From a virus: 64,000 bases of DNA. Shown one piece after another: positions 1 to 64,000 of this stretch. A program made the translations under genes and the position numbers. How positions within the stretch are numbered: the stretch's first letter is position 1; every line of letters starts with the position of its first letter. Location of the stretch: IMG/VR virus record IMGVR_UViG_3300037010_000365, positions 17,962 to 81,961 of that record; one strand, 5' to 3'. The notes below the pieces were generated by a model. That model searched no databases and had not been told where the DNA came from. It worked only from the letters and a program-made list of their open reading frames with translations.

Positions 1-457
1 TTTACACATTATGGTGGGTAAATTTACCTATTCAAATTGTTATTGATAATAACACTCAAGCTGAGGTATATAATGCCTATTATGCAGTATGACAATAAAC
101 AATCAATTAATTTCATTGAGTATCAATACAACTCTTCGCTAGAGATGAATCCTGAGTGGTCTGGTAGTATTGCTGGGTGCATAATGCTATTGGCTATAAA
201 ACACTAATGGAAAAATACGCTGAAAATGCGTTAAGATGGGCTAGTCGGTTTAATGACATTGATCATAATAAAAATGATGAGTTGATGAACTATGACTGTT
301 CTTATCCATTACGGTTAAAGTATAGAACTGCTAATGATTACTATTGGCAATGTTCAGCTTATAGCGCTTGGCCGACATGTCAAGAGATCACCCTAACGTT
401 GATTACATAACGATCTTAGGCATGTCACTTCCATTTGTTTTCTACCCAAATAGGTAA
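1..457 (+). pseudogene. Partial, frame-broken gene upstream of gp14 (unidentified)
   Basis: Coding-like sequence runs off the left edge but changes frame about three times. Frame 3 is open to 92. Frame 1 is open from about 73 to 207. Frame 3 is open again from 177 to 410. Frame 2 closes the gene at 455-457 with a C terminus ending SLPFVFYPNR. Adding one G to the GGG near 171-174 joins frame 1 to frame 3 as AGVHNAIGYKTLMEKYAENA. A base missing near 376-380 joins frame 3 to frame 2 as SRDHPNVDYITILGM. The position before gp14 is that of T4 gp13, but I see no convincing gp13 similarity in the C terminus. It is a decayed gene or one carrying sequencing indels. Confidence 0.45.
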
Positions 458-462
458 TTTAA

Positions 463-1125
463 ATGTCAAAGCTTTTTGCTCCTAGAAATAGATATATTGA
501 CCAAATTGGTACCAGTGATGAACAAGATTTATACTTAAGTTTATCAGGTGAGATCATATCTACCTTTGGGTTTGATATGGTTTACTTCCCTAGAGACGTA
601 TTTCATACCGATGATTTACTAGGTAGAACTGATGCTCAGTTTGGTAGAAACGCTACTTTGGTAATGTTGATTGAAGATCCTGGTAATGATGCTGATATAT
701 CAGGTCAAGCGGAAATGTATAATAAGTTTGGTGTAAAGTACGAATACGATATTTCAGTGTCTGTAACTCAACAAGCGCTTTGGGAATGTTTTGGTGATGG
801 ATATACACCGACGAAGGGTGATGTGTTTCTAGTTAAGAATCCAGATGACGTAAACAAAAACCTTAATATTCCGTTCACAGTAATGGATGTCGATTATATA
901 AACTTAGAACAGTTCGGCGGTGTAAACGGTGTCTTTAAACTCTCAGCAAAACCTTATGAATCAACTAATGAAGAGTTTGTGACCAATGATCCTCAATTAC
1001 AAGAGCTGAAGAATTCATTCGATGCACAAGGCACATCAAGCTATAACGAATCTGATATTATTTCTGATTTAATGAAAGATATTAAGACGTTCAATCCAGA
1101 TAATCCGTTTGCAAAAAGTTTTTAA
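463..1125 (+). CDS. 14: Neck protein gp14
   Basis: 220 residues (T4 gp14 is 256). In T4, gp14 joins gp13 to form the neck that closes the filled head and receives the tail. The N-terminal part (ISTFGFDMVYFPRDVF, about residues 31-46) matches the gp14 pattern in which a tyrosine/phenylalanine-PR motif follows a short helix. The C-terminal tail ends NPFAKSF, similar to the family's terminal SPFDNDF-type ending. It is followed after 11 nt by gp15, the T4 order. Identification rests on motif, size and synteny. Confidence 0.8.
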   Translation: MSKLFAPRNRYIDQIGTSDEQDLYLSLSGEIISTFGFDMVYFPRDVFHTDDLLGRTDAQFGRNATLVMLIEDPGNDADISGQAEMYNKFGVKYEYDISVSVTQQALWECFGDGYTPTKGDVFLVKNPDDVNKNLNIPFTVMDVDYINLEQFGGVNGVFKLSAKPYESTNEEFVTNDPQLQELKNSFDAQGTSSYNESDIISDLMKDIKTFNPDNPFAKSF

Positions 1126-1136
1126 GGTAATAAATT

Positions 1137-1838
1137 ATGTTAGGTTTTGATTACTTCTATAATGAATCAATTAAGAATATGATTGTTACATTTGGATCGT
1201 TGTTTAATGAAGTATATATTTCAAGAGCAAGAAAAGATACTAATTCAGTGTTGATTAAAGTTCCGTTGCACTACGGTGATCAATCTAAAGTATATATGTA
1301 TAGTAAATCTGGTAACAACCCATTTAATTCAATTTGGCCTAGAATGGCGTTTGATTATGGTATCGGTGCAGTTGATGATCAACGTAAAACTAGCAGAACG
1401 ATTATACATAACTTTGGCAAATCGGTTAATAACACTGGTGAATGGTCGTCACGAAACTTCATTCCGTATGATTTTACATTCAATTTGTATATTGGTGCAA
1501 GTGATATCCAGGACGGATTGCAAATTGTTGAGCAAGTACTACCATTCTTTCAACCAGAATTAACTGTTAAGATCAGACCACTAAAAGATTTTCCAGATTT
1601 TATCGCAGATGTTCCTATTGAATTGCTAAGCGTTACTACTGATTATGAAGCTGACGGTGAAATTGAAGCCAGGGAATATTATAACTGGACTCTTAGTTTT
1701 AATCTAAAGGGGTTCCTATTTAGTCCAGTCATTAAGGATGCTTATAAAGTAATTGATGCTTATGACATTAACCTTAAAGACTTCAACTTACTACAACAGG
1801 ATGCTAAGGATATGGTTGCTAAGAGTGGTATAATTTAA
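1137..1838 (+). CDS. 15: Tail sheath stabilizer / tail completion protein gp15
   Basis: 233 residues (T4 gp15 is 272). The protein caps the tail tube and sheath and forms the interface with the head neck. The N terminus (GFDYFYNESIKNMIVTFGSLFNEVYISR) resembles the gp15 start, in which an FYN motif and a short helix precede a strand carrying basic residues, and PLHYGDQSKVY matches the next conserved strand. The stop codon overlaps the next start (TAATG). The genes on either side (gp14 before, terminase after) support the call. Confidence 0.88.
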   Translation: MLGFDYFYNESIKNMIVTFGSLFNEVYISRARKDTNSVLIKVPLHYGDQSKVYMYSKSGNNPFNSIWPRMAFDYGIGAVDDQRKTSRTIIHNFGKSVNNTGEWSSRNFIPYDFTFNLYIGASDIQDGLQIVEQVLPFFQPELTVKIRPLKDFPDFIADVPIELLSVTTDYEADGEIEAREYYNWTLSFNLKGFLFSPVIKDAYKVIDAYDINLKDFNLLQQDAKDMVAKSGII

Positions 1839-2221
1839 TGAATTTATTAATGTTTAGAATTCCGTTATGGATTGTTGGAGTTGTCTTTATAGCAATGTCG
1901 ACACAGATAGTATCTCTTACATACGATCTAAACAGAGCAGCAGATAAATTAGATAAAGTCAATGAGATGTACACAACAGCTAAGAATAATAATGAGGTGT
2001 TAGTTGCTTCAATATCTGATCAAAATACTGCTATTGATAAGCTTAAGCAGTTGAGTGCGCTGCAACAAAAAGAATTAGATGCGAGAGTGCTAGAAGCTAA
2101 TAGATTAATGGATCTTAATAACAAGGCCGTTAACACAATTAATAATGTCAAGGTCGATACGACAGGTGAAGGGAGTATTAAATGGCTATCAGAACAGTCG
2201 CGTTCATTATCTCAATGGTAA
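1838..2221 (+). CDS. Inner-membrane spanin (Rz-like)
   Basis: 127 residues with one N-terminal membrane segment (IPLWIVGVVFIAMSTQIVSL, about 8-27) and then a long charged helix with heptad character, the architecture of i-spanins such as Rz. The last 40 nt overlap the start of a lipoprotein gene in another frame, the classic overlapped Rz/Rz1 arrangement. Spanins fuse inner and outer membranes in the last step of lysis. In T4 the spanins lie next to pnk, not among the head/tail genes, so the location is unusual. No sequence identity to a named spanin is claimed. Confidence 0.75.
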   Translation: MNLLMFRIPLWIVGVVFIAMSTQIVSLTYDLNRAADKLDKVNEMYTTAKNNNEVLVASISDQNTAIDKLKQLSALQQKELDARVLEANRLMDLNNKAVNTINNVKVDTTGEGSIKWLSEQSRSLSQW

Positions 2222-2469
2222 TAGCATTGCTGCTTTTGTCTGGATGCACCACTCAGCGTGAACCAGTGATTCGGGGTGTTAGAGTTGATGTACCTATCGC
2301 TGTTGAATCTCCGAGTGTCCCTGACAGACCTCTACCAACATTGCCAATAAGTGATATAACAGATGGCTCACCGAATGATGTTGTTGTTAAAAAGTATGCA
2401 ACTAGCATTGTTATCTTAAAGAATGAGATAAATTGGTATAGGTCTGTGATCTACAAGGATAAGCATTAA
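2182..2469 (+). CDS. Outer-membrane spanin lipoprotein (Rz1-like)
   Basis: 95 residues. The N terminus is a lipoprotein signal: a hydrophobic stretch (VAFIISMVIALLLL) followed by lipobox LLSGC, so Cys22 would be lipidated after cleavage. The mature part is proline-rich at first (SPSVPDRPLPTLP), as in many Rz1 proteins, and ends in a helix that could pair with the i-spanin. The start lies inside the i-spanin gene, a 40-nt overlap. The gene ends on TAATG, overlapping the small terminase start. Confidence 0.8.
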   Translation: MAIRTVAFIISMVIALLLLSGCTTQREPVIRGVRVDVPIAVESPSVPDRPLPTLPISDITDGSPNDVVVKKYATSIVILKNEINWYRSVIYKDKH

Positions 2470-2843
2470 TGTTTGGATCCTTACAACAACGGTTTAACGC
2501 AGAACCTATGGAATACACAATATTACCAAGCAAAACTAGCAATAAAGTTGCAGTATCAACTGAAGTAGTTGATACTTATATTGAAGATGAGCTTAAAGAT
2601 ACAGTAACACAGATTAATGATGCAGCGGATAAAATACTAAACTTGGCAAAGACAAGTGAGCAACCTAAAGCCTATGAGGTTTATGGTACGCTACTAAAGA
2701 CTAAAATTGACGCGTTAAAAGAACTAAATAATATCAGAAAAGGTACTGAAAAGCAGGTTGCTGGCGTTATTAATAATACGCAGATAAATGCGTCAGGTAC
2801 CAATATCAACGAAATATTAAAGGCGATGCGAACACAACAATGA
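2469..2843 (+). CDS. 16: Small terminase subunit gp16
   Basis: 124 residues (T4 gp16 is 164). The small subunit recognises viral DNA and stimulates the large terminase ATPase. Central helices (NDAADKILNLAKTSEQPKAY and VYGTLLKTKIDALKELNNIRK) match the gp16 core pattern of an AAK helix, a SPR/QPK-type turn and a second helix ending in LNNIRK/LHKDMK. It starts on the TAATG of the spanin gene and overlaps gp17 by ATGA, implying translational coupling. Confidence 0.85.
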   Translation: MFGSLQQRFNAEPMEYTILPSKTSNKVAVSTEVVDTYIEDELKDTVTQINDAADKILNLAKTSEQPKAYEVYGTLLKTKIDALKELNNIRKGTEKQVAGVINNTQINASGTNINEILKAMRTQQ

Positions 2844-3331
2844 GTAAAAAAGACATACCCTGGGGTAAATTTGATTTAGCATCAAAGCCAGATGATTCTG
2901 TGCTGAACATAGAACCTGATCAAGAAGGGTATTACCATGACGCTGCAGGTGAACGGTTTTCATTCAATGGAAATAGAACGCTTAGACCTGCTCATGTTAG
3001 AATGCACTTAAATGAATATCATATACAGGAAATCGCTAAGTGCGCAGAAGATATGAGATATTTCATTTTTAATTATTGTAAAGTACTAACAAGTCGCGGA
3101 TGGCGTACACCAGATCTCAGAGATTATCAAGAAACATACCTAAAAACAGCGCTAACAGATAATAGAATTGTGCTACTCCAAGGCCGGCAATCAGGTAAAT
3201 GCCAAAATTATAACACGATTATAAATATTCGTAATAAACACACCGGAGAAGTTGAAGCACTCTCTGTTGGTGAATTTCATGAACGAATAAGGAACAAAAA
3301 TAGTGATCAAACTAAAGAAGTCGATTGTTAA
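2840..3331 (+). CDS. 17: Large terminase gp17, N-terminal fragment ending in an intein N-part
   Basis: 163 residues. The first 120 residues are the terminase N-terminal region, ending exactly in the Walker A motif (LLQGRQSGK). T4 gp17 has SRQLGKT at this place. At residue 121 the sequence switches to an intein start: Cys1, then NTIINIRNKHTGEVEALSVGEF, the usual block A followed by the IRN-KTGE-type strand. The frame stops 43 residues into the intein. The rest of gp17 is in another frame from 3453. Without splicing in trans, or a frame repair, no complete P-loop can form, so this break matters for an essential packaging motor. Confidence 0.88.
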   Translation: MSKKDIPWGKFDLASKPDDSVLNIEPDQEGYYHDAAGERFSFNGNRTLRPAHVRMHLNEYHIQEIAKCAEDMRYFIFNYCKVLTSRGWRTPDLRDYQETYLKTALTDNRIVLLQGRQSGKCQNYNTIINIRNKHTGEVEALSVGEFHERIRNKNSDQTKEVDC

Positions 3332-3812
3332 AACATTTAAAATAATATCAGCACCGATTAAACCGTATGATATTATTCCACAAGAAGTTGATTATATATC
3401 GCTATGGGTTTAATACTACAGATTGCGTTTGACATTAGTTCGAGTATAGTAAATGAATTTATCTGATAACACTTACCGTAAATTCACTGAAGTATATGAT
3501 GTTAGTGATTATGAAGTCCTATCTCATAACGGTTGGGTAGATATAACACAATCAAATCAGACTGTAGAGTATGAGGTGTACTTATTAGAATTAGAAAATG
3601 GTTTATCTCTAGAATGTGCTGATACCCATATTTTGATGACTAATGATCTAACCGAAGTATATGCAAAAGACAGTTTGGGTTCGTTGATATACACTAAATC
3701 AGGTCCGTCTAAGGTAATATCGGTTAGCAACCTAGGCTACTCTGAGCGTATGTATGACCTATCTGTAGGTGGTGATCATACGTATTTCACAAATGATATA
3801 TTGTCACATAAT
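3200..3812 (+). other. Intein 1 in terminase Walker A, split into two reading frames
   Basis: The intein begins at Cys (3200-3202), directly after the P-loop lysine, and ends at the Asn codon 3810-3812 in the motif DILSHN. The next extein residue is Thr, which completes GKT. The C part has the penetrated block B-like strand (GLSLECADTHILM) and block F/G (MYDLSVGGDHTYFTNDILSHN). Bases 3329-3452 do not continue either frame: frame 2 stops at 3329 and frame 3 has stops at 3411, 3447 and 3450 before ATG 3453. The two pieces give 43 + 120 residues, about a mini-intein's worth. This is either a split intein or an intein broken by mutation or indels. Confidence 0.8.
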
Positions 3813-5561
3813 ACAGTTGCGACTGCTCTTTATTTTGTTTGGGCTGCTACATTTCACAACGACGTTAAAATTGGTATCAGCTCAAACGTAGAGAAAGGTG
3901 CTATTGAAGTACTTGATAAAGTTAAAAAGATCTACGGATCTTTACCTATTTGGTTGCAACAAGGCGTTGAAAAGTGGAACGTAAAGACCGTCATTTTAGA
4001 AAATAAATCCAGTATTATCACATCAGCTACTAACGGAGATGCGTTTCGTGGATTCTCGTTTGTAGGCGGTGAAGGATATTCTACATTATATGTAGATGAG
4101 TGTGTTGAATATAATACTAAGATTAAAATTCTATCAAGTACTACAAAAATATTCGAAGAAGTAAGTATCGGTGATTTATACCGAAGATTTAACACTGACA
4201 GTGTTGTGTATGTTTCTGATCTATCCGTGATGACGCAGACCGGCATGAGATCTTTTGATGGGATTAAGCGAACTGTTAGATCTGACGGGATTAAGATTAA
4301 AACAGCTTCAGGTGAGTTGATCTGTACACCAGAACATTTACTGAAAATCGAGAATGGCTTCATTGAAGCTAAAGATTCATTCAATAAATTCATTGATAGC
4401 AGTTCGGGCCTTGAATTGGTGACTAGCATAGAGCCGTATAACGTTGAATCTGAATACTTCGACCTTATTAATGTTAAAGGCGGTCATACATACTTAACAA
4501 ATAATATTGTTTCACACAACTGTGCATTTGTTCATGACTGGCAAGCATTTTCAGACTCGGTATTACCTACCGTATCATCTGACCCTAATGCAAATATTAT
4601 TTTGACATCCACAGCAAATGGTATGAATCATTTTTATGAAATGGTTAAACTAGCAAGAGCTAAAATATCTGAATACACACTAATAGAAACGCCATGGAAT
4701 TGTCTACCAGAGAGAAACGAAGAATGGAAGCAGAAGATAATTGCAACTAACGGCATTCAATACTTTAATCAGAACTATGGTAATCAGTTTTTGGGTTCAT
4801 CATATACGCTTATTAACAGCGAAGGTCTTGAAAAACTTATTTCACGCACGCCAATCCAATCAAATGATAATCTTACAATTTATCAAAAACCAATAAAAGG
4901 TGCTAAGTATATCATATTAGGTGATCTTGCGTCTGGAGCTGGTGAAGATTTTTCAGTTTTACAAGTGATTAAACTGAGTAAGCGTAAATTTGAACAAGTT
5001 GCGATTTTTAGATCTAAAGATACTCCAGTTCTTAGTATGCCTTTGGTTATTCAAGAAATTGGTAAAAAATATAATGATGCGTTTGTGTTTATGGAAATCA
5101 ACTTCGGTGAAGAAGCTGCTAGCAGACTATATCACGACTTAGAGTATGAAAATCTTTTAACAATTGCGGTTCATAATGGAAAACAAAAGCTACAAGGCTT
5201 CCGCGGTAAGATGCAAACAGGTCTTCGGGTTGATGTTAAAATTAAGCAGACACAACTTAGCTCATTAAAAACGTTAATTGAATCAAATAAGCTTGTAATT
5301 AATGACAATACTACTATCTCTGAATTTTATTCATTCGTTCAGCATGGCATTTCATTCGCTGCAGAAGCAAATAAGCATGATGATTGTGTTATGGCGTTGG
5401 CACTATTAGGATGGCTAGTAACTCAGCCTGTATTTTCTGAAATTATTGATTATGATTACATTGCTGACTATGAGAGTGAAAAATCTGAAGAATTATCAGA
5501 TTTAATACCTGCCGCGTTTTTTGGGTATAACGACCCAGATGAATGGGAAGTTTTTGAATAG
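3453..5561 (+). CDS. 17: Large terminase gp17, C-terminal fragment with intein C-part, ATPase remainder, second intein and nuclease
   Basis: 702 residues. Residues 1-120 are the end of intein 1. The extein resumes with TVATALYFVWAATF, the strand after Walker A. Walker B is LYVDE, interrupted by a second intein (residues 217-356), after which CAFVHDW continues as in T4 DECAF. The nuclease domain follows: GDLASGAGEDF with the first acidic residue, EINFGEEAA, and HDDCVMALALLGW with the C-terminal acidic pair. Together with the N fragment the exteins match the usual gp17 length. The ATG at 3453 has no strong Shine-Dalgarno sequence, so it may not be a real start. Confidence 0.9.
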   Translation: MNLSDNTYRKFTEVYDVSDYEVLSHNGWVDITQSNQTVEYEVYLLELENGLSLECADTHILMTNDLTEVYAKDSLGSLIYTKSGPSKVISVSNLGYSERMYDLSVGGDHTYFTNDILSHNTVATALYFVWAATFHNDVKIGISSNVEKGAIEVLDKVKKIYGSLPIWLQQGVEKWNVKTVILENKSSIITSATNGDAFRGFSFVGGEGYSTLYVDECVEYNTKIKILSSTTKIFEEVSIGDLYRRFNTDSVVYVSDLSVMTQTGMRSFDGIKRTVRSDGIKIKTASGELICTPEHLLKIENGFIEAKDSFNKFIDSSSGLELVTSIEPYNVESEYFDLINVKGGHTYLTNNIVSHNCAFVHDWQAFSDSVLPTVSSDPNANIILTSTANGMNHFYEMVKLARAKISEYTLIETPWNCLPERNEEWKQKIIATNGIQYFNQNYGNQFLGSSYTLINSEGLEKLISRTPIQSNDNLTIYQKPIKGAKYIILGDLASGAGEDFSVLQVIKLSKRKFEQVAIFRSKDTPVLSMPLVIQEIGKKYNDAFVFMEINFGEEAASRLYHDLEYENLLTIAVHNGKQKLQGFRGKMQTGLRVDVKIKQTQLSSLKTLIESNKLVINDNTTISEFYSFVQHGISFAAEANKHDDCVMALALLGWLVTQPVFSEIIDYDYIADYESEKSEELSDLIPAAFFGYNDPDEWEVFE
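4101..4520 (+). other. Mini-intein 2 in terminase Walker B
   Basis: 140 residues in frame within gp17. It starts with Cys (4101-4103) in CVEYNTKIKI and has block B (GELICTPEHLLKI, with the conserved His). It ends with FDLINVKGGHTYLTNNIVSHN, the terminal His-Asn at 4515-4520. The +1 extein residue is Cys of the Walker B neighbourhood (VDE / CAF). There is no endonuclease domain. All residues needed for cis splicing are visible, so this one should be active. Confidence 0.92.
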
Positions 5562-5569
5562 TATAAATA
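5562..5569 (+). promoter_or_regulatory. Late promoter for gp20
   Basis: TATAAATA, the T4-type gp55-dependent late promoter element, 26 nt before the portal gene start and just after the gp17 stop. Confidence 0.8.
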
Positions 5570-5594
5570 CATAATACGTTAAAGATGGTAGAAT

Positions 5595-7058
5595 ATGAAT
5601 CTTTTTAATTGGCTTGGTACAACCGAGAAAAAACAAAAAATAAAGGATAATGTAGCTCCTGCTGCGTCTCCTGTTATGCCAGATGATCCAAGCGTCCAGG
5701 TTATGTCTGGTTTTGGTATGTTTCATACTGGGTATAATTTTGGTACAAGCAGTGCACAAAATATTGAGAAATCCGTATTATACCGTCGCGAAATGGCTAA
5801 TCAACCAGAAGTTGAGTTTGCCATTGACGAAGTTGTGAATGAAATGGTTGATTTTTCATTAGAGATCCCGTTTGAAATAAACTTTGCTGAAGAATCACAA
5901 TTAAGCGCTGCAGTTAAAGATAAAATCGCTGAATCATTTAAGACAGTTAGTTCATTGTATAGCGCTAACCTTGGTGATGATATTCGCAGTTGGTATATCG
6001 ATGGTATAAGAGCATGGTTTATTCAGCTATCAAAAGATAGAAAAAATATAATTGCGCTTAAACCTATTGAACCATGGATGATTAAAAAGGTAACACCAAC
6101 CCGGATTGAACTAGTTGATGACGTTAATACTTATATTGAAGATGAACCTTACTACGCGTATTCCCAAGACGGTAATTTAGAAGGTTCAAAGATTGTTAAA
6201 CTTGTATACGATTCTGTATTATACATAGACTCAGGTAAGTATGATGCTAATAATAATGCGGTATCTTATCTAGATGCAGCTATCAAACCGTTAAACGATT
6301 TACTATCTCTTGAAAATGCAACAATCATTTACAGATTGACTCGTGCACCGGAAAAACGAGCATTCTATGTTGATACAGGTCAGTTACCTACCAATAAAGC
6401 TGAAGAATATGTAAATGCTTTGATGAAACGGTTTAAGACTAAGCTAGACTATGATTCTAAAACTGGCGCGGTTAAAACATCGAACCAGAATACTATTTCA
6501 GCAACAGTTGACTATTGGTTGCCTCGTCGTGAAGGCTCAACCAGTACAGAAATTAACCAGATCTCTGAGACAAGTAATGCGATCTCTAATATTTCAGAGG
6601 ATATTAACTACTTTAAACGTAAAGCGTTTAGAGCATTAAAAATCCCTGAATCACGTGTTGGTGATAACCCTACGTTTAACTTAGGTCAGAGTGGTACCAT
6701 CACAAGAGAAGAAGTTAAGTTTAGTCAGTTTATTGATAGACTACATAACATATATGTAAGCCCTTTATTTCAATTAATTAAAGTTGATTTAATGATTAAA
6801 GGTATTATGTCTGCTCAAGAATTTGATGATATTGCTGATGATATTAAAATCAAATTAATAAATAATGATTATTTTGCTGAGACAAAACGTATTGAGTTAT
6901 TAACGGAGAAAATTGCGGTAATAGATGCAATTTCGCCTCACATAGGTAAATACTTTACATCTGAATTTGTATTCAAGGATATTTTAGGATTATCTGATGA
7001 AAAAATTGAACAGATTAAAGCGAAGATAGATAAAGAGCCTAAGGTTCAAGAAGAGTAA
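5595..7058 (+). CDS. 20: Portal vertex protein gp20
   Basis: 487 residues (T4 gp20 is 524). It forms the dodecameric portal through which DNA enters and leaves the capsid and on which the prohead starts. Recognised by YRREMANQPEVEFAIDEVVNE (about 56-76), the WRALKIPESR-type motif (KAFRALKIPESRVG) and the FIDRLHNIYVSPLFQLIKVDLMIKG segment, all typical of T4 portals. It has its own late promoter and is followed by the prohead core genes. Confidence 0.93.
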   Translation: MNLFNWLGTTEKKQKIKDNVAPAASPVMPDDPSVQVMSGFGMFHTGYNFGTSSAQNIEKSVLYRREMANQPEVEFAIDEVVNEMVDFSLEIPFEINFAEESQLSAAVKDKIAESFKTVSSLYSANLGDDIRSWYIDGIRAWFIQLSKDRKNIIALKPIEPWMIKKVTPTRIELVDDVNTYIEDEPYYAYSQDGNLEGSKIVKLVYDSVLYIDSGKYDANNNAVSYLDAAIKPLNDLLSLENATIIYRLTRAPEKRAFYVDTGQLPTNKAEEYVNALMKRFKTKLDYDSKTGAVKTSNQNTISATVDYWLPRREGSTSTEINQISETSNAISNISEDINYFKRKAFRALKIPESRVGDNPTFNLGQSGTITREEVKFSQFIDRLHNIYVSPLFQLIKVDLMIKGIMSAQEFDDIADDIKIKLINNDYFAETKRIELLTEKIAVIDAISPHIGKYFTSEFVFKDILGLSDEKIEQIKAKIDKEPKVQEE

Positions 7059-7068
7059 ATTGTGTTTT

Positions 7069-7076
7069 TATAAATA
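7069..7076 (+). promoter_or_regulatory. Late promoter for gp67-gp22
   Basis: TATAAATA (in TTTTATAAATACAT), 47 nt upstream of the gp67 start, between portal and core genes. Confidence 0.75.
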
Positions 7077-7122
7077 CATAAATAGAATTGTGAACATTTA
7101 AAAAATAAATTGGAGACTTATA

Positions 7123-7308
7123 ATGAGTTTAAAAGACGAAATGTTGAAAGAGCTTAGCGGTAAACTTGAAGCAATTGCAGAATCATTTTCAGCTTATGTT
7201 GAATATGTATTGAACGAAAAGAAAGTAGAGCTTGATGATGAAAAAACGGTTGGTGATGATCCTGAAGAGGACGACGTCAAGAAAGAAGATAAAGAAGATA
7301 CTAAATAA
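7123..7308 (+). CDS. 67: Prohead core protein gp67
   Basis: 61 residues (T4 gp67 is 80). An N-terminal helix (LKDEMLKELSGKLEAIAESF) is followed by a strongly acidic tail (DDEKTVGDDPEEDDVKKEDKED). A small acidic protein between portal and gp68/gp21 is the T4 gp67 position. In T4 it is part of the scaffold and is degraded by gp21. The Shine-Dalgarno sequence TTGGAGA precedes the start by a normal distance. Confidence 0.75.
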   Translation: MSLKDEMLKELSGKLEAIAESFSAYVEYVLNEKKVELDDEKTVGDDPEEDDVKKEDKEDTK

Positions 7309-7327
7309 GTATTAATGGAGCCTTCTA

Positions 7328-7564
7328 ATGAAGAGAGTAATACGTTTTAAAGCATCGGGGCAACGCGTTATTAAACGTAAATGTGCACCAGGACAAATCG
7401 TTAGAAATGGGTCGTGTACTGTTCAAACAGCTAGTGATGCGTTAAGGCGTAAGCGTTCAGCTAAGAAAATGGTTAAGACCAAAAATAGACAGCAAGCAAA
7501 AACATCTTTAGGTATCCGTGCCATGAAACGCGCGGTTGCTAAAAGACATGCAGCAGGTTACTAG
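7328..7564 (+). CDS. 68: Prohead core protein gp68
   Basis: 78 residues, very basic (many Lys/Arg, pI clearly high). KCAPGQIVRNGSC, followed by a helix rich in Arg/Lys (RRKRSAKKMVKTKNRQQAK), fits the gp68 family, shorter than T4 gp68 (141). It is probably a scaffold component that contacts the acidic gp67. It lies 19 nt after gp67 and 9 nt before gp21. Confidence 0.7.
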   Translation: MKRVIRFKASGQRVIKRKCAPGQIVRNGSCTVQTASDALRRKRSAKKMVKTKNRQQAKTSLGIRAMKRAVAKRHAAGY

Positions 7565-7573
7565 GAAATAATT

Positions 7574-8131
7574 ATGATTTTAATTGAACACCTACCTAAA
7601 ACTGAAACGCTAACAGAGCAAACAGCTGAAGGTAAAAATCTTTACATTGAAGGTATCTTTCTTCAAGCTGAAGTTAAGAATCGAAATGGTCGTGTTTACC
7701 CTAAAGGTATTCTTGAATCAGCATTAGATACTTATCAGAGAAACTTTATCAATGAGTGTCAAGCTATTGGTGAATTAAATCACCCGGAGAATAGAGCTCA
7801 ACCAGATCCGGCTGAAGCATGTATTATCATTGAATCACTGTCTTGGCATGGTAATGATATTATTGGTAAAGCAAAAGTATTAAATACGCCAAAAGGCTTA
7901 GTCGTTAAAGGTTTGCTTGAAGGCGGATGGCGTGCTGGTGTATCTTCTCGTGCAACAGGTTCAGTTAAGTTGAGAGAGGGTACTAACTTTGTTCAGCCTG
8001 ATCTTATGCTTTATGCTGTTGACGTGGTTAATAATCCAAGTGCGCCTGATGCATATGTTAAGTCGTTATATGAACAAAATCAGAATGTAACTAAATGCAT
8101 TCTAGAATATATTAAATCATTAAAACTCTAA
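7574..8131 (+). CDS. 21: Prohead maturation protease gp21
   Basis: 185 residues (T4 gp21 is 212). This serine protease digests the scaffold and trims capsid proteins after [LI]-x-E. Visible active-site features: GELNHPENR (His about residue 70) and GWRAGVSSRATGS (Ser about 122-123), with the conserved NRNGRVYP substrate strand near residue 35. It lies between core protein genes and gp22. Its cleavage rule is used in the findings to interpret the MKTF-leader proteins. Confidence 0.92.
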   Translation: MILIEHLPKTETLTEQTAEGKNLYIEGIFLQAEVKNRNGRVYPKGILESALDTYQRNFINECQAIGELNHPENRAQPDPAEACIIIESLSWHGNDIIGKAKVLNTPKGLVVKGLLEGGWRAGVSSRATGSVKLREGTNFVQPDLMLYAVDVVNNPSAPDAYVKSLYEQNQNVTKCILEYIKSLKL

Positions 8132-8143
8132 AGGAGAGCTACT

Positions 8144-9046
8144 TTGAATTTATTAGTAGAAAAGCTTAAAGAGTTTGGTGTTGCTGAAACTGATGTTGCT
8201 TTAGTTGAGGCTGCGTTTAAAGCGCAGGTTGATGAAGCAGCTGAAACTCGTGCACAAGAGTTGCTTGAGACAGAACGCCAAACAATGAAAGAGGGAGTTG
8301 ATTCTGTTGTTTCAGAATTTGCTGCTAAATATGAAACGTTAAAAGAATCTATTGATACTCAGATTGATGCTAAGCTTAGCGCTTTAGTTAAAACTGAACG
8401 TGAAGTTACTGTAAACGCTATCGATGCATTTGTCGAAGATCACACAGCAAAGCTTAGCGAATATGCTGCTACCGTTGTTGAATCAGTGGAAGCTAAGTAC
8501 AAAGAAGCATTTGAATCAGAAGCAGCTGCAATCATCGAAAGCTTTACTGAAAAGCTTGATTCTTACTCTGGTTATGTTACTGAATCAATTAAGACTAAAG
8601 CTCAGTCACAGTCAGATTTGAAGGTTGCAATGGCTGAAGAATTGCTTGAATCAATTCGCAGCATTTATGCAGAATACAATGTAACTATGCCTGAATCAGT
8701 TGACTTTACTGCTCAGTTTGAAGATCACTTGAAAGAATCTGAAAAACTTGAAACAGAAAATAAGCGATTGAAAGCTAAATTAACTGAAAAGTCTAAAGCT
8801 GAAGTTATTACTCAAGTTACTGAAGGCATGACGTTAATACAGAAAGAAGATTTTACTTCTTTAACTGAATCAGTTCTTTTTGTATCTGAAGAATTGTACA
8901 CAAAACGTTTACATGAAATGAAGGATCGCTTCTTATCAGGTAAGCAAACAGCGCAAGAAGTCTCAAAACCAGCCGCAACTGCTATTGTAACTGAAGGCAC
9001 TACTGTTCCAAAAGTTGATGTATCGAAGTACCTCGGTCGTCGTTAA
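8144..9046 (+). CDS. 22: Prohead scaffold core protein gp22
   Basis: 300 residues starting at TTG 8144 behind a strong Shine-Dalgarno sequence (AAGGAGAG, 8131-8138). It is almost entirely helical, rich in Glu, Lys and Ala, with coiled-coil character, as expected of the major scaffold. The C terminus DVSKYLGRR parallels the T4 gp22 end (YAKVASRF). Many L-x-E sites are present, consistent with digestion by gp21. An upstream in-frame ATG with a better ribosome site was not seen, so TTG is the likely start. Confidence 0.9.
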   Translation: MNLLVEKLKEFGVAETDVALVEAAFKAQVDEAAETRAQELLETERQTMKEGVDSVVSEFAAKYETLKESIDTQIDAKLSALVKTEREVTVNAIDAFVEDHTAKLSEYAATVVESVEAKYKEAFESEAAAIIESFTEKLDSYSGYVTESIKTKAQSQSDLKVAMAEELLESIRSIYAEYNVTMPESVDFTAQFEDHLKESEKLETENKRLKAKLTEKSKAEVITQVTEGMTLIQKEDFTSLTESVLFVSEELYTKRLHEMKDRFLSGKQTAQEVSKPAATAIVTEGTTVPKVDVSKYLGRR

Positions 9047-9056
9047 TTTTAAAAAC

Positions 9057-9082
9057 TATAAATACATTTGAAACTATAAATA
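9057..9082 (+). promoter_or_regulatory. Tandem late promoters for gp23
   Basis: Two TATAAATA elements, 9057-9064 and 9075-9082, lie 18 bp apart ahead of the major capsid gene. Doubling the late promoter fits the need for very high expression. Confidence 0.8.
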
Positions 9083-9111
9083 TAGATGTATTATTAAGGA
9101 GATTACAATAA

Positions 9112-10398
9112 ATGTCTAATACTTTGTTAGAAACTTGGGGTGACGTGATCGAAGCTAAAGAATTAGGTTCTATCGCTCCACAACACAAATCAACTGTAGC
9201 AGTAATGCTAGAACAGCAAGCTAAACATATTAATGAAGATCTTGCTAACGTTACTGGTGGTGTTGCTAAATGGGATCCAGTCTTGATTGGCATGGTTCGT
9301 CGTTCAATTCCAAAAATGTTAGCGTTTGATTTGGTTGGTGTACAGCCTATGACTATGCCTTCAGGCATCGTTTTCGCAATGCGTTCACGTTATACTGCCC
9401 AGTCTGGTACAGAAGCGTTATACCATGAAGCAAATGCAGCTTTCTCAGGTAACGGTGTAGCTGAAACTGGTTCTATCTTCTCTGGCGACTTTGGCGGTAC
9501 TGGTGCAACCGATCCTGCGGCAATCACAGCTATGTTAACAGCTATCGGTGAAAACTTGGGTGTTGCTGGTTCTGCTAAAGACTTCAATGAAATGGCGTTC
9601 TCTATCGAGAAGAGCTCAGTAATTGCTAAGACACGTGGTTTACGCGCTCAGTGGTCAACAGAATTAGAACAGGATTTGAAAGCAGTTCACGGCATGAATG
9701 CTGATGAAGAAATGATCAACATTCTTTCTATGGAAATCACAAACGAAATCAACCGTGAATTGCTTCGTAAGATGTACTTCTTCGCTAAGTTAGGTGCTCA
9801 GAACTGTACAGTTCCTGGTGTGTTCGACTTGACAGCTGATTCTAACGGTCGTTGGTTAGTAGAAACTTTCAAAGGTTTGTTATTCCAGATCGAAATGGAA
9901 GCTAACAAGATTGCAACTGATACTCGTATGGGTAAAGGCAACTTCGTAGTTTGTTCTAGCAACATCGCTTCTGCTTTGGCTATGACTGGTTTGTTGGACA
10001 ACGTTCCTTCATCTAAGTTAGATACTGGTGCTCAAGTCGATCCTACTAGCTCAACTTATGTTGGTACTATCTTGAACGGTATGGCAGTTTATGTTGATCC
10101 GTATGGTTATGAAGCTTCAGCTGGTGCTGAGTTTGTTCTAGTTGGCTACAAAGGTGCTAGTTCTACTCAAGCTGGTATGATCTATGCTCCATACCAACCG
10201 TTAACTCTTGCTAAGACTGTTAACCCAACAAGCTTCCAACCAGCTGCTGGTTTCAAAACTCGCTACGGTCTAACAGTGAACCCGTTCGCTTATGCTACTC
10301 CATTGGCTAACGCCGATATGACTAGCACTGCAGACTTTACAGCTGCTTATCGTGGTAACATGTTCTATCGCATCATGAAAGTAACTGGTTTGTTGTAA
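9112..10398 (+). CDS. 23: Major capsid protein gp23
   Basis: 428 residues (T4 gp23 is 521), forming the hexameric HK97-fold shell. Key motifs: VRRSIPKMLAFDLVGVQPM (about 63-81), VFAMRSRY, and the C-terminal NPFAYATPLANAD and FYRIMKVTGL. The likely gp21 cleavage site is I-N-E at residues 40-42. Codon use is richer in C/G-ending codons than its neighbours, as common for highly expressed genes. It ends directly before a strong terminator. Confidence 0.96.
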   Translation: MSNTLLETWGDVIEAKELGSIAPQHKSTVAVMLEQQAKHINEDLANVTGGVAKWDPVLIGMVRRSIPKMLAFDLVGVQPMTMPSGIVFAMRSRYTAQSGTEALYHEANAAFSGNGVAETGSIFSGDFGGTGATDPAAITAMLTAIGENLGVAGSAKDFNEMAFSIEKSSVIAKTRGLRAQWSTELEQDLKAVHGMNADEEMINILSMEITNEINRELLRKMYFFAKLGAQNCTVPGVFDLTADSNGRWLVETFKGLLFQIEMEANKIATDTRMGKGNFVVCSSNIASALAMTGLLDNVPSSKLDTGAQVDPTSSTYVGTILNGMAVYVDPYGYEASAGAEFVLVGYKGASSTQAGMIYAPYQPLTLAKTVNPTSFQPAAGFKTRYGLTVNPFAYATPLANADMTSTADFTAAYRGNMFYRIMKVTGLL

Positions 10399-10420
10399 AA
10401 CGATCAGTTAGTTTTAATAA

Positions 10421-10444
10421 AAGGAGACTTCGGTCTCCTTTTTG
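10421..10444 (+). terminator. Terminator after gp23
   Basis: AAGGAGAC-TTCG-GTCTCCTT followed by TTT: perfect 8-bp stem, UUCG tetraloop and U-run, a typical intrinsic terminator. Confidence 0.92.
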
Positions 10445-10448
10445 TTTA

Positions 10449-11021
10449 TTAAGCAACTAATAATTTAAGTACTTCGCTATCGCTAATACCTGTTAATAAT
10501 TCTTTTAATGCATTATGTTGTCTAAACGTGTTAATTTGAAATTCATATGATTTATCTATTTCATCCAGTGTAGTTAAGCAGTTAGATTTGCTTAACGATA
10601 ATAACAGGTCATTATAAAGAATTAACCCTATTCTGTTGAAATTTATCGGTAGTACACAGCTTTGTTCAAGTGACCAAAATCCGCTCTTGTAATCAGTTTT
10701 GTGTTCTAATGAAACACCAAATAAAAATTGTATTGTTTCATCGTTTAGCTGTATGAAGTATGGAACTCTAACTAATTTAATATCATTAACTGTGCAGTAT
10801 TCGGATAACAATGTGTCTCGCAATTGTGTTTTTGCCGATGTGTAGTGATGATACCCGTCAAATTCAATCAGAGTATCTATTTTACCATCAACTATCACAG
10901 CGTAATCAATTATCATCCGTTTATTCTTAAACTTAATAGAATATTGAGACTCAATAACGCATTGGCGGTATAGTTTAATAAGAATAAGCGCTAACGATTC
11001 CTCAGTAAGGTAATCTTTCAT
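10449..11021 (-). CDS. Free-standing homing-type endonuclease (Vsr/EDxHD-like fold)
   Basis: 190 residues and the only confident - strand gene here. Central motif: a hydrophobic strand, IEFDGYHHY, then RDTLLSEYCTVNDIKLVRVPYFIQL. This is the D-G-x-x-H ... R-D ... K ... L-x-R-x-P-Y pattern of Vsr-like (PD-D/EXK-related) phage endonucleases found free-standing or inside split-intein breaks. It is inserted antisense between the gp23 terminator and uvsY, with its own AT-rich upstream region (TATAAT on the - strand near 11075) and a GAGGATGG ribosome site. It probably spreads by cutting gp23-region DNA of competing phages. Activity is inferred. Confidence 0.65.
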   Translation of the reverse strand: MKDYLTEESLALILIKLYRQCVIESQYSIKFKNKRMIIDYAVIVDGKIDTLIEFDGYHHYTSAKTQLRDTLLSEYCTVNDIKLVRVPYFIQLNDETIQFLFGVSLEHKTDYKSGFWSLEQSCVLPINFNRIGLILYNDLLLSLSKSNCLTTLDEIDKSYEFQINTFRQHNALKELLTGISDSEVLKLLVA

Positions 11022-11105
11022 TTTACCATCCTCAATTTATTATTCTTAATATGTAATATTATAACATATAACTTAAAATAAATAAACCAAAAGGAACTAA
11101 CTATC

Positions 11106-11540
11106 ATGGATCTTACACTCGATCAAATCTTATCTGAGTCTGAAAAAGACTTATATGTCGATCACTTAGGTGACATCGGAAAACAAGTTGCTCAGCAGTC
11201 TAACATATTCTCTAAATGGCTAAGAATTACAAAAAAAGAAACCCTAAAGCTTAGAGCTCTTGATATTGAAATGGAAGCGCTAAAAGCTGAGTTGTGGTTG
11301 TATTATACAGGTAAGGCAGATCCTAGCGTGTATCGTGACCATCCAATGGATACGAGATTCTTGAAGTCTGAATCAAAAGAAGCAATTAATGCAGATCCAA
11401 GATATAAAAAGCTAAACATTAAAATAACTGTTCAATCTGAAACAGTTGATACATTGGAAAAAATTCTAGATCGTGTTAAATCAAGAGACTTCCAATTAAA
11501 GAATATTATTGAATGGAAGCGTTTTGAGTCTGGCGTATAA
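11106..11540 (+). CDS. uvsY: Recombination mediator UvsY
   Basis: 144 residues (T4 UvsY is 137). It loads the UvsX recombinase onto single-stranded DNA covered by gp32. The N-terminal SEKDLYVD, then FSKWLRITKKETLKL (matching T4 YSKWLNKHSSIKKEML), ELWLYYTGKADP and the C terminus VKSRDFQLKNIIEWKRFESG (T4 IKSRGFAIKHIQDMRAFEAG) make the assignment firm. Unlike in T4, it sits inside the structural block, between capsid and tail tube genes. Confidence 0.93.
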   Translation: MDLTLDQILSESEKDLYVDHLGDIGKQVAQQSNIFSKWLRITKKETLKLRALDIEMEALKAELWLYYTGKADPSVYRDHPMDTRFLKSESKEAINADPRYKKLNIKITVQSETVDTLEKILDRVKSRDFQLKNIIEWKRFESGV

Positions 11541-11543
11541 ATA
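11536..11543 (+). promoter_or_regulatory. Late promoter overlapping the uvsY stop
   Basis: TATAAATA overlaps the TAA of uvsY and lies 25 nt before the next structural gene. Confidence 0.75.
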
Positions 11544-11567
11544 TCGAACAACACTTAGGTAAAAATA

Positions 11568-12593
11568 ATGTTATTAATTAACTCAGCAAAAGAAATTAAC
11601 TGGTTAGCTAGCTTTCAAGTTAGATCGCCAACGGGTAAGCACATTGATATATCACAGTATATTCAACAAGTTAACATTCCATCTATTTCGTTGATGCCGT
11701 TGGATACAGCTGCTCCTAGAGGTATTACTAAATTCTACGGGACACAGACTCAATACGGTTCTTTTGATGTTCAGTTTTTAATGGATGAAAACTGGGAAAT
11801 CTATACGTTGCTTTTATCATTTCTATTTAACATGTCTAGATCAAGCAAACCTAATGAAGTTTTTGGGTCAGTAACTGTTATTGCCGTTGATTCGTATCAG
11901 GTACCTAAATTTAGAATTGAGTTTGATAATCTAGTGCTTAGTTCTATAACAGATATTCAATTGCAGACGTCTAACACAAATCAGCCGTTAATTGTTAACT
12001 GTCAATTTGATTTTAGCATGATTAAGTTTAGAAAAATATCAACTGCAGGTGATTTAGGTATTGGTGCAGGTATTAATACTAATGGATATTACCTTGAAGA
12101 TGGTTCATGGACTGGGATTGATTCAAGTTTAATAAGAAACAAATATTTAACATATGAAGGTAGATTAATTAACTCGGCTACAGGTGCTGCTCAATGGTCA
12201 GTTGATTTGTTAGAACAAGATAGCTATACGGTATTTATCCCAAAAAATACAGTTAAATTTGTAGAAGGTTTAACTGAAATTGAAATAGCTTGCGGAGTTG
12301 TTGTTACTGTCAATAATATACCTAAAAATAATGGATTGTTCAGTCGAACTGTTACTGTTCTTAAAGGCGGTGTAAAAGTTTTAACCAATAACTTCATATT
12401 AGAGTCATGTGTAGATATAAATACATTTAATAAAAAATATTCATCCGCTGATGGTGTTATTATTGAATTCACTTACACATTAGATCCAGCTGGGTACTCG
12501 ATTAGCTTCAATATACACGATCAGTTTAATCCTAATATGACATCAGGCGCTGAATATATTCAAAGCAATATAATTGATGGTTGTGTTAAATAA
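11568..12593 (+). CDS. Tail-tube-like structural protein (unassigned)
   Basis: 341 residues. Not recognised by name. Residues 1-155 look like a tail tube fold: strands around YIQQVNIPSISLM, a G-x-F-V-x-F strand (GSFDVQFLMDENWEIYTLLLSFLF), then a strand-rich part ending QFDFSMIKF. This resembles the gp19/gp48/gp54 family, in which a long beta-hairpin is followed by NWE-Y-LL. Residues 190-341 form an added beta-rich domain. It has a late promoter and lies directly before gp19, so it is a virion protein. It could be a tube-related tail protein or a decoration. Function is inferred only from fold-like pattern and context. Confidence 0.5.
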   Translation: MLLINSAKEINWLASFQVRSPTGKHIDISQYIQQVNIPSISLMPLDTAAPRGITKFYGTQTQYGSFDVQFLMDENWEIYTLLLSFLFNMSRSSKPNEVFGSVTVIAVDSYQVPKFRIEFDNLVLSSITDIQLQTSNTNQPLIVNCQFDFSMIKFRKISTAGDLGIGAGINTNGYYLEDGSWTGIDSSLIRNKYLTYEGRLINSATGAAQWSVDLLEQDSYTVFIPKNTVKFVEGLTEIEIACGVVVTVNNIPKNNGLFSRTVTVLKGGVKVLTNNFILESCVDINTFNKKYSSADGVIIEFTYTLDPAGYSISFNIHDQFNPNMTSGAEYIQSNIIDGCVK

Positions 12594-12599
12594 AAATTC

Positions 12600-12607
12600 T
12601 ATAAATA
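12600..12607 (+). promoter_or_regulatory. Late promoter for gp19-gp18
   Basis: TATAAATA (CTATAAATACAT) 57 nt before the gp19 ATG. No separate late promoter is seen for gp18, so the two are probably cotranscribed. Confidence 0.75.
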
Positions 12608-12663
12608 CATTTAGGAGTTTGGGTTAATTCCTAAACACATTAAACAATTAATTGGAGAAGAAT

Positions 12664-13179
12664 ATGGCAGATTTTGGCATAGATTCATTTATTGGTAGTA
12701 TGACACATGGCGGGGCACGTGGTAACTTATATACGGTTACGCTAAACTCGCCTTATGGTTCCACTGATGATCTTACATTTAGATGTAAAGCTGCAAGCTT
12801 ACCAGCAGCTACTGTTGGCGTTATTGAAGTGCCGTATATGGGCCAGATTAGTAAGTGGCCAGGTAACACGACATACGAAGAGTGGAATGTTACTATTTTG
12901 ATGGATGAAGGTTTAGAATCGCGCGCCGCTATTGAAGTTTGGCAAGATGCTATCAACGGACGCGTATCAAATATCACTCAAGATAATACTACTCGTAATC
13001 ATTTCATCGATGCAATTGTAACACAATATAACAAAGATGGTTCTGTTGGTGCAGAGTACACAATTCATGGCATGTGGCCTACCAGTTTAGGTGCAGTTGA
13101 AATGTCATGGGAAGCGGCTTCGGCTGTGTTAGAGTTTCAATGTAGTTTTGCTGTGCAATACTGGACTCGTAACGTATAA
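12664..13179 (+). CDS. 19: Tail tube protein gp19
   Basis: 171 residues (T4 gp19 is 163). It stacks as hexamers to form the inner tail tube. Conserved features: RGNLYTVTL, FRCKAASLPAATVGVIEVPYMG, the WPGNTTYEEWNVTILMDEG motif near 60-80, and a C-terminal AVEMSWEAASAVLEFQCSFAVQYW strand pair. The start is set at ATG 12664, with GGAG six bases upstream. An in-frame TTG at 12652 is less likely. Confidence 0.93.
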   Translation: MADFGIDSFIGSMTHGGARGNLYTVTLNSPYGSTDDLTFRCKAASLPAATVGVIEVPYMGQISKWPGNTTYEEWNVTILMDEGLESRAAIEVWQDAINGRVSNITQDNTTRNHFIDAIVTQYNKDGSVGAEYTIHGMWPTSLGAVEMSWEAASAVLEFQCSFAVQYWTRNV

Positions 13180-13200
13180 TATTAAAATAAGGAAATTATA

Positions 13201-15120
13201 ATGGCATATTTAGATTCTCCTGGTATTGCTATAAAAGAAGTTGATAAATCTTCTTATGTTGGCGGTAACAGTTCTACTACTGGTGGTTATGCTGGTGCGT
13301 TTGGTTGGGGTCCTGTATTAGTACCTACCATCATATCAAATCAAACAGATTTGATTCGCACATTTGGTGGCCCTGTTACTGGTTACAATCAGCAAGATTT
13401 TTACTCTGTTGCTTACTTTTTAAAGTATTCTAATGCTTGTTATGTTACTCGTGTAACAGGACCAGACGCTAAGAACGCGGTAGCAATGAAAGATAATTCA
13501 ACAACTGTTGGTAAAGAAGTTGTGATTAACTCATCTCAAGCTTTTGAGACCACTTTCACTAACTCAACTAGCGTTGACTTTGCTGCTAGATACCCTGGCT
13601 CTTTAGGTAATGGTATTGAAATTATCATCATTGATTCAATTTCATTTACATCATCCAAATACAAGAACTTGTTCACAGGTGCACCTACTGGTACTGAACT
13701 TCACGTATTATTATTGAAGAATGGTTCTGTTCTTGAAAAGTACGAATATTTGAATGCTTTACCTGGTACTAAAAAATCAGATGGCACAGTTGCATACTAT
13801 GTTGAAGTAATTAATACCCAATCTAATTACATTTACGTCTTGAAAGAAACAGGCGCTTGTGATTGCATACTGTCTGGCGGTACGCTAGGTGCAACTTTTG
13901 CTACATATAAAATATCATCTGTTACATATGCGGCAAGTATTTACCCCGGTATTGGTAATAACACTGTAATTTACTTAGTTGATAGTGCAAACTACGCTGC
14001 TTTGAGTACTGATGTTAAGTCACATTTGGTTGGCGCGCCTGCAGTTGATCAGTGCGCTGTGGTTGTTTATACTAATGGTTTCTTCACTGAAGTATTTGAA
14101 GCTTTGGACAAGTTATCTACATCTGCTAACTATTACGTAACCCAGTTTAACGCTCAATCATCTACAGCGCATTTAATGTCACCTGTTGACTTCACAGTAG
14201 CTGCTCAAACAGTTATGACATTAACTGGCGCAGTTGGTGATGTTCCAGTTGGTGATTCAGTTGTTAACGGTTATAACATTATGGCTGATGCTGATACTTA
14301 TGATATTAGCTTGATGTTTGCTGGATCAAATACTACAGTGTGTCAAACTGCTGTTGTTTCTATTGCAGAATCTCGCAAGTTTACAGTTGGTTTTGTCAGC
14401 CCTCAGTTTAGTTCATGTAAGTTAGGCGGTTCTGCTGCTTTAACTGCAGTGTTAGCTGATCGTCAAGCAATTTACTCTTCAAGTTATGGATTCATGGATT
14501 CTAACTGGGGTAAGGTTTACGATCCAATCAATAAGAACTCTTTCTGGATGGCTATGAATCCTGTATCTGCTGGTCTTCAAGCACAGGTTGAAAATCAGCG
14601 TGAAGCTTGGTATGTTGGTATGGGTACCACTTATGGTAGAATCTCAGGCATTCAAGCGTTAGCATGGGAACAGAGTCAAGTTATTCGTGATGCTTTGTAC
14701 AAGTCTCAAATCAATCCATTATGCACGTTTAAAAACGAAGGCATTTTGTTATTTGGTTCTAAGACATTACAAGTTAAGCCTAGCGCATTTGATCGTTTGA
14801 ATGTACGTCGTTTATTCATTGTAATTGAAAAAGCTGTTGGTAAAACTGCTAGAGCTCTTATTGGTGAACTTAACACTGATCAAACTCAGCGTTCTGTAGT
14901 TAACTCGATTACACCGTTTATGCGTGATATCAAAGCTAAGCAAGGTTGTTATGATTTTGCTATTGTTTGTGATGCCACGAATAACACGCCACAAGTTATT
15001 AACACTAATGGTATTGCAATTGGTTTGTACATCAAGCCTACTAAAAACATTGACTTTGTTTATGTTGATATGGTTGCAGTTAGCTCTGGTGTTTCTTTCC
15101 AAGAGATCATCGGCAAATAA
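13201..15120 (+). CDS. 18: Contractile tail sheath protein gp18
   Basis: 639 residues (T4 gp18 is 659). The N terminus (YLDSPGIAIKEVDKSSYVG, then GAFGWGP) is the sheath hallmark. The C-terminal domain has NRLFIVIEKAVGKTARALIGE-like sequence (RLNVRRLFIVIEKAV) and ends in a domain with NIDFVYVDMVAVSSGVSF. The gp19-gp18 order is reversed relative to T4 (18-19-20). The gene ends before a bidirectional terminator. Confidence 0.95.
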   Translation: MAYLDSPGIAIKEVDKSSYVGGNSSTTGGYAGAFGWGPVLVPTIISNQTDLIRTFGGPVTGYNQQDFYSVAYFLKYSNACYVTRVTGPDAKNAVAMKDNSTTVGKEVVINSSQAFETTFTNSTSVDFAARYPGSLGNGIEIIIIDSISFTSSKYKNLFTGAPTGTELHVLLLKNGSVLEKYEYLNALPGTKKSDGTVAYYVEVINTQSNYIYVLKETGACDCILSGGTLGATFATYKISSVTYAASIYPGIGNNTVIYLVDSANYAALSTDVKSHLVGAPAVDQCAVVVYTNGFFTEVFEALDKLSTSANYYVTQFNAQSSTAHLMSPVDFTVAAQTVMTLTGAVGDVPVGDSVVNGYNIMADADTYDISLMFAGSNTTVCQTAVVSIAESRKFTVGFVSPQFSSCKLGGSAALTAVLADRQAIYSSSYGFMDSNWGKVYDPINKNSFWMAMNPVSAGLQAQVENQREAWYVGMGTTYGRISGIQALAWEQSQVIRDALYKSQINPLCTFKNEGILLFGSKTLQVKPSAFDRLNVRRLFIVIEKAVGKTARALIGELNTDQTQRSVVNSITPFMRDIKAKQGCYDFAIVCDATNNTPQVINTNGIAIGLYIKPTKNIDFVYVDMVAVSSGVSFQEIIGK

Positions 15121-15137
15121 ATCTATATTCGATTATG

Positions 15138-15167
15138 AAAAATGGGAGCATACGCTCCCATTTTTGT
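15138..15167. terminator. Bidirectional terminator after gp18
   Basis: AAAATGGGAGC-ATAC-GCTCCCATTTT: long perfect stem with A-run before and T-run after, so it can stop rightward gp18 transcription and leftward transcription from the - strand promoters near 16 kb. Confidence 0.9.
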
Positions 15168-15213
15168 TATTCGTTAACTAATCTATAGTGTTATAATTAG
15201 CTCTTGTGTATCT

Positions 15214-15291
15214 AGAAGTTCACTGGTTTAATTCAAAAAGAAAAGATATAGATTTTATCATATATTTTGTTTGGATTAAACCTGAGTGATT
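15214..15291. repeat. Long hairpin repeat, copy 1
   Basis: About 78 bp: AGAAGTTCAC, then GGTTTAAT ... ATTAAACC closing a stem around AAAAAGAAAAGATATAGATT, ending CCTGAGTGATT. A near-identical direct copy lies at 17713-17791 and an inverted related copy at 37679-37747. Function unknown. It marks the left end of the non-coding block. Confidence 0.8.
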
Positions 15292-15292
15292 C

Positions 15293-15998
15293 AGATAATT
15301 TTAACAGTTCGGCCATTATATACCGGTGTGGCCTTGCGAGAAAGTTTCAATGATGTTCTGTACATTGTCGGATTACGAATACATCTACTCCCTTTTCTTT
15401 CCGCTGGATAATGAACCGGTTATTAATTAAAGTAATAATAAACAGATAACGCTGTTGAAAATTAATCTAATTAATAATTCGGTATTAATCCAGTTACCTC
15501 TAGTAAAAGGTAATCGCAGAAGCGAAGGAAATACTCAGTTTCTTTTAGTGATTAAACACTACCAGTTCATTCCCGTAGAACTGTCTTTCCTGATAACTTT
15601 TTAAGGCGTTATCACCAAATCAATATTAATTTCATGTAAGTCCATTACACTACTCATAACATCAACAGTAAAGAATACGTATACTCAATACATGAAACTA
15701 CGACTATCTTAGGTATTCGTTTCATTGGGCTGTCTACCCGAACCATCCTGTCTTACTAGGATATCCATCGTCGCTGGGTGCAAAGGGGAGCAGTGCCAGC
15801 ATTTTATTTTTAAGTTTTGGTCTACAATAGAAGTATGTTTAATTTAGATAAAGGGATATAGAATCCTGCATTATCAGAGTTCTAGACGTATCATAGCATA
15901 GTCAGATAGTAACTCAACCGTATGGATTGGTGTTTAACGGTTCCTAATTTGCATTTAACTTGGGTATGTTGTTTGTATTTTCTATTTATAGAATTCTA
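15293..15998 (-). ncRNA. Candidate large structured non-coding RNA (leftward)
   Basis: About 700 bp with no credible reading frame on either strand but an unbroken series of perfect short hairpins. Examples: 15311-15333 (GGCCA/TGGCC), 15494-15513 (TTACCT/AGGTAA), 15563-15583 (CAGTTC/GAACTG), 15591-15614 (TGATAAC/GTTATCA), 15692-15725 (ATGAAAC/GTTTCAT) and 15773-15800 (GCTGG/CCAGC). Two early-type promoters on the - strand (15999-16028, 16120-16149) read into it, and the bidirectional terminator at 15138-15167 closes it. I do not recognise a known family. Size and density of structure recall large ornate phage RNAs such as GOLLD/ROOL. Confidence 0.55.
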
Positions 15999-16028
15999 TT
16001 TATAACACATATCAGTCTAAAAGTAAAC
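15999..16028 (-). promoter_or_regulatory. Early-type promoter, - strand, proximal
   Basis: On the - strand: GTTTAC(TTTT), 18-nt spacer, TATAAA. Same form as the + strand early promoters. It lies in a roughly 70-bp repeat shared with 16103-16175. Confidence 0.65.
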
Positions 16029-16119
16029 AACTAAATGATAAAAAGTTAAAATAAACTTGTTGTTCGGTTGACACAACTATAGAGTAATAAATAATTAATG
16101 AATAGAATCTTATTTATAC

Positions 16120-16149
16120 ATTATAACATGAATTAGACTAAAAGTAAAC
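16120..16149 (-). promoter_or_regulatory. Early-type promoter, - strand, distal
   Basis: On the - strand: GTTTAC(TTTT), 18-nt spacer, TATAAT, a full match to the phage's early consensus. It ends 28 bp before the uvsW start and fires away from it into the non-coding block. Confidence 0.7.
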
Positions 16150-16177
16150 AACTAAATTATAAAAAGTTAAAAATAAA

Positions 16178-17692
16178 ATGCCAGACATCATAATACACTA
16201 CTATGACTCAACCTACATAAAGCTGGAGTTTCCTAATCGGTATTCCATAGCAGATGAGGTGCATCAGAACTTTAGTTTTTTCGCAGAAGGATACAAGTTT
16301 CATCCAAAGTACAAGATGAAAGTATGGGACGGAAAGATAAAGTTGTTTGATAAAGGTAGATCTCTGTTGCCGTATGGATTGCTTAGCGATCTAGTTTCAT
16401 TTGCTGCTAAACAAAATTATACGGTTAAAGTACCTAAAGAATTAACACTACAGTCTAAAGTAACAGTAGAAGTTCTTGAAGAATTCTGTAGGTCAATTCT
16501 AAAGCTACCATTTGAGCCTAGAGATTATCAGTTAGAAGCAGCAGTACAGTGTATCAGAAATGGAAGACGTTTAGTTGTAAGTCCTACCGGGTCTGGTAAG
16601 AGTGTGATTCAGTATATCATTATTCAATATCTAACATTAGTTGAAGGTTTTGATCGAATATTGCTTACTGTACCTACGACAGGGTTAGTAACTCAGATCT
16701 ATAATGATTTTAAAGACTATGCTCAGAACGTAGAATTTAATGAAGCTGATTATCTGACAATTCCAAACAAACAGAATATTAAGTTTAAAGCTGACGCTAA
16801 AGTTATTATATCTACCTGGCAATCAATACAAAAACAAGATATCGAATATTTTGAAAATTTTGATGTACTGATGTGTGATGAAGTGCATACTATGGCAGCA
16901 GATGTTAGTCAACAAATATCGTTAAAATCAAAAAACGTATCTGTAAAATTAGGTATGACAGCAACTTTGTCTAATACTAAGTTGGGTGAAATGCCGTTGA
17001 TTGGTCTTTTTGGACCTATCTTCAAAACAACAACAACTGCAGACTTGATAGGACAAGGAATGTTAGCTAAGATAGAAATCAAAGCTATCCAGATGTCATT
17101 TCCTAATATATCTAATAGAGCTAGAATTATTGACTATGCTGAAGAGATCAGTATATTAACAAATTCAGTAGAACGAACCGAGTTTATTGCTAAATTAGCT
17201 GGAAAGTTAAAAGGAAATACATTAGTACTGTTTAATCATATTGAACATGGTACGTCTATATTCAATAACATTAAAAAGCTATATCCTGAAAAGAAAGTAT
17301 TCTATATAGCCGGATCAAGTTCAAAACAAGAAAGAGAAGATGTTAGAGTAGTTGCAGAAAAAAACGATGACGTGATAATTGTAGCTGGATATGCTGTATT
17401 CAGTACTGGTGTTAACATTAAAAATCTACATAACTTAATGTTTGCAGCACCAAGCAAGTCTATGATTAGAATATTACAGTCAATCGGTCGAGTATTAAGA
17501 TTACATAATGGTAAAGACTGCGCTGTTGTATATGACTTGTACGACATATTTGGCGATGATCAAGCTAAAGCTAAAAACTATGGGTTTAAACACTTTATTG
17601 AAAGATACAAAATTTATAATGATGTAAAAATGGAATGCTCTATCGTAGAAGGACCTAAGTTTATTACAACTGATCCAGGTATTAGCGACTAG
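16178..17692 (+). CDS. uvsW: RNA-DNA and DNA helicase UvsW
   Basis: 504 residues (T4 UvsW is 503). An SF2 helicase that unwinds R-loops and branched recombination or fork structures, switching replication from origin- to recombination-dependent mode. Motifs: N-terminal substrate domain with FHPKYKMKVWDGKIKLFD, Walker A SPTGSGKS (about 136-143), DEVH box (about 233-236), TATL motif III, FSTGVNIKNLHN and SIGRVLR motif VI. No late promoter is visible. A weak TTGACA at 16068 may serve it. Confidence 0.94.
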   Translation: MPDIIIHYYDSTYIKLEFPNRYSIADEVHQNFSFFAEGYKFHPKYKMKVWDGKIKLFDKGRSLLPYGLLSDLVSFAAKQNYTVKVPKELTLQSKVTVEVLEEFCRSILKLPFEPRDYQLEAAVQCIRNGRRLVVSPTGSGKSVIQYIIIQYLTLVEGFDRILLTVPTTGLVTQIYNDFKDYAQNVEFNEADYLTIPNKQNIKFKADAKVIISTWQSIQKQDIEYFENFDVLMCDEVHTMAADVSQQISLKSKNVSVKLGMTATLSNTKLGEMPLIGLFGPIFKTTTTADLIGQGMLAKIEIKAIQMSFPNISNRARIIDYAEEISILTNSVERTEFIAKLAGKLKGNTLVLFNHIEHGTSIFNNIKKLYPEKKVFYIAGSSSKQEREDVRVVAEKNDDVIIVAGYAVFSTGVNIKNLHNLMFAAPSKSMIRILQSIGRVLRLHNGKDCAVVYDLYDIFGDDQAKAKNYGFKHFIERYKIYNDVKMECSIVEGPKFITTDPGISD

Positions 17693-17712
17693 TAATACAT
17701 CTGACAGTGTAC

Positions 17713-17791
17713 AGAAGTTCACAGGTTTAATCCAAAAAGAAAAGATATAGATTTTATCATCTAGTGTGATTATAATTAAACCTGAGTGATT
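17713..17791. repeat. Long hairpin repeat, copy 2
   Basis: Direct copy of the element at 15214-15291. GGTTTAATCC and ATTAAACC pair around the same AAAAAGAAAAGATATAGATT core, with the same CCTGAGTGATT end. It lies between uvsW and the gene 55 promoter. Confidence 0.8.
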
Positions 17792-17811
17792 TTAAAAAAT
17801 AATGAAAACAT

Positions 17812-17841
17812 GTTTACTTTTATATAAAACTATGTTATAAT
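17812..17841 (+). promoter_or_regulatory. Early promoter for gene 55 operon
   Basis: GTTTACTTT, 18-nt spacer, TATAAT, followed by gene 55, 47 and 46 in the same direction. Confidence 0.75.
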
Positions 17842-17872
17842 AGAATAATTACACATGTAAGGAATAGATTTT

Positions 17873-18439
17873 ATGATTGAAATTACCGCGAAACCGTATG
17901 ATGTTAGATTCGCAAAGCGTAAAGCTAGAAATAAAGATGCAGCCGATTATATCAATAATTCTTTGTTGTACGAAGAAATGGTAAGATGGAAGGAATCTGG
18001 AGAAGAGAAAGTATCTGCTGAACTTGGTAGAATGTTTTTATTATTAGCAAAAAAAGTAACATCACATCGCCATTTTTCTAGATATCCAATTGAATTAAAA
18101 GAAGAAATGGTAAACGAAAGCGTTATAACCTTATTAAAAGGCGCTAGCAAGTTTAATCTTGAATTTAAAAATCCATTTGCATATTTTACACAATTCTGTT
18201 TCAACGCAAATATTGGTGTTATTAAAAAGTACTACGCTGAGAATGCTGGGACAATTCAATACTTTTTAGCAAACACACAAGAAATTGATGTCACTGATGG
18301 TCATACATTAGCAGTTATTGAGCAAGCAAAGATGTATTCAGATTCTAGAGCAAATTCTAGCAAAAAAACAAAATCAAATAAAGCAGTTAGACCAACATTA
18401 TTTGATTTTGATGAATTCGTAAAAGAACTTGTTGATTAA
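17873..18439 (+). CDS. 55: Late sigma factor gp55
   Basis: 188 residues (T4 gp55 is 185). This sigma-70-like subunit directs RNA polymerase to TATAAATA late promoters. ELKEEMVNESVITLLKGASKFNLEFKNPFAYFTQFCFNANIGVIKKYY (about 82-129) matches the region 2-like core of gp55 (NPFAYFT is diagnostic). The C terminus RPTLFDFDEFVKELVD should carry the gp45 clamp-binding motif known for T4 gp55, and its PTLF recurs at the ends of two other proteins here. Expressed from an early-type promoter. Confidence 0.93.
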   Translation: MIEITAKPYDVRFAKRKARNKDAADYINNSLLYEEMVRWKESGEEKVSAELGRMFLLLAKKVTSHRHFSRYPIELKEEMVNESVITLLKGASKFNLEFKNPFAYFTQFCFNANIGVIKKYYAENAGTIQYFLANTQEIDVTDGHTLAVIEQAKMYSDSRANSSKKTKSNKAVRPTLFDFDEFVKELVD

Positions 18440-18477
18440 ATATTATCATATAATAGGAACAGGAATTATGAATTTTA

Positions 18478-19533
18478 ATGTATGCTTTAATTACAGACAC
18501 TCACTTTGGGACACGTGGTGAATCCCAAATCTTCTTAGATGCTCACACAGCACTTCTAAAATCATTCTTCGAGTTTATCGATAAAAATAAAATCAAAAAG
18601 ATTATTCATACTGGTGATCTTTTTGATTCACGCAAAGCTGTATCTTCTAAATTACTGAATTGGGTTAGAGTCAATTGGATTGAACCAATAGTAAAAAGAA
18701 AGATAGAGTGTATTGTTATCGCAGGTAACCATGATACACATTTTAGATCGACTAATACTCCAAACTCAGTAAGAGAAGTTCTTTCTCCTTACTCAAAAAA
18801 CTTTATAGTTGTCGATGAAGCACCGCTGTACTTGTCATCGGGTATTAATAGGTTTGCTCTATTTCCATGGATTAATCCAAACTTAGAACAAACAATAACC
18901 GAAGACCTCAGTAAAAATACGTATGATATTGTATTTGGCCACTTTGATATTATCGGTGCAATTATGCAAGGCAATCAACTGTCTGAGCATGGACTTACTA
19001 TGGACATGTTAAAACATCATGGTAAGGTAATATCAGGACACTATCATAAAAGATCTATCACAAACAATATCCATTATCTTGGCAATCCAGTAGCTACTTC
19101 ATGGATGGAGTATTTTGATCAACACGGATGGTATACTTTAGATTCTGATACTTTAGATCTTAAATTTTACGAATTTGATTACCCGCTATATGACAGGATC
19201 TATGTTAACAGTGAAACTGAAATATTGTACGAGTGGTCTGGCGCTAAATTTATTAAAATCGATATCGATCAAAAGTCTGAATTCTGGTTTCAAAAACTGC
19301 TAACCTATCTAAGATCAATCCCTGAGATCATCCAGATTCAAATAAATGATAATACAATAGAAACATTAGGTGATAGCGTAACTATTTCAGAGGATGAACT
19401 TAAAGATGATCTGGTCACCATTATGAATAGAGCTATTGATGAATCTGCAGATTTAGCTAGCATATCAAATGAAATGAAGAAGTTAATTGCCGAATTACAC
19501 GAAGAAATATCTGGAAAGGGAATAATTAAGTGA
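18478..19533 (+). CDS. 47: Recombination nuclease subunit gp47 (Mre11-like)
   Basis: 351 residues (T4 gp47 is 339). A metallophosphoesterase that with gp46 resects DNA ends. Motifs: DTHFG (residues 7-11), HTGDLFDSR (about 43-51), AGNHDTH (about 82-88), FGHFD and SGHYHKR, which supply the metal ligands. GTGA overlap with gene 46 indicates translational coupling. Confidence 0.94.
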   Translation: MYALITDTHFGTRGESQIFLDAHTALLKSFFEFIDKNKIKKIIHTGDLFDSRKAVSSKLLNWVRVNWIEPIVKRKIECIVIAGNHDTHFRSTNTPNSVREVLSPYSKNFIVVDEAPLYLSSGINRFALFPWINPNLEQTITEDLSKNTYDIVFGHFDIIGAIMQGNQLSEHGLTMDMLKHHGKVISGHYHKRSITNNIHYLGNPVATSWMEYFDQHGWYTLDSDTLDLKFYEFDYPLYDRIYVNSETEILYEWSGAKFIKIDIDQKSEFWFQKLLTYLRSIPEIIQIQINDNTIETLGDSVTISEDELKDDLVTIMNRAIDESADLASISNEMKKLIAELHEEISGKGIIK

Positions 19534-21254
19534 AAATTATTAAAATAACAGCTAAGAATTTCTTATCCTTTGGTAATAACACAGAAGAACTGAACATTGA
19601 TCTTAACGAATTAGTTCTATTGCAAGGTCGTAATGGTGCAGGTAAGAGTAGCATTTCAGAGACTATTACCTATGCGCTGTACGGTAAAACGTTAAGAAAC
19701 GTAAAGAAGTCAGATTTAGTTAATAAGGTAAACCGAAAAGAATGCATTGTTACTATTGAGTTCGAACAACACGGTTTTAACTATCTGGTTCGCCGAGGCA
19801 TTTCACCCAACATTTTTGAAATCTTTAAGAACGGAGAACTGGTTAATCAATCATCTTCTGTGTTAGACTATCAAACTATTTTAGAAACTGAAATACTTAA
19901 AATGTCTTATAACATGTTTAGACAGTTAGTTATTTTAAGTCCTAGCTCATTTACTTCGTTCTTTGAGATGAGCGCTTCAAATAGACGAGGTTTGTTAGAA
20001 GAGTTATTAGGGTTGACCGAAATCTCTATGATGCTAAACGTGCTAAATGGTAAAATTGTAGATGTTAAATCTAAACAAAACACGACCAAAGCTACGTCAG
20101 ACGAATTAACAAATACGATTAAAACGTTAAATGATAGTTTGAAAAAATCGCGTGAGTCATCTGATGAGTTATCTTCACAAATTCAATCAAAAATAGATAA
20201 GCTAAAATTAAACTTAGACCACGCTAGACAGGCAATGGATGATAAGATTCAATGTTTAACTGAATTACAAGTTGAATCGGTAAAAGCAAGCGCATCAACA
20301 ATAGATTCGACGATAAATCAGCTACAACATGGCATCACGGAAATTAATGCAATTATATCTCAGCTGAATAAGGAAGTTCAGTTTTTAGAATCTAACGATA
20401 ACTGCCCTACCTGTCACCAAGACATCACACAAGAACACAAGACTGAACTAATTAATAAGAATAACACTAAAAAAGAATCGGTTGCGCCTAAGTTAGATAC
20501 AGTGAGATCAAAGATTGAATCATTAAGCTTAGAAAAATCATCGCTAACTGAGGTAATTGCCAAAGCGAATGAACTTACATCAGATATTAGAAATCTTTCT
20601 AACGTGATTAAACAAGTTCAAACGCAAATAGACGATAATACATCTATTATATTAGAGGTTAGCACTCGAGACGATATTCAATTTATTAGTGATAAGGTTA
20701 ATGACACTAAGAATCGATTAATTGAGACACTTACATTATTACAAGATATTGGGACACAGCTGAATTTATACACGTCGACTAAAATGTTTTTAAGCGATGA
20801 TGGTATTAGAAAGCATATTATTCAAAAGTACATTCCGTTTATTGTTAATAAAGTTAACGAATGGTTAGAGCTGCTTGACTTTTTTGCTGTATTGGAAATC
20901 AATGATGATTTTGATGAAGTTATTAAAGTAAGAGGTTTTGATCCAACCAAGTACGGTAATCTTTCGTCAGGAGAACGTGCTAAATTAACTCTTGCATTAG
21001 TTATGACTTTTAGAGAACTATTATCTATTCGTAACAATTCAACCTGGAATTTATTATCATTGGATGAAATACTTGAAACCATCGACGCCGAGTCAAAAAA
21101 CAAGTTATTCTGGAGTCTGCGCAATATATCAGAAAAAGAACAAATGTCTATCATGGTTGTGAGTCATGGTACTAGCGTTACTGATCAATTTCATAAAGTT
21201 ATGGAAGTTAACAAGATTGGTAATTTTACAAAGATAACAAACATGGAATTGTAA
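19530..21254 (+). CDS. 46: Recombination nuclease subunit gp46 (Rad50-like ATPase)
   Basis: 574 residues (T4 gp46 is 560), GTG start. Walker A GRNGAGKS near residues 34-41. A long coiled coil is broken by a zinc-hook-like CPTC (nt about 20404-20415). ABC signature LSSGERAKL and Walker B SLDEILE lie near the C terminus. Partner of gp47 in making the 3' ends used by UvsX. Confidence 0.94.
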   Translation: MKIIKITAKNFLSFGNNTEELNIDLNELVLLQGRNGAGKSSISETITYALYGKTLRNVKKSDLVNKVNRKECIVTIEFEQHGFNYLVRRGISPNIFEIFKNGELVNQSSSVLDYQTILETEILKMSYNMFRQLVILSPSSFTSFFEMSASNRRGLLEELLGLTEISMMLNVLNGKIVDVKSKQNTTKATSDELTNTIKTLNDSLKKSRESSDELSSQIQSKIDKLKLNLDHARQAMDDKIQCLTELQVESVKASASTIDSTINQLQHGITEINAIISQLNKEVQFLESNDNCPTCHQDITQEHKTELINKNNTKKESVAPKLDTVRSKIESLSLEKSSLTEVIAKANELTSDIRNLSNVIKQVQTQIDDNTSIILEVSTRDDIQFISDKVNDTKNRLIETLTLLQDIGTQLNLYTSTKMFLSDDGIRKHIIQKYIPFIVNKVNEWLELLDFFAVLEINDDFDEVIKVRGFDPTKYGNLSSGERAKLTLALVMTFRELLSIRNNSTWNLLSLDEILETIDAESKNKLFWSLRNISEKEQMSIMVVSHGTSVTDQFHKVMEVNKIGNFTKITNMEL

Positions 21255-21313
21255 TTAGATTTTATATAATCTAAACTGAAATAAATAATACATTAATCAA
21301 AGGAACAATCTAT

Positions 21314-22363
21314 ATGAGTCTATTATCAAAATTCAAAGCAAACAAAAACATTTCAGAATTCATTCTTTCTGAAGAAAATCAAGTAGACAAAGGATTTATC
21401 TCAACCGGGTGTATGTCGTTAAACATTCTATTTTCTGGCAGATTGGATGGCGGTATTCCTATTGGTAAAATTAGCCAGGTTGCTGCTCCATCTGCCCTAG
21501 GTAAAAGCTTTATTGGGATGAAAGTAGCTAAGAACGCCCAAAAGAAAGGTCTGGAAGTAGTTTATATCGATACAGAGTTTGCGTTTGACTTTGGATTTGC
21601 TGAATCTATCGGTCTCGACAACGATAAGCTTATGGTTATTCAAGATAATCAAATCGAAAGTGTACAGAAAACTATTATGCAAATGCTAGAAGGTATTGAC
21701 AAGAAAGAACGTGATCGTTTGCTTATTCTTATCGATTCTTGGGGTGGTTTGGTAACGAGCAAGACTACTACAGACGCGCTAGATGGTAAAGACGTTAGCG
21801 ATATGACTGTTAGTAAGAAAAAGAATATGCTGTCTCGATTATTAATGGGCGGACCTACAGTGTTTGTCATCAACCAGGTGTACGATACATTTGACCAGTA
21901 TAATCCTTTAGCAATTGCAGGCGGTCGCGGATTATATTTTGCTTCAAGCTCTATTGTATTAGGTTCGTCAAAAGCTAGAGAAAAAGATTCAGACGGCGAT
22001 ATTTCAGGCGCTATCGTAACAGCTGTAACAAAAAAATCAAGATCTTCAAAAGAAAATACGAAATTAAAGTACCTAATTCGATATGACGGTGGTATTCATC
22101 CAGTGTATGGTATTTTAGAAGATGCTATGGAGTGTGGTGTTGTTGAGAAGCCATCTATGGGTTGGTACACAAGACCTGACGTAGAAAATGATAGAAAATG
22201 GCGTGAGAAGGAAGTATGGAATACCTGGGAAGTGTTTTGGGCTCCTATTTTAAAATCAGCCAAGTTTAAAAAGTTCATTGAAGACAAATATAGCTTTAAG
22301 GAATCAAAGATTATTGATGAGAACTTTGATTTTGACGATTCTTCAACTGATAGAGAAGAGTAA
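21314..22363 (+). CDS. uvsX: Recombinase UvsX
   Basis: 349 residues (T4 UvsX is 391). RecA/Rad51-type strand exchange protein. Walker A APSALGKS (about 57-64), Walker B LLILIDSWG, the FVINQVYDT strand, and the UvsX-specific GGRGLYFAS and WYTRPD...WREKEVWNT segments. No intein is present here, although UvsX-type genes are common intein hosts. Followed by a strong terminator. Confidence 0.95.
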   Translation: MSLLSKFKANKNISEFILSEENQVDKGFISTGCMSLNILFSGRLDGGIPIGKISQVAAPSALGKSFIGMKVAKNAQKKGLEVVYIDTEFAFDFGFAESIGLDNDKLMVIQDNQIESVQKTIMQMLEGIDKKERDRLLILIDSWGGLVTSKTTTDALDGKDVSDMTVSKKKNMLSRLLMGGPTVFVINQVYDTFDQYNPLAIAGGRGLYFASSSIVLGSSKAREKDSDGDISGAIVTAVTKKSRSSKENTKLKYLIRYDGGIHPVYGILEDAMECGVVEKPSMGWYTRPDVENDRKWREKEVWNTWEVFWAPILKSAKFKKFIEDKYSFKESKIIDENFDFDDSSTDREE

Positions 22364-22390
22364 CGTTTGTTTATAAAACAAGTTTGAATG

Positions 22391-22413
22391 AAAAGGAGCT
22401 TCGGCTCCTTTTA
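22391..22413 (+). terminator. Terminator after uvsX
   Basis: AAAAGGAGC-TTCG-GCTCCTTTT: perfect stem with UUCG loop and short U-run. Confidence 0.9.
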
Positions 22414-22432
22414 ATTTATAAGGTTTATCATA

Positions 22433-23125
22433 TTGAAAACGTTTAAATAATTCTTACCGGAAAATCCAATAAATTTTCCGGATTATAATCGAACAAATTA
22501 TAAAAATTTATGGCAAGCAGAATATTCTACGTACTTTCATACTAAGAAAGATAATAAACTTGTAAAACTTAGCGATGAATTTTATCGATTAGATATAGAC
22601 CCTAATAGAAAACAGATTATGGTTTATTTCGTTCGTGGCGATAATCTTATTGGAATAGTTGGACTTGTGAAGGTCAATTTGCACACTGGTGCATACATGG
22701 AAAGATTAATTATTAAGAATCCAGAGTACTCTGAATTTAAAGGATTAGCCGAGAAAATGTATAAATTTATTAGCAGTTATATTGTTAACGGGCTAATACT
22801 GTCAGACGAAGAGCATTCAGATACTAATAAAGCAATTTGGTTGAAATGGTTTAAACAAGGAAAAGCTGTTGCCTTTAATTTGCAAACCAGAAGCATTGTA
22901 TCAGACGAGAAAGAAATATATGGTAAAGATAAACGACATATTATTTTGGTATTGGACATTAACAAACAATTCGATAATTTAACTGAATGCTTCGCTAATG
23001 TGCACGAATATAATATAAGCGTTCAATCTATGTTAGATCAGAGTCTGAACTATGATAATAATATAGATAGCATTGGTAAGTCTACTGAAGAATTTATTTT
23101 AAAAATTAGACAAAATACGTTATGA
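22433..23125 (+). pseudogene. GNAT-like protein with capsid-targeting-type leader, interrupted by an in-frame TAA
   Basis: Read from TTG 22433 (AAGG Shine-Dalgarno about 10 nt upstream), the frame gives M-K-T-F-K, a TAA at 22448, then FLPENPINFPDY and runs open to 23125. Replacing the stop by any sense codon gives MKTFK-x-FLPE, the leader seen in other small proteins of this window. An ATG at 22619 would give 168 residues. The body has GNAT-like traits: a long strand before ERLIIKNPEYSEFKGLAEKMYKFI and LSDEEHSDTNKAIWLKWFKQ, as in acetyltransferases where a helix follows the cofactor loop. Acetylation is inference. The stop suggests decay. Confidence 0.5.
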
Positions 23126-23234
23126 TATACTAAACATAAACCAAATGAACAATACCGTGCATATCTTTGAAACCGCTATGTCCCCTTCAATAAATAAAGA
23201 TGTCATTTATAAAAAATATAAGGAACAAATCAAG

Positions 23235-24023
23235 ATGTATACACCAGCTAAAACTAAGTTAATTTCACGCGCTGATGACTATGAAGAAAAGTCAATCACT
23301 GTAGCAGAAGATTCGTCTCGTGATATCTGTTTACTATACATCAGAGGACCTATTGAAGAGGTTGAGACTTATAGTAAAGAGCTAATTGAACTTGATCGTT
23401 TGTCAAGCAAGTATGATAGAATCGAGATTGTTATTAATACGCCAGGCGGTGCGCTGACAACTACAATTGATCTTATTAATATAATTCGTAAATTCAAATA
23501 TGTTACTACATTTGGCGTAGGCGAAATCTGCTCAGCTGGTTTTATTCTATGGGCTCTTGGTGATGTTAAGGTTGTTGCTCCTTACTCACTATACATGTCG
23601 CACAGGGAATCGTACGGGACATATGGTAAAACACTAGAACATAAGCGTATGGCGTTAATCAACGAGCAGATTAACGGTAGGTTATATGATGAAATTGTTA
23701 TCCCGTTACTAACATCAGAAGAGATTAGCGTTATTGGTTTAAGTGAATGCTGGATTGATGGGCAAAGTCTTGTTGATCGTGGTGTTGCTATCACAGAAGA
23801 AACATACAACAATCCAAAAACAGTAGCTAGAGTAGATATATATAGTATTGACGGCCAAATGTTTGTATGGAATGAAGAAAGCAAAGTATTCTTTGAAGTT
23901 GACACAATTTCCATCACAAATCGATATGTTGAAGATTTAAACCAGTACGCTCTTGGTTTATCTGATGTACTATGTGATATTGATGATAGTCAAGAAGGAG
24001 ATGATACCGGACCTCATTACTAA
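23235..24023 (+). CDS. ClpP/SppA-like serine protease
   Basis: 262 residues from ATG 23235, which has AAGGAAC 11 nt upstream. An in-frame ATG at 23145 lacks a ribosome site. The crotonase-like ClpP fold is shown by ICLLYIRGPIEE, IEIVINTPGG (oxyanion glycines), GEICSAGFILWALGD with the nucleophile Ser (about residue 98) and YMSHRES with the catalytic His (about 121). Many T4-like phages carry such a protein of unknown substrate. It may act on phage or host proteins in the cytosol. Placed after uvsX and before phoH. Confidence 0.78.
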   Translation: MYTPAKTKLISRADDYEEKSITVAEDSSRDICLLYIRGPIEEVETYSKELIELDRLSSKYDRIEIVINTPGGALTTTIDLINIIRKFKYVTTFGVGEICSAGFILWALGDVKVVAPYSLYMSHRESYGTYGKTLEHKRMALINEQINGRLYDEIVIPLLTSEEISVIGLSECWIDGQSLVDRGVAITEETYNNPKTVARVDIYSIDGQMFVWNEESKVFFEVDTISITNRYVEDLNQYALGLSDVLCDIDDSQEGDDTGPHY

Positions 24024-24071
24024 CGAATAACGTATGCGACTGAACATTAAAAATAAAAATAAAGGATTATA

Positions 24072-25457
24072 ATGTCTAATAAAATTTACTGTCTGGATAC
24101 TAATGTTTTATTATCTGATCCAACGGCGATTTACAACTTCGATGAACACCAAGTCTATATTCCTTTTATAGTTTTAAGCGAATTGGATAGTAAGAAAGTA
24201 GGACATACCGATTTAAACCGTAATGCTCGTGAAGCTACTCGGCAGTTAGAAATTATAATGCAGACTGAGGTTTCCAATAATCTCTATAAAATAAACGAAG
24301 CTGGTGGAACATTATCTTTCACCACTCAAGATCTAAAAACATCCATCAGCGGTGAAATGACAAATGACGATATTATCATTGCAGAAGTTAGCAAATTAAG
24401 CGAAACTATTAAAGACAAGCAGGTTATTCTAGTTTCAGCTGATATTAACATGAGAGTTAAGGCCAAGTCACTATTGCTATTAGTAGAAGCTTATAAACAC
24501 AATCAAGTTAACATAGCTGATTCTGACGTCGTAGGCCTTGGTTATAAGCTTGCTCACGATCATTTTTCTCAAAACACTATTGATCGTTTAGTTCAAGTAT
24601 TTCATTCTAGTAAGGACACGATTACAGTACCTTACACTGGTGATGAACTAGAGCCTTTTACTATCAATGGTTACATTGCTGTATCTGATAATGTTCAATT
24701 TGCTGTGATTGATCAAGATGAGCTAAAAGTAACTCTAGCCCCTGTTACACAATACAATGGTAGAGCTAATGTTTGGGGTATTAGAGCTAAGAACGCTGAA
24801 CAGAATATTGCGTTAAACATGTTAATGGATAAGAATAAGCACCTGGTTGTAGTCGGTGGGCAAGCAGGGTCAGGTAAAACTATTATCGCATTGGCAGCTG
24901 CGTTAGAATTAGTAATTGAGCAGAAGCTTTACGAACGAATTGTTTTCATGCGGGAGACTGTAGTTGCAGCTGGTGCTGAGGAGATTGGTTTCTTACCAGG
25001 TACGTTAGATGATAAGATGATTCCATATTTAGGCGCGCTAACAGAAAACCTAAAGCAACTGACTGGTTTTGCTGAACAACCTAAAACTTCAAAGAAACAA
25101 ACAACTCCTGAAAAAATTACTAGCCCTTTAGGTCAGTTTGAAGATATAATTGAGATTAATAGTATCGGACTCATGCGCGGCACAAGCATTCCTAATGCTA
25201 TTATCATTATTGATGAGTCACAAAACTTGACTAAAGATATGGTAAAGATGTTACTCACACGAGCAGGTGAAGGTACTAAAATCATAATGCTAGGTAACAT
25301 GAATCAGATTGATAATGTATATTTGTCAAAGAACAATAATGGTATGGCGATTGTTGTAGACAAGTTCAAAGATTGTGATATTTTTGGATATACTATTCTT
25401 CAGCAGACTGTTAGATCTAAGCTTGCTGAAGAAGCAGTAAATAGACTAGTTGGTTGA
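24072..25457 (+). CDS. phoH: PIN-PhoH fusion ATPase/ribonuclease
   Basis: 461 residues. Residues 1-170 are a PIN nuclease domain with acidic residues in CLDTNVLLSD, VLSELD and NDDIIIAEV. Residues 240-461 are a PhoH ATPase with Walker A GGQAGSGKT (about 262) and Walker B IIIIDESQNL (about 376), followed by GNMNQIDN and the arginine-bearing TVRSKLAE. The PhoH2 class couples RNA unwinding with PIN cleavage, so an RNA-processing role is likely. Followed by a 13-bp hairpin. Confidence 0.9.
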   Translation: MSNKIYCLDTNVLLSDPTAIYNFDEHQVYIPFIVLSELDSKKVGHTDLNRNAREATRQLEIIMQTEVSNNLYKINEAGGTLSFTTQDLKTSISGEMTNDDIIIAEVSKLSETIKDKQVILVSADINMRVKAKSLLLLVEAYKHNQVNIADSDVVGLGYKLAHDHFSQNTIDRLVQVFHSSKDTITVPYTGDELEPFTINGYIAVSDNVQFAVIDQDELKVTLAPVTQYNGRANVWGIRAKNAEQNIALNMLMDKNKHLVVVGGQAGSGKTIIALAAALELVIEQKLYERIVFMRETVVAAGAEEIGFLPGTLDDKMIPYLGALTENLKQLTGFAEQPKTSKKQTTPEKITSPLGQFEDIIEINSIGLMRGTSIPNAIIIIDESQNLTKDMVKMLLTRAGEGTKIIMLGNMNQIDNVYLSKNNNGMAIVVDKFKDCDIFGYTILQQTVRSKLAEEAVNRLVG

Positions 25458-25469
25458 TTTTAAATGATA

Positions 25470-25507
25470 TTCATACTTATTTTGATTTATTTTGAAATAA
25501 GTATGAA
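25470..25507. terminator. Hairpin after phoH
   Basis: TTCATACTTATTT ... AAATAAGTATGAA: 13-bp perfect stem with 12-nt loop, no U-run. Terminator or processing site between phoH and the next promoter. Confidence 0.55.
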
Positions 25508-25513
25508 ATAACA

Positions 25514-25544
25514 GTTTACTTCTTAGCAAGATGTAGTATATAAT
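25514..25544 (+). promoter_or_regulatory. Early promoter
   Basis: GTTTACTTC, 19-nt spacer, GTATATAATTAT. The downstream leader ACAAGTTAAGAAGTTAAC is a diverged form of the leader repeated at 26.5, 27.6 and 29.0 kb. Confidence 0.7.
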
Positions 25545-25596
25545 TATCACAAGTTAAGAAGTTAACGATTTTAAATAAATGTAATAGGCGAATATC

Positions 25597-25776
25597 ATGG
25601 ATCAGAAAGAATTTGTAACAATCAACGGTACAATTGTTGAAGCGGAAATGACTTTTGAAGAGATTGCTAAAGAATTAGGTATCACCGTTCAAGGCGCTCG
25701 CGCATTATATTGTCGCGCCATTATCAAGTTGCAAAAACAAGCTAAGCGCTTAGGGTTAGACGTATATCTATCGTAA
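25597..25776 (+). CDS. Small protein resembling sigma region 4 (HTH)
   Basis: 59 residues. The second half, MTFEEIAKELGITVQGARALYCRAIIKL, has the helix-turn-helix pattern of sigma-70 region 4.2 (T-x-E-E-I-A-x-x-L-G-I-T, ..., R-A-x-x-K-L). There is no region 2, so this is a stand-alone region-4-like domain. In T4 late transcription gp33 contacts the polymerase beta flap where sigma region 4 normally sits. This protein could play such a role or regulate early promoters. No gp33 homologue was recognised in the window. The ribosome site is weak (AATAGGCG). Confidence 0.6.
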   Translation: MDQKEFVTINGTIVEAEMTFEEIAKELGITVQGARALYCRAIIKLQKQAKRLGLDVYLS

Positions 25777-25805
25777 TAATTTTTACATCATTTGAGTATA
25801 CAGAC

Positions 25806-26462
25806 ATGCAAACATTTAATGAGTATCTATTTGAAATGTCTATAGCTATGTTAGGCGATTGGAAAGATGGGTATGCGAATCTAACGCCAATTAGTAAACT
25901 AGTAACAGATAAAAACTGGGAACTAATTACAACTATAGAAATATCAGGCGATGTATACGAACTAAGAAAACTCAAAGAAAAAGAAGTATATATCTTGGGT
26001 AAATTTGTTGAAGCTGAAGACTTGGAATTAACTACCAATGAATTAGTTACTAAATTCAACGTCGTATTTCAAATCAACCTAGGTAGAGATTATAAAGTCG
26101 AATCACAATTATCGCGTATTGGTGGTAATTATACACGCATTGCTAATGTAAATGGTGTTGTTGTTGACACATCTATGCAAGGTAAGGGAATTGCTCTAAC
26201 AATTTATAAATGGTTAGTAAATGATCAGGGTTTTGTAATAATGGGTGATTCTAAACAATACTTTGGCGCAAGAAAACTATGGTCAAAACTAAGTAAGCAA
26301 CATGATATAGTTGTTGATTTGGTTGATATTAAGCGAGGAAAGCTAATAGAATCTCATGTTAAACTACATCAAGGCGATCATGAAACTGACTTTGACGCTC
26401 GCTTATGGTCATTAGGTAAAGAAAAGAAAAACATTAGACCTGTTCTACGAAAAATATTGTAA
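25806..26462 (+). CDS. GNAT-like protein with capsid-targeting-type leader
   Basis: 218 residues. Starts MQTFNEYLFEM, close to the T4 internal head protein leader MKTYQEFIAE, with an L-F-E site after which gp21 could cut (after residue 10). The body resembles an acetyltransferase: VNGVVVDTSMQGKGIALTIYKWLV gives the Q-G-K-G-I-A cofactor loop, and VIMGDSKQYFGARKLWSKL matches the later GNAT helix. It may be packaged in the capsid and injected with DNA. Both the activity and packaging are inferences. No late promoter element was found just upstream. Confidence 0.6.
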   Translation: MQTFNEYLFEMSIAMLGDWKDGYANLTPISKLVTDKNWELITTIEISGDVYELRKLKEKEVYILGKFVEAEDLELTTNELVTKFNVVFQINLGRDYKVESQLSRIGGNYTRIANVNGVVVDTSMQGKGIALTIYKWLVNDQGFVIMGDSKQYFGARKLWSKLSKQHDIVVDLVDIKRGKLIESHVKLHQGDHETDFDARLWSLGKEKKNIRPVLRKIL

Positions 26463-26469
26463 ATAATTG

Positions 26470-26498
26470 TTTACTTTCTAATAAGATAGTATATAATT
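26470..26498 (+). promoter_or_regulatory. Early promoter, tRNA leader unit 1
   Basis: GTTTACTTT, 17-nt spacer, TATAAT. The following about 70 nt (AAGTTAAGGAAGC ... GCTTCCT) form a leader hairpin repeated almost unchanged at 27.6 and 29.0 kb. Confidence 0.75.
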
Positions 26499-26569
26499 AT
26501 TACAAGTTAAGGAAGCTAACCGCATAAATTAAAATACTTTGATTTAATTAAATGCTTCCTGTTAAACTT

Positions 26570-26625
26570 AGGACTGTAGCTCAGTTGGTGAGCAACAGTT
26601 TGTCATCATTGATAAGCCTTTACGC
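26570..26625 (+). tRNA. Orphan 5' part of a tRNA-like gene
   Basis: AGGACTG acceptor strand, TAGCTCAGTTGGTGAGC D-arm, then sequence that no longer folds as a tRNA. The acceptor strand is the exact complement of CAGTCCT at 27685-27691, where a T-arm with CCA-like end lies. Probably the residue of a recombination between leader repeats, or a tRNA-like RNA. Not a functional tRNA by itself. Confidence 0.35.
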
Positions 26626-26692
26626 GGCGATGATATAAGTAAACATTTATTTGTTGAAACTAATTATCAAAAAATTAGCGACTAGCTAAAAC

Positions 26693-26769
26693 TCCTCCGG
26701 TAGCTCAACTAGTAGAGCAGTTCTCTCATAAAGGACCGGTTGCAGGGGCAGAGCCTGCCTGGAGGACCA
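26693..26769 (+). tRNA. tRNA with CAT anticodon, likely tRNA-Ile2 (lysidine type)
   Basis: Acceptor TCCTCCG/TGGAGGA, then a CCA end encoded in ACCA-like form. D-arm TAGCTCAACTAGTAGAGC. Anticodon stem-loop GTTCT-CTCATAA-AGGAC with CAT. The T-arm is odd: GCAGG/CCTGC around GGCAGAG, lacking TTC, with one extra base before the acceptor. A second CAT tRNA at 32321 is a standard tRNA-Met. This one lies just upstream of a TilS-like gene, whose enzyme converts the CAU of tRNA-Ile2 to lysidine-AU. Identity is inference from context. Confidence 0.6.
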
Positions 26770-26909
26770 ATTATGTGTTATGATGCATTGTACGAATATA
26801 TTGATATTCTCCTGTCGATAGAAAGCAATACATTCAGCTACCAATCGTTTAGCTGTTTACCTGACTGCTGATCAGAATTTGGTTTATATAAAATTCAAAG
26901 GACTGTATA

Positions 26910-27515
26910 ATGAGACTAGCTTGCAAACTACCTCATGATTGTTATATTGCGTTTAGCGGGGGTTCTGATTCATCTGCTCTAACACATTTCGCTTTATCAC
27001 ATCCTAAGCGCAAAGTTGCGTTAGTATATGTTGTTTATCAAGACTTCAACCACGTAGATTCTGAACTGGCGTATGTAACAACTGCAGCTAAAGAATATAA
27101 TCTAGATTTGATTTTATACTATGCTGAATTAAATCCAGGTAACCTAACAAAAGAGCAGCATTGGTCTATTCAACGCAACAAGTTCTTTAACACTCTTGAT
27201 AAACCAGTATTAACCGGTCATAATTTAGATGATGCGTTAGAGTGGTTTATGATGACATCAACAAGAGGGAATATGATTGGTAAGTTAATGCCAATTATTA
27301 ACAAAAATGTTCAGCGACCTTTGTTATTCACTAACAAACAAACTGTAATGAAATATATCGATAAACACGATATTAAATACTTTTACGATATAACTAATAG
27401 CGACACCAGCATTGCTCGCAATGAGATTAGGCACAACGTAATTCCTAGTCTGGTTAAGATTAACCCTGGAGTTTACAGGTCACTTATTAGACGGTACGGT
27501 AACATACCGGGCTAA
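26910..27515 (+). CDS. tilS: TilS-like tRNA(Ile)-lysidine synthase
   Basis: 201 residues, shorter than cellular TilS (about 320 or more), so only the core N-terminal domain. PP-loop SGGSDSS at residues 16-22 binds ATP. TGHNLDDALEWFMM matches the HxxDD-x-x-E motif. ARNEIRHNVIPSL near the end is the strongly conserved TilS signature (R-N-x-I-R-H-x-x-x-P). It adds lysine to C34 of tRNA-Ile2 so that it reads AUA, a codon common in AT-rich phage genes. The phage CAT tRNA lies 140 bp upstream. Confidence 0.85.
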   Translation: MRLACKLPHDCYIAFSGGSDSSALTHFALSHPKRKVALVYVVYQDFNHVDSELAYVTTAAKEYNLDLILYYAELNPGNLTKEQHWSIQRNKFFNTLDKPVLTGHNLDDALEWFMMTSTRGNMIGKLMPIINKNVQRPLLFTNKQTVMKYIDKHDIKYFYDITNSDTSIARNEIRHNVIPSLVKINPGVYRSLIRRYGNIPG

Positions 27516-27527
27516 GTTGAAATAATT

Positions 27528-27557
27528 GTTTACTTTCAATCAATATAAGTATATAAT
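27528..27557 (+). promoter_or_regulatory. Early promoter, tRNA leader unit 2
   Basis: GTTTACTTT, 18-nt spacer, TATAAT, then the repeated leader AAGTTAAGGAAGC ... GCTTCCTGTTAA. Confidence 0.75.
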
Positions 27558-27626
27558 TATTACAAGTTAAGGAAGCTAACAGCATAAATTAGAAATTGCT
27601 TTAATTTAATGCTTCCTGTTAAATTT

Positions 27627-27695
27627 GGTACTGTATCTTAGTTGGTCAGAGTGGTAGATACATGGTCGTTGGTTCAAGCCCAACCAGTCCTACCA
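27627..27695 (+). tRNA. tRNA-like element lacking an anticodon arm
   Basis: A D-arm-like hairpin with a 7-bp stem (TGTATCT/AGATACA) and a good T-arm (GTTGG-TTCAAGC-CCAAC), then CAGTCCTACCA, with no anticodon arm between them. The 3' CAGTCCT matches the orphan 5' half at 26570. The 9-mer AGTCCTACC is then repeated in tandem three times up to 27713. Either a decayed tRNA or a tRNA-like small RNA. Confidence 0.4.
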
Positions 27696-27713
27696 GTCCT
27701 ACCAGTCCTACCA

Positions 27714-27721
27714 TATAAATA
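27714..27721 (+). promoter_or_regulatory. Late promoter for the MKTFLEFLNE protein
   Basis: TATAAATA followed by TAATTTTA, 30 nt before the start. Late expression supports a virion role for the next gene. Confidence 0.7.
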
Positions 27722-27751
27722 TAATTTTATTAATAAATTGAGGTAACCGAT

Positions 27752-28111
27752 ATGAAAACGTTTTTAGAGTTCTTAAATGAAAGTAATAACAAATTAACTA
27801 GTAACCCTTCTAAGAAATTCATCGATATGATGCCGACGATCATAGATTCGATTTTCGATAGCTGGTTCAAAGCTAATGGGGTGAATATATTGAGTTCGAA
27901 AGTTGTTAACGGTAATCGTGCATATTTTGGTTCAAAGGGTGATAAATATTATAAGTTCTCTTTCTATTTAGGTCGTTCTTTCTCTACTGTTAAATTTTCA
28001 ATGTTGAGTGAAGATAATATTAAAATTCTAACAAAAAGACCTGATACTGATCCAGCAGAAATTATGGACGTTAGTCAATTTAAGTTTATCGATGATATTT
28101 TAACTTTGTAA
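27752..28111 (+). CDS. Putative packaged head protein with capsid-targeting leader
   Basis: 119 residues. Starts MKTFLEFLNE/S: closely like the T4 capsid-targeting sequence MKTYQEFIAE, with the L-N-E site for gp21 at residues 8-10. A late promoter precedes it. The body (FIDMMPTIIDSIFDSWFKANGV, then a beta-rich part) is not recognised. Expected to enter the prohead, lose its leader, and be delivered with DNA. These roles are inferred from leader and promoter only. Confidence 0.6.
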   Translation: MKTFLEFLNESNNKLTSNPSKKFIDMMPTIIDSIFDSWFKANGVNILSSKVVNGNRAYFGSKGDKYYKFSFYLGRSFSTVKFSMLSEDNIKILTKRPDTDPAEIMDVSQFKFIDDILTL

Positions 28112-28129
28112 TCAGCTATAAAGGCAAAA

Positions 28130-28916
28130 GATTAACAATAAACAGTCGATTCGATTGATATTATATTATTAATCAAATCGACACTCTCGAGATAATGCAA
28201 CCTTTACGAGGTTCGAGAGATAAAGTAGCACAATCCATGACGTGTCTTATGGTATAGTAGAAGAGTTTAATTCTCTTTCTAGTTTCGGTGACAGACATAA
28301 TGACAAACGTTTCAAGCCTGGAGTTGCGCGAAAACTAATAGCATAGAGTTTGGATGCCTCGATAGGTGCTCGTAACACCGGTTACGTGAAAATTGTGATA
28401 CTCCGACCCGAAGTATATCTAATCTATGATGTTTATTTGTTTTTCAGGGAAATCCAGAAAAACATTAAATGGCGCAAGGAAATAACAGCTACTGCTGTCG
28501 CCGAATAAACTTCTTATCAGATATATAGATACTAGTGAAGATGGATTTGATCACCATCAACGCCGGAAGGGTGCATAGTTCAAAATCGCGAGATTACGAA
28601 AAAACTTGTTGTATAGTAAATGCTGTATAGAAACGTTAGACCCACAGTCTAAAAGTCTGCTTTAGCAACAGTTTCATGGCGACGGTTATGAAATAGTTTA
28701 ACCAAAATACAACAGTCAACTGGAAAGACTTAGAAAATAGTACCAGCGTGAAATGCGAATGTTGCAGACGAAACGTGCAAGCTGGAGACATAACCAGCAT
28801 CAACATGAAAGAGTAGGACATGAGGTATACTCATGAGATACGCATAAATTAATGAAGATAGCGCTAAAGCGTTCTTCGAGTATGTTTGTAATAACTTCAA
28901 AACCAATAACATAAAA
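28130..28916 (+). ncRNA. Candidate large structured non-coding RNA
   Basis: Nearly 800 nt without credible genes, inside the tRNA region. It contains many successive hairpins: 28145-28182 (12-bp, one mismatch), 28184-28219 (CTCTCGA/TCGAGAG), 28438-28464 (TGTTTTTC/GAAAAACA), 28471-28502 (GGCG, CAGC/GCTG, CGCC), 28636-28652 (TTAGAC/GTCTAA), 28743-28785 (CCAGC/GCTGG with inner TTGCA/TGCAA) and 28819-28835 (CATGAG/CTCATG). Giant ornate RNAs such as GOLLD are known from phages beside tRNA arrays and have this size. Family and strand are not proven. Confidence 0.5.
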
Positions 28917-28921
28917 TAATT

Positions 28922-28951
28922 GTTTACTTTTCCATCAAGATAGTATATAAT
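28922..28951 (+). promoter_or_regulatory. Early promoter, tRNA leader unit 3
   Basis: GTTTACTTT, 18-nt spacer, TATAAT, then the same leader hairpin (AAGGAAGC ... GCTTCCTG) and the Y-RNA-like element. Confidence 0.75.
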
Positions 28952-29023
28952 TATTACAAGTTAAGGAAGCTAACAGCATAAATTAGAAATTATTTTGGTT
29001 TAATTAAATGCTTCCTGTATAAG

Positions 29024-29121
29024 TTAACTTTGTCGGCTAGTATCTCAACCGCCTTCTAAGCGGTCGTTAATCGAGTAATTGGAGTATGTAGGTTCGAACC
29101 CTATCTAGCCGACAAAGTTAA
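29024..29121 (+). ncRNA. Y-RNA-like / tRNA-like element with 17-bp terminal stem
   Basis: The ends TTAACTTTGTCGGCTAG (29024-29040) and CTAGCCGACAAAGTTAA (29105-29121) are perfect reverse complements. Inside are an anticodon-like hairpin (ACCGC-CTTCTAA-GCGGT) and a canonical T-arm (GTAGG-TTCGAAC-CCTAT), but no D-arm and no CCA end. A normal tRNA has a 7-bp acceptor stem. Bacterial Y RNAs (YrlA) combine a long terminal stem that binds Ro60 with a tRNA-like module. The Ro60-like gene begins 167 bp downstream. Alternative: an aberrant tRNA-Arg (TCT). Confidence 0.55.
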
Positions 29122-29287
29122 TTTGAAATGAAAATATGAGAATTATACGGGATATTGTGGCTATATTAGCGATAGATAACCGAATATTATTTCATAAACC
29201 CATTTGATTCTCACACAACTCTAGTTATAATGATTACACACTGCGGTGCCACTCGAAAATCTACTAATCCTGAAAGGAACCTATATC

Positions 29288-30731
29288 ATGACAACATTTA
29301 CACAAGCGGTTGAATCAGCAAACAAGAAAGGTCACACAAAGACAGAAAATGGAATGAAGACCCGTAAATCTTCATTAAGTTCGGTTGTAGACTTTTTCTA
29401 TGGAGTTGGTGGTAATCGAGCTAATCCAGAAAATTCATTGAAACTTTTTACAGCAGCATTACAAGAAGATGTTGATTTGGCAATTCGTGTGTTATTGTGG
29501 TCTCGCGATGTTCGTGCTGGTGCAGGGGAACGTAACCAATTTCGAATCATGTTGCAATATTTGGCGATGAATGAATTCGATCTAGGTAAGCGGGTTTTAA
29601 CAAAAATTCCTGAACTCGGGCGGTGGGATGACATTCTAACTTTAATCGGAACACCATTAGAACATGAAGCATTGGAAATGATTTCTTCTGCTCTGAATGC
29701 TGGTAATGGATTGTGTGCTAAGCGGATGCCTAGAGAGAAGTCTGCTCATAAATCTACAGCATTGAAGATTATGAAGTATATGGATCTAAAACCAACTCAA
29801 TATCGTAAATTATTGTCACAAAATACGGAAGTTGTTGAACAATTAATGTGTGCTAACGAATGGCCGGTAATTAACTATTCTCATGTTCCATCTATAGCAG
29901 CTAAGATGTATTCTAAAGCATTTGCGAAACGAGATTCATTACGATACGAAGAATACTTGACAAAGTTGATAAAGGGTGATACTGATGTCAAGATTAACGC
30001 TGGTGCGATTTTCCCCCACGATGTTATTTCTTCAATTTGGGATCATACGACTAAATCAGAAGAAATGCGAGTTCAGGCTCAGCGGGATGCGTTACCAAAC
30101 TTTATGGAAGGTAAGGAATATACTATATTACCCCTGGTTGATGTTTCTGGTTCGATGGGATTCAACCTCAGTAAATCGAATACAACTGCGCTACAGGTTG
30201 CCGTGTCGCTTGGGCTGTATATTTCAACGAAAATCAGGGTGCCTTCAATGGTTTAATTTGTACATTTAGCACAGCTCCGAAGTTACATAAGATTTATTCT
30301 AACGGTATTAAGCAACAGTTGGAAGAAGTCAAACGTTTGGATTGGGGATGGAGACGAATATTGAAGCTGCATTTTCAGAAATACTGAAAGTTGCTACTAA
30401 AAATTCTGTACCACCATCAGAAATGCCAAACGTTATTTTGATTTTGTCTGATATGCAGTTCGATGAATGTATTAACAGCGGAGATTCGCTGAGCGCAAAT
30501 TCAATGATTCGTGAAAAATACAAAGAAGCAGGATATGAAGTTCCAAATATTGTTTTCTGGAATCTGAAGACTTCTAACGGTGTACCTGTTAAGATGGGTA
30601 CGAGCGGCACCGCTTTGGTGTTAGGGTTCAGTCCATCTATTCTGAAATCGGTATTAACATCTATAGAAGATATGACACCAGTTGGTGTGATGATGAAGAC
30701 TATTATGAAAGATTGTTATTCAATTGTTTGA
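29288..30731 (+). pseudogene. Ro60/TROVE-like (HEAT repeat plus vWA) RNA-binding protein, frame broken
   Basis: The first frame gives 322 residues from ATG 29288 to 30256 and the second runs 30342-30731. Adding one A to AAAA near 30229 and one G to GGGG near 30345 restores a single protein of about 480 residues. The N part has a helical repeat domain (WSRDVRAGAGERNQFRIML, IPELGRWDDIL, KRMPREKSAHK, YRKLLSQNTEVVEQLMCANEWPVINYSHVPS). The C part is a vWA domain with MIDAS motif DVSGSM. This HEAT-vWA layout matches Ro60/Rsr and the related DUF2828 proteins that bind misfolded RNAs and Y RNAs. Both breaks are at homopolymers, so sequencing error is possible. Confidence 0.65.
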
Positions 30732-30753
30732 AATAAAATAATATAAAATAATC

Positions 30754-30783
30754 ATTTACTTTTATCGGTCGAATGATTATAAT
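30754..30783 (+). promoter_or_regulatory. Early promoter
   Basis: ATTTACTTT, 18-nt spacer, TATAAT. The leader AACACGTT ... AACGTGTT can form a hairpin. No intact gene follows directly. Confidence 0.6.
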
Positions 30784-30904
30784 GAACACGTTAAGGAAAC
30801 TAACAGTAATAACATCCAACGTGTTATCTAGGTTGAGCCTTTATGAGTCGATTATATAAGTATTTGGTTAAATTGAAACTACTTCAAATCAACTAAGCAC
30901 ACTA

Positions 30905-30912
30905 TATAAATA
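30905..30912 (+). promoter_or_regulatory. Late promoter for a decayed head-protein gene
   Basis: TATAAATA 30 nt before ATG 30942. Confidence 0.7.
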
Positions 30913-30941
30913 TAGTTTTAATAAACTTTAGGATATGCTAA

Positions 30942-31387
30942 ATGAAAACAGTTAAAGAATACTGGTAAACAAGCTCAGAAACCCAACTCATAGAAGCGGT
31001 TGTTGTAAATGAGGGAACCCTTGGATCGTGTTTAATGATGTTGCGAAATGACCAAAAGGTTGTTGACTATTGTGAAAGCATCGCACGACAGAAGTTTAAT
31101 CCAAAGTTACTAGAATTTAATTTTATGACTAATGGTTATGACCCACAACACCGCCCCCAATTCCATATACTCCTTCTGATACTAATTCAGTAACTCGGTA
31201 TGATATGTTGATTGAGAGTGGAAATATTGGAACAGTAGAAGTCCATTATGGCGATACCACATTAATTGATAGAAAAGAATTAAGAAGAATTTTCACTTAT
31301 TATGATGGTACGTTTCAATTCATATCGAAAGAATTGTCTATGATAGGAAATATTGAAAAATACTTCTTTACATTTCTGATGTGTTAG
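30942..31387 (+). pseudogene. Decayed capsid-targeted protein gene
   Basis: ATG 30942 begins MKTVKEYW, then TAA at 30966. The frame continues as TSSETQLIEAVVVNEG, giving an L-I-E site typical of gp21. A second break at the CCCCC near 31150 (one missing C) shifts the frame. After it HRPPIPYTPSDTNSVTRYDM and the C-terminal part run to 31387. A nonsense codon plus a frameshift with a preserved late promoter indicates a recently inactivated member of the MKTF-leader family. Confidence 0.55.
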
Positions 31388-31406
31388 TTTATAATGAACT
31401 AAATGA
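31304..31406 (+). repeat. Direct repeat A, copy 1
   Basis: About 100 bp beginning TGGTACGTTTCAATTC and containing an early-type promoter (TTTACATTT ... TATAAT 31390-31395). Almost identical sequence recurs at 32143-32244, and its promoter half again at 32825-32940. The two copies flank the 31465 gene, suggesting a duplication that copied the end of the decayed gene. Confidence 0.75.
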
Positions 31407-31423
31407 GGTTAAGAATCTCAACA

Positions 31424-31431
31424 TATAAATA
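31424..31431 (+). promoter_or_regulatory. Late promoter for the MKSFKEFL protein
   Basis: TATAAATA followed by TAATTTTA, 33 nt before ATG 31465. Almost identical context to the late promoter at 27714. Confidence 0.7.
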
Positions 31432-31464
31432 TAATTTTAACAATTAATGAAGAGCGCGGGTAGT

Positions 31465-32130
31465 ATGAAATCATTTAAAGAATTCTTGAAAGTTGATAGT
31501 GAACCACAGTTAACTAATTTAGTTGAAGGGTTTAACTATAAAAATCCATTATTTCATCCTGATAATAGTTTATTAGGGAATGCTTGCTTTTACAGAGATA
31601 ATTTCTATCTTATTATTGAAGCGAATAGAACTCCTGATGACCTGTTATTTTGTATGGTGGATAGCGATAATAACTTTAAACCGTTTATATCACCGACAAT
31701 TGAAAAAGCCAGAGACTCCGATAGTGTCGGTCCAATTGTATCAGCAACAGGTGGTAGAACTATTGTAGCGTTTGATACAAACGGAATGGTTGGTGGAGTT
31801 ATTGGGTCAATAGTTGAAAAATCCATTAACGGATATGGTGTGAAGGGATTTACCTTTGATGACATGATATATTCTAATCGCAACATGAAAGACGGCGATT
31901 TTAGATATACTTGGGATTCAATTGCATTTTCGATTGAATCTTTTAAAGGAAAAGATGTTCTTTTGAAACAAAAAGAATTTACAGACTTTGAAGTGAATCT
32001 AATTAAAAAATTAGCGTTTGCCTCATCGAAAAAGGTGAAATTTGGTAAAGTTAAATCAGATGAAATAGTTTATTTCTCAAAAAATAAACTAGAAGCAAGT
32101 CCAACACTATATTACGTACAGTTTTCGTAA
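31465..32130 (+). CDS. Putative packaged head protein with capsid-targeting leader
   Basis: 221 residues from ATG 31465 (an earlier in-frame ATG at 31447 is less likely because the leader motif begins at the second). Starts MKSFKEFLKVDSE. The first gp21-type site is L-V-E at residues 20-22. The body has strands around CFYRDNFYLIIEAN and a glycine-rich loop (SATGGRTIVAFDTNGMVGGVIG), not assigned. Late promoter upstream and flanking direct repeats. Role in the virion is inferred. Confidence 0.55.
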   Translation: MKSFKEFLKVDSEPQLTNLVEGFNYKNPLFHPDNSLLGNACFYRDNFYLIIEANRTPDDLLFCMVDSDNNFKPFISPTIEKARDSDSVGPIVSATGGRTIVAFDTNGMVGGVIGSIVEKSINGYGVKGFTFDDMIYSNRNMKDGDFRYTWDSIAFSIESFKGKDVLLKQKEFTDFEVNLIKKLAFASSKKVKFGKVKSDEIVYFSKNKLEASPTLYYVQFS

Positions 32131-32142
32131 TATATATATATG

Positions 32143-32244
32143 GTACGTTTCAATTCATATCGAAAGAATTGTCTATGATAGGAAATATTGAAAAATACTT
32201 CTTTACTTTTCTGATGTGTTAGTTTATAATGAACTAAATAAAGG
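32143..32244 (+). repeat. Direct repeat A, copy 2
   Basis: Near-identical to 31304-31406, with TTTACTTTT and TATAAT (32225-32230). It continues into GTTGAGGATCTCAAC and a T-arm-like TTGGTTCGAATCC, a segment repeated again at 32870-32940. Confidence 0.75.
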
Positions 32245-32320
32245 TTGAGGATCTCAACTTCATATAAATTTTAGGTAATAACGTGACGTTGGTTCGAATC
32301 CGATATTACGATCCAAATTT

Positions 32321-32397
32321 GGTGATTTAGCTCAGTTGGTTAGAGCGTCGGATTCATAACCCGAAGGTCGATAGTTCAATTCTATCATTCACCACCA
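32321..32397 (+). tRNA. tRNA-Met (CAT)
   Basis: 77 nt: acceptor GGTGATT/ATTCACC, D-arm AGCTCAGTTGGTTAGAGC, anticodon loop TTCATAA, T-arm GATAG-TTCAATT-CTATC, discriminator A and encoded CCA. Elongator type. Confidence 0.93.
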
Positions 32398-32498
32398 GAC
32401 GTGTTGTCCGCTTGTAGAAATCTGATAATTTCTACACAGACACCTTTCAGTCATGATTGAATGGCTACGTTGGTGATCTATACGTTAATCACTTTAAT

Positions 32499-32583
32499 GC
32501 GAGTGTAGGAAAATTGGTAACCCCAGTGGATTGTAAATCCGTCGCCCATGGCACTGTTAGTTCGACTCTAACCACTCGCACCA
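32499..32583 (+). tRNA. tRNA-Tyr (GTA)
   Basis: 85 nt: acceptor GCGAGTG/CACTCGC, anticodon loop TTGTAAA, long variable arm as in bacterial class II tRNAs, T-arm GTTAG-TTCGACT-CTAAC, encoded CCA. Confidence 0.92.
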
Positions 32584-32940
32584 CTTTGGAAATATAGTAT
32601 TTGCCTTGACGTGGCGCCAAAGCTGAGTAGTTCTTTGAACGAAACTAAATGATACTCTTTAGATCTTTAACAGTTAGATTGAAAAATCACGTTATGTAGT
32701 ATTACGGTAGAGGCTGATATCCGATTAATAGAAGTTCAATTCTTCTTGGAACGACAGAATTTAAGAGAACATATAATGTGAATGTTAATACGACAAAACT
32801 GTTCCCCTGTTTATTTTAGGAAAAAGTGAAAATACTTCTTTACTTTTCTGATGTGTTAGTTTATAATGAACTAAATAAAGGTTGAGGATCTCAACTTCAT
32901 ATAAATTTTAGGTAATAACGTGACGTTGGTTCGAATCCAA
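32584..32940 (+). other. Gene-free spacer with tRNA relic and third promoter copy
   Basis: Contains a tRNA-like relic near 32690-32755 (TAGTATTACGGTAGAG, a T-arm GAAG-TTCAATT-CTTC) that does not fold as a whole tRNA. It also holds the third copy of the repeat-A promoter (TTTACTTTT, TATAAT at 32862-32867). No gene seen. Confidence 0.5.
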
Positions 32941-32954
32941 CTCAGTCATTTATT

Positions 32955-33029
32955 TGGCAAGTAGCTCAGTGGTAGAGCAGTTGGCTGTTAACCAATTGGT
33001 CGCAGGTTCGAATCCTGCCTTGCCAGCCA
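32955..33029 (+). tRNA. tRNA-Asn (GTT)
   Basis: 75 nt: acceptor TGGCAAG/CTTGCCA, D-arm AGCTCAGTGGTAGAGC, anticodon loop CTGTTAA, T-arm GCAGG-TTCGAAT-CCTGC, discriminator G and encoded CCA. Confidence 0.93.
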
Positions 33030-33034
33030 ATTAT

Positions 33035-33109
33035 GCACCTATCGTCTAGCGGTTGGGACTCATGGTTTTCATCCATGCAACAGCAGTTCGATTCTGCTTA
33101 GGTGTACCA
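33035..33109 (+). tRNA. tRNA-Glu (TTC)
   Basis: 75 nt: acceptor GCACCTA/TAGGTGT, anticodon stem-loop CATGG-TTTTCAT-CCATG, T-arm AGCAG-TTCGATT-CTGCT, encoded CCA. Only 5 nt after tRNA-Asn. Confidence 0.92.
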
Positions 33110-33386
33110 AACATCGGTATCAGCTACCTACAGCTGCGAGACCTGACTTGAGACTCAGGGTAGGGAGTAGTCTCCGAATAGATTACCTGATTGTGGAACA
33201 GTTATCACCATACGCTGTAGTATGCAAGCGTTACCAAGTATACCAAGAGACTGCTCTTGTTAATAAGAGTCTCATGTTAGATACATTGGTGATGCTTTGT
33301 AGTCTAACTTTCTCGAGAGATAGTGATATACCTTTTCGTGGTGCTCGAGATAAGTAGGAAATTTCCGAAACTAAATATCATTCAAA

Positions 33387-33460
33387 CGGTCTGTAGTATA
33401 GAGGTAATACCCTAGTTTTGGGAACTAGAATCGAATGTTCAATTCATTCCAGACCGACCA
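33387..33460 (+). tRNA. tRNA-Pro (TGG)
   Basis: 74 nt: acceptor CGGTCTG/CAGACCG, D-arm AGTATAGAGGTAATAC, anticodon stem-loop CTAGT-TTTGGGA-ACTAG, T-arm GAATG-TTCAATT-CATTC, discriminator A and CCA. Confidence 0.92.
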
Positions 33461-33471
33461 AATTTAATCAT

Positions 33472-33549
33472 GCAATGTTAGCTTTTGTAGTTGTTTGCTA
33501 AACAGTCGAGGTAACATCTACACTGGTTCGAATCCAGTACATTTCGTCA
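33472..33549 (+). tRNA. Degenerate tRNA-like, possibly Ser (GCT)
   Basis: Acceptor GCAATGT/ACATTTC with one mismatch, anticodon-like GTTGT-TTGCTAA-ACAGT, T-arm ACTGG-TTCGAAT-CCAGT. The D-arm is too short and there is no CCA. Another tRNA-like relic follows at 33555-33620. Decayed tRNA or RNA needing the phage's CCA-adding enzyme. Confidence 0.35.
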
Positions 33550-33647
33550 AATTACAGGACTTAGCTAAGTTAGCAGAGTACCTTGCTTTACGCTAATGAG
33601 GTAAACTCTCCTAGTTTCCACAAAATAAAGTGATAATCATAATATTA

Positions 33648-33670
33648 AGGGAGCCGCAGCTCCCTTTTTC
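33648..33670 (+). terminator. Terminator closing the tRNA block
   Basis: AAGGGAGC-CGCA-GCTCCCTT plus TTT: perfect 8-bp stem and U-run. Confidence 0.9.
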
Positions 33671-33689
33671 ATTTATTTTTCATAAAACG

Positions 33690-33719
33690 TTTTACTTTTA
33701 TCACGACTTAGGTTATAAT
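33690..33719 (+). promoter_or_regulatory. Early promoter
   Basis: TTTTACTTT, 18-nt spacer, TATAAT. Its leader (ACAAGTTGATGGAAAC ... ACTACTAATCCTGAT) is repeated after the promoter at 35712, and the ACTACTAATCCTGA part also before the Ro60-like gene. Confidence 0.7.
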
Positions 33720-33778
33720 AATTACAAGTTGATGGAAACCTAAAATTTTTAACTACTAATCCTGATGAGGAAACCAAA

Positions 33779-34123
33779 ATGAATACATGTCTTGTAAAAT
33801 CTGGCAGCTTGTGTGTATCAACTACAGCTATCATTGAAGTGAAAATGTCTCATATCCATGGTAAGAGTAAGTTCCATCGCGAAAATGCAGCAAAACATGG
33901 ACCAAAGAAACTCCGCAGATCGTTTGTTAAGGATGAAGGTGATATTCCAACTGCGTGTACCTTATTAGTTAATGGCACTCAGCAAGTTTCTGGTTGGGTA
34001 TCTCCTGAAGCAGTAGTCCTACCCGTCGTTAACACCCGTGGTATGGGGTATGCTCATCGTAATGCAAAGCGTTATCGTGTAGGCAAGTTATTAGCTAAAA
34101 AGTATTCTTGGGTGTTGATATGA
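33779..34123 (+). CDS. Unknown basic protein
   Basis: 114 residues, not recognised. Basic (KSKFHRENAAKHGPKKLRRSF) in the middle, with a C-terminal AHRNAKRYRVGKLLAKKY. A GATGAGGAAACC Shine-Dalgarno region precedes the ATG. First gene of an ATGA-coupled run 33779-35069 expressed from an early promoter, so perhaps a host-takeover protein. The basic surface could bind nucleic acid (inference). Confidence 0.65.
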   Translation: MNTCLVKSGSLCVSTTAIIEVKMSHIHGKSKFHRENAAKHGPKKLRRSFVKDEGDIPTACTLLVNGTQQVSGWVSPEAVVLPVVNTRGMGYAHRNAKRYRVGKLLAKKYSWVLI

Positions 34124-34278
34124 TGTTGTTACAACTTTTCTCCACGGTTATCATGATATTTGCTGTTGCTGGAGCTTCGATTTGGTTGCTACAATCTGAC
34201 ATCGTGGCTATGCAAAATAACGCTAGTTCTAACGAACCTCTAATCGATATCCACCTTCGAGAGAATGTCTATAAATGA
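34120..34278 (+). CDS. Small membrane protein
   Basis: 52 residues. One membrane segment (LLQLFSTVIMIFAVAGASIWLL, about 3-24) and a short polar C-terminal tail. Overlaps its upstream neighbour by ATGA and its downstream neighbour by ATGA, which supports it being real. Function unknown. Confidence 0.6.
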   Translation: MMLLQLFSTVIMIFAVAGASIWLLQSDIVAMQNNASSNEPLIDIHLRENVYK

Positions 34279-35069
34279 AAACAGCAATCATATATGATAG
34301 CGCATACGACGTAGAATCACAGCGCGAGGTTTATCTAATCGAAAATCTTGATGACTTAATTGAGTACCAAACATATATTCAAGCGGAAGGAGCTCATGCT
34401 GCTAATAAAATGTTGAAAGACATTGCAGACGGATATCCGACAAGTAGACTAATTCATTACTGCTATGGGCTAGACTTAATCGATTCGCTAGTCGTCTTAG
34501 CAGTTAGTATGGGTAGGAATCCTTTTTGGTCGATTGGTGAAGAAATTAATGGTATGCTCAAAATATTCTATGATCATGTTGTTAATGAAAATCAGACAAT
34601 CATCCTAAACAAGAATTTATCTTGGAGAATATTCTGTGTTGGTGAAGATGAGATTGTAGAAAAATACGATTCACTACTCGGAGAAAAACTCGAGATTGTT
34701 GATGGCTGTAGTAATGTTATTCAATTAGAGAATGATTCAGAGTTAGATGTTGGCTGGATTGACGCATTCTCAGCTAGACATAATTGTTTATACCCAACCG
34801 TTATACCAAAGTTACGATCTTGGAGCCATTCGGAATTATTGTCAACATTAACTAATTGGGTGAAATCAACGCCAGAAGAAAAGATTCTTTGCCAATATAC
34901 TACTGGGACAGACGTACCGCAAATGCACCAATATCTTGAAATTTGTATAAAAGCTGGTATTAAGAAGGCGGAGTTCATGTTCGGCGCAGGTTATAGTTCA
35001 GAGTTACGAATTTTCATAGATTCTTATCATGTAAACGATAAAATTAAAGTCACTTGCATCAACTCATAG
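34275..35069 (+). CDS. Unknown protein
   Basis: 264 residues, acidic, mixed alpha/beta, no motif recognised. Two halves each contain a segment of the type ...LIHYCYGLDLIDSLVVLAVSMG and GWIDAFSARHNCLYP. Coupled by ATGA to the membrane protein gene before it. Confidence 0.65.
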   Translation: MKTAIIYDSAYDVESQREVYLIENLDDLIEYQTYIQAEGAHAANKMLKDIADGYPTSRLIHYCYGLDLIDSLVVLAVSMGRNPFWSIGEEINGMLKIFYDHVVNENQTIILNKNLSWRIFCVGEDEIVEKYDSLLGEKLEIVDGCSNVIQLENDSELDVGWIDAFSARHNCLYPTVIPKLRSWSHSELLSTLTNWVKSTPEEKILCQYTTGTDVPQMHQYLEICIKAGIKKAEFMFGAGYSSELRIFIDSYHVNDKIKVTCINS

Positions 35070-35086
35070 CATATTGGAGATTAACA

Positions 35087-35282
35087 ATGTATAAATTAGA
35101 CAACTCAATGATAAGCATATCGTCCGACACTGGTAGATTCATGAACTTTAACATTTCTAGAAAACAGAGTGATGACCTAGAACAGTACGACCAATGGTGA
35201 AACCTGGACATTAGAAGAAGCCAAGCAAGCCGAAGCTGGGATTCTTTTGGTTGTTAATAAAATCTTAAACACAGGACAGTGA
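35087..35282 (+). pseudogene. Frameshifted small unknown gene
   Basis: ATG 35087 after TTGGAG gives 37 residues (MYKLDNSMISISSDTG...) stopping at 35200. Another frame continues as TNGETWTLEEAKQAEAGILL to the TGA at 35280-35282. One base change near 35190 would give a 64-residue protein. Broken or mis-sequenced. Confidence 0.45.
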
Positions 35283-35286
35283 TATT

Positions 35287-35685
35287 ATGAACGTTGGTTA
35301 TATGAAAGAACAGAATCCGAATGACATTGATGTCATTCTCGCTAGACTGAAATGTATCAGCATCGGGGTTCAATTTAGTTTGTGCAATGGTACTGGTGAA
35401 ATTAAACGAAGTGAAATTAATCGTGAGCTTGCAGAGATAGACGAATTAGTTTCAGACGTTGAGAAAATGAGGGATGAAGAAATTAACCAAACATACAACA
35501 TCGATCAAGAAAGAATTGATTCTTGTTCTTACTTACCAGTTGCATACCAAAGTAGAATGCGGATGGATGAAGATGGCTATGTTTTCGGTGACTGGTATGA
35601 TGTCAGCAAGGGAACGCACGAAGATCACCTACGAGTTCCGATCAATTCTGGTTGGGAATATGAAACTCGCGCTCTATATACATAA
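35287..35685 (+). CDS. Unknown acidic protein
   Basis: 132 residues, not recognised. A helical N part (NRELAEIDELVSDVEKMRDEEINQTY), then a C part with DEDGYVFGDWYDVSKGTHEDHL. No close ribosome site other than a weak AGTGATATT, and it starts 4 nt after the previous stop. Confidence 0.6.
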   Translation: MNVGYMKEQNPNDIDVILARLKCISIGVQFSLCNGTGEIKRSEINRELAEIDELVSDVEKMRDEEINQTYNIDQERIDSCSYLPVAYQSRMRMDEDGYVFGDWYDVSKGTHEDHLRVPINSGWEYETRALYT

Positions 35686-35711
35686 AGCAAGTAAAATATT
35701 TTCATAAATCC

Positions 35712-35741
35712 ATTTACTTTTCTCCTGACTTTAGTTATAAT
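35712..35741 (+). promoter_or_regulatory. Early promoter
   Basis: ATTTACTTT, 18-nt spacer, TATAAT. The leader is nearly identical to that after 33719 up to the start codon. Confidence 0.72.
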
Positions 35742-35798
35742 AATTACAAGTTGATGGAAACATTAAATTTAACTACTAATCCTGATAAGGAAACCAAA

Positions 35799-36326
35799 AT
35801 GAAAATCGAAAATCCTATCATCGCAGCCTTAAACGCTAATCTTGAATCGGTGTTGCATGTTGTGGATACCAACTACAGATCTTATCTACAAACGATTATA
35901 TATCGTGTTGCTGAGTGCACTGGTAATATCGATAAAGCGTTTCCATCTCCTTCAGCAAATTTAAGTCATAATGAATATCACGCTAAATCTGTTCTGCGTC
36001 ATTTAGCTAGAGAAATTCACATTTTACCTCCAGTTTATCTGTCAGACTTACATTTACTTTCTGAGGGAGTTGATCAAAATGGGGTAGACTTCTTGGTTAA
36101 ACGTCATCAGAAAGATACGATAGAAAGATACGAACAATATGTCAATAAATTGATCAATAAAGTTGGCGATTGTGACTCTGTTACTGTCGCTGGTGACCTA
36201 TGGAACTATAGTATTTTAACTATCACCAATGGCGCTGTTGTAGAACGTTGGAAAACTTCCATGATTCTAAATGTTAGTAAAAATGGTAAAGTCTTCAACC
36301 AATTCCCAACTCGTAAGATTATGTGA
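35799..36326 (+). CDS. Unknown early protein
   Basis: 175 residues from ATG 35799 (GATAAGGAAACC precedes it). Longer readings from 35751 use leader sequence shared with the 33779 gene and are unlikely. Helical N part, then VTVAGDLWNYSILTITNGAVVERW with beta character. Not recognised. Confidence 0.62.
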   Translation: MKIENPIIAALNANLESVLHVVDTNYRSYLQTIIYRVAECTGNIDKAFPSPSANLSHNEYHAKSVLRHLAREIHILPPVYLSDLHLLSEGVDQNGVDFLVKRHQKDTIERYEQYVNKLINKVGDCDSVTVAGDLWNYSILTITNGAVVERWKTSMILNVSKNGKVFNQFPTRKIM

Positions 36327-36336
36327 GAGCGAGTTT

Positions 36337-36609
36337 ATGAGCACCGATGGGTTACACCGTAGAATGATGGACACACTTTCAGATTATGTGGAAACTCTAC
36401 AACATATAGGAAAGTCTTCTGGTTATACCGAGTACTATTACACGATTGACTCTAGATATATGTCGAAATATACTTGGTTGTGTTTTATCGTGTATGCCCC
36501 AAATATTCAAATAGCGACGCACATAGCAAGTCGACGGTTCTTAGAGTTAATATCATACGGAGAAAGGAGTCTTAGAAAAATTCAATTAGTTGATACTTTG
36601 TGTAAATAA
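36337..36609 (+). CDS. Unknown protein
   Basis: 90 residues from ATG 36337 with GAGCGAG just upstream. Contains YTEYYYTIDSRYMSKYTWLCF and IASRRFLELISYGERSL. Not recognised. Probably cotranscribed with the preceding gene. Confidence 0.55.
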   Translation: MSTDGLHRRMMDTLSDYVETLQHIGKSSGYTEYYYTIDSRYMSKYTWLCFIVYAPNIQIATHIASRRFLELISYGERSLRKIQLVDTLCK

Positions 36610-36621
36610 TTTATCAAACTC

Positions 36622-36651
36622 ATTTACTTTTTAGATAACTTAGATTATAAT
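36622..36651 (+). promoter_or_regulatory. Early promoter for tRNA-Cys unit
   Basis: ATTTACTTT, 18-nt spacer, TATAAT. Confidence 0.72.
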
Positions 36652-36726
36652 AATTATAAATTGATCCTAACAAAATTTGTTGTAATACTTACATTTAGGA
36701 ACATTTTATTAGTGCTACCAAATAAC

Positions 36727-36804
36727 GCATCAGTGGCGGAGAGGTCCATCGCACCGGATTGCAAATCCGAACAACCGCCAGTTCGAATCTGGCCTGATGC
36801 TCCA
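36727..36804 (+). tRNA. tRNA-Cys (GCA)
   Basis: 78 nt: acceptor GCATCAG/CTGATGC, anticodon stem-loop with TTGCAAA, T-arm GCCAG-TTCGAAT-CTGGC, discriminator T and encoded CCA. Isolated from the main tRNA block. Confidence 0.9.
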
Positions 36805-36817
36805 AATTAGGATTTAT

Positions 36818-37072
36818 ATGAATTTTGATATAAATAAACATGTTCAAGAAGCTAGAACCCGATATTATGACATGATGATTTTGTTTCAGAATAAAGAATA
36901 CAAATTAATAAAATCTAAATGCAAACAAATCGCAAGCTTACATGGTATTGATTTTGCCGACGAAACTATTTTAGATGAATACAAAAGTAGAATTAGTCAT
37001 GAATATACTATTAAAGATTTAAGTTTCAATCAACGTAGCATTATCGGACCATTAATTAAACCATTAGTATAG
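36818..37072 (+). CDS. Unknown small helical protein
   Basis: 84 residues from ATG 36818, 13 nt after tRNA-Cys, with AGGATTT upstream. Lys-rich helices (YYDMMILFQNKEYKLIKSKC). Not recognised. Shares its transcript with tRNA-Cys. Confidence 0.6.
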   Translation: MNFDINKHVQEARTRYYDMMILFQNKEYKLIKSKCKQIASLHGIDFADETILDEYKSRISHEYTIKDLSFNQRSIIGPLIKPLV

Positions 37073-37246
37073 AAACCTGCGATATTTTGGATTATCAGTT
37101 CAATCGCTACAAGGATCATTTAGCATGGTCGATATTTCAGCTATGGACACGATGGCTGTCTTAGACTACTCTATATCAATTTTGTTTTGATGGTTGCAAT
37201 CTCAATCCACAAATGCCGTATCTTCCAAACAGCTTCAAAAATACAT

Positions 37247-37276
37247 GTTTACTTTCATAATAATCTAGTGTATAAT
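37247..37276 (+). promoter_or_regulatory. Early promoter
   Basis: GTTTACTTT, 18-nt spacer, TATAAT, 27 nt before the next gene. The 37073-37246 spacer holds no gene. Confidence 0.75.
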
Positions 37277-37302
37277 AATTCTATCTTAAATGGAGTTATT
37301 AT

Positions 37303-37542
37303 ATGATTGTCTATCACGTAACGTGCTTAAGCAAATTAAACAAATATCTTGAATCAGGTCATATTCGACCTCCAGTACGCGCTTGGGAAAACATTGAACA
37401 AGCTAAAAGAATGAGTTTGTCTACAGGACGTAGAATCATCCTTAGACTTAAGTTCCCAGATAATGCCGATAAGTTAGAAGGGCATTTTAATCAAGCACTG
37501 GTGTTACAAACACCATATAAAATGGAACCAGGTCATTACTAA
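37303..37542 (+). CDS. Small protein with possible ADP-ribosyltransferase-like N terminus
   Basis: 79 residues. MIVYHVTCLSKLNKYLESGHIRPPVRAWE has the Y-H-x-T ... L ... S-G-x-I-x-P layout seen at the start of small ART-fold proteins (DarT- and Tpt1-like). The part that would hold the catalytic Glu is not clear. After the stop, other frames continue with coding-like sequence (VITNIAGVFEAILDRAVKYK, then a frame ending DYYQDYHY at 37665), so the gene may be frameshifted and originally about 120 residues. ART activity is a guess. Confidence 0.45.
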   Translation: MIVYHVTCLSKLNKYLESGHIRPPVRAWENIEQAKRMSLSTGRRIILRLKFPDNADKLEGHFNQALVLQTPYKMEPGHY

Positions 37543-37908
37543 TATAGCTGGAGTATTTGAAGCTATTTTAGACCGTGCAGTCAAGTACAAAGTACCAGAA
37601 GTAGACGTGTCTAAAGTTCTATTGATTTTAATCGATATGACTATTATCAGGATTATCATTACTAAATAACCAGCAATCCCGGCTTAATCCAATCAAATTA
37701 GATAATAGAATCTATATCTTTTCTTTTTTGGTTAAGCCAGAGTGCTAGAAATGAATTAAAATGTTGTTTATAATATTTCAATAATGTGATATTATGATTA
37801 TTAGAAGTTAAATCTTCTACATCGCAGTGATTTTACTGCTTAACCTTGTCCTAATCTCAGCATTAACCTGCCGAGCCAATGACAAAAAACTGAAATAAGG
37901 GAGACTAT
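37543..37908 (+). other. Intergenic region before ino1
   Basis: 366 bp. The first 120 bp look like a frameshifted continuation of the preceding gene. Then comes hairpin repeat copy 3 (37679-37747). A weak promoter-like GTTTATAAT/TATTAT near 37763-37795 follows, then an untranslated leader with AAGTTAAATCTTC and a ribosome site (AAGGGAGAC). Confidence 0.5.
37679..37747. repeat. Long hairpin repeat, copy 3 (inverted)
   Basis: CGGCTTAATCC ... GGTTAAGCC stem around AATCTATATCTTTTCTTTTTT, the reverse complement of the core in copies 1 and 2, with compensatory changes in the stem (GGCTTAA/TTAAGCC instead of GGTTTAA/TTAAACC). Stem conservation by compensation points to a structured RNA or DNA element. 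Confidence 0.75.
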
Positions 37909-39198
37909 ATGTCTAAAATTAAAGTAGCTATTGTAGGTGTTGGTAACTGTGCCAAATCATTAGTAGAAGGAATTCAATACTATAACGAAAATCCAAATGA
38001 TACTGTCGGATTAATGTATCCTGATATTGGCGGCTATAAATCTAGCGATATCGAATTTGTTGCTGGTTTTGACGTTGATATTCGTAAAGTTAATAAACCT
38101 CTAATTGAAGCTTTGCGAGCTAGTCCAAATTGTGCTATGGATCACGTTATTGAAATTACTGATAGCGAAATGACATCTTGTGTAACAAAGGGCGCCATGG
38201 TTTATTCAGGTCCAACCATGGATGGCGTTGCTCCATACATGCTAGACTTTCCAGAAGAAGTATCTTTTCGTATCGGCGCTATTCCAGCAGAACCATTCGA
38301 TCGAGTTGTCGAATTATTGAAATACCACAAAGTCGATGTAGTTATTAATTATCTACCAGTCGGGTCTGAAGAAGCTTCTAAGTTTTATATTGACGCAGCT
38401 ATTAAAGCAAAATGCCACGTTGTTAACTGTATTCCTACATTAATTTCAACAGCTGATACTATGGAATATGAACAAAAGTTTATTGATGCTGGGTTGACTA
38501 TTGTTGGTTCTGATATGCGTTCTGCTTGGGGTGCTAGCCGATTATCTGAAGTGCTACAGGGTGCTATGCTAGATGCTGGTCTGCTAGTAACACAACATAT
38601 CCAAATGAATATGGCAGCAGGCACTACGCAAGGTCAAGAAACCATTAGAACTGGCCGTACGGCAAACACTGATTTTTTAAACATGATTAGCAAGGATCGT
38701 TTACACAGCAAACATGTGTCGAAGGAAAATGTCTTGCGTGGCCAAAATTCCGTTCGAGACGTTGACACTGCTGGCATGACATTATATGCAGGTCCTTCGT
38801 TAACGGTTTTACAAAAGCCAGGTGGCCAATACGTTGGTTCAGATAATAAAATTGCTAATTTGGATCTAGTTGCTTACGGTTTCGGTGGAGCTCGATACGA
38901 ATTAACTGCACGATTATCTGTACAAGACAGTCCTAATTCTGGCGGTGTAGTTGTATCAGCTATTCGTTTCTGTAAAGTAGCTAGTGAAATGGGTATTGTT
39001 GGATTTTTACGTGGACCTAGCGCTTATACCCAAAAGACACCGCCATTACAGCTAAGCTCATCTGATTCAAAATTTGAATGTGACGCTTTGTCTCGTCGTG
39101 TGTTAACATCGTTAACAGAACCTCAACTTAAGATTAATAACCCAGTCGCAACGGATTTGCCATATACGTTCCAATCAAGTAAAACTGATTATGAATAA
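37909..39198 (+). CDS. ino1: myo-Inositol-1-phosphate synthase (Ino1)
   Basis: 429 residues. Converts glucose-6-phosphate to inositol-1-phosphate using NAD. The N terminus IKVAIVGVGNCAKSLVEGIQYY is the Rossmann start of the bacterial Ino1 family. Also VYSGPTMDGVAPYM, VDVVINYLPVGSEEASKFY, IVGSDMRSAWGAS and the C-terminal VQDSPNSGGVVVSAIRFCK with GPSAYTQKTPP. Full length for the bacterial/archaeal type. It stands at the head of a run of genes leading to hydroxymethyl-dCMP synthesis, so its product may feed a DNA or capsid modification. Strong ribosome site AAGGGAG. Confidence 0.88.
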   Translation: MSKIKVAIVGVGNCAKSLVEGIQYYNENPNDTVGLMYPDIGGYKSSDIEFVAGFDVDIRKVNKPLIEALRASPNCAMDHVIEITDSEMTSCVTKGAMVYSGPTMDGVAPYMLDFPEEVSFRIGAIPAEPFDRVVELLKYHKVDVVINYLPVGSEEASKFYIDAAIKAKCHVVNCIPTLISTADTMEYEQKFIDAGLTIVGSDMRSAWGASRLSEVLQGAMLDAGLLVTQHIQMNMAAGTTQGQETIRTGRTANTDFLNMISKDRLHSKHVSKENVLRGQNSVRDVDTAGMTLYAGPSLTVLQKPGGQYVGSDNKIANLDLVAYGFGGARYELTARLSVQDSPNSGGVVVSAIRFCKVASEMGIVGFLRGPSAYTQKTPPLQLSSSDSKFECDALSRRVLTSLTEPQLKINNPVATDLPYTFQSSKTDYE

Positions 39199-39217
39199 TT
39201 GAAGTGGTTTAACAATA

Positions 39218-39607
39218 ATGAATCAAATTTATTCATACGACATTGATGGAGTTATTAATTTAGATACTGGACGAATTGGTATTCGTCCAGGGTCTGTTAA
39301 TGACGTTATTATTTCTGGTAGGTCTACTGACGAACTTACTGACACTATAAAGTTTCTTCGAGATAACGGCATTGGTAACTACGTTTATCTTAATCCTATT
39401 CCATTCGAAGAAAAGACACGTGTTTTATCAGGTATTCATAAAGGTAATACTATTTTAGCTTTGCGTGAATTAGGGTTGAATATCGTGACACATTATGAAG
39501 ATGATGTAGTTCAAATTGAGCAGATAATGAAGATTGTCCCAGATTTAATAATTATTCACGTCAATCATAATGGAATTGTAAATTATGAAAACGTTAAAAG
39601 AGGTTAA
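39218..39607 (+). CDS. HAD-like phosphatase
   Basis: 129 residues. Begins IYSYDIDGVINLDTG: the D-x-D-G-V motif I of HAD phosphatases near residues 7-11. ISGRSTDEL is motif II (S/T) and the Lys and C-terminal acidic motif (HYEDDVVQIEQI) follow. A short, cap-less HAD. Placed right after ino1, it could dephosphorylate inositol-1-phosphate or a nucleotide, but substrate is unknown. Confidence 0.7.
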   Translation: MNQIYSYDIDGVINLDTGRIGIRPGSVNDVIISGRSTDELTDTIKFLRDNGIGNYVYLNPIPFEEKTRVLSGIHKGNTILALRELGLNIVTHYEDDVVQIEQIMKIVPDLIIIHVNHNGIVNYENVKRG

Positions 39608-39610
39608 ATA

Positions 39611-40663
39611 ATGAATTACGTATATGGAATCTTAGGTTCTATACCTAAACTTAAATTCTCTCATAATTCAGCTTATGCAAAAATATGGGCAAACGTTAGT
39701 AAATCTTGTATTACTGATGATTTAGATTCTGTTACATCTTCAGACAATGTTTTGCTGTATTTTGGTGTAGGGTTTAATGGTAAATTATTAAACCTTTTTG
39801 ACGGTGCTAATTCTAAGTTGTTTAACAGACTTAATGCTTTCTTATCTTGTCAAGCTGAATTTACTAGTATTGATTTTGATATGCCAGACATTGGAGCTAT
39901 GCTAACAATTAGAATTGGTAATAATACTACTGATCCGAGATTTACTAAAGAGTTTCTTGATAAAATTAGTGATAAGTGTAAAACTGTTAAGCAAATTAAC
40001 ATGAAAGATTTTATTAATGACACTATTGTTATCGGTGATTCACATAGTCTTTCAATGACTCCGCTAAATGCACCAGTAATTTATATGACAGGCAAAACAA
40101 TGTTTGGTATTACTAAATCTGGATTATCAGAAATCGTTGATTTGAATAATATCAATAAATTAACTTTATCGTTTGGTAGTATCGATATTCGACATCATTT
40201 ATTCAGACAGACAAATCCTAATGTAGCTGCTACTAAACTGGTTACAGATTATCTGAATATGATTACTTTACTGTTAGACTCGCATCTGCAGATTAATATT
40301 GAATTATGTTCTACTGTTCCTGTTGAATTCGAAGGTAGAAAATTGCCAAAAACTGGCTATTATAAAGGTACCCCATTTGCTGGTAACAGACAACAGCGAT
40401 TAGATGTAACGTTGATGATTAATAACATGCTTAGCGAATTTGCAAATATGACAAATAGAGTTTCGTACATGTCATTTCCATTGGAATGGTATGAAATGGA
40501 TCCTAAACTGTTTGCTGATACTATCATGGAAAGACCTAAATCTGTTCATATCGGTTACCCGTTTTATAGACTAAATGATTTTGGTAAAGTAGAGCAGTTC
40601 AACGATGAAGAACCAGAGAATAATACAGAAAAACCTATGTTTTCTGGTCCTACTTTATTCTGA
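39611..40663 (+). CDS. SGNH/GDSL-hydrolase-like protein with C-terminal SGPTLF tail
   Basis: 350 residues. DTIVIGDSHSLSM (near 140) is a GDS motif (block I), LTLSFGSIDIRHHLF resembles block III (G-x-x-D), and HIGYPFY near 315 could carry the catalytic His of block V. So a serine esterase or transferase fold is likely. The last residues, KPMFSGPTLF, are shared with the next gene (EIYSGPTLF) and resemble PTLF in the clamp-binding tail of gp55, so it may be tethered to the sliding clamp. Substrate unknown. Confidence 0.5.
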   Translation: MNYVYGILGSIPKLKFSHNSAYAKIWANVSKSCITDDLDSVTSSDNVLLYFGVGFNGKLLNLFDGANSKLFNRLNAFLSCQAEFTSIDFDMPDIGAMLTIRIGNNTTDPRFTKEFLDKISDKCKTVKQINMKDFINDTIVIGDSHSLSMTPLNAPVIYMTGKTMFGITKSGLSEIVDLNNINKLTLSFGSIDIRHHLFRQTNPNVAATKLVTDYLNMITLLLDSHLQINIELCSTVPVEFEGRKLPKTGYYKGTPFAGNRQQRLDVTLMINNMLSEFANMTNRVSYMSFPLEWYEMDPKLFADTIMERPKSVHIGYPFYRLNDFGKVEQFNDEEPENNTEKPMFSGPTLF

Positions 40664-40852
40664 TACTTATTATGGAAATACCATCGAATACACCGTTGAA
40701 TTTAACCCATGTTAATACTTAATAATTTTGGATTGCTATCATCAAGCGCTCCAAAATTATTCTAAACGGTTACAAAATTCTATTAACTAAAATGAGGGGG
40801 ATATTAAATCATTAAAACACCAAATATTATTTCACATCCAGATTTTCCAATT

Positions 40853-42115
40853 ATGATGGACCATTGTTTTGTTGGCAAACCTCAAGAACCTGATTTTGAT
40901 TATACACCAGATTCTTGGTATGATTCTTCTAAAGGGTTCGATAAAAATATCAATTATTCAAAATTAAGAGTGATTACACCAAAAGTTTCTAAAATATTAT
41001 GGGAATCCGTTGACAAGGATTTTCTGCATGAAATGCGTATGTTTACACATAATGTTCAAAGAACATGGGAAATCCATTATGGTGTAAGACCAGTTGAACA
41101 TTATATTGCACCAAATCCTGCTCTTGCCCTTGACGTTGAATATTTCGGGTTTTGGGTAACCGCAGACGACCGTTTAAGATATATTGCTGAAAATATAACA
41201 ACTAATCCAGACTTACCATTAATAGACCAGATTGGCAATGGTTTAGCATCACATTTTTACGGAGCAAGAAACGTACATAAAGCTATGAATGGCATTGATG
41301 ATCCTAAAACAGCGTTAGTAAACTACAGTAAATTAGCAGAAGAACAAATTGAGTTTAAGACGTCTGGTATTATTGGGGAATACACCTTGCATATGAGATC
41401 CTTTCTTGAAGAACAGAAGAAGAAAGGTGAAAAACTCTGGGGAACTACTGAGCTACACACGTCTATCCAAACTGCTGGGCGTCGCTGGTTAAACGAGTGG
41501 TATAACGATGATAGACTACATCAAAATAAAGGTTCATCAAATAACGTTAATGAATGGATTGCTTCGTTTAAGAATTCTGGTTTGCTAGATAAAATGGTAG
41601 CTAATTCTGGATTAAAGTCAATGTGTGATATTCTTGGGTCTGAATGGGGTATCGGCGATTATTACCGGTTTCACGGTGGTTCTGATTTATCATTATGTCC
41701 TGAATTAAACGCATATATTGATGAACGATATGTGGTACCTGGTCCTGGAGCAACATGGACATTAAAAAATCTATATCCAGATTTATCAACTAAAGACGTT
41801 TCTCTTGCTGATAGAGTTATTTGGTTTAGAGAAAACCAATCATATTTGCTAGGTCTTCCTGAGATTAATCCGTTTTTTCATAAACTGGAAGTCAATGGCA
41901 TTAACATTTTTCCTGAACCGATTAATGAAATCAAAACAACTCAAGCTGAAGTATGTCATTGCCAGTTCGGAATTTATGTAGATTTGCGAGACAATCCACA
42001 TAAAATCGATAAACGAAAAGTAGCAAGAAACGATAATGCTACTTGCGCGATTGATAGCGTGCAATCACCGAATAAACGAAAAGCAGAAATTTATTCTGGA
42101 CCTACTCTATTTTAA
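40853..42115 (+). CDS. Putative DNA-base hypermodification enzyme with SGPTLF tail
   Basis: 420 residues from ATG 40853. The frame is open upstream with a strong GAGGGGGAT site at 40793-40801 and would give IKTPNIISHPDFPIM, so the real start may be a non-ATG codon at 40808-40811. Mostly helical. The YVVPGPGATWTL stretch and the AEVCHCQFGIYVDLRD segment recall the glycosylase-like alpha-glutamyl/putrescinyl-thymine pyrophosphorylase families of modified-DNA phages, but similarity is weak. Ends EIYSGPTLF like its neighbour. Context (kinase, hydroxymethylase, dCTPase follow) supports a role on DNA bases. Confidence 0.4.
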   Translation: MMDHCFVGKPQEPDFDYTPDSWYDSSKGFDKNINYSKLRVITPKVSKILWESVDKDFLHEMRMFTHNVQRTWEIHYGVRPVEHYIAPNPALALDVEYFGFWVTADDRLRYIAENITTNPDLPLIDQIGNGLASHFYGARNVHKAMNGIDDPKTALVNYSKLAEEQIEFKTSGIIGEYTLHMRSFLEEQKKKGEKLWGTTELHTSIQTAGRRWLNEWYNDDRLHQNKGSSNNVNEWIASFKNSGLLDKMVANSGLKSMCDILGSEWGIGDYYRFHGGSDLSLCPELNAYIDERYVVPGPGATWTLKNLYPDLSTKDVSLADRVIWFRENQSYLLGLPEINPFFHKLEVNGINIFPEPINEIKTTQAEVCHCQFGIYVDLRDNPHKIDKRKVARNDNATCAIDSVQSPNKRKAEIYSGPTLF

Positions 42116-42128
42116 TAAAAGGAATTAA

Positions 42129-42623
42129 ATGATAGTTATTATTGAAGGACCTGATCGGGTCGGTAAAGATTCACTATTATCTCAAGGGGTTTTTACAGAG
42201 TACGAACAGATTCATTGCGGATCACCAAAGCTAAAAACCAAAGATTATTACTATGGATATTATACTGGTTTATATCAATCATTAAATCAATTGAATACCC
42301 GTGTTGTATTAAATCGAAGTTCAATAGGTGAATATGTTTATGGACATTTATATCGCAACAACGAATATGAATTGTTAGATATAGTAGATCCTCATCAAAT
42401 TATTGCAAATCATGAAGTTAGAATAATCACATTAATCGATTCAGCTGAAACTTTATTGTCTAGAGAAGACGGTGAATCATTTGGAAAAACGTTACAAGCA
42501 AAAAAAGATGAAATTGACCGGTTTATTAAAGTCACCGAATTTTTTAATGGGTCAGTTATTAATTGCGCAGGTAAAACTTCTAATGAAGTATACGAAGAAG
42601 TTGTAGGAGTTATGTATGGATAG
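42129..42623 (+). CDS. Deoxynucleoside monophosphate kinase (thymidylate-kinase-like)
   Basis: 164 residues. P-loop IIEGPDRVGKDS at residues 4-15, VLNRSSIGEYVYGHLYR (the D/N-R-S-x-x-G-E-x-V-Y-G motif of thymidylate kinases, near 59-75) and a short lid. The gene overlaps the hydroxymethylase gene by 8 nt, so it likely phosphorylates hydroxymethyl-dCMP, the job of T4 gp1, although the sequence is more TMP-kinase-like. Confidence 0.72.
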   Translation: MIVIIEGPDRVGKDSLLSQGVFTEYEQIHCGSPKLKTKDYYYGYYTGLYQSLNQLNTRVVLNRSSIGEYVYGHLYRNNEYELLDIVDPHQIIANHEVRIITLIDSAETLLSREDGESFGKTLQAKKDEIDRFIKVTEFFNGSVINCAGKTSNEVYEEVVGVMYG

Positions 42624-43308
42624 AGTAAGCGATATTAGAAATCAGTTGGTAAACCAATATAACACAGGCGATTTTGTTATTGATAAGACTGGTGCAAAAA
42701 TGGTAGAACTTATCGGCGCTACATTTATCGCTGATGAAGATTGGATTATTAGAAAACCAAATATGGAATATGTTAAGCATGAGTTAGATTGGTACGAATC
42801 ACAAAGCTTGAATGTTTATGATATACCTGGAGTTGTTCCAGAAATTTGGAAACAGATCGCAGACATGTATGGTAACATTAACTCTAATTATGGTTGGTGT
42901 ATCTATTCTGATGAAAATTCAGCTCAATTCCAGAAATGCTTAAACGAATTACTAGCTAATAAATTTAGTCGACGATCAACTATGATTTATAATAGACCGT
43001 CTATGCATGAAGACTATAAAGAAAATGGTAAAAATGATTTTATTTGCACCTACGCTAATCAGTTTTTTATTAGAGACAACAAATTAGTTTCTCATTACAT
43101 AATGCGGTCAAATGACTCGGTATTTGGGTATTGTAATGATTATCAGTGGGCTAAATATGTACAGCAACATATGCTTTCTGAATTGCTATTAGACTATCCA
43201 GGTCTTGAGTTAGGCGATATCATATGGACAGCATCAAGTCTTCATGTATATGAACGACATTTTAAATTTATTGAAGAATATAAAGGAACACAAAATGGCA
43301 GTATTTAA
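42616..43308 (+). CDS. 42: dCMP hydroxymethylase (thymidylate synthase fold, gp42-like)
   Basis: 230 residues (T4 gp42 is 246). Thymidylate synthase superfamily: FICTYANQFFIRDNKL has the nucleophile Cys144 and Q-F. IMRSNDSVFGYCND (163-175 region) is the phosphate-binding R-S-x-D motif. LHVYERHF is the late H-x-Y motif. Where thymidylate synthase has the Asn that selects dUMP (G-x-P-F-N), this protein has Asp (G-Y-C-N-D), as in T4 dCMP hydroxymethylase. So dCMP is the predicted substrate and DNA probably contains 5-hydroxymethylcytosine or a derivative. Confidence 0.8.
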   Translation: MDRVSDIRNQLVNQYNTGDFVIDKTGAKMVELIGATFIADEDWIIRKPNMEYVKHELDWYESQSLNVYDIPGVVPEIWKQIADMYGNINSNYGWCIYSDENSAQFQKCLNELLANKFSRRSTMIYNRPSMHEDYKENGKNDFICTYANQFFIRDNKLVSHYIMRSNDSVFGYCNDYQWAKYVQQHMLSELLLDYPGLELGDIIWTASSLHVYERHFKFIEEYKGTQNGSI

Positions 43309-43831
43309 TCAATGCTCACACTTAGTAAATGAAGAATCATTAGCGCAAGTTCGTAACGCGGTGAACTTGTCTAAACATGTAGGTAATAACCCATTTCAAT
43401 TAGTGCTAGACACTCAATTGAAATTGCAAAAAGAATTAGCTGCTAAGTTACCAGAAAATGGTAACATTGATCCTGAAAATATGGCCGATTGGGCTACTTG
43501 CGGTCAGATGGTAGATTATATGCGTGAACAGAAAGATTCACTAGACGACGAGTTCCGTGAATTGCTTACATCATTCGGTGGGATGTCTAACGGTGAAAAA
43601 TCAGCTACATCAGTCTGGAAGAAGTGGAAAAAAGATAACCAGTCTAGACGTAACACTTTATTTTCTGAATTGTCAGAAGAAGATAAATTAGAAGTTTATA
43701 TGGAATTAATCGATGCTGTTCATTTCTTTGCTAATAAAATCAATGCATTAGGTTTAACAGCTGACGATGTTTGTGAGTTGTATCTCATTAAAAATGCTGA
43801 AAATTTTAATAGGTATAACGCTGGTTATTAA
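43295..43831 (+). CDS. 56: dCTPase/dUTPase (all-alpha NTP pyrophosphatase, gp56-like)
   Basis: 178 residues from ATG 43295, with AAGGAACAC upstream, overlapping the hydroxymethylase gene. All-helical dimeric dUTPase/MazG-type fold: MADWATCGQMVDYMREQKDSLDDEFRELL and EEDKLEVYMELIDAVHFFANKINALG, followed by LIKNAENFNRYNAGY. The E-x-x-D and K-N-x-x-N-R-x-x-G-Y pattern is diagnostic. In T4 gp56 removes dCTP and dUTP so that only modified C enters DNA, and the neighbouring genes make the same logic likely. Confidence 0.8.
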   Translation: MAVFNQCSHLVNEESLAQVRNAVNLSKHVGNNPFQLVLDTQLKLQKELAAKLPENGNIDPENMADWATCGQMVDYMREQKDSLDDEFRELLTSFGGMSNGEKSATSVWKKWKKDNQSRRNTLFSELSEEDKLEVYMELIDAVHFFANKINALGLTADDVCELYLIKNAENFNRYNAGY

Positions 43832-43840
43832 TTTTATACA

Positions 43841-43870
43841 AAACCGTTTAGTTTTACATCTAAACGGTTT
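43841..43870. terminator. Hairpin after the dCTPase gene, overlapping a promoter
   Basis: AAACCGTTTAG ... CTAAACGGTTT, 11-bp perfect stem and 8-nt loop. Its 3' arm contains the -35 of the next promoter. Confidence 0.6.
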
Positions 43871-43896
43871 ACAAATCATTCGTGATGTAATATAAT
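43867..43896 (+). promoter_or_regulatory. Early promoter
   Basis: GTTTACAAA, 18-nt spacer, TATAAT, then AAAAAGGAG before ATG 43916. Confidence 0.72.
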
Positions 43897-43915
43897 AATC
43901 AAAAAGGAGTACACC

Positions 43916-44549
43916 ATGCAAGATCATACACTGTCAGCTATCTATAAAATCATTACAGGTAAAGACGAAGACTTAAAAGTAGACAACTCAGAATTAAACC
44001 AGATTGGTACTTAGCACTTTTGATTTAAATCAACTCACTGTAAACTTGCTCGCAAGCGATGGTAATCTTTATCCGTTTACATACAATTTAAGCAAGGTGG
44101 TAAACGGCGATGTTCTGGCATCAGCAACGACTAATATGCTAATCAAACGCAAATCAAAACAATCGCCAACCAGTATTCGATTTAACGATGTTGCTGTTTG
44201 GAATGCACGTGCAAAGATTAACGAAAAGCTTAATACGCTACGACGTGAACTAACTAAGAAGTATATTGAACTAAAGCAACAGAAGAATATTCAAGATTAT
44301 ACTCACGAGCAAAAACAATTATATCTGAAGCTTTTAGAGTTCGAACAGCTTAGCGAAAAGGCTAAAGTTGAGTACGCATCCACATACTTTAAGAATAGCG
44401 GTATTAATTTAGATAGCTCTAATGATTATCAGGTTTCAATTAACGGTTATACCCAGACATGGAAACACGGCAACCATCAAGAAGTATCTGTAGCTAAATT
44501 CGATTGGCATAATATGACCACCCATAATATTCACGGATACTCGAATTAA
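43916..44549 (+). CDS. Unknown protein, probably frameshifted near its N terminus
   Basis: ATG 43916 with a strong ribosome site gives only MQDHTLSAIYKIITG... and stops at 44014-44016. A second frame open from 44004 (TTG, no ribosome site) gives 181 residues (LSTFDLNQLTVNLLASDGNL...) to 44549. One base change near 44005-44012 would make one protein of about 210 residues. The body is helical with a long coiled part (INEKLNTLRRELTKKYIEL) and a C-terminal STYFKNSGINLD...FDWHNMTTHN. Not recognised. Confidence 0.55.
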
Positions 44550-44776
44550 TGGGAAGAGTAGTACACAAATTTTACAGTCTATCCCACACTGATGCTGTCA
44601 AGATTATTAAAAAAATTAAAATGCGTAAGAATAAAACGTTATTTCCTAACGCTTCTTTTGTGTATGAAGAGCTGTCGTCTCTAGATTATGAAAGAACTAG
44701 TAATGGATCGACAAATTTGGTACGACCAAATAAAAAAGATAGATGCGCTTTGACTGTTGAGTGGGATAAACTATGA
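44549..44776 (+). CDS. Unknown small basic protein
   Basis: 75 residues. Starts on TAATG of the preceding gene. Basic N half (SLSHTDAVKIIKKIKMRKNK). Overlaps the next gene by ATGA. Coupling argues it is translated. Confidence 0.55.
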   Translation: MGRVVHKFYSLSHTDAVKIIKKIKMRKNKTLFPNASFVYEELSSLDYERTSNGSTNLVRPNKKDRCALTVEWDKL

Positions 44777-45057
44777 AATTAACTGGAATTGTAACAACTC
44801 AGAAAGAGTTTGATGTTAGTTTTAATAGTGTTTTACAGTCAATAAGCAAAGAGTTAACGGGCAGCACAGATTGGCGTGTAGATTATAATGAAGCAACAGG
44901 TCAACATCAATACCGTGTATACGAACGTGTATCATGGGATGAGTATGATTACGTAACCAAAAGACTAGCAACAGATGAAGAGCAGAAAATCTTTTATGCT
45001 ATTAACACACTGAAGGAGGTTTATCTTGCAAGAGAGTCTAACAAAGCACTTAGATGA
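44773..45057 (+). CDS. Unknown small protein
   Basis: 94 residues. Aromatic/basic middle (STDWRVDYNEATGQHQYRVYERVSWDEYDYV). ATGA overlap upstream and a 32-nt overlap with the next gene. Confidence 0.55.
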   Translation: MKLTGIVTTQKEFDVSFNSVLQSISKELTGSTDWRVDYNEATGQHQYRVYERVSWDEYDYVTKRLATDEEQKIFYAINTLKEVYLARESNKALR

Positions 45058-45490
45058 TGTTGAAATTCCAACATCTTGCAGTTTTGAATATTCAATGTCA
45101 AACGGTAATGACCGGCACTACAAGGTAACACTTGGCTGGTTTGGGTATACAGACAATAAACCTTATTTAAAACGTAAGCTAGTTTACGATATTGTTATTC
45201 ATATAAAGAGTTTTAACGAGTATTTTGTTTATATTATCGATAGCTCGTTTACTGCAACTACATTAATACGAGTTCATATCACCGACGATTATTTTGGCGA
45301 TGTTAGCGACTTAACTGAAGATGAAAAGATTCAGGTTAAAGGTTCTATAGGGATGGACATAGTTAAGACTAAAACTATTGCAATGTTAGGGCGGTGTAAC
45401 ATCAAGTACGCGCATATGCTATATGAGATTCATAAATCTGTTGAAGATCTTGAACAATCAGAACGCCAACAAAATAAAATAATTCATTAA
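45026..45490 (+). CDS. Unknown protein, TTG start
   Basis: 154 residues starting at TTG 45026 behind GAAGGAGG at 45012-45019, which decides the start. Beta-rich (HYKVTLGWFGYTDNKPYLKRKLVYDIVIHIKSF). Not recognised. Confidence 0.6.
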   Translation: MQESLTKHLDDVEIPTSCSFEYSMSNGNDRHYKVTLGWFGYTDNKPYLKRKLVYDIVIHIKSFNEYFVYIIDSSFTATTLIRVHITDDYFGDVSDLTEDEKIQVKGSIGMDIVKTKTIAMLGRCNIKYAHMLYEIHKSVEDLEQSERQQNKIIH

Positions 45491-45522
45491 ACGGTTTACA
45501 AATTAACAAAGGTGTGGTTACA

Positions 45523-45720
45523 ATGGAAAATAATCAAGATAGATTAACACTAGATTGCATTTGTAATCTGTTTATTGATAATTCAGTAGTGTTTATTGAT
45601 AAGTTTGATATCAAAACCAAAGAGGATGTCTTAACTCTTGTGTTAAGACATCCAGATATCGCAACAAATTATATCTGGTGCGGATTAAAACATATAGTAA
45701 ACGGAATACAAGATGTGTAA
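45523..45720 (+). CDS. Unknown small protein
   Basis: 65 residues from ATG 45523 (AAAGGTG upstream). Overlaps the phosphatase gene by 8 nt. Not recognised. A GTTTACAAA sequence upstream at 45494 resembles the -35 half of an early promoter but lacks a good -10. Confidence 0.5.
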   Translation: MENNQDRLTLDCICNLFIDNSVVFIDKFDIKTKEDVLTLVLRHPDIATNYIWCGLKHIVNGIQDV

Positions 45721-46177
45721 TATTCAAAACTTATCAATGCTTCAATACTTAGAACGGAAATACACAGCTGATCGTTGTGTTATGATTCGTATCTTCGACA
45801 ATACGTTTGATAAAGATTTATACCCAACTGCTGTATTCGATGGTAGAGATGAGTTAGTTCGAGTGTATACGTTTGACGATGCTGACCGCGGTGAACCGAA
45901 TACTCTTACTTTGGAAACGGCCAGCGATATTATCGCTGATTTAAAATATGCGAAGGAATTGAACAAAGACGTTCGTGTTCATTGCCTAGCAGGCTTATCA
46001 AGATCGGGCGCAGTTACTCAGTTTGCAATAGACTATCTTGGATTTGAAGATACTGGTAGACCCAGAGTACCTAACTCTCATGTGTATCAAATGCTTGTTG
46101 AGTCTTATACAGGGTTGACTATTGAACAACAAGTTATTAAAGCCTTTGAAAATTATATGCAAGGAGAAGATGTATGA
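45713..46177 (+). CDS. Dual-specificity / tyrosine protein phosphatase
   Basis: 154 residues. Active-site loop VHCLAGLSRSGAV (about 89-101) is the H-C-x-x-G-x-x-R-S signature with the nucleophile Cys and Arg. An upstream acidic loop FDDADRG could supply the general acid. It may act on host or phage phosphoproteins or on RNA 5' ends, as some phosphatases of this fold do, here near the RNA-repair genes. Confidence 0.8.
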   Translation: MCNIQNLSMLQYLERKYTADRCVMIRIFDNTFDKDLYPTAVFDGRDELVRVYTFDDADRGEPNTLTLETASDIIADLKYAKELNKDVRVHCLAGLSRSGAVTQFAIDYLGFEDTGRPRVPNSHVYQMLVESYTGLTIEQQVIKAFENYMQGEDV

Positions 46178-46260
46178 TCTATACTGCAAAAGTATCAATG
46201 CACAACGGTAAACGTAGCTTTAAATCAGCAACTCAACAAATAAATCAAATATTGCGCTAA
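46174..46260 (+). CDS. Possible tiny protein
   Basis: 28 residues (MIYTAKVSMHNGKRSFKSATQQINQILR). Overlaps the phosphatase stop by ATGA after AAGGAGAAG. Real translation is plausible but not shown by similarity. Confidence 0.35.
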   Translation: MIYTAKVSMHNGKRSFKSATQQINQILR

Positions 46261-46273
46261 AAGTTGAAATGCA

Positions 46274-46303
46274 GTTTACTTTTTCATGGAAGCATAATAT
46301 AAT
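46274..46303 (+). promoter_or_regulatory. Early promoter
   Basis: GTTTACTTT, 18-nt spacer, TATAAT, ahead of the 46338 gene and the ligase operon. Confidence 0.75.
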
Positions 46304-46337
46304 AGCTATACGTTAATCAAATAGGAATAGATATATC

Positions 46338-46631
46338 ATGTCAAAGCTAACAGTTAGTACAATTCGTTCATTGTTTCCTTCTAGCTCCAAAGCGTCAGCT
46401 TCAATGATCCCAATTGAGTATGTCGACAGTGTTCGAGCTGCATATCATAATGAAGGTTATAAAGTAACTATGCGATACCGTGGAAGCCGACAAAAGCAAT
46501 CTGGCATCGTTATGACACACGACGCTTTAGGTCGTGTTTATTCTCGTAAACGTGTACGTTCCCCTGATGCGGCACAACGCGAATGTTTAAAAGATTATGC
46601 TGAACACTTCACAGTTTACATTCGAGATTAA
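46338..46631 (+). CDS. Unknown small basic protein
   Basis: 97 residues, strongly basic (RYRGSRQKQ, GRVYSRKRVRS). Ser/Ala-rich N part. Upstream of rnl2 in one unit. It could bind nucleic acid. Not recognised. Confidence 0.58.
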   Translation: MSKLTVSTIRSLFPSSSKASASMIPIEYVDSVRAAYHNEGYKVTMRYRGSRQKQSGIVMTHDALGRVYSRKRVRSPDAAQRECLKDYAEHFTVYIRD

Positions 46632-46642
46632 GGAGTAGTAAT

Positions 46643-47692
46643 ATGAAAAATATGTTTAAATTTCCAAGCATTGAACAATTTGCTTCGGTGGTTAAAAGCG
46701 TTCGAGAACGTTCTAAGTTTGTTGGATTAGACACTGATGGGAAAGCTATTTTTGATCTAAGCAAAGTTGCACCTAAATTATCGTTTCATGGCACTGTAAA
46801 ATTACATGGAACAAATGCTTCAGTGTGCTTTAACCAAGTAGATGGATTATGGTTCCAGTCTCGTGAAAATATCATTACGCCTGAAAAAGATAATGCTGGT
46901 TTTGCGTTCTACGTAGAATCTAATAAATTTGAGTTTCTCCGCATTATTAATCAGTTTAGTGTAGATAATCAACTAGATTTATCTACGACGTCTCTATGTA
47001 TTTACGGTGAGTGGTGTGGTGGTTCGATTCAGAAAGGTGTAGCGCTGAACCAGTTACCTAAAATGTTTGTAGTTTTCGGTGTTAAGCTAATGACTTTTGA
47101 CAGTGAAGAATCAGTAGGCACATGGTTAGATCATTCAAGCATTAACGATGAGACTATTCGTTGTTATAATATTGAACAATTCCCAACTTACGATATCGAG
47201 ATTGACTTCGAGAACCCTTCATTATCACAGAATAAGTTAATTGATATGACTATCGCTGTTGAAGATGAGTGTCCAGTTGGTAAGCACTTCGGAGTTTCGG
47301 GTATCGGTGAAGGAATTGTTTTCTCCCATGTCTATGAAGATGGTACTGTGCTTCGCTTCAAATCTAAAGGTGAAAGACACGCTAGCTCTAAAGTAAAAAC
47401 ACTAAAAGTTGTGGATGACGCTAAAGAGCAGTTAAAATTAGATATTGCTGAAAAAGTAACACCGGACTGGCGAGTTGATCAAGCTATTCAAGAGGTGTTT
47501 GACACTAATAACAATGGTGTAATCGATATTAAGAAAATTGGTGATGTCATCAAGTGGGTTAACCAGGATATCATGAAAGAAGAGCTTCATGTATTTGCAG
47601 AAGCTGGGTTAGAGCCTAAAGAGGTAATGTCCAAAGTTGCACAATTTGTTAAAACACGTTTCTTTACTGTTATGAATGAGAATTTAGTATGA
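46643..47692 (+). CDS. rnlB: RNA ligase 2 (Rnl2 family)
   Basis: 349 residues (T4 Rnl2 is 334). Seals 3'-OH/5'-P nicks in duplex RNA through an enzyme-AMP intermediate. Nucleophile motif I K-L-H-G-T-N at 53-58. Motif III-like LCIYGEWCGG, motif IV EGIVFSHV and motif V RFKSKG follow in order. The C-terminal helical domain is present. Strong Shine-Dalgarno sequence (AAGGAGTAG). Overlaps the next gene by ATGA. Confidence 0.93.
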   Translation: MKNMFKFPSIEQFASVVKSVRERSKFVGLDTDGKAIFDLSKVAPKLSFHGTVKLHGTNASVCFNQVDGLWFQSRENIITPEKDNAGFAFYVESNKFEFLRIINQFSVDNQLDLSTTSLCIYGEWCGGSIQKGVALNQLPKMFVVFGVKLMTFDSEESVGTWLDHSSINDETIRCYNIEQFPTYDIEIDFENPSLSQNKLIDMTIAVEDECPVGKHFGVSGIGEGIVFSHVYEDGTVLRFKSKGERHASSKVKTLKVVDDAKEQLKLDIAEKVTPDWRVDQAIQEVFDTNNNGVIDIKKIGDVIKWVNQDIMKEELHVFAEAGLEPKEVMSKVAQFVKTRFFTVMNENLV

Positions 47693-48054
47693 CATACGAT
47701 GAAAAACTAGAGATTATTAAGTCTCTGGTTTACAACTTTGAAGCAGTGTCTGGACAGTATATTGAACGGAACAACATCACTAAGCGTGGTGTAGCATTAT
47801 TATTTGATGTTGACATAAATTTAGCTCCACCGTTCGATTTTCCAGTGCATCCGTGGGATGATTTAACAGACACATACGATAACGTGATATTTGTACTCAC
47901 CGGTGTGCATAACATTATTAACTATTGGTGTGAAACATCTTTGTTTCCGCATAAACCTGAATCATTTGGGTCAATTAAATTTAAAGACACTGATTATCGA
48001 ATTAAAACAGCAGATGATGTTATGGAATACATAAAAACGCAAATTAAAGAGTGA
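47689..48054 (+). CDS. Unknown protein between the two RNA ligases
   Basis: 121 residues. Acidic, helical at both ends (VYNFEAVSGQYIERNNITKRG; YRIKTADDVMEYIKTQIKE) with VHPWDDLTDTYDNVIFVLTGVHN in the middle. Coupled to both neighbours, so probably part of the RNA repair set. Not recognised. Confidence 0.6.
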   Translation: MTYDEKLEIIKSLVYNFEAVSGQYIERNNITKRGVALLFDVDINLAPPFDFPVHPWDDLTDTYDNVIFVLTGVHNIINYWCETSLFPHKPESFGSIKFKDTDYRIKTADDVMEYIKTQIKE

Positions 48055-48059
48055 TAGGT

Positions 48060-49172
48060 ATGAATATTAATGAAATGTCCGTAGCTATGCAGCGCGACGA
48101 GATTCGGGTCAAACATGAAGAAATTAACGGTGAATCATTTAACATTATTTGTTATATGGTAGCTACACGTGATTTATGGGACATACCAGGCGCTATTGAA
48201 TGCCGAGGTATCACATTTAATGACCAGGGTAATTGTGTTTGTCGTACAATGCCAAAGTTCTTCAATCTAAACGAAAATAAATTCACTCAATTAGTTGATT
48301 TGAATTTTGACAACGCAAAATGTTATGAAAAGCTCGATGGCTCAATGGTTACTCCAGTCAAACTAAAAGATGGTTCAATTCGTTTCAAGACAAAGAAAAG
48401 CTTTTATTCAGACGTAGCTCATCAAGCTAATTGTTATTTCAGACAAAACCAGAACTATATTGACTTCTGTAATTATCTAATTGATAACAATATGACTCCA
48501 TCGTTTGAATTTCAATCACCTGACGCTAAAATTGTTGTCGATGTTGCCGAAACGGTTGCAACCTTAATTCTGGTACGACAAATCAATACGGGTGCTGATG
48601 TATCTCTTGAATCGCTCGCATCATTAACTCAACAGTATAACATTCCTGTTGTTTATGGTTCGAAGTTAAACTCAGAACATAATAGTATGCGCATTCAAGA
48701 TTATATTAATCTCAGTCAGACAATCGAAGGCATAGAAGGTTGGGTGTTTGTATTAGCATCAGGTCAACGGGTAAAACTTAAGACTAAGTGGTATCTTGAC
48801 CGTCATCGTCTAACTACGTATCATGAACGTAATATTGTAGATATGATTATTGATGAGTCTCTTGACGATATTATGCCGGTTGTATCATTGCTACCAGGTG
48901 CAACTGAAACAGTAGAAGCTATCGAGCTTAAGATTGCGCATCAGTTTAAAGAGATTGACATTGCCGTATCTGAACTGCTTGATTTAATGAAACTCGAACC
49001 GGATATCAAGAGTACATCTCTCAAATATTCTAAACATACCTACTTCTCAGTTGCCGTTAGGTTATATAATGGTCAAGAAGCTGATGTGCAGATCAAGAAA
49101 TTATGGAAAAAGTTGCACTATCATGAATGGTCAACACGACCGTTATTCTGGGGTTTTGACACAGACGCATAA
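48060..49172 (+). CDS. rnlA: RNA ligase 1 (Rnl1)
   Basis: 370 residues from ATG 48060 (T4 Rnl1 is 374). A GTG at 48051 is less likely. Motif I is Y-E-K-L-D-G-S with Lys91 as AMP acceptor. RGITF-type strand CRGITFND upstream, EFQSPDAKIV (motif III) and EGWVFVLASGQRVKLKTKWY (motifs IV-V) follow. Repairs tRNA anticodon breaks together with Pnk in T4. Pnk lies 1.1 kb downstream. Confidence 0.92.
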   Translation: MNINEMSVAMQRDEIRVKHEEINGESFNIICYMVATRDLWDIPGAIECRGITFNDQGNCVCRTMPKFFNLNENKFTQLVDLNFDNAKCYEKLDGSMVTPVKLKDGSIRFKTKKSFYSDVAHQANCYFRQNQNYIDFCNYLIDNNMTPSFEFQSPDAKIVVDVAETVATLILVRQINTGADVSLESLASLTQQYNIPVVYGSKLNSEHNSMRIQDYINLSQTIEGIEGWVFVLASGQRVKLKTKWYLDRHRLTTYHERNIVDMIIDESLDDIMPVVSLLPGATETVEAIELKIAHQFKEIDIAVSELLDLMKLEPDIKSTSLKYSKHTYFSVAVRLYNGQEADVQIKKLWKKLHYHEWSTRPLFWGFDTDA

Positions 49173-49199
49173 GCGCTTCATAATATATTAGTAAAATAA

Positions 49200-49229
49200 G
49201 TTTACTTTTTGGTTTGCTTATATTATAAT
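49200..49229 (+). promoter_or_regulatory. Early promoter
   Basis: GTTTACTTT, 18-nt spacer, TATAAT, before the exported protein gene. Confidence 0.75.
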
Positions 49230-49262
49230 ACTACTATGTTAATTAGAAATAGGATGATAAAG

Positions 49263-49580
49263 ATGAAATCAATACTAGCCAGCTCATTGTTGCTGTTATC
49301 ATTAAACGCTAACGCATATGTTGAGGATACTGCTACATTCTACAATCGTTTATCTGATGCTGATAAGTGGACATTGACCTCAGTTGCATCTAACGTAAAC
49401 GAATTCACAGATATTAAAATGAAGTGGAAAACTATGGATTCACGGAAGTTTGAAATGAATATCTCTGGATTACATAATAATTCAGGTAAAACGTGTAAAC
49501 ATTATCGTTTGTTTTTAGATGGATACCAAGCTATGGGTGAGTTTTGCAAAGATCCTGATGGTACATGGTCGTTTCGATAG
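49263..49580 (+). CDS. Small exported protein
   Basis: 105 residues from ATG 49263. Signal peptide MKSILASSLLLLSLNANA, cleavage after ANA. The mature part has two Cys (KTCKHYRLF, GEFCKDPDG) that could form a disulfide in the periplasm. Resembles in layout the protein at 59689. Function unknown. Periplasmic superinfection or envelope role is speculation. Confidence 0.65.
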   Translation: MKSILASSLLLLSLNANAYVEDTATFYNRLSDADKWTLTSVASNVNEFTDIKMKWKTMDSRKFEMNISGLHNNSGKTCKHYRLFLDGYQAMGEFCKDPDGTWSFR

Positions 49581-49593
49581 AAGGAGTTATAAG

Positions 49594-49776
49594 ATGACAT
49601 TAGATAAAAACGAAATGCAATTAATTATTGCATGTTCAATGGATCATGAGTTAATGCAGCAAACTATGAGAGTTAACAGCAAACTAGCGTGGGCTTCTAT
49701 GGATAGCGAATTAGTTGCCTATTGCGCTGACGCTCTAGCGCACGAAGAGTTAGGATGGGTGGATGCAGCAAACTAA
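49594..49776 (+). CDS. Unknown small acidic protein
   Basis: 60 residues from ATG 49594 (AAGGAG upstream). Met- and Ala-rich, helical. Overlaps the phosphoesterase gene by 14 nt. Confidence 0.55.
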   Translation: MTLDKNEMQLIIACSMDHELMQQTMRVNSKLAWASMDSELVAYCADALAHEELGWVDAAN

Positions 49777-50275
49777 GTTTATTAGTGACACACATTTCTC
49801 ACACAGGAGTGTATGCTCATGGCGTCCTCAATTTGTTACCGTAGAGTCACACGATAATTATTGTTTAGATATGATTATGTCTAACGTTAATCCTAATGAT
49901 AATCTTTGGATTTTGGGCGATGTGTGTTTTTGTAAAGAGTCTTTCGTAAAGCATGTTTTGCCTATTGCTAACAAGGTTAATCTTTCTATCGTTTTGGGTA
50001 ATCACGATGGCGAGCGACGATACGCTCCTACTATTCTTGATTATATCAATGCTGGTATTAACGTTTACGGTTTAGCGAAATATAAAACAGCAAATGATTC
50101 TTTCATTTTATCTCATTGCCCAGTTCATCCAGCTGAGCTCCGCGGTAATTTAAACCTGCACGGTCACGTTCACAACGTGACGATTAACGACCATCGATAC
50201 ATTAATTGTTGTTGTGAGGTTGTTGATTTTATTCCAAAAACTATTAACGAATTATTGAAAACGAGAGTATTATGA
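49763..50275 (+). CDS. Calcineurin-like metallophosphoesterase
   Basis: 170 residues. Complete metal-binding series: FISDTHFSH (6-14), WILGDVCF (about 48-55), VLGNHDGER (about 75-83), LSHCPVHP and LHGHVHN. Small stand-alone member. Coupled to pnk by ATGA overlap (50272), so it may take part in RNA end healing, but the substrate is unknown. Confidence 0.85.
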   Translation: MQQTKFISDTHFSHRSVCSWRPQFVTVESHDNYCLDMIMSNVNPNDNLWILGDVCFCKESFVKHVLPIANKVNLSIVLGNHDGERRYAPTILDYINAGINVYGLAKYKTANDSFILSHCPVHPAELRGNLNLHGHVHNVTINDHRYINCCCEVVDFIPKTINELLKTRVL

Positions 50276-51231
50276 AGCAAGTAATTTTTACAGTTGGGCC
50301 ATCCGCGTCTGGTAAAACTACATGGTCTAACATTTGGGTTACTCACCGTAATCAAATGAAAAAGCTTGGCATGTCAATCGATTCATGGGTTAATATTAAC
50401 CGTGACGATATTCGAGCTGATGTGTTTAAACAAAAGAAAAACAATGCTAGTTTTAAGTGGTCTGAGTGGAAATGGAAATGGGAAGATGAGGTTACATCAA
50501 TCCAGCGAGAGAAGATTCAACGGGCGATAGCTGATGGTGATTCTGTCGTTATTTCTGATACAAATCTAAATCCAAAATACCTGCATAAAACAATTGAGCT
50601 TTTTACGAATGAAGGTTACGAAGTAATCTATCGTTATTTTACAGATGCTAGCTATAACGAGCTTATTACCCGTGATAATCAACGAGAAAACGGTGTAGGT
50701 TATTCAGTTATCCGTAAGCAGTGGAAAGATCAATTGAATCTTTTATCAGATCAAGGTACACATAAATTTTATACACCTGACTTATCTAAACCAAAAGCAA
50801 TTCTATGTGATATTGACGGTACTATTGCTAAGATGGTTGATAGGGGCCCTTTTGAATGGCATAAGGTTGGCACAGATGAACCTGATTTTATGATGCAGTT
50901 TATCATTTCATCATGGTTATCAGATCCAACCAATAACGTTGTGTTTTTGTCTGGTCGTGATTCTGTATGTCGTAATGAGACAATTGAGTGGATTAAAAAG
51001 CATTTCAATAACGTTGATTTTACAGATGGATCCGGTAACTGTACACTGTATATGCGCCAAGCTGATTCATACATCCCAGATGAGATTGTTAAACCTGATC
51101 TGTTCTGGAATCATGTAGCCCCTTATTATAACATCGTTTCTGTGTTTGACGATCGACCAAAAGTAGTTCGTGCCTGGCATGATATTGGTTTGAAAGTGTG
51201 GGCGACTGGTGATCAATTCATCAATTTTTAA
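50272..51231 (+). CDS. pseT: Polynucleotide kinase 3'-phosphatase
   Basis: 319 residues (T4 Pnk is 301). The N domain is a P-loop kinase with GPSASGKTT at 9-17 and NINRDDIR. The C domain is a HAD phosphatase with LCDIDGTIA (about 178-186), FLSGRDS and VFDDRPKVV. It adds 5'-phosphate and removes 3'-phosphate so that RNA ligase can reseal tRNAs cut by host defence nucleases. Confidence 0.95.
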   Translation: MKQVIFTVGPSASGKTTWSNIWVTHRNQMKKLGMSIDSWVNINRDDIRADVFKQKKNNASFKWSEWKWKWEDEVTSIQREKIQRAIADGDSVVISDTNLNPKYLHKTIELFTNEGYEVIYRYFTDASYNELITRDNQRENGVGYSVIRKQWKDQLNLLSDQGTHKFYTPDLSKPKAILCDIDGTIAKMVDRGPFEWHKVGTDEPDFMMQFIISSWLSDPTNNVVFLSGRDSVCRNETIEWIKKHFNNVDFTDGSGNCTLYMRQADSYIPDEIVKPDLFWNHVAPYYNIVSVFDDRPKVVRAWHDIGLKVWATGDQFINF

Positions 51232-51237
51232 AAAACT

Positions 51238-51267
51238 GTTTACTTTTAGTATAAAGTGGTTTATAAT
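51238..51267 (+). promoter_or_regulatory. Early promoter
   Basis: GTTTACTTT, 18-nt spacer, TATAAT, ahead of the CCA-adding enzyme gene. Confidence 0.75.
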
Positions 51268-51293
51268 ATACATAATGATATAAGGTAAACAAA

Positions 51294-51950
51294 ATGATAC
51301 AACATATTAAAGATAACAATACGCTTCTGCAGCTATTCTTAATTCTGGACAGCATTGCTCAAGATGTATGTTTAGTTGGCGGTAGTGTACGAGATTCTTT
51401 AATTAGTGAATACTATAATATACCAGTAATCATTAAAGATTTTGACATAGTACTAAACGGTGATCTAGATATAATTTATAGCACGCTTGTTAGTAATGGT
51501 TGGAAAGTATCCGAAGCAGGTAAGCAATTTCTGGTGATGATCGCATCAAAGAACGAACAATCATTTGAAATTGCTTTATACAGAAAAGATGGTACTTATA
51601 CAGATGGTCGCCGTCCTGATTCGGTAGACGTTGGTACAATTTATGATGATGCTAATCGCCGAGATTTTACAATCAATGCTTTGTATTATGATATTTTACA
51701 TGGTGTGTATATAGACCCAACTGGTCAAGGTATAGAACATATTAAACAACGTAAACTTCAATTTGTTGGCAGCGCCAAAGCTCGTATTATGGAAGATAAA
51801 CTTAGAATCATGAGAGCTTATCGATTTGCAATAACAAAGGGGTTTTCAATGGATAATAAAACTCATAGCGTTATACGACGGTATTTCGAAGACATGATTA
51901 AAAGCGTGCCATCAGCACGAATTATGCAAGAATTAGATAAAATGCTTTAG
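51294..51950 (+). CDS. CCA-adding enzyme / tRNA nucleotidyltransferase head domain
   Basis: 218 residues, about half the size of cellular enzymes. Covers the class II polymerase-beta head and neck: VGGSVRD (28-34), DFDIVL with the metal Asp pair (49-51), RRDFTINALYYD, and KLRIMRAYRFAITKGFS. Lacks most of the C-terminal body/tail. It could repair or add CCA to phage tRNAs that do not encode it, such as the relics near 29 and 33.5 kb. Confidence 0.85.
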   Translation: MIQHIKDNNTLLQLFLILDSIAQDVCLVGGSVRDSLISEYYNIPVIIKDFDIVLNGDLDIIYSTLVSNGWKVSEAGKQFLVMIASKNEQSFEIALYRKDGTYTDGRRPDSVDVGTIYDDANRRDFTINALYYDILHGVYIDPTGQGIEHIKQRKLQFVGSAKARIMEDKLRIMRAYRFAITKGFSMDNKTHSVIRRYFEDMIKSVPSARIMQELDKML

Positions 51951-51981
51951 TTTTTCGCTGAAGCTATAAGGAAGATACATT

Positions 51982-52263
51982 ATGAGTTCAATACGTAAAT
52001 TTTTTACAATCGAAGCTTTCGGGTTTACATTTTTATGTGCTTCTATTTTCGTGGTTGTATTTTATACATTAAATCCGCCAATAGCCCCACAGAAATTATG
52101 CATCGTTGGTAATCAAGCAACTCAAACTGATATGCACACATTAACTTGTACCTCTGTCGAGATTGATAAAGTTAGCCGTGGCGTAATTATCAAAGATGAT
52201 ATTAAAAAGACTAAAATGATTTTAGACTTAACAAACACTTATGTTAAAGTAGAGGATTTATAA
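51982..52263 (+). CDS. Small membrane-anchored protein
   Basis: 93 residues. N-terminal membrane segment (FTFLCASIFVVVFYTLNPPI, about 15-34), then a soluble part with two Cys (LCIVGNQA, LTCTSVEID), probably periplasmic. TAATG overlap with dexA. Confidence 0.6.
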   Translation: MSSIRKFFTIEAFGFTFLCASIFVVVFYTLNPPIAPQKLCIVGNQATQTDMHTLTCTSVEIDKVSRGVIIKDDIKKTKMILDLTNTYVKVEDL

Positions 52264-52865
52264 TGCACGTTATTATCGATTTTGAGACATTAGGCAAAGC
52301 TACTGATGGTCTAGTTGCATATGTAGCGTACAAGGCATTCGATCCGTTTACTATTCAATCGTTTAGCGAAAATAAAGAAGATATTAAAACATTCAAGTTT
52401 AACTACCATGATGATAGTCAATCTTCTTGGAAAGCAGATCCTGCAGTCATGGATTTTTGGCGAAATCAAGATATTAATATTGTCAGATCTATGTTGGGTA
52501 ACCCTGAAGAAGGCGGTAGTATTTCTGAATTTATTACACAATTTAACGAATTTATGTTTAGTTGCGGATTCAACGCGAAACGAGACGTTATTTGGTCAAG
52601 AGGTAACACGTTTGATATCACTATCTTAGATCGATTATACTCTTCGGTTGGTCAAGAAGCACCATATCCATTCTATCGGGTTAGAGATATCCGAACATTT
52701 TTAGACTCATATAATATTTGCAATAACTTAATTAGCAAAGATACACATTTTGCTGGTAAAATGATTGGTGTTGAATTAGTATACAATGCTCATGATGCTG
52801 TTGATGATATTGCTAAAGATATTACGCAGCTTCAGTTAACTATACAAAATTTAAAAACAAAATAG
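52263..52865 (+). CDS. dexA: Exonuclease A (DexA, DEDD family)
   Basis: 200 residues (T4 DexA is 227). Exo I motif IIDFETLG (4-11), Exo II around SRGNTFDITILDRLY, Exo III HDAVDDIAKDI near 178-188. WKADPAVMDFWRNQ matches the T4 DexA-type segment. A 3'-5' exonuclease on DNA, possibly also RNA. Confidence 0.88.
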   Translation: MHVIIDFETLGKATDGLVAYVAYKAFDPFTIQSFSENKEDIKTFKFNYHDDSQSSWKADPAVMDFWRNQDINIVRSMLGNPEEGGSISEFITQFNEFMFSCGFNAKRDVIWSRGNTFDITILDRLYSSVGQEAPYPFYRVRDIRTFLDSYNICNNLISKDTHFAGKMIGVELVYNAHDAVDDIAKDITQLQLTIQNLKTK

Positions 52866-52894
52866 TTTACATTTACCTATTTCTATTATATAAT
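52865..52894 (+). promoter_or_regulatory. Early promoter
   Basis: GTTTACATT, 18-nt spacer, TATAAT, before the 52926 gene and the nrd operon. Confidence 0.72.
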
Positions 52895-52925
52895 AGATTA
52901 TATCAAATGAAATAGGTAAATCATC

Positions 52926-53267
52926 ATGACTCGTGAATGCATTATGGGTAATATCGTTGAGATTATTTCAGATAATCTATCTGAGTTAATTGATCCATTA
53001 AACTATAAAGATTACCAATTGGTTAATAAATGCATTATCAGTAGCTATTATGTTAAGCAGTTAAAATTACTCGTCGATCAAAAAGTAATAATCACATCAA
53101 TTCAAACAAATGACTGCTCACATCATTTTACAACAGTAGTCGAAGTATCAATCATGCATACACCAACCATGAATACAGCTAGGCTTCATTTTGAAAATAA
53201 TGAACTAGTTAGCGGTGTTGGTTTATCTAATATTCAGTTTCTAACGCAGTTCAACACATACACATAA
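52926..53267 (+). CDS. Unknown protein
   Basis: 113 residues. Helical N half, beta C half (HHFTTVVEVSIMHTPTMNTARLHFEN). Not recognised. First gene after an early promoter. Confidence 0.6.
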   Translation: MTRECIMGNIVEIISDNLSELIDPLNYKDYQLVNKCIISSYYVKQLKLLVDQKVIITSIQTNDCSHHFTTVVEVSIMHTPTMNTARLHFENNELVSGVGLSNIQFLTQFNTYT

Positions 53268-53286
53268 CCTAAACAAGGAGGATTTA

Positions 53287-53685
53287 TTGTCAAAACAAAT
53301 CAAAGTTAGAAGCTTTCTGGTTAATCTCAAATTAGAGGTAAATGAAGGAATTCCAACTGTATATGATGCAGATGGTTTTCAAGTTACACCGGTAGATCTC
53401 AAAATGTCTGAAGGACATATCTATACAACATGGACAAATTCACCGTTCAGCGCAATTGGTTATAACATTTTATCTGTGCAAGACGATTATAATGAAGAAG
53501 ACCCAAAAAGTTCAATCACGTTTACATATGAAGTTGAAATTTTAAAAGAATCAATCAACACTGCTCAGTCAATTCAATACATATCAACTATTGTTTACCC
53601 GACTATTGCTTCATACATTATCAATGCGTTAACAATCGCTAAAGACGTAAATGAAGAAGTTGAATCTAAGTTCACTGTTCAATAA
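53287..53685 (+). CDS. Unknown protein, TTG start
   Basis: 132 residues from TTG 53287 behind AAGGAGGA (53275-53282), the decisive evidence for the start. Beta-rich (KVRSFLVNLKLEVNEGIPTVYD, ITFTYEVEILKES). Not recognised. Confidence 0.6.
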   Translation: MSKQIKVRSFLVNLKLEVNEGIPTVYDADGFQVTPVDLKMSEGHIYTTWTNSPFSAIGYNILSVQDDYNEEDPKSSITFTYEVEILKESINTAQSIQYISTIVYPTIASYIINALTIAKDVNEEVESKFTVQ

Positions 53686-53718
53686 ATAAGAAACCTATTT
53701 TATGAAAGGAACACAAAA

Positions 53719-55341
53719 ATGAAAACAATTCACGTTAGAAAACGCTCAGGTGAATTAGAGCTTCGCGACGATGATAAAATCAATAAGCTGGTACAGTTTG
53801 CTTGTGAAGGTGTAAATGATGTTTCAGCGTCAATGGTTGTTATTCAATCTAAAGTGAAGTTTTATGATGGTATTCCAACTGATGATATTCACGAAGCATT
53901 AATTAAAACCGCAGCTGATTTAATCACAGTAGCAACCCCAAACTATCAACAAGTTGCGGCTAAGCTAATTTCTTATAAATTACGAAAAATTGCATATCGT
54001 ACTTATACACCGCCTACGTTGTTAGATCATATCAATCGTGTGGTTAGTTTAGGATTCTACGATAAGGCTATTCTAGAACTATACACCGAAGACGAAATTA
54101 ATAAGCTAGATAAGGTTATTAATCACGGGAATGACGATTTGTTTACATACGCGGCTATGAAACAATTTGAAGATAAGTATCTCGTTAGAAATCGTTCAAC
54201 CGGTGAAGTACTAGAAACCCCTCAAATGGCTTACATTCTAGTAGCTATGACTCTATTTTCCATGGAAGACGCTAGTTGCAGAATGGAATTGGTTAAAGAG
54301 TATTATAAAGAAATCTCAACAGGTATCAAGTCAACAATCAGTTTACCTACGCCAATTAGCGCAGGAGTTAGAACACCTACACGCCAATTCAGTTCATGCG
54401 TAGTTTTAAAAGCAGGTGATTCAATTGACTCCTTGAATGCTACAACATCAGCTATTGTGAAGTACGTTTCTAAACGAGCTGGCATTGGCGTTGATTTTTC
54501 AGCTGTACGTCCTAGTGGATCCCCAATTCGTGGGGGTGAAGCAACACATACAGGAGCCATTCCGTTTATTAAGTATATCCAAGGTGGTGTTAAGAGCAGT
54601 TCACAAGGTGCTATTAGAGCAGGCGCTGCTACGCTTTACATACCAGTATGGCATCGTGAAATCGAAGACTTAATTGTTATTAAAAATAACAAAGGCACTG
54701 AAGATAACCGAGCTAGAGGGTTAGACTACGCTATTCAATTAAACGGACACTTCTATAAGAAAGCAATGGCTCGCGAAGAATATTGTCTATTCAATCCTAA
54801 CGAACATCACGACTTATATGAAGCATTCTTTAACGATCAAGATTTGTACAGCACCCTGTACGATAAACTATCGAAGAAGAAAGGTGTTAAGAAAGTAGAT
54901 GCATTCACATTGTTGACTAATATCATCACTGAAAGAGCAAGCACAGGTCGTATCTATATTATGAACGTTGACCATGTGAATAAACAAACTTCACATAAAT
55001 CAACAATTTATAGTTCAAATCTTTGCTTATCTGGTGAAACCATAGTTACCATTAAACAAGACGGTGTTGCTAATCAAGTATCAATGAAAGAATTGGATGA
55101 AATTTTCACAAATCATAAAAATATTATGATTAAGTCGTATGACGAAAATACGGATAGCGTAGTATGGACATTGGTAGAAGCTTCAGCAATGACATCTGTG
55201 TCAGCTAAGGTTGTGAAAGTAACTGATTCGTCAAGCGGCCAATCCATAATTTGTACGCCTGACCATGAAGTTTATACCTCAAACCGTGGATACGTTAAAG
55301 CTGGTAATTTATTAAGCGATGATAAATTAGTTTTATGCTAA
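53719..55341 (+). CDS. nrdA: Ribonucleotide reductase large subunit NrdA, N-part fused to split-intein N-half
   Basis: 540 residues. Residues 1-435 are class Ia NrdA: N-terminal ATP-cone (VRKRSGELELRDDDKI), QFSSCVVL with the redox Cys equivalent to E. coli Cys225, GIGVDFSAVRPSGSPIRG and RGLDYAIQLN. After SSNL the next residue should be the thiyl-radical Cys, but an intein N-half starts instead: CLSGETIVTIKQDG ... SIICTPDHEVYTSNRG ... DDKLVLC, 105 residues, then stop. The rest of NrdA is encoded beyond an endonuclease gene. Only protein trans-splicing can give whole NrdA. Confidence 0.93.
   Translation: MKTIHVRKRSGELELRDDDKINKLVQFACEGVNDVSASMVVIQSKVKFYDGIPTDDIHEALIKTAADLITVATPNYQQVAAKLISYKLRKIAYRTYTPPTLLDHINRVVSLGFYDKAILELYTEDEINKLDKVINHGNDDLFTYAAMKQFEDKYLVRNRSTGEVLETPQMAYILVAMTLFSMEDASCRMELVKEYYKEISTGIKSTISLPTPISAGVRTPTRQFSSCVVLKAGDSIDSLNATTSAIVKYVSKRAGIGVDFSAVRPSGSPIRGGEATHTGAIPFIKYIQGGVKSSSQGAIRAGAATLYIPVWHREIEDLIVIKNNKGTEDNRARGLDYAIQLNGHFYKKAMAREEYCLFNPNEHHDLYEAFFNDQDLYSTLYDKLSKKKGVKKVDAFTLLTNIITERASTGRIYIMNVDHVNKQTSHKSTIYSSNLCLSGETIVTIKQDGVANQVSMKELDEIFTNHKNIMIKSYDENTDSVVWTLVEASAMTSVSAKVVKVTDSSSGQSIICTPDHEVYTSNRGYVKAGNLLSDDKLVLC
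55024..55338 (+). other. Split-intein N-half in NrdA
   Basis: Codons for 105 residues from Cys1 (55024-55026) to the last Cys before TAA. Contains block A (CLSGETIV), block B with T-P-D-H and the Y-T-S-N-R-G-Y-V-K-A-G-N-L block. Length matches known natural split inteins, where the break lies between blocks B and F. Confidence 0.92.
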
Positions 55342-55347
55342 GAGATT

Positions 55348-55383
55348 ACTCCGCTCATTAAATACTATTTTAATGAGCGGAGT
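55348..55383. promoter_or_regulatory. 15-bp hairpin covering the endonuclease ribosome site
   Basis: ACTCCGCTCATTAAA ... TTTAATGAGCGGAGT, perfect 15-bp stem with a 6-nt loop. The GGAG at 55379-55382, the only Shine-Dalgarno for ATG 55393 (10 nt away), is locked in the 3' arm. Could block translation of the endonuclease from long transcripts or act as a terminator-like structure. Confidence 0.7.
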
Positions 55384-55392
55384 CCTCTATCA

Positions 55393-56352
55393 ATGAACTA
55401 TGAAAGACTGTATAATATTTTTATTGATTATTGTAGAGTCACACCGCCGACACAGCGGATTGAGCGTAGAAATAAACATGATGAGAGATTATTTCAAGAT
55501 CATTTATACCTTGAAAAGCATCATATTATACCTAGACATAACGGTGGAAGAGATACAGATGAAAACCTTGTGGTATTACTACCAGAAGAACATTATCTCG
55601 CGCATTTGATAAGGTTTAAAGCTTACAACGATAGAAATGATTTTTTAGCAATTAGATTCATGGTTAATGGATATAACAATAGCGAAAGAAAGTTGCTAAT
55701 ACCTAAAAAGGTAACATCAAAAATTATAGGTAGATTTAAACAAAAGATTTATTATTTTAGGAAGAAAAACACATGGCATACTGATGATGGTATACAACGT
55801 ATATCTAGAGCTAGGACTGGAAAGGTATCAGTAGTTGATTCAATAACAAAAGAAGTAATTGGTTCAATAGATAGAAATCATCCTAATATCATTTCTGGAA
55901 AATGGGTACACCATACTAAAGGTATGCTTAGTGCAATTTCGATAGAAACAGGTAAAACTGTTAGACTCACGACATCAGAGTACAGAAATAATAAAGAGTT
56001 GTATAAACCATTGCTGGATACTAGCGGCGAAGCCAATCAGAATTTTTCTGGGTTTAGCGATGATGATCTTATTAATTTATATTATGAATTTTGTGGTAAA
56101 CTAATTTCGCTAGGGTCATCAATTATTCCATCGTACTCAACGTCAATACGCTATCATAGATCAATTGGGGTTTATGTGCCTATTACTTATACTAAATTTA
56201 GGTTTAACGGTAATTATGACCAATGCGTTCGTGATATGCATGACGAAATGTCTAAAAAATATAAGCTTCCACTTATGAAAATTAGGAGTAATAAAGACAT
56301 AAAATATATAAATGATTTAATCAGGAGATTAAAATTAAATGATAACAATTGA
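55393..56352 (+). CDS. HNH homing endonuclease inside the nrdA break
   Basis: 319 residues. HNH domain at about 41-75: LEKHHIIPRHNGGRDTDENL and LLPEEHYLAHLIRF, giving the H-H, N and H of the beta-beta-alpha-metal site. The C-terminal half has repeated DNA-recognition-like segments (GKVSVVDSITKEVIGSIDRN, then GKTVRLTTSEYRNNKELY, as in NUMOD-type modules). AT-rich compared with nrdA. The gene overlaps the start of the NrdA C-part by 14 nt. It probably cuts unfractured nrdA of related phages at the insertion site. Confidence 0.88.
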   Translation: MNYERLYNIFIDYCRVTPPTQRIERRNKHDERLFQDHLYLEKHHIIPRHNGGRDTDENLVVLLPEEHYLAHLIRFKAYNDRNDFLAIRFMVNGYNNSERKLLIPKKVTSKIIGRFKQKIYYFRKKNTWHTDDGIQRISRARTGKVSVVDSITKEVIGSIDRNHPNIISGKWVHHTKGMLSAISIETGKTVRLTTSEYRNNKELYKPLLDTSGEANQNFSGFSDDDLINLYYEFCGKLISLGSSIIPSYSTSIRYHRSIGVYVPITYTKFRFNGNYDQCVRDMHDEMSKKYKLPLMKIRSNKDIKYINDLIRRLKLNDNN

Positions 56353-57454
56353 ATATTTAGATTATGAGATACCAGTATATGATATTACTGTAGCAGATAC
56401 TCATAATTTTTTCGCTAATGGTATTTTAGTGCATAACTGCCTAGAAATTGCCGCTCCTACAGCTGACCTAACTGAGTTTAGTAATTTACGTACTGAAGTT
56501 GCAAAAGATACCGGTTTATATTCAGATGACATGCCAATGGAACAGTTTAGAACTCGTTTTGGCGAGATTAATCTTTGTACGTTATCTGCTATTAATTGGG
56601 GTAATATTAAGAAGCCAGGGGACTTTGAACGAGTTTGTCATCTAGCACTCAGAGCGTTGGATAACTTAATTACATACCAAGATTATCCGATGATTGCAGC
56701 CCACGTACCTGCCATTAATCGACGTAACCTTGGTGTGGGTATTATCAACTTAGCGCACTTCTTAGCAACTCATAACGTTAAGTACGGTGAAGAAAAGGCA
56801 TTAGAGTTGGTTGATACATACGCTGAAGCAATGTATTACTATCTGATGAAAGCCAACGTACAATTAGCTAAAGAACGGGGACCTTGCGGCTGGTATAAAG
56901 ACACTCATTACTCAGACGGTGTGTTTATACATGAATTACGAAATGCTAATGTTGACTCTCTAATTCCACATAATCCAAAAATGGATTGGGAATCTCTTAG
57001 AGCTGATATGATTAAATATGGTGTACGTAATTCACAAGTAGTAGCATTGATGCCTTCAGAGACATCAGCAGTTATTTCAAACGCTACTAATGGCATTGAA
57101 CCTCCACGGAAAATCATTACAGTAAAAACGTCAAAAGACTCTGTAATGAAACAATTGGTACCTAAACCTAAACTAAAATATGACTTATTATGGGATCAAC
57201 CAACCCCAGCAGGTTATATTAAAACGGTTGCTGTGTTACAAAAATACAATGATCAATCAATCTCGGCAAATACGTCTTATAACCCTGATAATTTCAACGG
57301 TCCTATTCCAATGACTCAACTTCTTCAGGATATTTTGATGTGTTATAAGTTTGGGGTAAAAACAGCTTACTATCATAATACAATGGTAGAAATGACTGAT
57401 GATATTACAGAAACAAAATCTGAAGAATCAGATTGTGAATCTTGCAAAATTTAA
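56339..57454 (+). CDS. nrdA: NrdA C-part fused to split-intein C-half
   Basis: 371 residues, ATG 56339 with CAGGAG upstream. Residues 1-33 are the intein C-half: MITIEYLDYEIPVYDITVADTHNFFANGILVHN in one-letter form across blocks F and G, ending His-Asn. Residue 34 is the +1 Cys, which is also the catalytic thiyl-radical Cys of NrdA (C-L-E-I, E. coli Cys439). INLCTLSAINWG carries the second redox Cys (Cys462), and LMPSETSAVISNATNGIEPP the active-site loop. C-terminal CESCKI is the redox tail. Confidence 0.94.
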   Translation: MITIEYLDYEIPVYDITVADTHNFFANGILVHNCLEIAAPTADLTEFSNLRTEVAKDTGLYSDDMPMEQFRTRFGEINLCTLSAINWGNIKKPGDFERVCHLALRALDNLITYQDYPMIAAHVPAINRRNLGVGIINLAHFLATHNVKYGEEKALELVDTYAEAMYYYLMKANVQLAKERGPCGWYKDTHYSDGVFIHELRNANVDSLIPHNPKMDWESLRADMIKYGVRNSQVVALMPSETSAVISNATNGIEPPRKIITVKTSKDSVMKQLVPKPKLKYDLLWDQPTPAGYIKTVAVLQKYNDQSISANTSYNPDNFNGPIPMTQLLQDILMCYKFGVKTAYYHNTMVEMTDDITETKSEESDCESCKI

Positions 57455-57476
57455 ATTAAAATAAGGAAATCTTAAA

Positions 57477-58043
57477 ATGACAAAAACAATTTTAACTATG
57501 GCTTTGACTGCTCTTTTATCAACTTCTGTATTGGCATCTGGCGGTGTTGAAGTTCAAGCTGGTTACGAACAAGGTAAGTTGGCAGCTGGTAGTTCAGCAG
57601 CTGTTGTGATTCGTCCATTCGTTGATGTTTGGTCTGGCTATACAGTAGCTTTACGTTCAGTGTCGCAGCGTTATGTGTCAAATGGCGCTATTGTATCATT
57701 TATTGAACCTCAAGTGTCTAAAACGGTAGTAGATGGTAATGCATTGTATGGTGTAACTGGCGGCTTGGGTGTGGTATCCGGTTCTACTGGGTCGTACGGA
57801 TATTACACTGTAGAGCCTAAAGTTGGTTACGTTATTAATGGTAAATTAACAGTCGGTGCTTCAGTTCGCTACCGTGATTTGATTGATGGTTCAGCTGCTC
57901 CATTCAAGATGCAGTCGTTGACATATAACGTTGGGGCTTATTATGAAGTAGCTAAAGGTACTACCGTTGGTTTAGTTGGATATGAAAAGAATCTTGACGA
58001 AAAAGCAACAGGTGCTTTACTATCTGTAACTCAAGCATTCTAA
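57477..58043 (+). CDS. Outer-membrane beta-barrel protein
   Basis: 188 residues. Signal peptide MTKTILTMALTALLSTSVLAS, then alternating strands rich in Gly, Tyr and Val (VEVQAGYEQGK, SGYTVALRSVSQRYV, YGVTGGLGVVS, YYTVEPKVGYVI, VGASVRYRDL, TYNVGAYYEV, LLSVTQAF) ending in Phe, the beta-barrel assembly signal. About 8 strands. Codon use is like the highly expressed capsid gene. Unusual between nrdA and nrdB. It may alter the host surface to exclude other phages (inference). Confidence 0.78.
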   Translation: MTKTILTMALTALLSTSVLASGGVEVQAGYEQGKLAAGSSAAVVIRPFVDVWSGYTVALRSVSQRYVSNGAIVSFIEPQVSKTVVDGNALYGVTGGLGVVSGSTGSYGYYTVEPKVGYVINGKLTVGASVRYRDLIDGSAAPFKMQSLTYNVGAYYEVAKGTTVGLVGYEKNLDEKATGALLSVTQAF

Positions 58044-58049
58044 ATCTAC

Positions 58050-58075
58050 AGGTGAAGCGACAATTGTCGCTTCAC
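58050..58075. terminator. Hairpin after the barrel gene
   Basis: GGTGAAGCGAC-AATT-GTCGCTTCACC: 11-bp perfect stem but no U-run. Likely transcript-end stabiliser or weak terminator. Confidence 0.65.
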
Positions 58076-58094
58076 CATACAAAAGGAATAGTTA

Positions 58095-58460
58095 ATGTCC
58101 TTTCTTGATAAATTACTCAATAAAACACAACCAACGAAATCAATTAAAACTCAATCTGATTTAATAGAATCTAAACTAAAATCAAACGAAATTCCTGATA
58201 TTCTTAAAGATATTAATAAGTTATCAATTGAAATAGTTGATGATATTATTGATGAATTTAACATGAGCATACAGCTTAGACCTTCAACTAATTCATATAT
58301 GGCCGATGTTAGACGTATTTTATCTTGTTACGCATTTAATTCAGATATTAAACTAGTAACAAATGTAACACCGAAGTATATGGCTAAAGTAGAGTCGTTG
58401 TTAATATCTAGAGGGTTCGTGGTTGAGTCATCAGGTTACAATTTAATTATTAAAATTTAA
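58095..58460 (+). CDS. Unknown protein in the nrd operon
   Basis: 121 residues. N-terminal Lys/Gln/Ser-rich helix (SFLDKLLNKTQPTKS), then a compact alpha/beta part (VRRILSCYAFNSDIKLVTNVTPKYMAKVESLLISRGF). Not recognised. It lies 8 nt before nrdB. Confidence 0.6.
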   Translation: MSFLDKLLNKTQPTKSIKTQSDLIESKLKSNEIPDILKDINKLSIEIVDDIIDEFNMSIQLRPSTNSYMADVRRILSCYAFNSDIKLVTNVTPKYMAKVESLLISRGFVVESSGYNLIIKI

Positions 58461-58468
58461 GGAGATAT

Positions 58469-59605
58469 ATGGAACAACAATGCTCTAAAACATTCTCATT
58501 GTGCAATTTACATTCAGCTCAACTTGAAAATACTTGCTTTTTGTCGTTGAACTGTACACCAGCAGTTCAACGTTTTGATGTAGTTAAGCATCAATCAATT
58601 TTAAAGCTTAATAACCAAATGTTAAGTGTGTTTTGGCGTCCAGAAGAGATTGATCTAAGTCGTGATCGTAATGATTTTAACGCTTTATCAGATGCACAAC
58701 AGCAGATCTTTACTCAAACATTGCTGCGTGCTGTAATGTTGGATAGTATTCAAGGTAGAGCTCCATTTGAAGTGCTTGGACCCATTTGCGGGTTGTCAGA
58801 GGTAGAATCTGGTTTAATTATTCAGACCGCGTTTGAGAACATCCATTCTCAGAGTTATTCGCATATTATCCGAAACATTTATGCCCATCCTGATAAGATT
58901 TTCGATCAGTTGAAAGATAACCCTGATATTATCAAATGCGCCTCTGATATTTCAAAATACTATGATGACGTATTACGGTTTAATACTCTTAAAGATTGTA
59001 CCGAATACGGAATTCCTACTACTGAAGTTTATGATTTGTACGAGCATAAAAAAACCGTGTGGAAATTATTGATTAGTATCAACGGGCTAGAAGCATTACG
59101 TTTCCATTCTGCATTTGCTGTATTCTTTGCTTTTGCCGAAGTTGGTTCAATGATTGGTAACTCTAAAATCTTATCAATGATTGCCAGGGATGAACAGTTA
59201 CACGTAGCATTTACTAGTCAGTTACTAAACATTATGCCTAAAGAAGATCCTGACTATTCTAAGATTCAGAAAGAATGTTATCAAGACACGGTAAGCATTT
59301 ATAATTCGATTGCAGACCAGGAAATCGAATGGGTTGATTATCTGTTTAGTAATGGTGTAATGCTTGGGCTTAATAGAGATATTTTAGTTGATTATATTCA
59401 TAGTGTGGCAAGAACTCGTATGATTAAGTTTGGTGTTGCTGCTAGCGATATTAAGTATCCAGTTGTTAAAAACCCAATCCCATGGATGTCTAACTATCTG
59501 GAAACTAGCAGCGTGCAGACTGCTCCACAAGAATCAGAGCTTATCAATTACACACAAGGCACTATTGATAATAGTAACTTAAATGAATTTACTTTTGAGT
59601 TCTAA
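58469..59605 (+). CDS. nrdB: Ribonucleotide reductase small subunit NrdB
   Basis: 378 residues (T4 NrdB is 388), class Ia. Iron ligands and radical Tyr are in place: AVMLDSIQGR (Asp), FENIHSQSYSHI (Glu, His and the Tyr), FAFAEVGS (Glu), ARDEQLH (Glu and His). The C-terminal NEFTFEF is the NrdA-docking tail. No intron or intein here, unlike T4 nrdB with its group I intron. Confidence 0.95.
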   Translation: MEQQCSKTFSLCNLHSAQLENTCFLSLNCTPAVQRFDVVKHQSILKLNNQMLSVFWRPEEIDLSRDRNDFNALSDAQQQIFTQTLLRAVMLDSIQGRAPFEVLGPICGLSEVESGLIIQTAFENIHSQSYSHIIRNIYAHPDKIFDQLKDNPDIIKCASDISKYYDDVLRFNTLKDCTEYGIPTTEVYDLYEHKKTVWKLLISINGLEALRFHSAFAVFFAFAEVGSMIGNSKILSMIARDEQLHVAFTSQLLNIMPKEDPDYSKIQKECYQDTVSIYNSIADQEIEWVDYLFSNGVMLGLNRDILVDYIHSVARTRMIKFGVAASDIKYPVVKNPIPWMSNYLETSSVQTAPQESELINYTQGTIDNSNLNEFTFEF

Positions 59606-59608
59606 TCA

Positions 59609-59638
59609 GTTTACTTTTTACTGAAGATGGTGTATAAT
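59609..59638 (+). promoter_or_regulatory. Early promoter
   Basis: GTTTACTTT, 18-nt spacer, TATAAT, before the exported protein and glutaredoxin genes. Confidence 0.75.
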
Positions 59639-59688
59639 GTCCTTAAGTAGTTAAAACTACATTATTAAACGAAATAGGAAATACTCAA

Positions 59689-60018
59689 ATGAAAGCATTC
59701 TTCACAACTGCATTAGTTATGACTTTATCGACCCAATCATTTGCTAACAGCGTGCCAGTTAACGAGATTATTGATACTATGTCTAAAAGTGATCTGACAG
59801 TTGTTCAACAAATGGTTCGAACAAACAAACAAATCACAAGCAAAACATGGGATAGCGGTAAGAAGCATATTACAGTGTATCAAGAGCTAACTCCAGCCGA
59901 AGCTAAGTGTCGACCGGTTCAATTAGTTAGCGGTAATATGATCTCGGACTTTTTCTCTTGTGAAGTTGAGCCAAATAAGTATTTTTTATTCGATGATATT
60001 CCGGTTGATATTGATTAA
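59689..60018 (+). CDS. Small exported protein
   Basis: 109 residues. Signal peptide MKAFFTTALVMTLSTQSFANS with cleavage after SFA. The mature part has two Cys (EAKCRPVQL, FFSCEVEP) probably disulfide-bonded in the periplasm. Similar plan to the protein at 49263 (NEIIDTMSKSDLTVVQQMVRTN). Function unknown. Confidence 0.65.
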   Translation: MKAFFTTALVMTLSTQSFANSVPVNEIIDTMSKSDLTVVQQMVRTNKQITSKTWDSGKKHITVYQELTPAEAKCRPVQLVSGNMISDFFSCEVEPNKYFLFDDIPVDID

Positions 60019-60033
60019 TTAAAGAGGTAGATT

Positions 60034-60198
60034 ATGGGATTCAAATATGTTTATTATGATTCATCAGTGAATTATATTCGTGTTAGAGTTCCAGGTAAGA
60101 AGACTATTAATTTTAGTCTATCAAACGAATCTAAAGGAACAGTATTATTAAAAGCACTAAATGCTAGAGATAGCATTATTAATAGGAGAAATAAGTGA
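60034..60198 (+). CDS. Small basic protein (possible AP2-like DNA-binding module)
   Basis: 54 residues. Strands YVYYDSSVNYIRVRVPGKKTINFSL and a helix TVLLKALNARDSIINR, the three-strand-plus-helix layout with K-K-x-x-x-F-S-L seen in AP2-like modules of phage endonucleases. AGAGGTAG ribosome site. Overlaps the glutaredoxin gene. Assignment is tentative. Confidence 0.5.
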   Translation: MGFKYVYYDSSVNYIRVRVPGKKTINFSLSNESKGTVLLKALNARDSIINRRNK

Positions 60199-60416
60199 GA
60201 TATAAAATCTTTACAAAAACCAATTGTCCAGGTTGTGACGTGTTAAAAGCTCGACTGAATCAAGCTGGATTGCTTGAAAGCGTCTCGATCGAAATGATCG
60301 GACCTGATAATATTGATGTTATTAAGTCTTTAGGAGCTCGTAGAGCGCCTGTTATCATCGATTCTAAAACAAGTTCTATTATTACAGAACAAGAGCTTGT
60401 AAATTCTTTATTATAA
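60195..60416 (+). CDS. nrdC: Glutaredoxin
   Basis: 73 residues, GTG start. Active site C-P-G-C at residues 11-14, cis-Pro motif R-A-P-V-I near 50. Supplies electrons to the ribonucleotide reductase encoded just upstream. Shorter than T4 NrdC (87). Confidence 0.88.
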   Translation: MRYKIFTKTNCPGCDVLKARLNQAGLLESVSIEMIGPDNIDVIKSLGARRAPVIIDSKTSSIITEQELVNSLL

Positions 60417-60430
60417 ATTTGAGTTACATC

Positions 60431-60541
60431 ATGAATAACAACAACACTCATTGGACTGAGTACCCTAATTGGGTATATGTTTCTGCGTTAACACTGTTAG
60501 CTACACTTACATTTGTATCATATATTTTAAAATCACACTAA
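60431..60541 (+). CDS. Tiny membrane protein
   Basis: 36 residues. Polar Asn-rich start, then one membrane span (VYVSALTLLATLTFVSYIL) and a short basic end. The ribosome site is weak. Plausible because it fills the gap in a tight operon. Confidence 0.45.
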   Translation: MNNNNTHWTEYPNWVYVSALTLLATLTFVSYILKSH

Positions 60542-60552
60542 AGGTAACACTA

Positions 60553-60852
60553 ATGTTTTCAGCAAAAGAATTAGCAGAGCAAGTTATTAATCATTTAATG
60601 CAAGAAGTTAAAAACAAACAATCGAACAAATCGTATGAACAATTCAAAGGCTTGGAAGATGCATACGATGAACAAGAGCCAGTGTCTGAAGATGAATCAA
60701 CACTAACTGAGTTCTTAAATGATTGTGATGATCTTCTTAACATGGCCCAGAATTTAATTCGTTATCAAACAAACGAGATTAATGAATTAAGCAACTATAT
60801 TCAATTTCTCGAATCTAAAATCGAAGCAATCGTATCAATTATCAACAACTAA
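60553..60852 (+). CDS. Unknown coiled-coil protein
   Basis: 99 residues from ATG 60553 after AAGG. Acidic middle (DAYDEQEPVSEDESTLTEFL), then a heptad helix (IRYQTNEINELSNYIQFLESKIEAIVSII). Its place before a DsbA-like gene is the T4 position of gp33, but I see no gp33 sequence features. Confidence 0.55.
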   Translation: MFSAKELAEQVINHLMQEVKNKQSNKSYEQFKGLEDAYDEQEPVSEDESTLTEFLNDCDDLLNMAQNLIRYQTNEINELSNYIQFLESKIEAIVSIINN

Positions 60853-60864
60853 TAGGAAACTAAA

Positions 60865-61167
60865 ATGGAACAAAACTTATCATCTCAATACCCAGCCACA
60901 ATCACACCGGATATGGCGAAAATCTTTGCTAATAGCTTTTCAGAGTTCAGCAATTCAAAAATTCGTGAGCAAGCTGAAAAAGACTTACAGAATGATATTT
61001 GCGAAAAAGCTGCTACACAATGCGGTCTTAAACCAGCAAAGGTTAAATCGCTAGCTAATGATTACCATCGTGGTAACTTAGAACAGAAAGAAGCTGAAAA
61101 AGATGATTACTTCGCTTTTGCTGCAATGGTAATGGACGCAGTAGCTGCGGCTAAGAAAGGAGCTTAA
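60865..61167 (+). CDS. dsbA: DsbA-like double-stranded DNA-binding protein
   Basis: 100 residues (T4 DsbA is 89). The C half QCGLKPAKVKSLANDYHRGNLEQKEAEKDD matches the T4 DsbA pattern (E-L-G-x-x-G-K-x-F-N-x-L-x-x-x-Y-H-K-x-N-R-x-x-x-E-A-E). T4 DsbA binds late promoter DNA. It sits just before the clamp gene. Confidence 0.62.
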   Translation: MEQNLSSQYPATITPDMAKIFANSFSEFSNSKIREQAEKDLQNDICEKAATQCGLKPAKVKSLANDYHRGNLEQKEAEKDDYFAFAAMVMDAVAAAKKGA

Positions 61168-61169
61168 CT

Positions 61170-61796
61170 ATGAATATTAAACTACTTAAAGCGTTTAGTG
61201 TTATTAACAACGGTATTGTTATCACTGAAGGCGCTCCTCTTGTAACTATTAGTGCAGCGCTTAATATCTTAGCGGTGTCTAACGAAGTATCTGATGTATC
61301 GTTCGCAATTTATGATTTAAACAATTTTCTTAGCGTGTTGTCGTTAACTTCAGATGAACGAACAATGTCAGTAGACGGTTCAGCCATGACAATCAAAGAT
61401 GGTAAAACTGTAATGAGCTATATGGGCGGTAATCCTAAAACTATTATTACCCCGCCATCTAACATCTCGCCATTGACTGACGCCGATTACACTAATGAGT
61501 TTACACTATCAGTAACTGAGTTTAAAAAGCTCATGGATGCTTGTTCAGTGTTACAAGCTAAAAAACTTCAGTTTAATTTTGATGGAACTAATGTTACAAT
61601 TAAAACTGAAGCTGATTATGCCGATGCAAATTCGTTTGCGTGTGACTATGACACTGAAGAAGGTGTATCACGCGCAGTAAAACTCGACGTAACTACAATC
61701 AAAATTCCAGTAGCAGAGTATAAAGTATCGTTAGGCCCTAAAGCTATGCGATTCGTCTCAGACGAATGTACGTTCTACATTGTGTTAGCTATCTAA
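61170..61796 (+). CDS. 45: Sliding clamp gp45
   Basis: 208 residues (T4 gp45 is 228). Trimeric clamp that gives polymerase processivity and activates late transcription through gp55 and gp33. LLKAFSVINNGIVITEG at the N terminus, then FAIYDLNNFLSVLSL, and the C-terminal KVSLGPKAMRFVSDECTFYIVLAI fit the family. Strong AAGGAG ribosome site. Confidence 0.92.
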   Translation: MNIKLLKAFSVINNGIVITEGAPLVTISAALNILAVSNEVSDVSFAIYDLNNFLSVLSLTSDERTMSVDGSAMTIKDGKTVMSYMGGNPKTIITPPSNISPLTDADYTNEFTLSVTEFKKLMDACSVLQAKKLQFNFDGTNVTIKTEADYADANSFACDYDTEEGVSRAVKLDVTTIKIPVAEYKVSLGPKAMRFVSDECTFYIVLAI

Positions 61797-61823
61797 AACG
61801 CTATCAGCAACACCTGATTTGTC

Positions 61824-61888
61824 CTCGGTTACACTATCTAATATTAGTTAATAGATTATATATCTATGCTAGTATTAGTGTAACCGAG
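61824..61888. promoter_or_regulatory. Long hairpin between gp45 and the next gene
   Basis: CTCGGTTACACTA ... TAGTGTAACCGAG with an inner hairpin ATAGATTATATATCTAT, followed by TGATTTTGATTT. The 3' end C-C-G-A-G-T-G-A-T-T resembles the CCTGAGTGATT end of the repeat copies 1 and 2. It may limit clamp versus loader expression. Confidence 0.6.
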
Positions 61889-61919
61889 TGATTTTGATTT
61901 AATCTAAAGGAATAGGAAA

Positions 61920-62342
61920 ATGTTTAACGTTAAAATTCTCAAACCACCACGAAAAATAGAAGAAGCCTTATCACGAATGGGTGTTTCATCAGATAACGCT
62001 AATGTTTTGTTTACTAGCGTTGTGTTAATTCATAATAAACAAACTAATGTTTCATATATTGCTCATTTCAAAGAAGCATTGGCATTAATTCATCAAACAC
62101 CGAATTTTGTCATGGATAAAGAATCAGAAGCTATTCTTAATAATGTCGTAATCATGTTATCTAATTGGGGATTAATTTCAATAGAAAATCACCAACTAGC
62201 ATTTAACAATGAATATAAAGTCAAAGTTATCAAAAAGCTTGACTTAGAAGGTGATAATCCATGGGTAGTTCAACATAAGTTTAAGATGACATTACCTAAA
62301 TTACAAAGATTAATCGAATTAATAGGAAATAAAAATGACTGA
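61920..62342 (+). CDS. Unknown protein between clamp and clamp loader
   Basis: 140 residues. Helical (KIEEALSRMGVSSDNANVLFTSVVLIHNKQTN, ending FKMTLPKLQRLIELIGNKND). Not recognised. T4 has no gene between 45 and 44. Overlaps gene 44 by 8 nt, so translation is coupled to the loader. Confidence 0.6.
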   Translation: MFNVKILKPPRKIEEALSRMGVSSDNANVLFTSVVLIHNKQTNVSYIAHFKEALALIHQTPNFVMDKESEAILNNVVIMLSNWGLISIENHQLAFNNEYKVKVIKKLDLEGDNPWVVQHKFKMTLPKLQRLIELIGNKND

Positions 62343-63273
62343 TATTTCACAAGATCAAACAAATCCAATTTGGGCGTTGCGATATCGACCTAACAAAGTA
62401 TCTGAGCTGATTTTACCTAAGCGTATTAAAGATCAAATTGAGGACGCTGTTAAAGGAGAATCAAGTCACTTATTGTTATCTGGCGATCCTGGGCTAGGTA
62501 AAACAACAGCAGCCAAAGCTATTGCTAACGATATGAACGCGTCTACTATGTTCATTAATGCTAGTTTAGAAACTGGTGTTGATGTTATTCGTGAAAAATT
62601 AACACAATTCTGCTCTACTGTTTCTGCGTTTAGCGTAAGCGATCGTAAGGTTGTTATTCTTGATGAGTTTGAAGCTGGTAGTTCTCTATTCTTTCAAGCG
62701 CTGCGTGGATTCTTAGAACAATTTAGCAAACAAGCATTGTTTATCTTTACAACCAATTATGCAAATCGAATCCCTGATCCTATCATGAGCCGTGTTAATC
62801 ACATCGTGTTCGATATTCATGCAGACGAACGTGCAGACATGATTAAACAAGCTTTTATTCGATCTACCTCTATTTTAGATTTAGAAGAAGTCGAATATGA
62901 TAGAACTTTAGTTGCTACAGTCGTTAAGAATAATTACCCTGATATGCGTGCGATTTTAACATCTTTACAACGCGGTTCAATTTCAGGTAAACTAGACTCA
63001 TCTTCTCTTATTAGTGAGAAGTCCAACTACGCTGAGTTAGTCGATATGGTAAAGGCTAAGAACTGGGCTGGTGCGCGCCAATGGGTTGCTAATACACCTG
63101 GTGTGTTTGGATATAGCGACTTTTATGAAGAGTTATCAAAACAAGTAGACAAGAAATCAGCATTGCCTGAAATTGTAGTTCTTACATCACAGTATGATTA
63201 CCGCAGCCAATTTGTTATGAATAAACAGATTACTACTGTAGCGTATCTCACAGAAGTTATGGGTGCACTGTAA
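62335..63273 (+). CDS. 44: Clamp loader large subunit gp44
   Basis: 312 residues (T4 gp44 is 319). AAA+ ATPase. WALRYRPNKVSELILP start, Walker A SGDPGLGKTT (about 50-59), Walker B VVILDEFE, sensor 1 FIFTTNYANRI with the SR-N motif IMSRVNHIVF (arginine finger SRV). Loads gp45 with gp62. TAATG coupling to gp62. Confidence 0.95.
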   Translation: MTDISQDQTNPIWALRYRPNKVSELILPKRIKDQIEDAVKGESSHLLLSGDPGLGKTTAAKAIANDMNASTMFINASLETGVDVIREKLTQFCSTVSAFSVSDRKVVILDEFEAGSSLFFQALRGFLEQFSKQALFIFTTNYANRIPDPIMSRVNHIVFDIHADERADMIKQAFIRSTSILDLEEVEYDRTLVATVVKNNYPDMRAILTSLQRGSISGKLDSSSLISEKSNYAELVDMVKAKNWAGARQWVANTPGVFGYSDFYEELSKQVDKKSALPEIVVLTSQYDYRSQFVMNKQITTVAYLTEVMGAL

Positions 63274-63698
63274 TGTCAGACGCTTTATCCCCGTTTGAGG
63301 CAATTAATGCTCTTAGTTTCGAAAAGCGTAAATTATCTGATAGTCAAATTGAAACATTAGATCACTTTATGATTAGCATGGCTTTATCGATGGGTAAAGC
63401 CACTATTTACTATTCAGACTACATTAATTACACTAACATGTCAAAGCGAATGATTCATGACTTTTTGATTAACAGCTTGCCTAAGCAAAAGATCTTTAAT
63501 AAATGGATTAAAGGCTCTGTTCAAGATGATATTGTCGAATTACTGCAAACCGTTTATAAAATCGATAAAGAAGAGGCTGAAGGGTATGTCATGTTATTAG
63601 ACGAGACTGATATCCAATATCTTAAAGATGCCTTGTTTACTGGTGGTTCTGATATTAAACCTAAACGAAAAGGGAAACCAAAAAAGAATGCAGATTGA
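63273..63698 (+). CDS. 62: Clamp loader small subunit gp62
   Basis: 141 residues (T4 gp62 is 187). SPFEAINALSFEKRKL at the N terminus, MSKRMIHDFLINSLPKQKIFNKWIK in the middle, basic C terminus (KPKRKGKPKKN). Assigned by position between gp44 and gp43 and by the helical pattern. Confidence 0.82.
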   Translation: MSDALSPFEAINALSFEKRKLSDSQIETLDHFMISMALSMGKATIYYSDYINYTNMSKRMIHDFLINSLPKQKIFNKWIKGSVQDDIVELLQTVYKIDKEEAEGYVMLLDETDIQYLKDALFTGGSDIKPKRKGKPKKNAD

Positions 63699-64000
63699 TA
63701 ATTACATTTCAGTTACACAAAGAGGTGACAAGCTATTAGTTAGAGGATTAGATTCAGACGGAAAACCAGTTAATTTCGTAGAATATGATTTTAAACCATA
63801 CTTATATATACAATCAAATAAAAATGTTAATGCTGTTGGCTTAATGGGTGAAAAACTCAAACGAGTTGATTTTGATTCTATCGAGTCATATGGAACTTGG
63901 CTAAAAGAACAAAAAGCGCTTGGCATCCCAGTTCATGGCGATTTAGGAACTCCTGAATTATACATTTCTGAATTACCAAAGAAACGAACAGTCACCAAAG
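63688..64000 (+). CDS. 43: DNA polymerase gp43, N-terminal part (cut by the window edge)
   Basis: 104 residues before the edge, starting ATG 63688 inside the end of gp62. NYISVTQRGDKLLVRGLDSDGKPVNF and the later LKEQKALGIPVHGDLGTPELYISEL match the N-terminal domain of family B T4-type polymerase (T4: FYLTVEQVGNNIVERYIDENGKE ... LGMNDFKLAYIS). No regA-like gene lies between gp62 and gp43, unlike T4. Confidence 0.9.
   Translation, partial: MQIDNYISVTQRGDKLLVRGLDSDGKPVNFVEYDFKPYLYIQSNKNVNAVGLMGEKLKRVDFDSIESYGTWLKEQKALGIPVHGDLGTPELYISELPKKRTVTK

Follow-up and report, generated by a model that had tools for sequence, protein, structure and literature searches.

A proposed inositol-type decoration of hydroxymethylcytosine in a fragment of a T4-like myovirus

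Whether T4-like phages that carry gene 42 and lack glucosyltransferases, RB69 and JS98 being named, attach another group to 5-hydroxymethylcytosine (hmC) was posed as an open question in 2010 (PMC2993671). Phages 44RR, 31 and 25 stand in the same list, and that paper credits 44RR with genes 42 and 56 but with no glucosyltransferase (PMC2993671). For phages with arabinosyl or pentosyl hmC, the presumed route runs through sugar nucleotides and glycosyltransferases (PMC12838424), and one protein of the RB69 set carries a polynucleotide kinase phosphatase domain (PMC8056088). In thymidine hypermodification, the substrate of a published 5-hmdU DNA kinase (5-HMUDK) is hmU, not hmC (PMC6457204). No paper linking a phage inositol synthase to DNA modification was found in the literature searched; Iyer 2013 and Lee 2021 lay outside that search, and a prior prediction there is not excluded.

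The source record (81,961 bases) is a fragment of a T4-like myovirus, and the closest relative of its capsid is that of Pelagibacter phage HTVC008M. The window, meaning the whole stretch of 64,000 nucleotides that was analysed, contains a tightly packed run of seven ORFs at 37909-43831, all on the (+) strand and all confirmed present. The features discussed below are as follows.

37909..39198 (+), inositol-3-phosphate synthase (Ino1), 429 aa; PF01658, 1gr0, TIGR03450
39218..39607 (+), small HAD-type phosphatase, 129 aa; PHROG match, DIDGV motif
39611..40663 (+), SGNH-fold protein with an N-terminal alpha/beta domain, 350 aa, C-terminus SGPTLF; AlphaFold, fold match
40853..42115 (+), helical base-recognition protein of the HMUDK_hel family, 420 aa, C-terminus SGPTLF; PF18723, fold 8z2n
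42129..42623 (+), P-loop kinase, 164 aa, substrate unknown; PHROG thymidylate kinase P-loop match
42616..43308 (+), dCMP hydroxymethylase, T4 gp42-like, 230 aa; 1b49 E 3e-68, Asp specificity residue
43295..43831 (+), dCTPase/dUTPase, T4 gp56-like; ORF opens at 43244, T4 Met1 aligns with 43295
21314, UvsX gene on the record
61170..61796 (+), sliding clamp, gp45-like; phrog_223 E 9.1e-35
61170-63698, replication genes gp45, gp44 and gp62 on the same record

Genes for hydroxymethylcytosine synthesis

Among solved structures, the hydroxymethylase matches T4 dCMP hydroxymethylase at the E value listed above and thymidylate synthases (TS) at about 1e-7. At residue 175 Asp replaces the dUMP-selecting Asn, as it does in 99/99 distinct aligned relatives, and the corresponding residue is Asn in the TS copies of record G005 and of phages 44RR, phiAS4 and Cr30. 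Twelve larger records contain the helical protein; seven of them encode an Asp-type TS-fold enzyme, with Asn in the canonical TS copy aligned alongside, and no TS-fold gene was seen in the other five (fragments of 40-95 kb). We conclude from homology and the specificity residue that the run encodes, very likely, a T4 gp42-type dCMP hydroxymethylase, its activity on dCMP being inferred. The dCTPase shares 42% identity with T4 gp56 over 178 aa (E 3e-44), and the Met1 alignment makes 43295 its likely true start. For the P-loop kinase, similarity to the PHROG thymidylate kinase (E 6.5e-5) is confined to residues 1-18; no Pfam family matches it, and it has only a weak phage relative. It could be an hm-dCMP kinase, a possibility not compared with T4 gp1; identification with the kinase of ADDT phages was rejected for want of a match to that profile.

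An initial annotation had described a seven-ORF run with Ino1, a HAD phosphatase, two unusual proteins, a dNMP kinase, a TS-fold enzyme with Asp for the dUMP-selecting Asn, and a gp56-like dCTPase/dUTPase, the last three rebuilding the T4 route to hm-dCTP. The run and these identities held, resting on homology for Ino1 and on the PHROG match and motif for the HAD protein, except that the kinase held only in part: a P-loop match is all that was seen, and a gp1-type dNMP kinase is not shown. The route itself is supported by direct homology of the hydroxymethylase and dCTPase, with the kinase step unproven. For the absence of alpha- and beta-glucosyltransferases, claimed for the window, the evidence is only suggestive: PF09198, PF11440, PF20691 and PF00535 (glucosyltransferase families) have no match in the 81,961-base record, itself a fragment. 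Control genomes gave no match to PF09198 and PF11440 either; PF09198 did match in another record (G009). That the run makes hmC is very likely and close to certain on homology, although no base has been measured.

Inositol genes and a putative transfer pair

The closest solved structure to the viral Ino1 is Mycobacterium tuberculosis Ino1 (1gr0, E 1.3e-58, residues 3-386 aligned). It scores 31.4 bits against Pfam Inos-1-P_synth (PF01658; cut-off 27) and 237 bits against the NCBIfam mycothiol INO1 model TIGR03450, under the equivalog cut-off of 638. Because the general Pfam cut-off is met while that of TIGR03450 is missed, we regard it as a divergent viral branch outside the actinobacterial equivalog. 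The small HAD protein matches PHROG polynucleotide kinase (E 1.2e-4), and its DIDGV motif was identified by eye; its proposed role as an inositol-phosphate phosphatase rests on association with Ino1. The two genes are found in the identical 18 of 50,697 GenBank phage records. In Stenotrophomonas phage Moby (Menderavirus) the gene order is FolE-Ino1-HAD-QueC-TGT-QueE, and in Caulobacter phage Cr30 ADDT, a TAGT-like gene and a kinase surround Ino1-HAD.

The AlphaFold model of the SGNH-fold protein (pLDDT 85.6) matches the GDSL esterase 8ik1_B (VIA Z 14.6, 166 residues, 3.0 A; Foldseek E 8.4e-5). Ser144, in GDS, is kept in 146/146 sequences and His313, near the C-terminus, in 145/146; we take the two to be the SGNH catalytic motif. 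SGNH hydrolases have a block III GxND motif with Asn. That Asn is missing here and, because Ile191 replaces it (146/146), the protein is possibly not an ordinary esterase. We propose that it is a partner activating or transferring on hmC, a chemistry that is inferred. A beta-glucosyltransferase reading of its N-terminal domain remains a hint only: Pfam T4-Gluco-transf was matched by 4/53 members (best E 0.035), a profile alignment to T4 beta-gt covered 43-59 columns at probability 64-66, and at the residue aligned by eye to what we take to be the T4 catalytic Asp, just 88/146 have Asp. The above-cut-off PF09198 match in G009 is a separate ORF between the HAD and helical genes (L152:8302-9324), not the SGNH protein. 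Neither a beta-gt scan of viral contigs nor a single-sequence scan with the SGNH protein gave anything useful.

The helical protein scores 28 bits against PF18723 (cut-off 25), and HMUDK_hel is matched by 24/24 of its relatives (E up to 0.1). Its top-ranked PDB fold is 8z2n (Z 10.0, 228 residues, 4.2 A), which we take from the structure title to be the 5-PmdU glycinyltransferase PUGT. This match is modest (Foldseek E 1.5), and a Z of 10 may occur by chance in helical models; the fold is similar to DNA glycosylases as well, and only a weak profile match to ADDT was obtained. The protein has the HMUDK helical domain yet no P-loop kinase domain within it or conserved beside it, the kinase of the window being separate, and no Walker A was found in the clusters of the helical/SGNH pair or in frequent neighbouring clusters. 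Searching PDB sequences with profiles of the two proteins found nothing. We propose the helical protein as an hmC-DNA transferase subunit, its transfer chemistry being inferred. The two proteins left unexplained in the initial annotation are thus a member of the HMUDK_hel family and an SGNH-fold protein, likely transfer machinery. In Aeromonas phage 44RR they are fused in one protein that adjoins a gene for an SGLT-type (sugar-type) symporter, and this phage encodes an Asp-type hydroxymethylase. Phage phiAS4 combines an SGNH protein with a gene for UDP-galactopyranose mutase.

Both proteins of the window end in SGPTLF. In the set of loci found through ino1, clamp-like tails end the SGNH protein (47/52), the helical protein (52/56) and DNA polymerase (24/24), and are rare in the neighbouring hydroxymethylase (0/50), Ino1 (0/83) and HAD protein (1/75). 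They are weaker in wider sets (16/55 helical and 32/55 SGNH proteins, with one or both of the pair tailed in 33/51), and the tail was rejected as a universal feature. The tail pattern misses the SGPTLF of the window itself, and the polymerase of this virus is not on the record. The gp45 of the window may be the docking partner of these tails, for which there are no binding data. In clade L093-L110 most members lack the tail in both proteins. The L134 proteins end in QLSLF and TTLF, close to the motif by which bacterial proteins bind their clamp.

Co-occurrence, preferred reading and rivals

New viral loci were found with a profile of the helical protein, without ino1 as a query. They contain ino1 (67/69), HAD (66/69) and the SGNH protein (65/69), and all three are present in 23/23 loci with 4 kb on both sides; with previously seen contigs removed, ino1 is in 57/59. 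These counts include related viruses. The tracking of ino1 with the helical protein is near-perfect over varied backbones and gene orders. The SGNH profile gave 78 loci. Ten of them encode the helical protein, and ino1 is present in these same 10 and in no others; with 68 loci lacking ino1, the SGNH protein is not specific to inositol. The set is not rare and recurs in many water-dwelling viruses: a close Ino1 is encoded in 190 viral stretches, the helical protein in 316 and the SGNH protein in at least 579.

Our preferred reading, by a modest margin, is that the run makes hmC DNA and that this hmC carries inositol or an inositol-derived group, a transfer that is inferred in the absence of any base measurement. 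By strong homology, the gp56-like enzyme would remove dCTP and the gp42-like enzyme would convert dCMP to hm-dCMP, after which a kinase would give hm-dCTP and hmC would enter DNA. Ino1 would turn glucose 6-phosphate into inositol phosphate (homology), from which the HAD protein would free inositol (association). In the inferred last step, the helical protein, kin of the base-recognising half of 5-hmdU DNA kinase, would flip out hmC and, with its constant SGNH partner, activate the hydroxymethyl group and join it to inositol. Both proteins would probably act on new DNA behind the fork, since their tails resemble the DNA polymerase tail in many T4-like relatives. The bulky group would protect DNA against host nucleases. 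An inositol-type hmC decoration was a guess in the initial annotation. It now has independent support, because ino1 tracks a DNA-acting helical protein in loci found without ino1 and because Ino1 and HAD sit among other modification genes in unrelated contexts; the product is unmeasured. No inositol-activating enzyme was seen, and no evidence separates inositol from a product made from it as the transferred unit.

A bolder reading, taken as one joint claim, is possible but in our judgment less likely than not. It holds that hmC carries covalently attached myo-inositol itself, which would make this the first cyclitol on DNA; that Ino1 and HAD feed at least three base chemistries (hmC here, an hmU type with ADDT and kinase in Cr30-like phages, 7-deazaguanine in Menderavirus); and that the SGNH protein plays for cytosine the part of 5-hmdU DNA kinase, activating hmC for displacement both in inositol-type systems and in a second type, an amino-acid one, which has a PLP enzyme.

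The strongest rival, which remains possible, accepts the hmC pathway and DNA transferase and replaces inositol with another cyclitol or sugar made via the Ino1 product, or with an amino-acid-like unit that the helical and SGNH proteins would attach, like their relatives. In its favor, a k1 or k13 protein occurs in 60 of the 68 ino1-free SGNH loci and a PLP-dependent, PALP-like enzyme in 51, the fold neighbour 8z2n transfers glycine according to its title, and a five-membered cyclitol phosphate synthase is a further match to Ino1 (E 9e-31). Additional ORFs, one FkbM-like by eye, lie between the HAD and helical genes in some loci. Against it, ino1, HAD and the pair have no conserved neighbour encoding a further cyclitol or amino-acid enzyme, the PALP loci lack both ino1 and the helical protein, and the viral Ino1 is much closer to that of M. 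tuberculosis (1.3e-58). The k1 and k13 proteins are mutually related (hhalign E 3.6e-5), with no Pfam match and no detectable kinship to the helical protein or ADDT.

A second rival, which we find unlikely, treats Ino1 and HAD as auxiliary metabolic genes giving the cell inositol for lipid, osmolyte or energy, their place in the replication region beside modification genes being accidental. In its favor, some bacteria have Ino1 as a housekeeping enzyme, the Ps15 gene was presumed by those who published that genome to come from bacteria (PMC9025141), and gene order around UvsX and gp41 is conserved in T4-like ino1 loci. Against this rival stand the tracking of the helical protein by ino1 across differing backbones and orders and the finding that each of the 21 ino1 loci flanked by 4 kb on either side has some DNA-modification gene. 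Ordinary T4-like hmC without an added group, the pair serving hmC excision, counter-defence or another role, is very unlikely: the glycosylase-like fold and the lack of a measured adduct speak for it, but the pair is linked to a gene for sugar-type supply, the symporter gene in 44RR and Ino1 elsewhere, and a genome-wide hmC glycosylase would, we infer, kill an hmC phage.

Comparison with known systems

The inositol reading offers a concrete answer to the 2010 question, and it is testable since 44RR is an isolate with the fused pair. If true, inositol would add a new chemical class to the known DNA decorations; hmC bearing a bulky neutral polyol would also serve as a new probe of hmC-directed defences, and the system might supply a DNA-labelling enzyme.

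Phage 7-deazaguanine modification (DpdA, QueC, QueE) is related through Moby, where FolE and QueC/TGT/QueE flank Ino1 and HAD; it differs in the base, and such genes are absent from the run. Phages with arabinosyl or pentosyl hmC (RB69, Thanatos) likewise lack T4 glucosyltransferases, whereas no nucleotidyltransferase or glycosyltransferase is found in the conserved core of the run type. In the 5-carbamoyloxymethyl-cytosine pathway (MetaGPA, PMC8670742), also from environmental viruses, an Asp-type hydroxymethylase adjoins a dedicated hmC-modifying enzyme; that enzyme is a carbamoyltransferase, in contrast to the SGNH protein, helical protein and Ino1 here, and the main text does not mention inositol. 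Thymidine hypermodification (5-hmdU DNA kinase, ADDT/PUGT; ViI, M6, phi W-14, PaMx11) shares the HMUDK_hel family and a hydroxymethyl pyrimidine handle, with PUGT as the top-ranked but modest fold match, but the run has a cytosine-type hydroxymethylase, Ino1 rather than amino-acid enzymes, and a pair without a P-loop kinase domain. The T4 glucosyl-hmC pathway has the same gp56- and gp42-like enzymes, the same specificity residue, hmC made as a nucleotide and, by inference here, decoration after synthesis; this record differs in having Ino1, HAD, SGNH and helical proteins in place of any glucosyltransferase match, and a kinase not shown to be gp1.

The island and its viral context

The window forms the right-hand 64 kb of an IMG/VR virus record of 81,961 bases in total. 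The gp45, gp44, gp62, UvsX, portal, sheath and capsid genes identify this record as part of a T4-like myovirus genome, and the closest relative of its capsid protein is that of Pelagibacter phage HTVC008M (48%). Features of the window are as follows.

32321-33460 and 36727-36804: six tRNA genes, of which five form a cluster and the sixth (Cys) lies shortly upstream of the island
37909-43831: the island, seven ORFs on the same strand (Ino1, HAD-type phosphatase, SGNH protein, helical protein, kinase, hydroxymethylase, dCTPase)
45713-46177: small ORF whose CxxGxxRS motif (VHCLAGLSRSG), read by eye, resembles that of a protein tyrosine or dual-specificity phosphatase
53719-57454: ribonucleotide reductase large subunit, two ORFs interrupted by an HNH homing-endonuclease ORF (55393-56352)
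61170-63698: gp45, gp44 and gp62

The gene run described in the initial annotation is confirmed. Ino1 aligned with M. tuberculosis Ino1 across almost its entire length, the hydroxymethylase is related to gp42 (1b49, E 3e-68), and the final gene product shares 42% identity with T4 gp56. Asp occupies the position of the hydroxymethylase that selects dCMP versus dUMP, as it does in 99/99 distinct relatives. The kinase is identified merely as a P-loop protein.

Linkage of ino1 to DNA-modification genes

The search for relatives of Ino1 returned 190 viral stretches, and the 80 best were retained as loci. These encode the HAD phosphatase (75), helical protein (62), SGNH protein (54) and hydroxymethylase (47), counts that fall short of 80 partly because contigs end. 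Where 4 kb was available on both sides, HAD and some DNA-modification gene were each present in 21/21 loci (helical 18, SGNH 18, ADDT 2, DpdA 1). The reverse search, which we regard as the fair test, used a helical-protein profile; 80 of 316 relatives were retained, 69 of them new loci, and these contained ino1 in 67/69, HAD in 66/69 and SGNH in 65/69. In the two loci without ino1, the helical gene sits at the contig edge, and all three genes accompanied the helical gene in 23/23 fully flanked loci. Excluding ten contigs already seen, the counts were 57/59, 56/59 and 56/59, respectively. Backbone and gene order differ among the loci compared. Ino1 and HAD match the same 18 of 50,697 GenBank phage records. 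No TS-fold gene was seen in 5/12 larger records with the helical protein; all are fragments, and the absence is unexplained.

Other genes occur in these loci. A C5 cytosine methyltransferase (L037:11724-12953 and relatives; PF00145, E 1.8e-16), whose role in a hydroxymethylcytosine (hmC) genome is unclear, is found in 35/80 ino1 loci, usually directly after the SGNH gene. In two loci (L152:8302-9324, L155:3353-4375) an additional 340-residue ORF separates HAD from the helical gene; that of L152 scores over the Pfam cut-off for T4 beta-glucosyltransferase, and the protein may glucosylate the adduct.

The helical and SGNH proteins

The 420-residue helical protein and all aligned members (24/24) belong to the HMUDK_hel family. 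Its structure model (pLDDT 84.9) ranked first with phage 5-phosphomethyl-dU glycinyltransferase (8z2n; Z 10.0, 228 residues, 4.2 A), followed by DUF2419 and HhH DNA glycosylases. Foldseek alone found nothing significant for this model (best E 0.79; 8z2n E 1.5), so the fold call depends on the second structural comparison and Pfam.

The 350-residue SGNH protein has an N-terminal alpha/beta domain followed by an SGNH-hydrolase domain at approximately residues 136-324 (Z 14.6, 166 residues, 3.0 A). GDSH is kept in 146/146 aligned sequences and His313 in 145/146. Ordinary SGNH enzymes have Asn in GxND; Ile replaces it in this alignment. The 5-hydroxymethyl-dU DNA kinase (5-HMUDK) phosphorylated hmU but not hmC in assay (PMC6457204), and hmC systems therefore need a different activating step, for which we tentatively infer the SGNH protein as a candidate.

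SGPTLF is the C-terminus of each of the two window proteins; in the stretch analysed (30001-60000) no further ORF has a terminal LF. Across the ino1-found loci, such a clamp-like tail was present on SGNH (47/52), helical (52/56), C5-methyltransferase (29/34) and DNA polymerase (24/24) proteins, compared with hydroxymethylase 0/50, Ino1 0/83, HAD 1/75, UvsX 0/36 and other ORFs 23/542. These counts are not independent because the sequences are related. Frequencies were lower in wider sets: helical 16/55, SGNH 32/55 and 16/78, k1 (a protein cluster without Pfam identity) 33/56, with HAD at 13/55 and other ORFs at 85/1165. The tail counts as supporting evidence among T4-like relatives and is no general rule.

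Related loci and the proposed modification

A search with the SGNH profile returned at least 579 relatives, of which 80 were retained; 78 new loci resulted, 10 carrying both ino1 and the helical gene and 68 carrying neither. Those 68 include a k1 or k13 protein (k13 likewise lacking Pfam identity) in 60 and a PALP-like PLP enzyme in 51, and one protein (L232) fuses SGNH to k1. This split and gene content suggest that SGNH takes part in hmC modification generally, with the helical protein and Ino1 probably marking the inositol type. Several loci of a second hmC type (L162, L169, L172, L173 and others) combine hydroxymethylase, dCMP deaminase, SGNH, PALP-like enzyme and k1; UDP-glucose dehydrogenase and GalE sometimes occur, and an amino-acid or sugar decoration is possible.

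Stenotrophomonas phage Moby encodes, in order, FolE, Ino1, HAD, QueC, queuine TGT and QueE, and no TS-fold gene was found in it. In Caulobacter phage Cr30, Ino1 is preceded by ADDT (PF18724, 179 bits) and TAGT-like (E 8.5e-4, below cut-off) genes and followed by HAD and a P-loop kinase; its sole TS-fold gene carries Asn. Eight of the 80 loci encode ADDT; HAD and the P-loop kinase accompany it in seven of them, and the SGNH protein in none. These contexts suggest that Ino1 and HAD are shared by several base chemistries, with a different transferase in each. ADDT-type loci L016-L018 and L022 (e.g., L017:3328-4602) also carry, directly after ino1, a 420-residue protein without a Pfam match that appears glycosyltransferase-like by eye.

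According to a 2010 review (PMC2993671), Aeromonas phages 44RR, 31 and 25 have genes 42 and 56 without glucosyltransferase genes; the review does not settle whether a different group sits on hmC in such phages. A single 795-residue protein of 44RR fuses SGNH to the helical protein, and its gene adjoins that of a sodium symporter; among solved structures the symporter is closest to a bacterial sodium/glucose cotransporter (2xq2, E 3e-103). Transport of inositol by this symporter is not shown. One phage lineage might make the polyol and the other (44RR) import it. Both 44RR and phiAS4 encode a normal TS plus a separate Asp-type hydroxymethylase. In Aeromonas phage phiAS4, a UDP-galactopyranose mutase gene (L004:5754-6818; PF03275, E 5.9e-54) is separated from the SGNH gene by a single gene, which suggests that the donor in this phage is of galactofuranose type.

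In the proposed pathway, dCTP removal, hm-dCMP formation and inositol-phosphate formation rest on homology. Release of inositol by HAD and action of the helical and SGNH proteins on DNA are predicted by association, and the joining of inositol to hmC, including bond and activation, by inference only. The initial annotation's proposal of an hmC decoration made from inositol is supported and is now stronger and more specific, with the chemical product unmeasured. We infer from sequence, with no base measured, that the island is a variant of phage hydroxymethyl-pyrimidine hypermodification; if the decoration is inositol, the product would be new to DNA.

What the first reader, a model, noticed from the sequence alone, without database searches (positions are those of the whole stretch)
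53719..57454. nrdA is a fractured gene: split intein with an HNH endonuclease gene in the break
Seen directly: the NrdA frame ends in an intein N-half (Cys1 at 55024). A separate gene with an H-H-x-x-P ... N ... H nuclease domain follows. Then a new start codon opens an intein C-half of 33 residues ending His-Asn and the rest of NrdA. The +1 residue is the thiyl-radical Cys, so no active reductase exists without trans-splicing. Fractured genes with split inteins and an endonuclease in the gap are known from metagenomic phage data (gp41, IMPDH, NrdJ, NrdA types). Here the whole arrangement is in one genome with an HNH rather than the Vsr-like enzyme usually described. The N-half (105 aa) and C-half (33 aa) are of the size of fast natural split inteins.
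Basis: partly seen in the sequence, partly recalled or inferred. Interest (0 to 1): 0.88.

Follow-up and report, generated by a model that had tools for sequence, protein, structure and literature searches.

The report
Phage nrdA broken by split intein
A T4-like phage makes the large subunit of its DNA-building-block enzyme in two pieces that a self-splicing protein (a split intein) is expected to weld together, with a DNA-cutting 'homing' gene sitting in the gap; this is a well-formed new example of a known kind of gene, and its relatives show that different nuclease types are swapped on a shared tail domain at this one site.

Summary
NrdA-N (435 aa) runs into a 105-aa intein N-half (Cys1 at 55024); a 319-aa HNH gene follows; then a 33-aa intein C-half ending His-Asn restarts NrdA at the thiyl-radical Cys (E. 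coli C439). Splicing motifs, NrdA and HNH residues are intact. It is not unique: Yersinia phage TG1 carries the same unit, and IMG/VR holds about 70 distinct nrdA split inteins at this spot, with HNH (17), GIY-YIG (41), other (2) or no/remnant endonuclease (11). HNH and GIY-YIG in fractured split-intein genes are already published (MIJ3 polB; AceL nrdHF), so 'HNH instead of Vsr' is not the novelty. What I add: (1) HNH, GIY-YIG and, in cis inteins of Ackermannviridae, HNH_3 nucleases at this one site share a C-terminal module, which (GIY-YIG form) matched only nrdA loci in two collections; (2) in relatives the cassette has far lower dS than the flanking NrdA, a homing signature; (3) a strong hairpin precedes the endonuclease start, as for T4 I-TevI and Aeh1 mobE. 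Trans-splicing and cutting are inferred, not shown. The same genome also has an early-split intein in terL.

The parts
53719..55023 (+). NrdA N-terminal extein (435 aa: ATP cone, all-alpha and first part of barrel domain), ends ..YSSNL (N437, L438 in E. coli numbering)
55024..55338 (+). intein N-half, 105 aa; Cys1, block A CLSGET, block B CTPDH; stop TAA 55339-55341
55348..55383 (+). perfect 15-bp hairpin between N-half stop and HNH start; 3' arm holds GGAG (55379-55382), a possible HNH ribosome site 10 nt before the ATG; late-promoter-like ATTAAATAC (6/8 to TATAAATA) at 55357
   Evidence: z -6.95 / -9.1, no U-run so not terminator-like
55393..56352 (+). HNH homing-endonuclease gene, 319 aa (nuclease domain about aa 1-80; H43, H44, N58, H67)
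   Evidence: low-confidence model's best fold matches are HNH domains
56005..56262 (+). C-terminal module of the HNH protein (aa 205-290), shared with GIY-YIG endonucleases found in the same nrdA slot
56323..56327 (+). AGGAG, likely ribosome site for the NrdA-C reading frame, inside the HNH gene
56339..56437 (+). intein C-half, 33 aa (block F VYDITVADTHNFF, block G ILVHN), own ATG overlapping the HNH stop by 14 bp
56438..57454 (+). NrdA C-terminal extein starting at the thiyl-radical Cys (C439 equivalent), ends with redox pair CESCK
58469..59605 (+). nrdB, intact small subunit partner gene

Best explanation
This is a fractured nrdA gene. Two separately translated proteins, NrdA-N/IntN and IntC/NrdA-C, associate through the complementary intein halves; the intein excises itself and joins L438 to C439, giving one intact class Ia alpha subunit (inferred from intact motifs). 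The HNH gene in the break is a homing endonuclease: it would cut intein-free nrdA at or near this codon in a co-infecting phage, and repair would copy the whole intein/HNH cassette into it (inferred; supported by signatures in relatives). The hairpin before the HNH start would hold its translation down on read-through nrdA mRNA so that the nuclease appears late, while IntC/NrdA-C starts from its own ribosome site. The C-terminal module that HNH and GIY-YIG enzymes of this slot share is most likely the part that recognises the nrdA site.
For: Anatomy and profiles. Same unit in TG1 with 43-49% identity in HNH and intein N-half and the same overlapping C-half start. About 70 distinct split nrdA inteins at this site; 79 of the 80 nearest NrdA relatives have an uninterrupted site SNLC.EI. 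Slot states are scattered on the NrdA tree: at least 22 changes on 89 rows, e.g. GIY-YIG L154 beside HNH L015, cis L026 beside split L019, both starred branches. Homing signature: in 8 of 8 pairs of relatives the endonuclease has lower dS than NrdA-C (e.g. 0.13 vs 0.72; 0.44 vs 2.18), with dN/dS 0.06-0.15 for the endonuclease. C-module: hhalign prob 97.5, E=5e-12, while nuclease domains do not align; the GIY-YIG form hits only nrdA loci among 50,697 phage records and only nrdA loci (62 of 62) in IMG/VR. Hairpins of unrelated sequence at the same place in the window, TG1, L004, L025 and the GIY-YIG group; TATAAATA before 45 of 58 endonucleases against about 1.9 expected.
Against: No splicing, cutting or expression has been measured. 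No close relative of the window's own HNH exists to test selection on it. Its C-terminal module alone finds nothing, so its link to the GIY-YIG module rests on profiles and on 32% identity over 96 aa. The window's own late promoter is degenerate. Within the GIY-YIG group the hairpin shows little covariation because the sequences are too alike.
Confidence: 0.88

Rival explanations
1. Genes-in-pieces: the halves assemble non-covalently into an active reductase, as in Aeromonas phage Aeh1, and the intein halves are inert tails.
For: Aeh1 NrdA split by the HNH gene mobE keeps function without an intein (PMC2988022, PMC3653736).
Against: All splicing residues are intact and the intein halves are conserved over distant phages, mostly with low dN/dS. 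The Aeh1 break lies after GNLCIEIALPTVP, so its catalytic loop stays on one chain; here N437 and C439/E441 are on different chains.
Confidence: 0.06
2. Decaying locus: nrdA is a pseudogene and the phage relies on host or other reductase; the intein and HNH are relics.
For: Campylobacter phage nrdA of similar layout was called degenerate in the literature (PMC3653736).
Against: No frameshift or stop in any part, all catalytic residues and the C-terminal CESCK present, intact nrdB downstream; in Campylobacter phages the 'pseudogene' is itself a split-intein layout.
Confidence: 0.04
3. Splicing is real, but the HNH protein no longer homes (inactive or serving another role).
For: Related loci carry truncated HNH remnants or none while the split intein stays intact (L035, L043, L014, L018, L023, L027), so loss of the nuclease is common.
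Against: H43, H44, N58, H67 kept, full length kept, hairpin kept; purifying selection on the endonuclease in relatives.
Confidence: 0.15

Closest known systems
Yersinia phage vB_YenM_TG1 nrdA (NC_028820)
   Same: Same gene, same splice site SNL|C, 101-aa and 33-aa intein halves, HNH gene 45% identical over 224 aa, SD-blocking hairpin, C-half start overlapping the HNH stop
   Different: Hairpin sequence unrelated and with a perfect TATAAATA; C-terminal part of HNH diverges; deposited without mention of an intein
Fractured genes with split inteins (Dassa et al. 2009, gkp095; including nrdA)
   Same: Enzyme gene broken in two by a split intein with a free-standing endonuclease in between; 7 intein-interrupted nrdA cases in ocean metagenomes are cited from it (PMC3653736)
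   Different: HNH rather than the Vsr-like family that, from memory, was found in about half of those loci; the paper itself could not be read here
MIJ3 phage polB split intein with HNH gene (PMC6892783)
   Same: Split intein with HNH homing-endonuclease gene in the gap
   Different: DNA polymerase B, different site and intein; no control element or shared module seen in the passages read
AceL NrdHF split intein with GIY-YIG gene (PMC7891396)
   Same: Ribonucleotide reductase gene, fractured layout, GIY-YIG gene in the gap
   Different: Small subunit, class 3 intein (no Cys1)
Aeromonas phage Aeh1 nrdA/mobE
   Same: HNH gene of the MobE type inserted in nrdA close to the same loop, with hairpin plus late-promoter control (PMC2988022)
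   Different: No intein; insertion downstream of the NLC.EI motif
NrdJ-1 split intein (PDB 8ubs, 9omb)
   Same: Closest solved intein, E=5e-19 over 87 residues
   Different: Other host protein; splicing speed of the window intein unknown

Membership tests
Fractured gene with split intein | Conserved enzyme frame broken into two separately translated ORFs | tested here: met
Fractured gene with split intein | Complementary intein halves at the break, split between block B/N4 and block F | tested here: met
Fractured gene with split intein | Free-standing endonuclease gene between the halves | tested here: met
Fractured gene with split intein | Trans-splicing restores the enzyme | not testable with these tools
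   needs co-expression
MobE-like HNH homing endonuclease | HHxxP..N..H motif and similarity to phage homing endonucleases | tested here: met
   PF01844 1.8e-5, PHROG 655 3e-22; invariant residues
MobE-like HNH homing endonuclease | Cuts the allele that lacks the insert | not testable with these tools
   only indirect: dS pattern in relatives
Vsr-like homing endonuclease | Vsr-type nuclease domain | tested here: not met
   no such Pfam match; HNH found instead
Aeh1-type genes in pieces | nrdA split by HNH gene without intein | tested here: not met
   intein halves present; Aeh1 site differs
I-TevI/mobE-type hairpin and late-promoter control | Hairpin that takes in the endonuclease ribosome site | tested here: met
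   15-bp stem, z -9.1, GGAG in the 3' arm
I-TevI/mobE-type hairpin and late-promoter control | Late promoter TATAAATA inside the hairpin | tested here: inconclusive
   window has ATTAAATA (6/8); exact in TG1 and 38 of 41 GIY-YIG loci

The most novel reading that the evidence does not exclude
At one codon pair of nrdA (438/439 or 439/440) phages run a modular homing system: a site-specific C-terminal recognition module stays with the address while three different nuclease domains (MobE-type HNH, GIY-YIG, HNH_3) are swapped onto it, in both cis inteins and split inteins, with late expression set by a re-evolved hairpin. The series empty site, cis mini-intein, cis intein with nested HNH_3, split intein with endonuclease, split intein with a dead or absent endonuclease would be a whole homing cycle read off living genomes.
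Probability: 0.55. Interest if true: 0.66.

Novelty: new member of a known kind. Interest (0 to 1): 0.47.

Why it matters
The window gives a complete, intact fractured nrdA with an HNH enzyme, and its relatives make an open question testable: how homing nucleases keep their target while changing their cutting domain, and how cis inteins turn into split ones. The intein pair is also a candidate fast split intein for protein engineering, being related to NrdJ-1. For genome annotation it shows that several 'disrupted' phage nrdA genes (TG1, KP13-7, Campylobacter phages) are probably trans-spliced and functional.

Tried and rejected
Sequence artefact: rejected, layout recurs in TG1 and tens of contigs. 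Hairpin as intrinsic terminator: rejected, no U-run and not in the terminator scan. Late promoter in the window's own hairpin: not established; TATAAATA is not enriched in the window overall (15 vs 12.4 expected), although single copies lie 32-55 nt before gp20, gp23 and another late gene. Covariation proof of the hairpin in the GIY-YIG group: weak, one pair changed on both sides; the case rests on unrelated stems in different clades. Structure of the HNH protein: pTM 0.34, pLDDT 71; best PDB matches are HNH domains but E>0.1, so used only as weak support. A mixed C-module alignment was not conserved enough to scan with; the window's own module alone found nothing. Bacterial genomes: no relative of the HNH protein. 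A first check of the slot context with a faulty pattern gave 0 of 62; corrected. The Dassa 2009 paper is not in the library, so what it says is from memory or from papers that cite it.

Full report
What is there. On the + strand, 53719-55341 encodes the first 435 residues of NrdA followed by a 105-aa intein N-half and a stop; 55393-56352 encodes a 319-aa HNH protein; 56339-57454 starts, inside the last 14 bp of the HNH gene, a 33-aa intein C-half that ends His-Asn and runs into the remaining 338 residues of NrdA. Curated intein N- and C-terminal models match over cut-off, and the N-half finds the solved NrdJ-1 split intein at E=5e-19. Both NrdA pieces align without frameshift to E. coli R1. 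The join falls inside the catalytic loop: N437 and L438 are on the first protein, C439 (thiyl radical, from established knowledge of class Ia reductases) and E441 on the second. The record is an 81,961-bp IMG/VR contig without a second nrdA. Gene content shows a T4-like phage.

Relatives. Yersinia phage TG1 has the same unit, deposited as two NrdA pieces and a homing endonuclease without mention of an intein. Three scans of IMG/VR, with the reference phage loci and the window, gave 124 nrdA loci with an intein at this site, 77 distinct: 6 cis and 71 split. In the split ones the gap holds an HNH gene in 17, a GIY-YIG gene in 41 (representatives confirmed by Pfam), unidentified ORFs in 2 (Campylobacter phages) and a remnant or nothing in 11. 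The scans start from relatives, so this is not a census. Of the 80 nearest NrdA relatives of the window, 79 have an uninterrupted site. Two insertion points one residue apart occur: SNL|C.EI and SNLC|CEI; the second occurs where residue 440 is also Cys.

Mobility. On a tree of NrdA exteins (89 rows, quick method, several long branches) the slot state changes at least 22 times, and HNH, GIY-YIG, cis and empty alleles sit next to each other on well supported branches. In 8 of 8 pairs of relatives the endonuclease has lower dS than the adjoining NrdA-C (0.13 vs 0.72, 0.44 vs 2.18, 0.43 vs 1.53 and so on; in some pairs the NrdA value is saturated), with dN/dS of 0.06-0.15 for the endonuclease. That is what horizontal homing of a maintained cassette would leave. 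No relative close enough exists to show it for the window's own cassette.

Shared module. The C-terminal parts of the HNH group and of the GIY-YIG group are homologous by profile comparison (prob 97.5, E=5e-12, 97 columns) while the nuclease domains are not (prob below 1). Searched alone, the GIY-YIG form of the module hits only nrdA loci: KP13-7 (split, GIY-YIG) and Vibrio phage YC in 50,697 phage records, and 62 of 62 loci in IMG/VR. In YC and in Dickeya phage LIMEstone1 (Ackermannviridae) nrdA is one 1,100-codon frame with a cis intein at the same site, holding an in-frame domain (HNH_3 in YC by Pfam; the same motif by eye in LIMEstone1) followed by the same module. The simplest reading is that the module binds the nrdA target and that nuclease domains are exchanged on it. 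Binding itself is not shown. A second C-terminal type (L016 clade) matched only TG1's nrdA slot.

Control element. Between the intein stop and the HNH start lies a perfect 15-bp hairpin (z -9.1 for the gap) whose 3' arm contains GGAG 10 nt before the ATG. TG1, L004, L025, L095/096 and the GIY-YIG group have stems of unrelated sequence at the same place; in TG1 and L095/096 the arm also holds the ribosome site, in the GIY-YIG group it abuts the start codon. TATAAATA, the T4 late promoter core, lies before 45 of 58 slot endonucleases against about 1.9 expected; in the window it is only ATTAAATA. This is the arrangement described for I-TevI, I-TevII, I-TevIII, segB and Aeh1 mobE (PMC2988022). Loci that lost the endonuclease lack the exact late-promoter core in the gap. 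The C-half has its own AGGAG, so NrdA-C can be made while the nuclease is held down; this is inference.

Comparison with what is known. Fractured genes with split inteins are a known kind (Dassa 2009, cited in PMC3653736 for nrdA). An HNH gene in such a gap is published for MIJ3 polB (PMC6892783) and a GIY-YIG gene for AceL nrdHF (PMC7891396). The window is therefore a new member of a known kind. I did not find the shared address module with swapped nucleases described in the papers held here, but the key 2009 paper could not be read.

Verdict. Observation confirmed; interpretation right in the main, with the novelty claim for HNH not supported. Moderate interest for the window itself, higher for the family pattern it opens.

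Noticed in passing
window 2840-3331 and 3453-5561: TerL (gp17) is fractured too: the first ORF ends at Walker A ..GRQSGK|C plus a short 43-aa intein N-part, the second begins with a long C-part (about 120 aa, including block B) ending SHN|T; 121-nt gap without endonuclease. This early split resembles AceL-TerL (memory). PF14890 matches support it.
   Followed up: partly
window about 4100-4520: A second, cis mini-intein lies in the same TerL ORF at Walker B (DE|CVEYNTKIK..VSHN|CAFVHDW), so this phage has at least three inteins.
   Followed up: partly
L004 (Klebsiella phage KP13-7, OP617745) 2029-7559: nrdA looks broken three times: an HNH-like gene at 3022-3408 with no intein seen, a split intein with a GIY-YIG gene, and a second split intein (..GE|CQSWDNK.. 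and ..VSHN|TSSQISN) with another HNH-like ORF at 6050-7021.
   Followed up: no
L002 4001-5400 and L003 4001-5400 (Campylobacter phages IBB_35, CPt10): nrdA annotated as disrupted or a pseudogene is a split-intein layout (TNLC|CLAGD..SRI stop, then MIKITKK..CVHN|CEIS) with ORFs of unknown family in the gap; probably functional by trans-splicing.
   Followed up: partly
L330 5004-5216 and L388 (Ackermannviridae nrdA): Cis inteins at the same nrdA codon with an in-frame HNH_3-type domain instead of LAGLIDADG, carrying the same C-terminal module as the slot endonucleases of split loci.
   Followed up: partly
L035 5343-5687, L043 5308-5643, L037, L047, L014, L018, L023, L027: Split nrdA inteins whose endonuclease is truncated to its C-terminal part or gone while both intein halves stay intact: the late stage of a homing cycle.
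   Followed up: partly
L001 7388-8947 (TG1): A second homing-endonuclease gene sits directly downstream of the fractured nrdA, between nrdA and nrdB; in the window two small unrelated ORFs occupy that place.
   Followed up: no
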